Positions 1-23,938 of a stretch of DNA of 23,938 nt are shown in pieces. Each line of letters begins with the position of its first letter. Within the stretch, counting starts at the first letter, position 1. The stretch is from a virus. The DNA is taken from positions 1 to 23,938 of the IMG/VR virus record IMGVR_UViG_3300034020_001354. One strand, given 5' to 3'. The translations under genes were made by a program, and so were the position numbers. The notes beneath the pieces were generated by a model. That model was given only the letters and a program-made list of their open reading frames with translations. It was not told the DNA's origin and did no database searches.

Positions 1-2
1 AG

Positions 3-68
3 ATATCGCGCACTGCCACTGCGAGTCCAAAGCGGCAGATCCGGGTCACGACTGCGAAGGGGTTCTGA
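3..68 (+). CDS. 3' end of a gpW-like head-tail joining protein (partial)
   Basis: An open frame enters from the left edge and stops at a TGA that overlaps the portal ATG (TGATG at 66-70). Only about 21 residues are visible; they are rich in Arg and end in a short TTAKGF tail. In lambda-like genomes the small W protein, which closes the packaged head and readies it for the tail, sits between the large terminase and the portal, and many relatives end in a similar basic tail. The assignment rests mainly on position and stop/start coupling and is tentative. Confidence 0.4.
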   Translation: MSRTATASPKRQIRVTTAKGF

Positions 69-1591
69 TGGCTTGGTACTCGAAAATTCGCAGCCTACTC
101 GGTCAGCCACCAGTCCACGAGGCAGCAGGACGTGGCCGACGCTCCTTGGCCTGGATGCCAGGCAACCCAGGGGCAGTCGCGGCGATGTTAGCGACCAATG
201 CTGAACTGCGCGGCAAGAGCCGTGACCTCGTGCGTCGAAACGCCTGGGCGCAGGCCGGTATCGAAGCATTCGTGGCCAACGCGGTCGGAACTGGCATCAA
301 ACCGCAGAGCCTGTCTGGCGACGAACGCTTCAAGGCCGAGGTGCAGGCGCTGTGGCGCGACTGGGTCGAAGAAGCCGACGCGGCGGGACAGTCCGACTTC
401 TATGGCCTGCAAGCCTTGGCGTGTCGGGCGATGCTCGAAGGTGGCGAATGCCTGATCCGTCTGCGGCCACGCCGTCCAGAGGATGGCCTGTCGGTGCCAT
501 TGCAACTCCAGTTGCTGGAGCCCGAGCACTTGCCGATCAATCTGAACACTGATCTGCCCTCGGGCAACCTCGTGCGCTCGGGCATCGAGTTCGACAGCCT
601 GGGGCGGCGCGTCGCCTACCACCTGTACCGCTCGCACCCCGAGGACGGGCGTCTTGCACCGATGTCGGGCCAGGGTGGCATGGACACGGTGCGCATCCCG
701 GCTGCGGAAATCATCCATCTGTTCCGTGTGCTGCGCCCAGGCCAGATTCGCGGCGAGCCGTGGCTGTCTCGTGCCCTGGTCAAGCTCAACGAGCTCGACC
801 AGTACGACGATGCCGAGCTGGTGCGCAAAAAGACCGCCGCGATGTTCGCGGGCTTCGTCACGCGCGCCAACCCGGAAGACAACCTGATGGGCGAAAGTGC
901 AGCGGACGCCGACGGGATTGCTCTTGCCGGACTGGAGCCGGGCACGCTGCAGATTCTGGAGCCCGGTGAGGACATCAAGTTCTCCGATCCGGCCGACGTT
1001 GGCGGTTCGTACTCCGAATTCCTGCGCACGCAGTTCCGGGCAGTCGCTGCCGCCATTGGAATCACCTACGAACAACTGACCGGCGATCTAACGGGCGTGA
1101 ACTACTCGTCCATCCGCGCAGGGATGCTGGAGTTCCGCCGACGCTGCGAGATGGTGCAGCACGGCGTGCTGGTGCATCAGCTGTGCCGTCCGGTGTGGGC
1201 GGCTTGGATGAATCAGGCCGTGCTCGCCGGAGCGCTGGATGCGCCAGGCTTCGCACGTAGCGGGCCCGCCCGTCGTCGCCAGTACCTTGCCGTGAAGTGG
1301 ATTCCCCAGGGCTGGCAGTGGGTCGATCCCGAGAAGGAGTTTAAGGCGATGTTGCTGGCCATCCGCGCGGGCTTGATGTCGCGCTCGGAAGCCATCTCGG
1401 CCTTCGGCTACGACGCCGAGGATGTTGATCGCGAGATCGCCGCCGACAACCAACGTGCCGACGACCTTGGCCTGATCTTCGATTCTGATCCTCGCTACAC
1501 GTCCAAGGACGGCGGTAGCGCTGAGCCCAACCGTAGCGCCGCTAATACCGAAAACGCTGCCGACGTATCCGGCAGTACTTCGACTGCCTGA
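68..1591 (+). CDS. Phage portal protein, lambda B family
   Basis: This 507-residue protein matches the lambda-family portal, which forms the ring at the special head vertex through which DNA is packaged and to which the connector and tail attach. The length is close to lambda B (about 530). Family features seen are the Arg-rich N-terminus with an early RRNAWAQAGIEAF segment, the central part around EPEHLP, the GEPWLSRALVKLNELDQYDD helix near residues 231-251, and the LTGDLTGVNYSS motif near residue 340. The C-terminal ~30 residues are low-complexity and rich in Ser, Ala and Asn. The ATG has an AAGGGG ribosome site 5 nt upstream and overlaps the preceding stop. It begins the head-gene run and is followed 10 nt later by the protease. 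Confidence 0.96.
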   Translation: MAWYSKIRSLLGQPPVHEAAGRGRRSLAWMPGNPGAVAAMLATNAELRGKSRDLVRRNAWAQAGIEAFVANAVGTGIKPQSLSGDERFKAEVQALWRDWVEEADAAGQSDFYGLQALACRAMLEGGECLIRLRPRRPEDGLSVPLQLQLLEPEHLPINLNTDLPSGNLVRSGIEFDSLGRRVAYHLYRSHPEDGRLAPMSGQGGMDTVRIPAAEIIHLFRVLRPGQIRGEPWLSRALVKLNELDQYDDAELVRKKTAAMFAGFVTRANPEDNLMGESAADADGIALAGLEPGTLQILEPGEDIKFSDPADVGGSYSEFLRTQFRAVAAAIGITYEQLTGDLTGVNYSSIRAGMLEFRRRCEMVQHGVLVHQLCRPVWAAWMNQAVLAGALDAPGFARSGPARRRQYLAVKWIPQGWQWVDPEKEFKAMLLAIRAGLMSRSEAISAFGYDAEDVDREIAADNQRADDLGLIFDSDPRYTSKDGGSAEPNRSAANTENAADVSGSTSTA

Positions 1592-1601
1592 AGGACTTTC
1601 C

Positions 1602-2846
1602 ATGACTTTACTGCCGCATCTGGCGGCGCGCCTTTTTGGCGTGCCGCTGGCCATCCATCGCCCAAAACTTGACGTGATCCTGGCGGTTCTCGGTCCCCGG
1701 GTCGGCCTTGCCGATCTGGCCGCCGCCCCGGGCTACACGTCGCCCCAACGTGATAGCAGCGCCACGTCTGGATTGCCGCAAGGTGTGGCCATCATCCCCA
1801 TCCACGGCACATTGGTGCGCCGCACCGTGGGGCTGGAAGCCGAATCGGGACTGACCAGCTACGCGGGCCTCGCCGCGCAACTGGACGCCGCCATCAGCAA
1901 TCCGGCTGTGTCGGCCATCCTGCTCGACATCGATTCCCCCGGTGGCGAGTCGGGCGGTGTGTTCGATCTGGCCGACCGCATCCGCGCAGCCAGCCAGATC
2001 AAGCCTGTCTGGGCCGTGGCCAACGACATGGCCTTTTCGGCAGCCTACGCGCTGGCGTCCGCCGCTAGCCGGGTGTTCGTGTCGCGCACCGGTGGTGTCG
2101 GCTCGATTGGCGTGATCGCCATGCATGTCGACCAGTCCGAGAAGGACGCGCAGGACGGCGTTCACTACACCGCCGTGTTCGCGGGCGACCGCAAGAACGA
2201 CCTCAACCCGCACGAGCCGATCTCCAGCGAGGCTCACGCCTTCCTGAAGGCCGAGGTCAATCGCATCTACGGTCTGTTCGTCGAAACGGTGGCCCGCTAC
2301 CGGGGCATCGAACCCTCGGCCGTGCGGGACACCGAGGCCGGACTGTTCTTCGGGCAGGCCGCCGTCGCCATGGGCCTTGCCGATGCCGTCGGCACCTTCG
2401 ACGACGCACTGGCGCAGCTGCTCGCATCCCTTTCCCCCAACCCGACTCCGGTGGCTGTGGCCGCGCGGGCGGGCTTTCTCAGCAACCACCCCAAGGAGTC
2501 ATTGATGAATGATCGAACCGACCCCGCTGCTCTTGATCGGCCTAATGCTGATCCTGCTGGCAGTGCTGCTCAACCGCCCGCCGCTACGCTGAACTTGGCC
2601 GACGCCGTCGAGATCGCGCAGACCTGCACGCTTGCCGGTCGCACCGACCTGATCGCGGGCTTTCTCGAAGCCAACACCGCACCCGCCACTGTGCGCAGCC
2701 GTCTGCTCTCGGCCAAGGCCGAGGCCAGTCCGGAAATCGTCAGCCGCATACCGCCTGACGCCTCCCGTCCCGCACCCGCCAATCCACTGCTCGAAGCCGC
2801 CCGGAACCTCGCGGCGCAGTCGTCCGCTATGAAGAAGGAGATCTGA
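1602..2846 (+). CDS. S49 family head maturation protease (lambda C-like) with C-terminal scaffold region
   Basis: A 414-residue SppA/ClpP-fold serine protease of peptidase family S49. A core of about residues 60-290 carries a LLDIDSPGGE strand-turn, the nucleophile Ser146 in MAFSAAYALAS, the VGSIGV segment and a likely catalytic Lys198 in AGDRKNDLNP. In lambda the C protease enters the procapsid, trims the portal and then is lost. The last ~113 residues are Pro/Ala-rich and helical, with a strong internal ribosome site at their start, matching lambda, where the scaffold Nu3 is the C-terminal part of gene C made separately. The gene lies between portal and decoration protein, as in lambda. Length is near that of lambda C (439). 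The protease call is firm; the Lys choice is by alignment from memory. Confidence 0.94.
   Translation: MTLLPHLAARLFGVPLAIHRPKLDVILAVLGPRVGLADLAAAPGYTSPQRDSSATSGLPQGVAIIPIHGTLVRRTVGLEAESGLTSYAGLAAQLDAAISNPAVSAILLDIDSPGGESGGVFDLADRIRAASQIKPVWAVANDMAFSAAYALASAASRVFVSRTGGVGSIGVIAMHVDQSEKDAQDGVHYTAVFAGDRKNDLNPHEPISSEAHAFLKAEVNRIYGLFVETVARYRGIEPSAVRDTEAGLFFGQAAVAMGLADAVGTFDDALAQLLASLSPNPTPVAVAARAGFLSNHPKESLMNDRTDPAALDRPNADPAGSAAQPPAATLNLADAVEIAQTCTLAGRTDLIAGFLEANTAPATVRSRLLSAKAEASPEIVSRIPPDASRPAPANPLLEAARNLAAQSSAMKKEI
2505..2846 (+). CDS. Nested in-frame capsid scaffold protein (Nu3-like)
   Basis: Inside the S49 protease gene, an ATG at 2505 is in the same frame and has an AAGGAG ribosome site at 2493-2498, 6 nt upstream. 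Starting there gives a 113-residue product with the shared C-terminus. It has a Pro/Ala linker, then helical stretches and a basic C-terminus (MKKEI), and it has no protease catalytic residues. In lambda, Nu3 is produced exactly this way from gene C and acts as the internal scaffold around which the capsid protein assembles. The internal site is seen in the sequence; the scaffolding role is inferred from the lambda arrangement. No other scaffold gene is visible near the capsid gene, which supports it. Confidence 0.72.
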   Translation: MNDRTDPAALDRPNADPAGSAAQPPAATLNLADAVEIAQTCTLAGRTDLIAGFLEANTAPATVRSRLLSAKAEASPEIVSRIPPDASRPAPANPLLEAARNLAAQSSAMKKEI

Positions 2847-2847
2847 A

Positions 2848-3228
2848 ATGCCGACCGTTTTCACTGAGGCCATGAACCTGGGCGACCTGCTCAAGTTCGA
2901 AGCGCCCAGCCTGTACTCGCGCGACCGCGTCACAGTCGCCGCAGGTCAGTACCTGCAGCTGGGTACGGTGCTCGGCATCGTCACCGCCAGTGGCAAGTAC
3001 AAGCAGATCGACCCATCCGCTGAGGACGGCTCGCAGGTCGCCGCAGGCGTGTTGCTGCAGACCTGCGACGCCACGTTGGCCGACCGTGACAACGGCCTCG
3101 TCGTCGCGCGTCACGCCATCGTGTCCGACCACGCGTTGCAGTGGCCCGAAGCCATCACCGCTGCCGAGAAGGCGTCGGCCATTGCCCAGCTCAAGGCGCT
3201 GGGCGTCCTCGTCCGTCAAGGAGTCTGA
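2848..3228 (+). CDS. Head decoration protein (lambda D family)
   Basis: A 126-residue protein of the HDPD/lambda gpD family, whose trimers bind outside the expanded capsid and stabilise it against DNA pressure. Visible features are the N-terminal EAMNLGDLLKFEAP segment, a beta-rich core with VAAGQYLQLGTVLG, and the AAGVLLQTCDAT segment where family members change to a second beta layer. Length is slightly above lambda D (110). It starts 1 nt after the protease stop, behind a GAAGGAG ribosome site at 2833-2839, and its last codons contain the ribosome site of the capsid gene. That tight packing fits the need for near-equal amounts of D and E. Confidence 0.93.
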   Translation: MPTVFTEAMNLGDLLKFEAPSLYSRDRVTVAAGQYLQLGTVLGIVTASGKYKQIDPSAEDGSQVAAGVLLQTCDATLADRDNGLVVARHAIVSDHALQWPEAITAAEKASAIAQLKALGVLVRQGV

Positions 3229-3230
3229 CC

Positions 3231-4241
3231 ATGCAGAACATCTTCGAGAACCCGGCGTTTTCGATGTCGGCGCTGACCGCCGCCATCAACATCCTGCCCA
3301 ACAACTACGACCGCTTGGCCCAAATGGGGCTGTTCGTCGACCGCCCGCAGCGCTTCCGCTCAATCATCGTCGAGAAGCAAAACAACGTGCTGACCCTGCT
3401 GCCCACGATGCCCGTGGGCTCGCCCGGCACCGTCGGTGTGCGCGGTCAGCGCAATGTGCGCTCGTTCCACATTCCGCACATTCCACACGATGACGTGGTG
3501 CTGCCCGAGGAGGTCCAGGGTATCCGCGCCTTCGGCTCGGAGACGGAACTGCAGACGGTCGCGGGCGTGATGGCGCAGCACCTGCAGACAATGCGCAACA
3601 AGCACGCGATCACCCTGGAGCACCTGCGCTTTGGTGCGCTCAAGGGGCTGATCCTCGATGCCGACGGCAGCGTGATCTACAACCTGTACGACGAGTTCGG
3701 TATCACCCCGCAGACCTTCGCGTGGGACATTGCCGAGCACGATAGCGCTTTTGATGTTGGCAAGGCCTGCCGCGACCTGCTGCGCTATGTCGAAGACAAC
3801 TTGCAGGGCGAACGGATGACAGGCATTCACGTTCTGGTCGGCAAGGACTTCTTCGAAGCGCTCACGACGCACGACGACGTCATTGCGGCCTATGAACGCT
3901 GGCAGGACGGCCAGGCGCTGCGCACGGATATGCGAACCGGCTTTACTTTCTGTGGCATCACCTTCGAGGAGCATCGCGGTCGCGCGACGGCACCCGGGGG
4001 CACCGTACGCCGATTCGTCGAGGAGGACGAAGGACACGCCTTCCCGTTGGGCACCATGGACACCTTTGCCACGTACTACGCGCCCGCCGACTTCAACGAG
4101 ACGGCCAACACGATGGCGCTGCCGCTGTACGCGAAGCAGGAGCCGCGTAAATTCGACCGGGGCACCGACCTGCACACGCAGGCCAACCCGCTGCCACTGT
4201 GCCATCGGCCGCAGTTGCTGGTGAAACTCAAGGTGGCGTAA
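3231..4241 (+). CDS. Major capsid protein (lambda E family)
   Basis: A 336-residue major head protein of the phage capsid E family; lambda E is 341. It builds the icosahedral shell with the HK97 fold. Recognisable parts are the N-terminal MSALTAAINILPNNYDRL, the RSIIVEKQNN segment, a helix with TMRNKHAITLEHLRFGALKG near residues 119-138, and the C-terminal FARYYAP-like motif, seen here as DTFATYYAPADFNETAN. The chosen ATG has an AAGGAG site 6 nt upstream (3219-3224). A longer frame from 3141 overlaps the D gene and adds residues unlike the family, so it was rejected. The stop TAA shares its last A with the next ATG (TAATG). Confidence 0.96.
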   Translation: MQNIFENPAFSMSALTAAINILPNNYDRLAQMGLFVDRPQRFRSIIVEKQNNVLTLLPTMPVGSPGTVGVRGQRNVRSFHIPHIPHDDVVLPEEVQGIRAFGSETELQTVAGVMAQHLQTMRNKHAITLEHLRFGALKGLILDADGSVIYNLYDEFGITPQTFAWDIAEHDSAFDVGKACRDLLRYVEDNLQGERMTGIHVLVGKDFFEALTTHDDVIAAYERWQDGQALRTDMRTGFTFCGITFEEHRGRATAPGGTVRRFVEEDEGHAFPLGTMDTFATYYAPADFNETANTMALPLYAKQEPRKFDRGTDLHTQANPLPLCHRPQLLVKLKVA

Positions 4242-4573
4242 TGGCTGATCTTGTGCTGCATCACTCGATGCAGCCCTTCGTTCGCCTCTGTATCAGTAGC
4301 TTTCTTCACCTTGGCGTTCCAGGTACCTACCGATTGGCCGATGGCCGAGAGATCCCCACACGGTTCATCGCCAAGCAGGCCGATGTCGTGGAGTCCTTCG
4401 GCGACACGCGGCTGGCGCTGGCCACCCACCGCTTTGATGTGATGTCACGTGACGTGATGTCTCCCCGCGAGGGGGAACGTTTCACTGTTGCTGACCAGAC
4501 CTACCAAGTGGTGGGTGAGCCGCTGGCCGATCGGGATCGCCTGATCTGGACGCTGACCGGAGCACCGGTATGA
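4241..4573 (+). CDS. Head-tail connector, FII-like (Gifsy-2 'ATP-binding sugar transporter-like' family)
   Basis: A 110-residue protein in the position of lambda FII, which docks under the W/portal complex and forms the site for tail attachment. It contains a beta-rich C-terminal part with REGERFTVADQTYQVVGEPL, typical of the family, and is close to FII in length (117). The ATG at 4241 overlaps the capsid stop; a start at 4199 would run into the capsid gene without a ribosome site. The TGA overlaps the next ATG by four bases. The family name mentioning a sugar transporter is historical and carries no functional meaning here. The lambda FI gene, normally between E and FII, is absent. Confidence 0.8.
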   Translation: MADLVLHHSMQPFVRLCISSFLHLGVPGTYRLADGREIPTRFIAKQADVVESFGDTRLALATHRFDVMSRDVMSPREGERFTVADQTYQVVGEPLADRDRLIWTLTGAPV

Positions 4574-5232
4574 GGCTGATGGCGGCCTTGTCCGGCGACC
4601 TGGACCAGATGTTGGCGGATGAAGTGCGCATTGCCGAGCAGGCTGTGACGCAGTCCATCCGCGAGGCGACTGACGGTCTCAAGACCGAACTGCGTAACCA
4701 GATCACCGGCGCAGGCCTGGGCCAGCGCCTGGCCAACACCTGGCGCGGTGAGGTCTATCCCAAAGGCCAGATGAGCATCAAGGCAGCGGGGCTGGTCTAC
4801 AGCCGGGCTCCAGAGGTGGTTGGCGCCCATGACCAGGGCGCGACCATTCGCTCCAAGGACGGGTTCTGGCTGGCGATTCCCTTGCCCGCAGCTGGCAAAG
4901 GCCCGCGTGGAAAACGCATGACCCCCGGTCTTTGGGAAAAACTCCGCGGCCTGCGCCTGCGTTTCGTCTACCGCCGGGGCAAGCCCTCGCTCCTCGTTGC
5001 CGAAAACCAGCGTGCCCGCCAGGGTCAGCGCGGCGGTTTCTCTACTGCCTCACAAAAGGCCCAAGCCACCGGCCGAGGCCTGGTGACAGTGCCTATGTTC
5101 TTACTGGTACCCCAAGTCACCCTGAAGAAGAAATTCGACATCGACAGCGCCTCGCGCCGTTGGGTCAGCACGCTGGCCAACCGGATCGCCAACCGCTTCG
5201 ATGAAGCTGAACGCCGAGGAGCCAGCCCATGA
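4570..5232 (+). CDS. DUF6441-type minor tail protein (lambda Z position)
   Basis: A 220-residue protein with an acidic helical N-terminus, an NQITGAGLGQRLANTW segment and a basic central region with several Gly-Lys/Arg turns (GKGPRGKRM, FVYRRGKPSLL). This pattern is that of DUF6441 proteins, which occur between connector and tail-terminator genes in lambda-like prophages. By position it corresponds to lambda Z (192 residues), needed for the tail to join the head properly. It overlaps its neighbours on both sides by ATGA, so translation is probably coupled. Function is inferred from place rather than from residues. Confidence 0.72.
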   Translation: MRLMAALSGDLDQMLADEVRIAEQAVTQSIREATDGLKTELRNQITGAGLGQRLANTWRGEVYPKGQMSIKAAGLVYSRAPEVVGAHDQGATIRSKDGFWLAIPLPAAGKGPRGKRMTPGLWEKLRGLRLRFVYRRGKPSLLVAENQRARQGQRGGFSTASQKAQATGRGLVTVPMFLLVPQVTLKKKFDIDSASRRWVSTLANRIANRFDEAERRGASP

Positions 5233-5672
5233 GCCAGCAACCCAGTCAACGTGAGAGTGCCATCGGCGCACTGTTCGCTGTGCTCGGGCAGCTGTCTCTG
5301 GGTGTGATGGCCAAACGCAACGCATCCTTGCCCGAGAGGCTGTCAGAGCATGCCATGGCCGTCTTGCGTGACGGCGAGATGGGCGAGCCTGAGGTGTCGC
5401 TCTCGCCACTGATCTACCACTGGCAGCACCAGGTGGCGATCGAAATCTTCGTCGCCGACCCGGATGCCAGCGAGCGCGATAAGCGCATGGACGGCCTATT
5501 GGTCGAACTGGCAGCCCTGATCGAAGCGGACCGCACGCTTGGCGGCGTCATCGAGTACGCCGAAATCGGTCCACCCAAGTTCGATGAACTGGCACCCGAT
5601 GGGGTCAGTGGCATCAAGGCTTGCTTGCTACCCGTGGTCCTGCACTACAGCAGCTCAGGTCCGCTGAACTGA
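5229..5672 (+). CDS. Tail terminator / tail completion protein, U-like
   Basis: A 147-residue alpha-beta protein lying between the Z-like gene and the tail tube, where lambda U (131 residues) is found. Its first ~40 residues form an amphipathic helix, followed by beta-strand-rich parts around SLSPLIYHWQHQVAIEIFV and a final strand ending in LPVVLHYSSS. That helix-plus-sheet layout agrees with the U fold, which caps the finished tail tube and joins it to the head. The ATG overlaps the upstream stop by four bases. Similarity to U itself is not obvious in the residues, so the call leans on gene order. Confidence 0.7.
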   Translation: MSQQPSQRESAIGALFAVLGQLSLGVMAKRNASLPERLSEHAMAVLRDGEMGEPEVSLSPLIYHWQHQVAIEIFVADPDASERDKRMDGLLVELAALIEADRTLGGVIEYAEIGPPKFDELAPDGVSGIKACLLPVVLHYSSSGPLN

Positions 5673-5697
5673 AACCTATTTCCCAAGGAGAAACCTC

Positions 5698-6636
5698 ATG
5701 GCCCGTGCCTATGGCGCGAACGCCAGCCTCTTGGCCGCGTTCGAAACTACCTATGGCAGCAATCCAGTGGGCGACTACTGGAAACTGCCTTTTGTATCCA
5801 CCACCCTCGGCTCCGAGCAGGGGCTCATTGCGAACGACCTGATTGGCCTGGGGCGTGAGCCCAATGCGCCGATTCGAGATGTGATCAAGGTCGAAGGCGA
5901 CATGGTCGTGCCCGTGGATGTGCGCAATATCGGCATGTGGCTCAAAGCCCTGTTGGGCAGCGCCACCACCACGGGCACAGGCACCCTCACCCACACATTC
6001 ATCTCTGGCAAGTCCAGTTTGCCAAGCCTCAGTCTTGAGACGGGTCTTCCCGATATCCCGGCCTGGTTTGTGGCGTCTGGCGTCATGGTCAACAGCCTGC
6101 AGGTGGGTTTTGCTCGCTCGGGTGCGGCCAATGCCACAGTCGGCCTGATCGCGCAGGGTGAGGTCAAGCAGGCCGCCACCATTGATGCCACCCCGACGAC
6201 GCGAGACATCCTGCGGTTCAACCAGTTTCAGGGATCCATCAAGAAGGGGGGCACTGCGCTGGGTAACGTGGTATCGGCGCAGTTGACCTACTCCAACAAC
6301 CTCGAGCGCATCGAGACTATCCGCTCCGACGGCAAGATCGATGGCGCTGACCCCACGGTGGCCAGCCTGACTGGCAATTTGGAGGTCCGCTTTGCCGATA
6401 CCCAGCTCATCGATGCGGCCACCAACAACACGCCACTGGAGTTGACGTTCGCCTACACGATCGACGCCACCAAGCGCCTGACCTTCATCGCGCATGAGGT
6501 CTACCTGCCCAAGCCCAAAGTCTCCATCACTGGGCCAGGCGGCATTCAAGCCACTTTCGAGTGGCAAGCCGCCAAGAACGTGGCGGCCAACAAGATGCTC
6601 ACCGTCGAACTGCTCAACGACGTGACCACGTATTGA
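5698..6636 (+). CDS. Major tail tube protein (V position)
   Basis: A 312-residue beta-rich protein that follows a 25-nt gap with a strong AAGGAG ribosome site (5686-5691), as expected for a highly made structural protein. The N-terminus (MARAYGANASLLAAFETTYG) and the LIGLGREPNAP and VEGDMVVPVDVRNIGMWLK segments fit the phage tail tube family often seen in betaproteobacterial prophages. The C-terminal part, including ITGPGGIQATFEWQAAKN, is the usual closing region. It forms the stacked hexameric rings of the non-contractile tail. It is longer than lambda V (246). Its neighbours, the terminator upstream and the G/GT pair downstream, agree with this role. Confidence 0.88.
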   Translation: MARAYGANASLLAAFETTYGSNPVGDYWKLPFVSTTLGSEQGLIANDLIGLGREPNAPIRDVIKVEGDMVVPVDVRNIGMWLKALLGSATTTGTGTLTHTFISGKSSLPSLSLETGLPDIPAWFVASGVMVNSLQVGFARSGAANATVGLIAQGEVKQAATIDATPTTRDILRFNQFQGSIKKGGTALGNVVSAQLTYSNNLERIETIRSDGKIDGADPTVASLTGNLEVRFADTQLIDAATNNTPLELTFAYTIDATKRLTFIAHEVYLPKPKVSITGPGGIQATFEWQAAKNVAANKMLTVELLNDVTTY

Positions 6637-6652
6637 TACCCGGGACTTTCCA

Positions 6653-7003
6653 ATGATCAAACTCAACATTCCACGTGAACCGCACTGGATCACACTGGCT
6701 GCTGGCGTGCGCCTGCAGGTCAGGCCCGCCACCACTGCCTTGGTGATGGCTGCGCGCCATGCCGCCGCCAAAGTGGCCGGCACTGACATCGCGGCTGCTG
6801 GCGAGCGCACCGCCACCCTCATCACCGAACTGGCCAAGCTGGCAGTTCTGTCCTGGGAAGGCGTGGCCGATGACAAAGGTCAACCAGCATCCGTCACACC
6901 AGAAGGCGTGGCCGCTTTGATGGAGCACTGGCTGTTGGCCGATGCCTTCGAGCGCGAATACCTTGCTGGCCTGTACGCACTGGAATCGGAAAAAAACGCC
7001 TGA
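6653..7003 (+). CDS. Tail assembly chaperone, G-like
   Basis: A 116-residue mainly helical protein lying between the tail tube and the tape measure, the position of lambda G (140). Lambda G and its frameshifted extension GT coat the tape measure protein and recruit tail tube subunits. The N-terminus MIKLNIPREPHWITLAAGVRLQVRP is a short beta part, and the rest holds Ala-rich helices. The reading frame ends in codons GAA AAA AAC GCC TGA, with a slippery heptamer four codons from the stop. This strongly supports chaperone identity because the frameshift mechanism is typical of this gene pair. Confidence 0.82.
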   Translation: MIKLNIPREPHWITLAAGVRLQVRPATTALVMAARHAAAKVAGTDIAAAGERTATLITELAKLAVLSWEGVADDKGQPASVTPEGVAALMEHWLLADAFEREYLAGLYALESEKNA

Positions 7004-7314
7004 AGGCCCGCACCGCATGGCACTTTGGTGGCGGGCCGAACTACTGCAGTGCCTGCCTTCAAAGCTGTGCTGAGCCATGTCCCGAGTGCCCGTACACCAT
7101 GAATGCACCCCTGAGCCTAGAAGGCTGGCAAGCGGCCTGTGCCATGGAAGTTTGTGCCAGTCAGTTGCGCATGAACCAGGGTCGTGTCGTGGGTCTGGAT
7201 CTGAACGCTTGGATGCTGACCTGCGAGTGCGCTGGATTGGACAAAGCCACGGCGATTGACCTATTTCCGGCTGCAGAGGCGGGCCTGATGAGCACTTTTG
7301 AACAAAACGAATAA
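6653..7314 (+). CDS. Tail assembly chaperone GT-like fusion by -1 ribosomal frameshift
   Basis: A -1 slip on A AAA AAC (6991-6997) joins the first 115 codons of the G-like gene to a second frame open from 6997 to the TGA at 7312-7314, giving about 220 residues. The second frame runs through without a stop, starting RLKARTAWHFGGG, then a Cys-rich stretch (six Cys in 18 residues), then a helical domain with EGWQAACAMEV. An ATG at 7099 in this frame lacks a good ribosome site, so an independent 71-residue gene is less likely. In lambda, GT is made at a few percent of G and the T part binds the tail tube protein. The site and open frame are seen; the ratio of products is unknown. Confidence 0.8.
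6991..7037 (+). promoter_or_regulatory. Programmed -1 frameshift signal: slippery heptamer plus hairpin
   Basis: The heptamer A AAA AAC at 6991-6997 is in the correct phase with the G-like frame. After a 7-nt spacer, GGCCCGC (7005-7011) pairs perfectly with GCGGGCC (7031-7037). Three more pairs (ACC 7012-7014 with GGT 7027-7029) extend the stem past one bulged G. Heptamer type, spacer and GC-rich stem all fit the standard model for -1 frameshifting. The zero-frame stop (7001-7003) lies in the spacer. Confidence 0.85.
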
Positions 7315-7355
7315 CGCGACGACTGATCTCTTTGCCTTGATCCGAGTGTTTCCCC

Positions 7356-9959
7356 ATGGCTGAACGCAATCTCTCCATTCGCCTGTCCGTGATCGACGGC
7401 GGCAAGGTCAAAGCCGAGCTGTCCGAAATTGGCGAGAAGGGGGAGCGCTCGCTCAAGAAAATTGAAGCGGCTGCCGCCCCAGCCTCCGGTGGCCTCAAGC
7501 TCCTGTCCAGCGCCGCCAACGATGCCAAGTTCCAACTGCAGGCCGCCACCGACCGACTTGGCATGCTGGGCTCGGTGCTGGGCAAACTCGGACCTGCCGG
7601 TCTGATCGCCGGTGCCAGCATCGCAGCACTCGGTGTGGGCATCACGGCGCTCGTCATGCCGGTGGCCCGGGTGGGTGATGAGTTCTTCAAGCTCTCGCAA
7701 AAGACTGGGGTATCGGTCGAGGCGCTGACCGCGCTGGACTACGCGGCCAAACTGTCGGATGTCAGCACCGAAGGCTTGACCAAGGCACTGCAAAAACTGT
7801 CGGTTGCCATGTTCGACTCCCAGGTCAACGGCGAAGAGGGCAGCGCAGCGTTGAAGGCGCTGGGTGTGTCGGCCACCGATGTGCACGGACAGATCCGTCC
7901 GACCGAGCAGGTCTTGCTGGATCTGGCCGACAAGTTTTCTGTCATGCCTGATGGTGCGGATAAGGCTGCTTTGGCGGTCAAGCTCTTCGGCAAAGAAGGC
8001 CTGGCCATCGTCCCGTTCCTGAACCAGGGGCGCGAGGGCATTACAGCGCTGATGGAAGAAGCGCAGCGCCTGGGCCTGGTCATGTCGGAAGACGTGGCGC
8101 GTGCATCCGAGGTCTTCAACGACAACCTGACGCGCCTGTCTGCCATCTTCGAGGGCGTGCAGCGCCAGATCGGCGCAGCAGTCATTCCGGTCCTGGCTGA
8201 CTTCACCGAGCAGGTGATCCTGGCGCAGGGAGAAACCGGCAGTTTCAGCAATGAATTGCAACGCATCACGTTCAACCGGGATGCCACGCTCGCGTTTCTG
8301 GAGTCGGTGGCCTCGGGTCTGGCCTTCATTGCCGAGTCGGCGGTGCTGGCCAAGCGGGTGATTGCCCAGCCTTTTGACAGCCTGTCGGTGGTGGGCAAGG
8401 ACATCGAGACCTGGTTCAAGACCGATTTGCTGCGCTCAATGAAGTCCATGGGTTACGACCCCAAAGTCATCGATGCGGAAATCGCCAAGCTGCAAGGGGC
8501 GCGTGACGACTACGTGCGCGCTGCCAACGACCGGCTCTTCAACATCAACCAGAACCCGGGCTATGCGGACCGGGTGGCCAAATTCTTCGATGAGCAGCGC
8601 CGCACCGTCCGCGTGATGGGCCAAAATTTTGTGCTCGACACCGAGGCCCAGGCCAAGGAAGTGCAGGCGATTTACGACAAGTTCTTGCCGACGCTGCCGC
8701 GCAAGGCCCGTCCAAACCTGGACCTCTCAGGATTTGAAAAGCCCAAGCCTGCCGAGAAACTCAACGAAGGCGAAGCCTTCCTTAACCAGCTGCGCTCGCG
8801 CCTGACCCGCACGCAAGAGGGTGAAGCTGCCGAACTGCGCGCCCGGGCCCTGCAGATCGAAGCCAAGGGCTACCAAGGGGTGGCGGCTGAGGCCGAGCAG
8901 TACATCCAGGTCCTCGAAGCCATCGAGCGCCAGAAGGAAGCGAACAAAGCCTTCGACGCCTTTGAAAAAGAAGAAGCTGCTTCGCGCAAGATCACCGAAG
9001 GCCTGATTGGCGGCAACCGCCAACGCATCGAAGCCCTGCAGTTGCAGCGCCAGATGCTGGACATGACCGATGGCGAAAAAGCCGCCCTGCAGGCCCGCTC
9101 TGATCTGGAAAAGGCAGCGGCCAATGCGCGGAAGGAAGCCAACCAGATCGAAGACCCGGGTCTGCGGGCTCAGACCATTGAAGCCATCAACGATGCGTTG
9201 GCCAGGCAACTGCCCATCGTTGAAGACCTGGTGCGGGCCAACACGGAATATCAGCGCAATTTTGAGTACGGTGCCAAGTCGGCACTCAGAACCTATATCG
9301 ACGACGCGACCAACGCCGCCAAGCGTGCCCAGCAGGTCACAGCCAATGCGTTTCGAGGGATGGAGGCGGCGCTCACACAGTTCGTGACGACCGGCAAGCT
9401 GGACTTCAAAAGCCTGGCCGATTCCATCATCTCGGACCTGGTCCGCATCCAGATCCAGCGATCTATCACGCTGCCGCTGGCCAATGCAATGTCCAGCATG
9501 GACTGGGGTTCGATGTGGGGCGGTCTGTTTCCGTCCGCGCAGGGCAATGTGTTCAACGCCCCGGCGCTTTCGGTCTACCGCAACACGGTGGTCGACCGTC
9601 CGACAGTGTTCCCCTTTGCCCAAGGGGCAGGCTTCACGAGCCTGCCCCGTATCGGCCTCATGGGTGAAAAACCTGGCAGCCCGGGCGAAGCCATCATGCC
9701 GCTCACGCGCATGCGCGATGGCGATCTGGGCGTCAAAGTCAACGGCGGAGGCAGCACCGTCATCGTCAATGTCATCGAGGCGGCCGGCAAAGGTGGCCAG
9801 CAACAGCAGCGAACCGACAGCAACGGCAACCAGGTGATCGACGTCTGGGTGGAACAAATCACGGCCAAGGTCTGGGGCGATGTGGCGCGTGGTGCCGGTC
9901 CCGGCCCTGGCGTGCTGGCCAACACCTACGGCCTGAACCGCGTGGCAGGCGCGTACTGA
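7356..9959 (+). CDS. Tail tape measure protein (lambda H-like)
   Basis: An 867-residue protein, nearly the size of lambda H (853), that sets tail length and is ejected with the DNA. The N-terminus has short beta and coil segments (RLSVIDGGKVKAELSEIG), followed by a hydrophobic stretch around residues 79-103 (PAGLIAGASIAALGVGITALV), which may insert in the host inner membrane. Long Ala/Glu/Lys/Gln-rich helices with likely coiled coils fill about residues 470-660. The C-terminus, with FPFAQGAGF, a GEKPGSPGEAIMPL segment and a Gly-rich end, is typical of the lambda-family tape measure C-terminal domain. It lies directly after the G/GT pair, its chaperones. No peptidase or lysozyme domain is visible in it. 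Confidence 0.95.
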   Translation: MAERNLSIRLSVIDGGKVKAELSEIGEKGERSLKKIEAAAAPASGGLKLLSSAANDAKFQLQAATDRLGMLGSVLGKLGPAGLIAGASIAALGVGITALVMPVARVGDEFFKLSQKTGVSVEALTALDYAAKLSDVSTEGLTKALQKLSVAMFDSQVNGEEGSAALKALGVSATDVHGQIRPTEQVLLDLADKFSVMPDGADKAALAVKLFGKEGLAIVPFLNQGREGITALMEEAQRLGLVMSEDVARASEVFNDNLTRLSAIFEGVQRQIGAAVIPVLADFTEQVILAQGETGSFSNELQRITFNRDATLAFLESVASGLAFIAESAVLAKRVIAQPFDSLSVVGKDIETWFKTDLLRSMKSMGYDPKVIDAEIAKLQGARDDYVRAANDRLFNINQNPGYADRVAKFFDEQRRTVRVMGQNFVLDTEAQAKEVQAIYDKFLPTLPRKARPNLDLSGFEKPKPAEKLNEGEAFLNQLRSRLTRTQEGEAAELRARALQIEAKGYQGVAAEAEQYIQVLEAIERQKEANKAFDAFEKEEAASRKITEGLIGGNRQRIEALQLQRQMLDMTDGEKAALQARSDLEKAAANARKEANQIEDPGLRAQTIEAINDALARQLPIVEDLVRANTEYQRNFEYGAKSALRTYIDDATNAAKRAQQVTANAFRGMEAALTQFVTTGKLDFKSLADSIISDLVRIQIQRSITLPLANAMSSMDWGSMWGGLFPSAQGNVFNAPALSVYRNTVVDRPTVFPFAQGAGFTSLPRIGLMGEKPGSPGEAIMPLTRMRDGDLGVKVNGGGSTVIVNVIEAAGKGGQQQQRTDSNGNQVIDVWVEQITAKVWGDVARGAGPGPGVLANTYGLNRVAGAY

Positions 9960-9972
9960 TCGGGAGAAAAAC

Positions 9973-10326
9973 ATGGCCACCTGGCCCACAACATTGCCCC
10001 GGCCGCAGGTCGCGGGCTACGCGATCGCGCCGGTGGATGTCACCGTGCGCACTGACATGGAGGCTGGTCTGCCCCGCGTGCGCCGCCGCAGTGCAGCACG
10101 CAATGATCAGGTGAGTGTTGGCTGGCGTTTCACGGATGCCCAAATGGCCACGTTTCGGGCTTGGTTCGATGGCGACTGTGCCAATGGAGCCAGTTGGTTC
10201 ACGGTGGATCTGAACACTGGAGACGCGGGCTTGCGTTCTGTTCAGGCCCGATTTGTGGGTCCCTGGCAGTCGCAAATGCAGCCTGGCCCGCGTTGGCAGG
10301 TCAGTGCGAAGTTGGAGATTCGATGA
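9973..10326 (+). CDS. Minor tail protein, M position
   Basis: A 117-residue protein beginning 13 nt after the tape measure gene, behind a GGGAG ribosome site (9961-9965). In lambda the gene here is M (109 residues), part of the tail-tip initiator complex. The sequence is beta-rich, starts MATWPTTLPRPQVAGYAIAP and has a Trp-rich middle (FRAWFDGDCANGASWFTV). Similar small proteins are found after the tape measure gene in many proteobacterial siphovirus prophages. Homology to M itself is not visible, so the role comes from gene order. Confidence 0.7.
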   Translation: MATWPTTLPRPQVAGYAIAPVDVTVRTDMEAGLPRVRRRSAARNDQVSVGWRFTDAQMATFRAWFDGDCANGASWFTVDLNTGDAGLRSVQARFVGPWQSQMQPGPRWQVSAKLEIR

Positions 10327-10355
10327 TGGAGGTTCGCAGATGGAGGTCTTGATTC

Positions 10356-10895
10356 ATGCCAGATGACACCTTGAGCCTGGCGATCAAAGAGGCCTACGCC
10401 AGCGCGCCCTCCAACCTGGTGATCCACCACACCCTGGAGATCTGGCATCCGAATTTCTCGACGCCGATTCGGGTGGTGCGCGATCACGTGGATCTGACCG
10501 CCAAGCTGGAATCCAGCGCCCCGCGCAACGCCGGAGAGTACGTCACCTTTGTGGGCTATGCCTTCGATGTCGTGCCGCCCGAGGTGACTCACACCGCCGT
10601 GCCGCAGTGCGTGATCGAGATCGACAACGTCAGCCGCGACATCCTGGCCAACGTGGAAGCATCCATGAACGGACAGCCTGGAAGCAGTGAGTTGATCACC
10701 GTGACCTACCGGGCATTCCTGTCATCGGACCTGACTGCCCCGCAAAACAACCCACCGCTCACGCTGACCGTGATGTCGATCTCGGCCACGGTGTTTCGGG
10801 TACGTGCCACTTGTGGGTTTCCGAACCTCGCCAACCGGCGATTCCCTGGCCTGGACTACACGGCCGAAGTCTTTCCTGGATTGATTGCGCAATGA
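10356..10895 (+). CDS. DUF1833 tail protein (L position)
   Basis: A 179-residue protein of the DUF1833 type, common in lambda-like prophages between the M-like and NlpC/P60 genes, where lambda L (232 residues) is found. Recognisable parts are the N-terminal IHHTLEIWHPNF, the DLTAKLE segment and the C-terminal FPNLANRRFPGLDYTAEVFPGL, which includes the family's usual FPG...Y pattern. Lambda L binds an Fe-S cluster in its C-terminal domain through cysteines; this protein has only two Cys (in VPQCV and ATCGFP), so a cluster is unlikely. The stop overlaps the next ATG by four bases. The ribosome site is one of two copies of GATGGAGGT just upstream. Confidence 0.83.
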   Translation: MPDDTLSLAIKEAYASAPSNLVIHHTLEIWHPNFSTPIRVVRDHVDLTAKLESSAPRNAGEYVTFVGYAFDVVPPEVTHTAVPQCVIEIDNVSRDILANVEASMNGQPGSSELITVTYRAFLSSDLTAPQNNPPLTLTVMSISATVFRVRATCGFPNLANRRFPGLDYTAEVFPGLIAQ

Positions 10896-11287
10896 ACCCA
10901 CAAACTCCTCACTGGGCCATCCAGTACATCGGCCTGCCTTGGGTGGCTGGTAGCAGCGACTGCTGGTCGTTTGCGCGCCAGGTATGGCGCGAGCAGTTTG
11001 GCTGGGATGTGGCTGCCGTCGATGTCAATGTCGCCAGTCGGCTGTCATCACTACGCGCTTTTGACGATCACCCTGAGTACGCGCACTGGCAGATCGTCAG
11101 AGACCCGCGCGAGGGCGATGCCTGCCTGATGGGCAAATCTGAGCGACCCAGTCACATTGGCGTGTATTTGGCGGCCGATGGAGGGGGCGTGCTGCACTCC
11201 CTGGAAACGGTGGGTGTGGTCTTTACGCCGGTGTCGGCATTGCCCAGCGTGGGCTTGAGGGTGCTGTCATGGCATCGACGGCGCTGA
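10892..11287 (+). CDS. NlpC/P60-family tail peptidase (K-like)
   Basis: A 131-residue NlpC/P60 papain-like cysteine peptidase. Cys24 in the SSDCWSFARQVW motif is the nucleophile, His88 in PSHIGVYL the general base, and His102 in GVLHSLETV the probable third residue. The GDACLM strand precedes the His, as usual. In lambda the matching domain is the C-terminal half of K; the JAB/Mov34-like N-terminal half of K is missing here, giving a single-domain protein. It is expected to sit at the tail tip and cut peptidoglycan or process the tip during infection. The start at 10892 (ATGA overlap) was chosen over an upstream ATG at 10811 inside the DUF1833 gene. Confidence 0.88.
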   Translation: MNPQTPHWAIQYIGLPWVAGSSDCWSFARQVWREQFGWDVAAVDVNVASRLSSLRAFDDHPEYAHWQIVRDPREGDACLMGKSERPSHIGVYLAADGGGVLHSLETVGVVFTPVSALPSVGLRVLSWHRRR

Positions 11288-14151
11288 GTTCACCCAGCCA
11301 TCCGTTCGCCCACAGCATCACTGTCCGCAACCCTTTCCATCCACACCAGGACCGCCAGATCACGGCCATCCCGGGGCCGGTGGCTTTGCGTTCGCTTGTG
11401 CCCGAGACGGATCAGCCCATCCTGGTTCTGCGCAATGGCGAGGCCCAGTTGCGAGCTACCTGGGATCAACCGGTGTGCGGCGGCGACCTGATCGCCATCA
11501 TTGTGTTGCCTCAGGGCGGAGGAGGCGGTGGCTCTAACCCACTGCGCATGGTGCTGATGCTGGCGGTGATGGTCTACGCACCGGTGTTGGCATCTGAGTT
11601 CATCGGCATCAACGGCGCGGCCGTGCTCGGTTCGATGGGCGTATCGGCCGTGCAGGCCGGCGCCACCATGCTGGGTATGGCGTTGGTCAATGCGGTCATT
11701 CCGCCGCCCAAGCCCACCACGGCGCAGCAGGCGGCGAGTTTGGCTGCTCCGTCGCCCACCTACAACCTGCAAGCGCAGGGCAACATGGCGCGGCTCGATC
11801 AGGCCATTCCGGTGCAGTACGGCAGGGTCTGTGCGTACCCCGACTTCGCTGCGCAGCCGTATGTCGAATACGCCGGTAACGAGCAGTACCTGTACCAGCT
11901 GCTGTGTCTGGGCATGGGGGAATACGCCATCGAGGCCATCCGCATCGAGGACACCCCGGTCGCCAACTTTGCCGAGATCGACTACGAAGTGATTGCGCCG
12001 GGCGGTGCGATCACCAAGTTCCCAACCAATGTGGTCAGTTCGGTGGAGGTCTCTGGGCAGGAACTGGCGGGAAGCCTTGGGGCGACCTACAGCCAGTCCG
12101 GTACGACGATCACCGTCACCTTGGCTGCGCACGGTTACGCCGTGGGCCGGGTGCTGTACCTGGATGTCTCATCTGGTGCGGCGGTGAGCGGTGCCTATTC
12201 GATTGCCACAGTGCCAAGCGCCGATACCTTCACGGTCACGGCAGCCAGCAGTCTTTCGACCGGTGGCAACGTCACCCTGCAGCACTACATCGGTGGCTTC
12301 GTGGCCAATGCCGCTGGCTCCCAGGCCAACACCCTGGGGCTGGACTTCGTGCTCTCGCGTGGTCTGTATGAGGCCCAAACTGACGGCACCTTGAGCGAAT
12401 TGACGCTGTCGGTCGCCATTGAGGCGCGGACGGTCAACGACCTGGGCGTGGTAACGGGCAACTGGTCCGTCTTGGGCCAGCGCTTTTACACGGCCAAAAC
12501 CACCACGCCGCAGCGTTACTCGGAGCGATTCACCGTGGCCGCTGGCCGCTACGAAGTCCGTGTGCGGCGCCTGGATGCCAAGCAGACCGATACACGCTTT
12601 GGCCATGAAATTCTCTGGGGAGGCCTCAGGGCCTACCTGCCCGAGACACGGACCTTTGGCAACGTGACGCTGATCGCGATGCGCATGCGCGCGTCCAACA
12701 ACCTGTCAGCGCAGGCCTCGCGCAAGATCAACGTCGTCTGCACCCGCAAACTGCAGGTCTGGAATGGCAGCAGTTGGTCAGCACCGGTGGCCACGCGCAG
12801 CATTGCCTGGGCGCTGGCGGACGCCTGCCGAAACACCAGCTATGGTGCCAAACTTGCGGATGCCCGATTGGATCTGGCCGGGCTCAAGGTGCTGGATGCA
12901 CTGTGGGCCAGCCGAGGGGATGAGTTCAGTGCCCGATTTGATACGGCGCTGAACTTCTGGGAGGCGATCACTAAGATCGCGCAGGCGGGTCGCGCCAAGC
13001 CCTACATGCTTGGGGGCATCATCCGCTTCGCGCGCGACGGTGCGCAGAGCCTGTCGGTGGCCATGTTCTCGATGCGCAACATCGTGCGCGGCAGTTTCAG
13101 TGTCGAGTACCTGCTGCCCTCGGACGACATGGCCGATGCGGTGGAGGTGAGCTACTGGGACGCTGAAGTTTGGGCATCGCGCCGCGTCACGGCCAAGCTG
13201 GCAGACAGCGCAGCCAGCAAACCTGCCAGGATCGAACTCTTTGGGGTGACCAGCCGCCAGCAGGCCTACCGCGAAGGGTTGTATCAGGCGGCCAGCAACC
13301 GCTACCGTCGCCGGTTGGTGAAGTTCACCACCGAGATGGAAGGTTTCATTCCGGCCTTCGGCGACCTGATCGCCATCCAGCACGATATGCCCGCCTGGGG
13401 CCAGTTTGCCGAATGCACTGGGTGGAACGCGGCAAGCCGAACGCTCACGGTGTCTGAGCCGCTGACCTGGAGCATTGCCAATCACTACATTGGTTTTAGG
13501 ACCAAAGCCGGTGGCGTGGACGGGCCCTATGCAGTCAGCCGTGGGGCGTCAGACAACGAGATGGTGCTGACGAACCATCCCGTGACCGTGCCTTACGCCG
13601 GACAGGATTGCGAGCGCACCCACATTGCCTTCGGCTGGGGTGACACCTGGCGGCAGTTGGCCAAGGTCGTTGCCGTGCGCCCGCGCGGTCTGCACCAGGT
13701 CGAGATCGAGGCCATCAACGAGGACCCGTCAGTGCACAGCGCCGACCAGGGGGTCACGGCACCAGCGGTGGTGACGAGCCAGTTGACCACGCTCTACACC
13801 ACGCCGCTGATCGCGGACCTGACCCTGAGGTCCTCCACGACGGACAACAGCAAGGCCTTGCTGACCTGGACGCCCGCACCGGGGGCAGAGAGCTACCAGA
13901 TCGAGATGGCAGCGGGCAGCAACCCGTACGCGGCCAACCTGGTCTGGACCCGGGTGGGGGAGACCTCGGCCAACAACTTCGCGGTCACGGCGCTGTATGG
14001 CGCGCAGACCCTGATCCGGGTGCGTGGCGTTGGCCTCACAGCCGGGCCATGGGTGGCGCTTTTCTACGGCAGCAGTGCCGACTACATGTGGGTCAGCGAT
14101 AACCAATTGATGTGGCAAGCCGATGCCGCCTCGCTGATGTGGCGCTATTGA
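11269..14151 (+). CDS. Tail-tip host-specificity protein, I-J fusion (TipJ-like)
   Basis: A 960-residue central tail fibre/tip protein. Residues 1-85 resemble a small beta-grasp part, followed by a Gly-rich linker and a hydrophobic region (93-145) like lambda I. From about residue 160, YNLQAQGNMARLDQAIPVQYG and the LLCLGMGEYAIEAIRIEDTPV segment match the J N-terminus. So I and J appear joined in one frame. A ~65-residue beta module rich in Ser/Thr/Val (about 274-338, with HGYAVG and SADTFTVTAA) interrupts the hub domain. A fibronectin type III-like domain lies near 855-930, and the tail ends in repeated Trp motifs (YMWVSDNQLMW, SLMWRY). It overlaps the K-like gene by 19 nt. It should form the tail tip that contacts the receptor. 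Confidence 0.92.
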   Translation: MASTALSSPSHPFAHSITVRNPFHPHQDRQITAIPGPVALRSLVPETDQPILVLRNGEAQLRATWDQPVCGGDLIAIIVLPQGGGGGGSNPLRMVLMLAVMVYAPVLASEFIGINGAAVLGSMGVSAVQAGATMLGMALVNAVIPPPKPTTAQQAASLAAPSPTYNLQAQGNMARLDQAIPVQYGRVCAYPDFAAQPYVEYAGNEQYLYQLLCLGMGEYAIEAIRIEDTPVANFAEIDYEVIAPGGAITKFPTNVVSSVEVSGQELAGSLGATYSQSGTTITVTLAAHGYAVGRVLYLDVSSGAAVSGAYSIATVPSADTFTVTAASSLSTGGNVTLQHYIGGFVANAAGSQANTLGLDFVLSRGLYEAQTDGTLSELTLSVAIEARTVNDLGVVTGNWSVLGQRFYTAKTTTPQRYSERFTVAAGRYEVRVRRLDAKQTDTRFGHEILWGGLRAYLPETRTFGNVTLIAMRMRASNNLSAQASRKINVVCTRKLQVWNGSSWSAPVATRSIAWALADACRNTSYGAKLADARLDLAGLKVLDALWASRGDEFSARFDTALNFWEAITKIAQAGRAKPYMLGGIIRFARDGAQSLSVAMFSMRNIVRGSFSVEYLLPSDDMADAVEVSYWDAEVWASRRVTAKLADSAASKPARIELFGVTSRQQAYREGLYQAASNRYRRRLVKFTTEMEGFIPAFGDLIAIQHDMPAWGQFAECTGWNAASRTLTVSEPLTWSIANHYIGFRTKAGGVDGPYAVSRGASDNEMVLTNHPVTVPYAGQDCERTHIAFGWGDTWRQLAKVVAVRPRGLHQVEIEAINEDPSVHSADQGVTAPAVVTSQLTTLYTTPLIADLTLRSSTTDNSKALLTWTPAPGAESYQIEMAAGSNPYAANLVWTRVGETSANNFAVTALYGAQTLIRVRGVGLTAGPWVALFYGSSADYMWVSDNQLMWQADAASLMWRY

Positions 14152-14180
14152 GAGCCCAAGCAACGAACAGGAGATCAACG

Positions 14181-14519
14181 ATGAGCGCCCCCAAGTACGA
14201 CATCCAACTGGCGCAAGGCGAAACCTTTTATACGGCACTGACGCTTGATGAGGGCGGTGCCGTGATGGACCTGCAAGCCTATGCCTTTGAAGGTCAGATC
14301 CGTGCCACACCTGAAAGTCCGACTGTGCTGGCGAGCTTTGGTTTTGATGAGAGTCGGCTCTCCAGCGGCACGGTGGCCATCACCTTGCCAGCGTCAGTCA
14401 CCGAAAGTTTGCCGGTGCGTGCTTGTGTCTACGACCTCTTCATGACCAGTCCAGCAGGTATTCGCACCCAGCTGCTCAAAGGCAGTGTGTTGGTGTCCAT
14501 GCGAATCACACGCGGCTGA
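14181..14519 (+). CDS. Small tail-fibre adaptor-like protein
   Basis: A 112-residue beta-rich protein with ATG at 14181 and an ACAGGAG ribosome site (14167-14173). Its pattern, an N-terminal DIQLAQGETFYTALTL, a central IRATPES strand, and a final GVYDL-like segment (RACVYDLFMTS) before a VLVSMRITRG end, resembles baseplate upper-protein N-terminal domains that connect fibres to the tip. It follows J directly and starts the fibre block. The role is inferred from fold-like pattern and position; no specific family is certain. Confidence 0.65.
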   Translation: MSAPKYDIQLAQGETFYTALTLDEGGAVMDLQAYAFEGQIRATPESPTVLASFGFDESRLSSGTVAITLPASVTESLPVRACVYDLFMTSPAGIRTQLLKGSVLVSMRITRG

Positions 14520-14537
14520 TGGGAGTCGAGAGACACC

Positions 14538-14741
14538 ATGGCCATCCGCATTTCCATCACCACTCCGAGGCAACCCGGAGTCACGTTGCAAACCGACACC
14601 CAGACCGTGCGGGTCCAGCCGCAGGACGTGCGCACGGTACTCACCAACATTGGCGTCCCGGGTCCTACCGGCCCCAAGGGTGACAAAGGCGATCAAGGCG
14701 TGCTTGACCCCAACGCCGTGATCGACGCTGGCTACTTCTGA
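14538..14741 (+). CDS. Small tail protein with a short collagen-like stretch
   Basis: A 67-residue protein with a beta-like N-terminus (MAIRISITTPRQPGVTLQT), a helix, then Gly-X-Y triplets (GVPGPTGPKGDKGDQGV, residues 39-55) and an end NAVIDAGYF. Five to six collagen triplets are enough to trimerise when next to a folded domain, so this may be a small trimeric linker between tip and fibre. The last residues resemble the end of the 399-residue fibre downstream (AAIDGGTF). The ribosome site is weak (GGGAGTCG at 14520-14527). Function unknown. Confidence 0.68.
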   Translation: MAIRISITTPRQPGVTLQTDTQTVRVQPQDVRTVLTNIGVPGPTGPKGDKGDQGVLDPNAVIDAGYF

Positions 14742-14775
14742 ATTTGCACAGTTATCAACTTCAAGGAGGGATTTC

Positions 14776-15975
14776 ATGCCCCAAACCCTACAGATCAAAC
14801 GCTCGGCAACAACCGCCACGCCACCTACATTGGCTGTGGGTGAACTGGCTTGGTCCGAGGTTTCAGACAATCTCTTCATTGGCGAGAGCGGCAACGTCGT
14901 CACGCCCATTGCGGGTGCGGGCACCTTTGCCCGCAAGGCCGACAGCCTCTCCATCACCGGTGATGTGTCTGGCACGGGCACCGTGGCATCTGGCGTCGCC
15001 GTTGCTTTGCCGGCTACCGGCGTTACCGCTGGAACGCATGGCAGCGCCACCCAGGTGGGCCAGTTCACGGTGGATGCCAAAGGCCGACTAACTGCTGCAG
15101 CCAATGTCTCGATCACCCCGGCCTGGACTTCGATCACAGGCAAGCCGACGACGCTGTCTGGCTACGGTATCACCGATGCCCTGGCCCTGACCACGGCAGC
15201 GCCCAGTGCCTTGGCTGCAAGTGCCTCGGTGGGTACCGCCACCACCGCAGCGCGAGCGGACCACGTGCATGCCCTGCCTACGCCAGCAGCTATTGGGGCC
15301 ATTCCATCGACGGCCATTGGTGCTGCCAACGGTGTGGCGGGCCTGGGAGCGGATGGGAAGGTGCCCACGGCGCAATTGCCCGATGTGGCTATTGGAGGCT
15401 TGAACTACCAGGGCACCTGGAACGCCAGCACCAACACACCCACCATCCCGACGGCGTCTAGCAGCAACAAGGGCTTCTACTACAAGGTGGCCACGGCTGG
15501 TAGCACCAACGTCAGTGGCATCACCGACTGGCAAATCGGTGACTGGATCGTGAGCAACGGCAGCGCCTGGGACAAGATCGACAACACCGATTCAGTCTCC
15601 AGCGTCAACGGCGCAACGGGCGCTGTGACCATCACCACCATCACGGGCAATGCGGGGACTGCCACGAAGCTACTGACTGCTCGAACCATCGCCATGACGG
15701 GCGATGTGAGTTGGACATCCGCTGCTTTTGATGGCTCGGCCAACGTCACGGGCACAGCCACTTTGGCCAGCACCGGTGTCGCCGCTTCCAGTTACGGCTC
15801 TGGGGCACTGATCCCCACCTTCACGGTGGATGCCAAGGGACGGCTTACTTCAGCAGGCACCACCACCAACACCCCCGCCTGGAGCAGCGTGACGGGCAAG
15901 CCCACGACGCTGGCTGGCTACGGCATCTCTGATGCCTTGTCCACAAGTGCTGCCATCGATGGCGGAACGTTCTGA
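14776..15975 (+). CDS. Tail fibre with anchor domain and duplicated fibre module
   Basis: A 399-residue low-complexity fibre rich in Ala, Thr, Ser and Gly. Residues 1-40 (LQIKRSATTATPPTLAVGELAW...) look like the short N-terminal domain found on many phage fibres, named after the Bordetella phage tropism determinant. A ~80-residue module occurs twice, at about 58-136 and 306-388, each containing TVDAKGRLT and (I/V)TGKPTTL.GYGI.DAL, the latter matching the phage tail fibre repeat family. Between them lie ADHVHALP, GLGADGKVPTAQLPD and a DWQIGDWIVSNGSAWDKID segment common to fibre proteins. There is a good AAGGAGG ribosome site (14762-14768). It probably forms a trimeric side or tip fibre. No chaperone gene is obvious. 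Confidence 0.85.
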   Translation: MPQTLQIKRSATTATPPTLAVGELAWSEVSDNLFIGESGNVVTPIAGAGTFARKADSLSITGDVSGTGTVASGVAVALPATGVTAGTHGSATQVGQFTVDAKGRLTAAANVSITPAWTSITGKPTTLSGYGITDALALTTAAPSALAASASVGTATTAARADHVHALPTPAAIGAIPSTAIGAANGVAGLGADGKVPTAQLPDVAIGGLNYQGTWNASTNTPTIPTASSSNKGFYYKVATAGSTNVSGITDWQIGDWIVSNGSAWDKIDNTDSVSSVNGATGAVTITTITGNAGTATKLLTARTIAMTGDVSWTSAAFDGSANVTGTATLASTGVAASSYGSGALIPTFTVDAKGRLTSAGTTTNTPAWSSVTGKPTTLAGYGISDALSTSAAIDGGTF

Positions 15976-16017
15976 GTTTTCTTCAACCCCTCTGCTTAGA
16001 GAAAAGGAGGCCTGTTT

Positions 16018-16221
16018 ATGGCTCAAGTCATCAAGGTCAAACAATCGTCTGTGGCGGGCAAGGTCCCGACCACGACGCAGCTTCAGTTGGGCGAACTGGC
16101 CCTGAACACCACGGACGGCAAGCTTTACTTCAAGAAAAACGTGAGCGGGACCGAATCGGTCGTGACGGTTTCTGCGTCGACCGCATCTCAAGGTGAAAAC
16201 ACCTTGATGTGGTCTCAGTGA
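16018..16221 (+). CDS. Stand-alone fibre N-terminal anchor-like protein
   Basis: A 67-residue protein whose sequence (IKVKQSSVAGKVPTTTQLQLGELAL, then DGKLYFKKN) follows the same pattern as the first 40 residues of the fibre at 14776, but nothing further is attached. It ends ENTLMWSQ; a Leu-Met-Trp also closes the J-like protein. The ribosome site AAAAGGAGG (16002-16010) is strong. It may be a small structural piece that links fibres to the tip, or the remnant of a longer fibre whose distal part was lost. Each explanation fits; no frameshifted continuation was found downstream. Confidence 0.75.
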   Translation: MAQVIKVKQSSVAGKVPTTTQLQLGELALNTTDGKLYFKKNVSGTESVVTVSASTASQGENTLMWSQ

Positions 16222-16234
16222 ACGGGAGAGATGC

Positions 16235-17185
16235 ATGCCTGCATTGCCACCGATTTCTAATTTCACGGGCTCTACGGTCACTGAGGGTCAATTCAAGACC
16301 GCACTCAGCGATTTGCGCTCTTATCTGGCGGGGCTGCTCGGGACAGACGGAAGCGCGGCGACAGCACTGATCACGCTGGGCTCACTCGGTTCCGGTTACG
16401 TCAGCAAAACGGCGACCTACACCGTGGTTTCAGGCGACCGTGGCCGGATGATCGACTGCAGCGGGACTTTCACGCTGAACTTGACCGCCGCTGCGACGCT
16501 GGGTGCTGGTTTCACCATCGCTGTGCGCAATTCAGGCACCGGGGTGGTGACATTGGATCCCAGCGGAGCCGAGTTGATTGACGGGGTTGCCACCGTGACA
16601 CTCGCGCCGGGCGAGGCCTATGACCTGTATTGCACCGGAACAGCCTGGAGAACATCCGGGCGGGTTCTCACCACATCCTTTGCCACAGACGAATACGTCA
16701 AACAGAGTTTCAGCCTGTTTCAGACGTTCAGTTCGCTGGCAGCAGGAGCCAGCCGTTCCATTGGCTCACCGAGCTACATGATCTGGTCGAGTTATTCGAG
16801 CACGCAGTGGTCTCGCGGCACCTACTACACGAACATGTTCTACATGGCGTCGCAGGGCAAAAGCACTGTGCAGGTCAACGTAGGCAACTGTCGGCACACG
16901 ATCTGGAACTACAGCACCACCAAGTCGATGCAGATCAATCTGACGGCAGTCATCAACTTCGCTGCCGACGACACCTACGGGTTTCAGATTCGCCAAAACG
17001 GCTCCATCGTCGGCACCTATGGCACGTATTCGGCCCGAGGCGTGCAGACCTACAACTTCGGCACGTTCACGGTGCCGCCCAACAGCACGGTCACGTTTGA
17101 CCTGTATGGCTCGATCCTGAGTGGCTCCAGTGGCGACTCGATCTACGTGAACTCGTTCACTGCCACCTACATCCAGTTCGTTTGA
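16235..17185 (+). CDS. Putative tail fibre / receptor-binding protein
   Basis: A 316-residue beta-rich protein with a GGGAGAG site before its ATG. The N-terminal LPPISNFTGSTVTEGQFKTAL segment and LAGLLGTDGSAATAL are common at the start of prophage fibre proteins. Residues about 60-145 form a domain with DRGRMIDCSGTFTLNLTAA and a metal-free beta pattern seen in phage structural proteins. The C-terminal half is rich in Tyr, Ser, Thr and Asn, typical of variable receptor-binding tips (YTNMFYMASQGKSTVQVNVG). It is likely the distal adhesin. The receptor cannot be told from the sequence. Confidence 0.72.
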   Translation: MPALPPISNFTGSTVTEGQFKTALSDLRSYLAGLLGTDGSAATALITLGSLGSGYVSKTATYTVVSGDRGRMIDCSGTFTLNLTAAATLGAGFTIAVRNSGTGVVTLDPSGAELIDGVATVTLAPGEAYDLYCTGTAWRTSGRVLTTSFATDEYVKQSFSLFQTFSSLAAGASRSIGSPSYMIWSSYSSTQWSRGTYYTNMFYMASQGKSTVQVNVGNCRHTIWNYSTTKSMQINLTAVINFAADDTYGFQIRQNGSIVGTYGTYSARGVQTYNFGTFTVPPNSTVTFDLYGSILSGSSGDSIYVNSFTATYIQFV

Positions 17186-17194
17186 GGAGGAACG

Positions 17195-17428
17195 ATGCAG
17201 CGCCTTTACTTCAACTTTCAAAAAGGGGACGTCAGGCTTGTGCCGACGGATGGCTGTCCAGCGATCGAGGATGAAACCAGTTTCCCCAATGCCGATATTC
17301 CAGATGATGTGACCATGGAGATGATCAGTTTCAAGGCCGTTGAAGGCCGCTTTGATCCGGTCATCACCTACCCATCCATTCCCATCACAGCACAGCCAGA
17401 GTCAGGAGGTAGCAATGGCCAGCCCTAA
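17195..17428 (+). CDS. Small phage protein of unknown function
   Basis: A 77-residue acidic protein starting behind a GAGGAGG ribosome site (17184-17190). It has an aromatic N-terminus (MQRLYFNFQKGDVRLVP) and an acidic middle (AIEDETSFPNADIPDDVTMEM). Its last codons overlap the start of the cupin-like gene by 14 nt, so the two are likely co-translated. Small acidic proteins like this often follow fibre genes, but no family is recognised. Confidence 0.65.
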   Translation: MQRLYFNFQKGDVRLVPTDGCPAIEDETSFPNADIPDDVTMEMISFKAVEGRFDPVITYPSIPITAQPESGGSNGQP

Positions 17429-17795
17429 ATCCCAACTGAGCTTGATCAGCAACCTCTGGATCAAGCTGATGACGTTCGAGAGACCGGGTGACGTTAACGA
17501 GGGTCATAAGCACTCCTTTGATCACCCCACCTTGCTGGTCAAGGGGCGACTGCGAGTCGATGTGGATGGTGCTGTGTCCGAGTTCACCGCGCCTCACATC
17601 ATCTTCATTGCCCGCAACAAGGTCCACACCCTCACGGCGCTGGAGGAGGGCACGGTGGCCGCGTGTATTCACGCCTTGCGTGATGGCGAGCAGGTGGAGG
17701 ACATCGTCGATCCCGCCATGATTCCGGCTGGCATCAATCCCAACCACCTGCCCAACTTCATTAAGCCACTGGCCAAGGCCGATCACTTCGCCTGA
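17415..17795 (+). CDS. Cupin-like small protein
   Basis: A 126-residue protein with a single cupin-type beta barrel pattern. His31 and His33 (NEGHKHSFDHPTLLVKGRL) plus His37 fall in the first motif and His71 (NKVHTLTALEEGT) in the second, a plausible set of metal ligands; the usual Glu of motif 1 is replaced. The AGGAGG ribosome site (17404-17409) lies inside the preceding gene. Such proteins occur at the end of fibre blocks in several proteobacterial prophages. Whether it is a virion part, an enzyme acting on host sugars, or a fold helper is unknown. Confidence 0.7.
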   Translation: MASPKSQLSLISNLWIKLMTFERPGDVNEGHKHSFDHPTLLVKGRLRVDVDGAVSEFTAPHIIFIARNKVHTLTALEEGTVAACIHALRDGEQVEDIVDPAMIPAGINPNHLPNFIKPLAKADHFA

Positions 17796-17814
17796 AGCAC
17801 AGACCCTTATCTAC

Positions 17815-17853
17815 GCCCGCCTGGAGACATCCAGTGCGGGCATTTTGCATTTT
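17815..17853 (+). terminator. Rho-independent terminator after the fibre block
   Basis: GCCCGC CTGG (17815-17824) pairs with CCAG T GCGGGC (17831-17841), leaving a 6-nt loop and one bulged T, and is followed by ATTTTGCATTTT. It lies 20 nt after the cupin-like stop and just before the lysis genes. The T tract is interrupted, so termination may be partial, letting some late transcripts reach the lysis cassette. Confidence 0.7.
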
Positions 17854-17865
17854 GGAGATCCAACT

Positions 17866-18162
17866 ATGGAAAACGCACAAGAACTTGCTTCGCCGCAGTC
17901 CATCACCTTGCGCCCCGATGATCTGGACGACCTGCTCACTCGCGCTGCAGAACGCGGTGCTGAGCGCTGCCTGGTCCACCTCGGCCTGGAAAACGGTCAC
18001 GCTGCTCGGGACATTGGCGAGTTGCGGGAACTCCTCGAAGCCTGGCGTGACGCAAGGCGCACAGCTTGGCGGACTACGATCAAGGTGGTAACCACAGCCA
18101 TCCTGGCGATGCTCCTGGTGGGTGCCGCCATCAAGTTGAAACTGATGGGAGGCGTCCAATGA
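17866..18162 (+). CDS. DUF6127-like small membrane protein
   Basis: A 98-residue protein starting MENAQELA at 17866, with a TTGGAGA ribosome site 7-8 nt upstream. The LRPDDLDDLLTRAAERGA segment and ELRELLEAWRDARRTAW helix are the conserved part of DUF6127 proteins, which lie just before holin genes in many prophages. A single membrane segment follows (about residues 74-91, VVTTAILAMLLVGAAIKL). It overlaps the next gene by ATGA. By position it may help the holin or be an antiholin-like partner, but this has not been seen from the sequence itself. A longer reading frame from 17845 would begin inside the terminator and was not chosen. Confidence 0.75.
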   Translation: MENAQELASPQSITLRPDDLDDLLTRAAERGAERCLVHLGLENGHAARDIGELRELLEAWRDARRTAWRTTIKVVTTAILAMLLVGAAIKLKLMGGVQ

Positions 18163-18386
18163 CCGCCAAGCCGAAGATCTGCCTTCTGGACGACTGGCGG
18201 CGCGTGTTGCGACGGGCCTGGAGCATCCGTTTCTCGCTGCTGGCCGCTGCCTTCACGGCGGCGGAAGTGGTGGTGCCGCTGTTCGGGGACGTACTGCCGC
18301 GCGGCGCGTTTGTGCTGCTGGCGTTTGCCGCCAGCATCGGCGCAACCGCGGCTCGCATCGTGGCGCAGCCGGAGATGAACCGATGA
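18159..18386 (+). CDS. Holin-like membrane protein
   Basis: A 75-residue protein with a basic N-terminus (DDWRRVLRRAWSIR), two hydrophobic segments (about 24-42 and 48-67, broken by FGDVLPRG) and a short polar end. This is the size and plan of a two-pass holin, and it lies directly before the endolysin gene. Holins make inner-membrane lesions at a set time; with a signal-anchor endolysin, a pinholin that only collapses the membrane potential would be enough. It overlaps both neighbours by four bases (ATGA). The family is not certain, but context is strong. Confidence 0.75.
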   Translation: MTAKPKICLLDDWRRVLRRAWSIRFSLLAAAFTAAEVVVPLFGDVLPRGAFVLLAFAASIGATAARIVAQPEMNR

Positions 18387-18892
18387 CCCGGCCACCATCA
18401 CCAGCGATGCGCAGGACGGTGGCTGGACTGACGCTGTCCGCTGCCGCCCTGGTCGGCATCGTGCTGCACGAGGGCTACACCGACCGCGCAGTCATCCCCG
18501 TCAAGGGCGATGTGCCGACCATCGGCTTCGGTACCACCACCGGGGTGAAGCTGGGCGACACCACCACACCGCCGAAGGCGCTGGCTCGGGCGCTCACCGA
18601 TGTGCAGCAGTTCGAGGGCGCGCTCAAGCAATGCGTCACTGTGCCGCTGGCCCAGCACGAGTACGACGCGTTGGTGAGCTTTTCCTACAACGTCGGCAGC
18701 CGCGCGTTCTGCCAGTCCACGCTGGTCAGGAAACTCAACGCCGAGGACTACGCGGGAGCCTGTGCCGAGCTGCTGCGCTGGCGCTTCTTCCAGGGAAAAG
18801 ACTGCGCGCTGCCCACCAACGCGCGGCTGTGCGGTGGGCTGGCTACACGGCGAGAAGCCGAATACCAGCAGTGCATCGGGGAGGCTTCGTGA
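18383..18892 (+). CDS. GH24 lysozyme / SAR endolysin
   Basis: A 169-residue T4-type lysozyme (glycoside hydrolase 24) that cuts the glycan strands of peptidoglycan. The catalytic Glu30 lies in LHEGY, and the GDVPTIGFGTTTG loop holds the Asp/Thr of the active site; the Glu-to-Asp distance is longer than in T4 lysozyme. LVSFSYNVGS and the C-terminal GGLATRREAEY motif are further family signs. Residues 11-28 form a weakly hydrophobic Ala/Gly-rich segment without a signal peptidase site, typical of signal-anchor-release endolysins that are exported by Sec and freed later. The gene overlaps the holin-like gene and Rz. Confidence 0.93.
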   Translation: MTRPPSPAMRRTVAGLTLSAAALVGIVLHEGYTDRAVIPVKGDVPTIGFGTTTGVKLGDTTTPPKALARALTDVQQFEGALKQCVTVPLAQHEYDALVSFSYNVGSRAFCQSTLVRKLNAEDYAGACAELLRWRFFQGKDCALPTNARLCGGLATRREAEYQQCIGEAS

Positions 18893-19386
18893 GCGTGATT
18901 CCGTGGCCGTACCGGCTGCTGGCCCTGGCGGCGCTCGGCGTTGCGCTAGTCGGCTTTGGCTGGATCAAGGGTGCGAGCCACGTCCAAGCGCAATGGGATG
19001 CCGCCATCCAGCAACAAGCCCTACAGACCGCCGCCGCCCACGAGCGGCACGCACAAGCCACCGTCAAGGTCGTCACCCAGTACGTCGACCGCGTCCGCAT
19101 CGTCCGCGAGAAGGGCGACACCATCTTCAAGGAGGTTCCCGTCTATGTGCCCGTTCAAGCCGATGCTGCTTGCACTATCAACCGTGGCTTCGTGCGCCTG
19201 CACGACGCTGCAGCCGCCGGTGAACTGCCCGAGCCCGCCCGAGATGCTGATGCGGCCGCCGCAGGCATTGCGCTCTCTGCTGTCGCCGGAACCGTTGCCG
19301 CCAACTACCAGACCTGCCACGAAAACGCCGAGCAACTGAGGGCGCTGCAGGCGTGGGTCAGTGCGATTCCATCTGCCACAAAGTAA
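18889..19386 (+). CDS. Inner-membrane spanin Rz
   Basis: A 165-residue i-spanin starting at GTG 18889 (GTGA overlap with the lysozyme stop) with a GGGGAGG site just upstream. It has one N-terminal membrane anchor (about residues 8-27, LLALAALGVALVGFGWIKG) followed by a long periplasmic helix (HVQAQWDAAIQQQALQTAAAHERHA) that pairs with Rz1 across the periplasm and fuses inner and outer membranes at the last step of lysis. An earlier start at 18631 lies in the lysozyme gene and gives a tail unlike spanins. Rz1 is nested within it in another frame. Confidence 0.88.
   Translation: MSVIPWPYRLLALAALGVALVGFGWIKGASHVQAQWDAAIQQQALQTAAAHERHAQATVKVVTQYVDRVRIVREKGDTIFKEVPVYVPVQADAACTINRGFVRLHDAAAAGELPEPARDADAAAAGIALSAVAGTVAANYQTCHENAEQLRALQAWVSAIPSATK
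19145..19339 (+). CDS. Outer-membrane spanin Rz1 (nested in Rz)
   Basis: In the +1 frame inside Rz, ATG 19145 is preceded by AAGGAGG (19129-19135, 9-nt spacing). The 64-residue product has a short basic-hydrophobic leader ending in a VASC lipobox (around residue 18) and a Pro-rich mature part (QPPVNCPSPPEML, PEPLPPTTRP), the standard plan of Rz1 outer-membrane lipoproteins. Full nesting in Rz is a known arrangement in lambda. The site, frame and lipobox are all visible. Confidence 0.82.
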   Translation: MCPFKPMLLALSTVASCACTTLQPPVNCPSPPEMLMRPPQALRSLLSPEPLPPTTRPATKTPSN

Positions 19387-19492
19387 TCAGATTGGCCACT
19401 TTGCAACACCTGATCGTTCCCTCCCGAATGCGCTTGGCTTTCAGCCCGAACAGCGCGTTCATGACATCCGTACCCACCACGGAGCATTGACA

Positions 19493-19783
19493 ATGAGTAA
19501 CCGATTCAAGCATGCTGTCATTGACGACGTGACCTCGCGCAACATCGACGCCGGGCTGCAAAACCACCTGCTCGATCTATTCGAGTCGGCGATGAAGTCG
19601 TTGGCCACGACGGTGGTGCGCGAGGCAAAATTCGACACCACCGACTTCGCTACCGCCAAGGCACGAGACTGCGAGGCGTTCACGCTGCTAGTAAGCCGTA
19701 CGCGCACCAATACGCGCGACTGCTGGTTTGGCGCGTTTCAGCGCGGCGACCAACGCCTCGACGTGATCGGCCATCTGGAATAG
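19493..19783 (+). CDS. Small protein of unknown function at the end of the phage block
   Basis: A 96-residue protein with ATG at 19493 and a GGAG ribosome site 8 nt upstream. It follows the Rz stop by 106 nt, in which no clear promoter or hairpin was found. The sequence is helical in its N-terminal half (NIDAGLQNHLLDLFESAMKSLATT), carries two Cys and ends in RGDQRLDVIGHLE. No family is recognised. Its TAG stop lies 4 nt from the stop of the converging defence operon. It may be the last gene of the phage region or belong to the defence side. Confidence 0.6.
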   Translation: MSNRFKHAVIDDVTSRNIDAGLQNHLLDLFESAMKSLATTVVREAKFDTTDFATAKARDCEAFTLLVSRTRTNTRDCWFGAFQRGDQRLDVIGHLE

Positions 19784-19787
19784 TCCG

Positions 19788-20735
19788 TCAATCCGTAGTC
19801 TCCGGAACATCCCAGTCCGCCATTCGTGCTTCGCCAGTCTGGTAAAACTGTTTCACCAGCTTCACGTACTCCAGAAAATCTCTGTTCTCCGTAGCCAGTC
19901 GATTGGCCATATCCCAATCGATCTCGTCCCTTTCGCGTGCCGGAATCAAGACCTGACTTTCTGCCGGATTTTCGGCATCCAGTTTGATCAAACCGATGCC
20001 ATGTGCCGCAAACAACATGCGCAGTTCTTTGAGCGTGTCCTGCCCCTCGATCTCTGCCGCGACTAAGTAGCCGAAGTTCGCCCATGACGAGTTCGAGACG
20101 GCCTGGAAAAAGCATTCGCGCACGTTCGACCGGTTGATCAGAAGCTTGGCCTCGAATGACCACAACTTGGTGCGTTTATCCGAATACTGATTGACGCAGT
20201 CGCGGACTTCTTGGTGCCATTCAGCCCCCAAATCCTCCATCCCGACTACGTCAGGGTAGAGCCAACGATTGCCATTCGGCCCGCGTTTATTTGATGAGCG
20301 CTTCTCGTCGATGCGCTTCGAGTAGACACCAAATTCCTCCCACAGATACAGCGATAGCAGTGGGTACAAAGCATGTTCACCCAGTGCCTTACCGTGAACA
20401 TCTACCGTAGCGGACGCCGCAGCGCCCTCAGCTGCCGCAACTTCAGCGACGTCAGATTTTTCGGTGTAGTAGTACTTGCGCGGCCTGCCTTCGGTTGTCT
20501 TTAGCTCTGGGTGACGCCTCTGCAAACTGGGCCGCCGCGAGCCTATTTCCGCAACCAACTGTTGTACCAATTCACCATCGGTCTTGATGTAGCCACCCTG
20601 ACTGTTGGCCTTTTTCTCCTGGCATTCTGCTGGGTAGGTGGTAAAAATCCACTCGGCAATCTGCCTTGCCGTCAGCCTTTCGTCAGGGCGTGCTTTCAAA
20701 CAATCCAGTACGGCTTTCGCCAGATTCAATGCCAT
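19788..20735 (-). CDS. Winged-helix plus PD-(D/E)xK-like nuclease protein (HrgA/COG2958-like), CBASS-linked
   Basis: A 315-residue, two-domain protein. Residues 1-90 look like a HARE-type winged helix (AKAVLDCLKARPDERLTARQIAEWI ... GRPRKYYYT), a DNA-binding module often found on restriction-related proteins. After an Ala/Glu-rich linker, residues 115-255 show a restriction-nuclease-like core: Glu120, Asp162 in YPDVVG, Glu195 and Lys197 in SFEAKLL, and Gln211 in a following helix. This is the order of a PD-(D/E)xK active site. Proteins of this plan (COG2958, including Helicobacter HrgA) are known from defence loci. It is the last gene of the operon, 14 nt after the CD-NTase, with a GGGGAA site 6 nt before its ATG. 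Activity is inferred. It could be a second effector or a DNA-binding controller. Confidence 0.82.
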   Translation of the reverse strand: MALNLAKAVLDCLKARPDERLTARQIAEWIFTTYPAECQEKKANSQGGYIKTDGELVQQLVAEIGSRRPSLQRRHPELKTTEGRPRKYYYTEKSDVAEVAAAEGAAASATVDVHGKALGEHALYPLLSLYLWEEFGVYSKRIDEKRSSNKRGPNGNRWLYPDVVGMEDLGAEWHQEVRDCVNQYSDKRTKLWSFEAKLLINRSNVRECFFQAVSNSSWANFGYLVAAEIEGQDTLKELRMLFAAHGIGLIKLDAENPAESQVLIPARERDEIDWDMANRLATENRDFLEYVKLVKQFYQTGEARMADWDVPETTD

Positions 20736-20749
20736 ATCGTATTCCCCGA

Positions 20750-22087
20750 CTATGAAATATTGACGTAGAAGCGGCCACTTCGGCCAAGGCTGACGCCTCG
20801 TTTCAAGTCAACAGCGAAACACTCGACCCAGTGTTTCCCTCTGTAAAGGGTGTGCTCCCATATCTCTGAACCGGAATGATCGAACCCGCCCCTGAGGCAC
20901 CTTGCGGCCCTTGCCGCCCAGCCGGTGTTAACGATCTGCCATTTGATCGCTATACCATTTGTGAAAGAGTGCTTTGCGCTGAAGTGAAGCCACGTGTCTG
21001 GCGACAAGGCAGGTCCATCAGAGCGGTAGGTTCCGAGGAAATTTCCCTCTTTGGACGAATGCAGCGTCGCAGTAATTTCAATTCGTCCAGCAGGCAAGAC
21101 AGGCCAAGGGGGCCGGGTAACGTGAGACACATCATCAATCTGAGTCTCGATCAGCTTTGCCGCCTTGGTGAGAACCACTGACTTGGCAAAATCATCACCA
21201 AAAATCCTTCGCCATTTGACGATACTCTCGTCACGATCTGTCTCTAAGTAAGCATCCTCAACCCACTCAGCGTAGCGATTGATGCAGGTTCTGAAGTTGG
21301 AATACTTGTCTTGATTCCAATGTCTAGTGAATGATTCTGACGGCAACTTAGGATTCACAACCTCGGGCATATCAGGGTGCTGCTCCAGGTATGCATCCAG
21401 TCTCTTGATCACTGTCCAGAGCGCGGTTGGCGTGTCTGAGAATTCGTTCCCCAGCTCGTCAAGCCAAGAGATGCGTTCACCAATCAACGTCGTCAGCAGA
21501 ATTGATTTGGCTGAAAATGTCAGCTTGAAATCGCGCAGGTACTTCAGAATTCGGACAACCTTGATCAACTGGTTGTTGCCAACATACCCGTTCCGCTGCA
21601 AGAACCACTCTGTATATCCATCGGGATTTGCCTGCTCCTCGACGTCATCCTTGCGATTCAGAATCCATTCCGTGGTTTCCAAAATGCTGGCTCTGCGGAT
21701 ACACGGCACTACATCGATTGAAAACTCCCCCGCATACTGAATCGTTACGCAACGCGTCTTGCGCGACACCTTGTCAGAATAAGTGCCGTGCGCCTTGAAC
21801 TGGTCATACAGATGGTCGATGTAATCTGCCGGAGTCCATTCTTCGTGTGGCTCTAAAAAAGCAACCACATCCGCGTCAAATGATCCAGCGATTCCAGCTG
21901 GCTTGATGATGGTGCGATGCGCCCATGACCCTTGTGGTGTCGTATCGATCAGAATGTCAGAAAAAACATCAAAACCTTCGATAGCGGTAACGATGGAATC
22001 CACTCGCGCTTTCAGCGTGTCAATGCGCGTCTGGTTGAGATTGATAACGTCAGCCAAGAACGTATTGAAATGTTCGGCCAGCTTCAT
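20750..22087 (-). CDS. CBASS CD-NTase (cyclic oligonucleotide synthase) with AGS-C-like sensor domain
   Basis: A 445-residue nucleotidyltransferase of the cGAS/DncV-like (CD-NTase) superfamily. The active site is complete: Gly53-Ser54 in PQGSWAHRT, Asp71 and Asp73 in FDADVVAF, and a third Asp125 in FSIDVVPCI. These bind two metals and join nucleotides into a cyclic messenger after phage infection. A helical SMODS-type part follows to about residue 310. Residues 330-445, with ITATLHSS, WQIVNTGWAARAARCLRGGF and WEHTLYRGKHWVECF, match the AGS-C domain that is proposed to sense a ligand. The ATG overlaps the capV stop (ATGA) with a GGGGGA site just upstream. The messenger (for example cGAMP) cannot be told from sequence alone. 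Confidence 0.92.
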   Translation of the reverse strand: MKLAEHFNTFLADVINLNQTRIDTLKARVDSIVTAIEGFDVFSDILIDTTPQGSWAHRTIIKPAGIAGSFDADVVAFLEPHEEWTPADYIDHLYDQFKAHGTYSDKVSRKTRCVTIQYAGEFSIDVVPCIRRASILETTEWILNRKDDVEEQANPDGYTEWFLQRNGYVGNNQLIKVVRILKYLRDFKLTFSAKSILLTTLIGERISWLDELGNEFSDTPTALWTVIKRLDAYLEQHPDMPEVVNPKLPSESFTRHWNQDKYSNFRTCINRYAEWVEDAYLETDRDESIVKWRRIFGDDFAKSVVLTKAAKLIETQIDDVSHVTRPPWPVLPAGRIEITATLHSSKEGNFLGTYRSDGPALSPDTWLHFSAKHSFTNGIAIKWQIVNTGWAARAARCLRGGFDHSGSEIWEHTLYRGKHWVECFAVDLKRGVSLGRSGRFYVNIS

Positions 22088-22986
22088 TGATTTCCCCCAA
22101 GCAACTGCCGAATGGCCGCTGAGTTATGTGTGAAGTCCTTGTCTGCTCGGCTTATCAAATCATCGAGGGTGCCAATATCATCAAGTGACAATGGCAGATC
22201 GGATTCGAAATTCACCCTCACGGACTGATGTTTGTCCAGAATGAGCTGTGTGACATTGCTGGCCGTTGCCGCTTGGAGGTTCAAGAGCATCGAGATGAAC
22301 TTGGAAATCCCCCAGCCGTTCAGGAATCCCCATTTTCTATCCGCGTTAGAAAGCGGGTAGTAGTTCTTGCCGACCCCCGTCCCTACAGATAACAACCGAA
22401 TCGCGGAACGCTCCGCCCCGAGGCGGGTAAGAGCTTCGGTAACCGCAACTAACGAAGGATTGTTCGCCCATAGCCCGCCGTCGCTCAACTGATATGGGCC
22501 TACCCTTGATGGAGCGAAGTACGACGGCGCACTGCAAGAAGCTAATACAGCATCAACGACCTTAACGTTGCGGTCGCGAACAAACTTCTCGTCGTATGCA
22601 GACTTGAAAACATGCACGCCACCATTGCCGATGTCTGTCGCCGGAATAACAAGTCTTGTCCGTGCATCAGAGAGCGTTGCATCTTCAAAAACAGAAACCA
22701 AAGCCGCACGCAGCGGCTCGCTCGAATAGCGAGGGGCAATGGTGCCGCCGAATGTCCACCTCTTCGGTCTGAAGATATTCGGCCCCTTTTCTCGATAAAG
22801 CTCTGTAACCTTTGAAATCGGAATGCCAAATGCAATCGCGGCGGCGATGATGGAGCCAGTGCTCGTGCCAGCAATCAGATCGAATTCGCTGTGAAATTCA
22901 GTTTTGAATTCCTTCTGAATGCGCTCCAGGACATGGCTAGCATAGATTCCGCGAATTCCACCGCCATCAATTGCGAGCAATTTCAT
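22084..22986 (-). CDS. capV: CBASS patatin-like phospholipase effector (CapV-like)
   Basis: A 300-residue patatin-like phospholipase. The oxyanion loop GGGIRG (residues 8-13), the nucleophile Ser42 in GTSTG and the Asp169 in SDGGLWANNP form the full Ser-Asp dyad site. In CBASS, CapV is switched on by the cyclic nucleotide and degrades the inner membrane, killing the infected cell. The start chosen is ATG 22984-22986 (MKLLAIDGGG), which puts the Gly-rich loop at the usual distance from the N-terminus. A GTG at 23004 that overlaps the hsdR stop (GTGA) would add six residues. Either way, translation is tightly linked to hsdR. No membrane segment is visible. It precedes the CD-NTase with a four-base overlap. 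Confidence 0.92.
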   Translation of the reverse strand: MKLLAIDGGGIRGIYASHVLERIQKEFKTEFHSEFDLIAGTSTGSIIAAAIAFGIPISKVTELYREKGPNIFRPKRWTFGGTIAPRYSSEPLRAALVSVFEDATLSDARTRLVIPATDIGNGGVHVFKSAYDEKFVRDRNVKVVDAVLASCSAPSYFAPSRVGPYQLSDGGLWANNPSLVAVTEALTRLGAERSAIRLLSVGTGVGKNYYPLSNADRKWGFLNGWGISKFISMLLNLQAATASNVTQLILDKHQSVRVNFESDLPLSLDDIGTLDDLISRADKDFTHNSAAIRQLLGGNQ

Positions 22987-23000
22987 AGTAACCAATCTCG

Positions 23001-23938
23001 TCACCCGCCGTTCTTGTCGGATGTTCGGATTTGTTGGTACACAGCCCGCATCAGATGGCTCGCTGCAACATTCCTAAACGCCTCATCGTTCATCAGGCGT
23101 ACAAAGATTTCTTCGTTGCCGTCCATGCGTTCGATGAACAGGTTCTCAAGTTGCTTGTTGAATACCGGTTCGAAGTTTTCGATGCTGTTGGCCATGACGG
23201 CCTGTCGCAACTGTTCGTTGGCTACGGCTGTTTCACGGACTTGATCGAAGAAGAGCTGGTCGGCCGGGGTGAACTCTGTGCCGAAGCGCTCATTGAGCTT
23301 GCCAACTAAGGTCGAAAGCTGCACATCTTCGTCGGCTTGGCCCGTACCCACATCCGTCGGTCCCTCAAGTGCATCGGCTTCGCCCGTCTTCAGATCAATT
23401 GCTCCCTCGCTGATTTTTTGCAGTCGGTAGTACTTGAGCTCGACCTCATCGTCGACTTGCACCGTCCGGTTGTCTGTGGTGCGCGGCAGCTTCGTCAGCA
23501 GGAAACGGGCGTAGGTGTACAGCTTCTCGTGATCGGAGTCCTGGTAAGGGACGATCTGGGAAACAAAGCCGTACAGGTTGCGGAAGCTAACCAGCTGCCC
23601 CTTGAACAGGTTCTGGTCTTCTTCCCCGAACTGCTTGAACCGCTCAATCGCCAGATCAAGTAGGCCATTCAATTTCTTATGTTCGCCGCCCGTGGGGTTC
23701 AGCCGGTTGCGGAACCAGATTTCGCACCAAGCACTGACCTCGGCTTCGGTATAGATTTTCCAGTTGGCTAGTGTGTGCGCCAGCGTGTTGAGCTGTTGTG
23801 GGTCGGTATCGTCGCCCTTGTCTGTCGCTTCGTAATACGGCTTGAAGGCGGTGTAGATTTCCGCAGGCTCGTTGACAAAATCGAGTACGAACGTGTCGGT
23901 CTTGCCTCGTGTCGTTCGATTCAGGCGCGAGAGTGTCT
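23001..23938 (-). CDS. hsdR: Type I restriction enzyme R subunit (hsdR), C-terminal part, cut by window edge
   Basis: The last ~312 codons of an hsdR gene that begins outside the window. The first visible residues, TLSRLNRT followed by GKTDTFVLDFVN, are helicase motif VI and the following strand typical of HsdR, the subunit that translocates and cuts unmodified DNA. The rest is the helical C-terminal domain that docks on the methylase core. Internal starts such as TTG 23670-23672 are not real starts, since the frame is open to the edge. The hsdM and hsdS genes should lie beyond the edge. The stop (TGA 23001-23003) overlaps a possible GTG start of capV. Confidence 0.9.
   Translation of the reverse strand, partial: TLSRLNRTTRGKTDTFVLDFVNEPAEIYTAFKPYYEATDKGDDTDPQQLNTLAHTLANWKIYTEAEVSAWCEIWFRNRLNPTGGEHKKLNGLLDLAIERFKQFGEEDQNLFKGQLVSFRNLYGFVSQIVPYQDSDHEKLYTYARFLLTKLPRTTDNRTVQVDDEVELKYYRLQKISEGAIDLKTGEADALEGPTDVGTGQADEDVQLSTLVGKLNERFGTEFTPADQLFFDQVRETAVANEQLRQAVMANSIENFEPVFNKQLENLFIERMDGNEEIFVRLMNDEAFRNVAASHLMRAVYQQIRTSDKNGG

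Follow-up and report, generated by a model that had tools for sequence, protein, structure and literature searches.

The window analysed here is an entire IMG/VR virus record of 23,938 bases, and the locus of interest is a G/T gene flanked by the tail tube gene on one side and the tape measure gene on the other, both found in a Pfam scan, which is the place of a tail assembly chaperone gene; a tail terminator (phrog_4204) lies farther upstream, giving the usual tail gene order (Table 1). At its 3′ end the G ORF reads TCG GAA AAA AAC GCC TGA in frame 0, and the heptamer A AAA AAC contained in it is in phase for a −1 shift. The −1 frame then stays open for 105 codons (6997–7311) up to a TAA at 7312–7314, which gives a predicted GT product of 115 + 105 = 220 aa. 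Such an in-phase X XXY YYZ heptamer near the end of G, followed by a long open −1 frame, is the layout of a tail chaperone gene, and the preliminary description had read the in-phase heptamer, the 7-nt spacer and the second open frame correctly. The window holds two copies of A AAA AAC, both on the + strand and none on the − strand, and a scan of 19 + strand ORFs met one in phase; the same ORFs hold 12 in-phase XXXYYYZ heptamers of all types, counting this site, so the motif class is by itself no rarity.

Table 1. Features of the G/T locus and its flanking tail genes in the window.
Feature	Position	Strand	Evidence or remark
Tail tube protein	5698..6636	+	Phage_tube_2 PF18906, E 3.9e-56
G, tail assembly chaperone, 0-frame product, 116 aa	6653..7003	+	ORF; phrog_313; fold weakly nearest HK97 2OB9
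Slippery heptamer A AAA AAC, in −1 phase	6991..6997	+	Sequence, ORF scan
T, −1-frame extension, 105 codons and stop	6997..7314	+	pN/pS; DUF7697 below cut-off; presumed access from G by frameshifting
Spacer, 7 nt	6998..7004	+	
0-frame stop TGA	7001..7003	+	Stop at the same place in 89/89 distinct close relatives
Putative stimulatory stem-loop (7 bp, bulged G, 4 bp, 10-nt loop)	7005..7037	+	Fold, covariation, synonymous recodings
T cysteine cluster: Cys 19, 22, 26, 30, 33 (−1 frame numbered from 6991)	7045..7089	+	T alignment
71-aa ORF, a gene caller's likely call instead of T	7099..7314	+	Starts at the frame's first ATG/GTG/TTG
Pfam DUF7697 match within T, residues 63–101	7177..7293	+	22.6 bits, cut-off 27
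Tape measure protein	7356..9959	+	Tape_meas_lam_C PF09718, E 4.4e-27

The 0-frame product belongs to a chaperone family by profile. G of the window matches phrog_313, named 'Tail assembly chaperone', with an E-value of 5.1e-8, and the same profile is matched (E ≤ 0.01) by all 46 G sequences of alignment A5, a subset of the 59 G sequences compiled; G matched no Pfam family, and neither G nor T matched an NCBIfam family. The AlphaFold2 model of G (pLDDT 91.6) has as its top PDB match, and nearest solved structure, the HK97 tail assembly chaperone 2OB9. This match is weak both in Foldseek (E 0.34, probability 0.60, 13% identity) and in VIA-align, where 2OB9 is the sole entry listed at Z ≥ 2 (Z 5.5, rmsd 5.3 over 94 residues, 5% identity) and falls under the tool's safe level. 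The T model (pLDDT 87.6, with the lowest value, 62, at residues 21–30 among the cysteines) found no useful match in the PDB (Foldseek, best E 1.4). Against BFVD, four of its six best matches carry the name 'Tape measure chaperone' (best E 0.029, TM 0.68); these come from Serratia, Klebsiella, Enterobacter and Escherichia phages and are weak (E 0.03 to 0.28), as is match 11, the 'pre-tape measure chaperone' of Caulobacter phage CcrSC (E 1.3). Searches of PDB sequences with the G and T profiles gave no useful match, one returning none and the other two hits at E 0.86 and 0.89. None of the structure matches of G and T has an E-value at or below 0.001; weak as they are by this measure, the model-based matches point in the same direction.

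The preliminary description had named conservation of the heptamer in relatives as a check on its reading, and the reading survived that check. We assembled 342 loci, of which 340 carry the T motif and 170 are distinct; two of these (L295 and L316) have unread bases N within the heptamer, and 168 are readable. All 168 keep an in-phase heptamer, located exactly 27 nt 5′ of a conserved Trp codon (WHFG-type motif), which is A AAA AAC in 138, G GGA AAC in 27 and A AAA AAA in three. A chance heptamer is ruled out by this fixed offset, as the three heptamers together occur at about 0.00026 per position in the fetched genome loci. Every one of the 81 loci in the first set, 80 of them retrieved with G and one with T, has A AAA AAC, including one whose G is 45% identical. 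Because many loci had been fetched by the T motif, which the script also required together with one cysteine near the start of T, loci fetched by G alone were considered separately, and A AAA AAC is found in 158 of these 160, many of them the same contigs fetched twice. The two exceptions are L260, which has A AAA AAC with an altered motif, and L250, whose sequence stops at G residue 102, before the site. One further locus, L283, carries a 0-frame stop directly 5′ of the heptamer and is apparently a degraded copy.

Purifying selection acts on the −1 frame ahead of every start codon that T could use. Over its codons 3–36, which precede any T-frame start codon in the window, pN/pS between the window and 17 relatives (themselves related) is 0.081, compared with values of 3.68 for frame 0 and 1.00 for frame +1. 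This protein-level conservation upstream of the ATG at 7099 stands against the idea that T is a separate gene translated from that ATG, with the heptamer incidental. Such a gene would agree with the ATG-started 71-aa ORF, with the annotation of Synechococcus phage Sc-Yong805-1, which splits the two parts into separate genes, and with the gene table of VarioGold, in which a DUF1799 gene of its own follows the chaperone gene (PMC9658991). Yet 41 of the 168 relatives have no ATG, GTG or TTG between the slip and T codon 45, five have no ATG anywhere in T after the slip, and the heptamer is retained in every readable relative; nor did inspection by eye of the 20 bases upstream of 7099 find a clear Shine–Dalgarno sequence, only GAG 12 nt upstream. 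Coding conservation 5′ of the ATG, combined with relatives devoid of a usable start, leads us to reject independent initiation at 7099, and we regard a separate T gene as highly improbable. Just as little credence can be given to a change of frame made by RNA polymerase, rather than the ribosome, slipping on the run of A. Seven A do occur in the window and in 137 of the 168 relatives, but 27 relatives have at the same place G GGA AAC, with only three A, one has six A, and six A also stand at several DUF1799-type sites. The phase of the heptamer is invariant and the A run is not, so it is the phase that is conserved, and the replacement of the A run in those 27 leads us to reject transcriptional slippage as a general mechanism. 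Ribosomal frameshifting from G into T is the reading that we retain.

A GC-rich stem-loop after the heptamer likely has a stimulatory role in this shift, as far as folding and comparative sequence statistics can indicate. The 7-bp stem noted in the preliminary description pairs 7005–7011 with 7031–7037 and stands; its extension consists of four further pairs (7012–7015 with 7026–7029), not three, beyond a bulged G at 7030 that had gone unmentioned. The folding energy of the stem is ordinary for its dinucleotide content (z −0.90, with 36 of 200 shuffles at least as stable), the lowest-energy fold differs from it when 80 or 101 nt are folded, and L097 and a few other relatives do not fold it. 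These observations would suit an account in which the heptamer works and the stem-loop has no part, slippage being set by the tRNAs with or without, perhaps, an upstream Shine–Dalgarno-like element. We consider that account unlikely in view of the comparative evidence. The 47 nt after the heptamer in the window are stabler than 95.7% of 3000 synonymous recodings, and 40 relatives sampled from 85 eligible segments have a mean z of −1.34 against their recodings (37 of 40 negative). In an alignment of 58 representative segments, from which one more (L102) was omitted, 86.2% of cells form the stem versus 79.5% in shuffles, none of 500 reaching 86.2%, while sliding it by 1–3 columns leaves 34–61% of cells paired; cells changed on both sides number 42 versus 16.9. 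The sequences are related, and these stem statistics are therefore not independent of one another.

The pairing appears to come in two registers. One free of the bulge fits 75.9% of cells and does better in the 18 sequences with Leu at T residue 7 than in the 40 with Arg. Exchanging the two Gly codons of the 3′ arm costs the Leu subtype 4.0 kcal/mol on average (11 of 14 testable sequences destabilised), whereas the Arg subtype, to which the window belongs, is not weakened (15 of 31 destabilised, mean −0.29), a neutrality that favours the account without a stem. Codon usage also differs: the last two Gly codons of WHFGGG (columns 40–45 of alignment A3, window 7030–7035) are mostly GGC-GGG with Arg-7 (32 and 34 of 40) and mostly GGG-GGC with Leu-7 (13 and 14 of 18), a preference by subtype that fits the two registers.

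The T sequence of the window matches Pfam DUF7697 (PF24752) with an E-value of 1e-4 and 22.6 bits, below the curated cut-off of 27, and has no match to DUF1799 (PF08809) at E ≤ 0.01; it is therefore a relative of these families and not a member. It also matches phrog_11212, of unknown function, and the DUF7697 and phrog_11212 models cover only about 40 residues in the second half of T. A Pfam scan of the aligned T sequences (E ≤ 0.01) found DUF7697 in 59 of 60 and DUF1799 in 15 of 60. Of the 60 T sequences in alignment A4, 27 match the profile phrog_680 (E ≤ 0.01), whose name, 'tail length tape measure protein', may be wrong; phrog_680 may be another T family. The T of L079, an IMG/VR locus, reaches 144 residues through an internal tandem duplication of about 40 residues, either real or an assembly fault.

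Whole genomes were also searched with the DUF models, which are independent of the T motif, some of the loci found overlapping places fetched earlier by other means. DUF1799 gave 23 hits in 17 of 200 genomes in the order of G002, and 22 of the 23 have an in-phase heptamer after at least 90 open 0-frame codons (20 A AAA AAC and two G GGA AAC); the hit without one, L370, adjoins L368 on the same contig. Among 274 genomes of the class there were six DUF1799 hits, one shared with the first set, and four of the five new ones have the heptamer; the fifth, L384, has neither a heptamer nor a G seen upstream and is apparently a degraded copy. With DUF7697, four genomes chosen for holding relatives gave five hits in three genomes, all with the heptamer, and no match in the fourth, G001, which holds the relative L278. 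Another 199 genomes, in the order of G004, gave 12 DUF7697 hits in nine genomes, one already counted; nine of the 11 new hits have the heptamer after an open G, L375 has the heptamer, and L376 has it behind a G interrupted upstream, apparently as a degraded copy. One of the three heptamers would be met by chance in about 2% of random 60-codon stretches of such DNA. DUF7697 and DUF1799 thus look like the frameshift-encoded T domain. Among the 14 control genomes, that of Caulobacter vibrioides also gave a DUF7697 match.

The 60 aligned T sequences share four cysteine columns without exception, and each of the 166 distinct T at least 75 aa long has four cysteines, which follow the pattern [YF]C-x2-C...C...CP in 164 and are spaced differently in the other two. 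It is a guess that the four conserved cysteines of the T family may bind zinc; among the literature matches listed, no relevant report linked a tail assembly chaperone with a zinc finger, frameshift and cysteine. A broader and tentative proposal, to which we give somewhat less than even odds, is that a single T-domain superfamily, produced solely through −1 frameshifting at AAC-type heptamers, unites DUF7697 and DUF1799 as two branches, and that the DUF7697 branch, the one akin to this T, holds zinc in the four-cysteine cluster. If true, tail-tube recruitment in these phages would depend on metal or redox state.

Two-product chaperone genes of this kind are known from several tailed phages and related viruses. 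The slippery heptamer of lambda G/GT is G GGA AAG. Lambda and the window share a two-product gene with a −1 frameshift near the end of G, and the lambda products are described as being made at a ratio of 30:1, the G part binding the tape measure and the T part the major tail protein (PMC5009743). Compared with that description of lambda, the window differs in having A AAA AAC, a cysteine cluster in T and kinship with DUF7697. Two Caulobacter phages, phiCbK with A AAA AAC and Colossus with G GGA AAC, have a pre-tape-measure chaperone gene just before the tape measure gene (PMC3556154); both heptamers and the gene place are those of the window's family, although these phages are absent from the sequence relatives found. 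Predicted frameshifts beside the 0-frame stop of the chaperone have likewise been described for gp12/gp13 of Acinetobacter phage Loki, with A AAA AAC (PMC5313236), and for gp18/gp19 of Burkholderia phage KL1, with G GGA AAC (PMC3483164), where the likeness seen to the window's family is one of heptamers and site layout. A AAA AAC is also predicted for the tail chaperone of IME_AB3 (PMC5313236), and the same heptamers are reported in tail chaperones of haloarchaeal HCTV viruses (PMC5009743). Frameshifting of 6% and 7% was measured for two genes of an HK97-like chaperone cluster (PMC3711429). RcOceanus and ten other Rhodobacter capsulatus phages (11 records) hold sequence relatives of both G (31–33% identity) and T (32%). 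RcOceanus itself has G GGA AAC at the homologous place and, unlike the window, a 0-frame product that extends 29 codons past the slip.

We therefore read the locus, with a probability of about 0.95, as the G/GT tail assembly chaperone gene of a tailed phage or prophage with relatives in proteobacteria, in which a minority −1 slip yields GT. The GT tail chaperone proposed in the preliminary description is upheld by where the gene lies, by the conserved heptamer, by protein-level conservation of the −1 frame and by profile matches, and weakly by fold. Most ribosomes would read G to its TGA and release the 116-aa product. A minority, their P and A sites occupied by tRNA-Lys (on AAA) and tRNA-Asn (on AAC), would shift back by one base at A AAA AAC, probably aided by the stem-loop. 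Slipped ribosomes would continue through ...SEKN-RLKA... to 7311 and complete the 220-aa GT. The lambda system suggests, by analogy, that the tape measure protein would be bound both by G and by the G portion of GT, and that T would recruit the tail tube subunit, which is encoded just upstream.

The frameshift itself is textbook, ordinary but sound, and phiCbK, Loki and KL1 are published cases with the same heptamers. The present analysis adds that DUF7697 and DUF1799 are the likely T domain, and that the T family has four conserved cysteines. DUF7697, DUF1799 (Pfam families of unknown function) and phrog_11212 become readable as the T part of a tail chaperone, and hypothetical genes in proteobacterial prophages could accordingly be renamed and joined. 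We found no mention of DUF7697 by name in the papers searched, and the one mention of DUF1799 found there is the VarioGold gene table cited above. The expectation that automatic annotation would miss or misplace the second product held for Sc-Yong805-1, where the two parts are two separate hypothetical genes, but not for RcOceanus, where a joined two-piece product is already annotated. According to the PRFect preprint, a joined frameshift gene is annotated in 2,476 of 3,679 SEA-PHAGES genomes, and 2,397 of these genes are tail assembly chaperones (PMC10274946).

Apart from the tail genes, a CBASS-like gene pair was seen on the − strand (20750–22087 and 22084–23004), close to the lysis genes in the right-hand part of the record; the adjoining 19788–20735 matched no Pfam or PADLOC family. 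The first gene of the pair encodes a CD-NTase (SMODS and AGS_C; PADLOC cyclase, E 8.1e-157), and the second a patatin-like phospholipase (PADLOC effector, E 1.4e-93).
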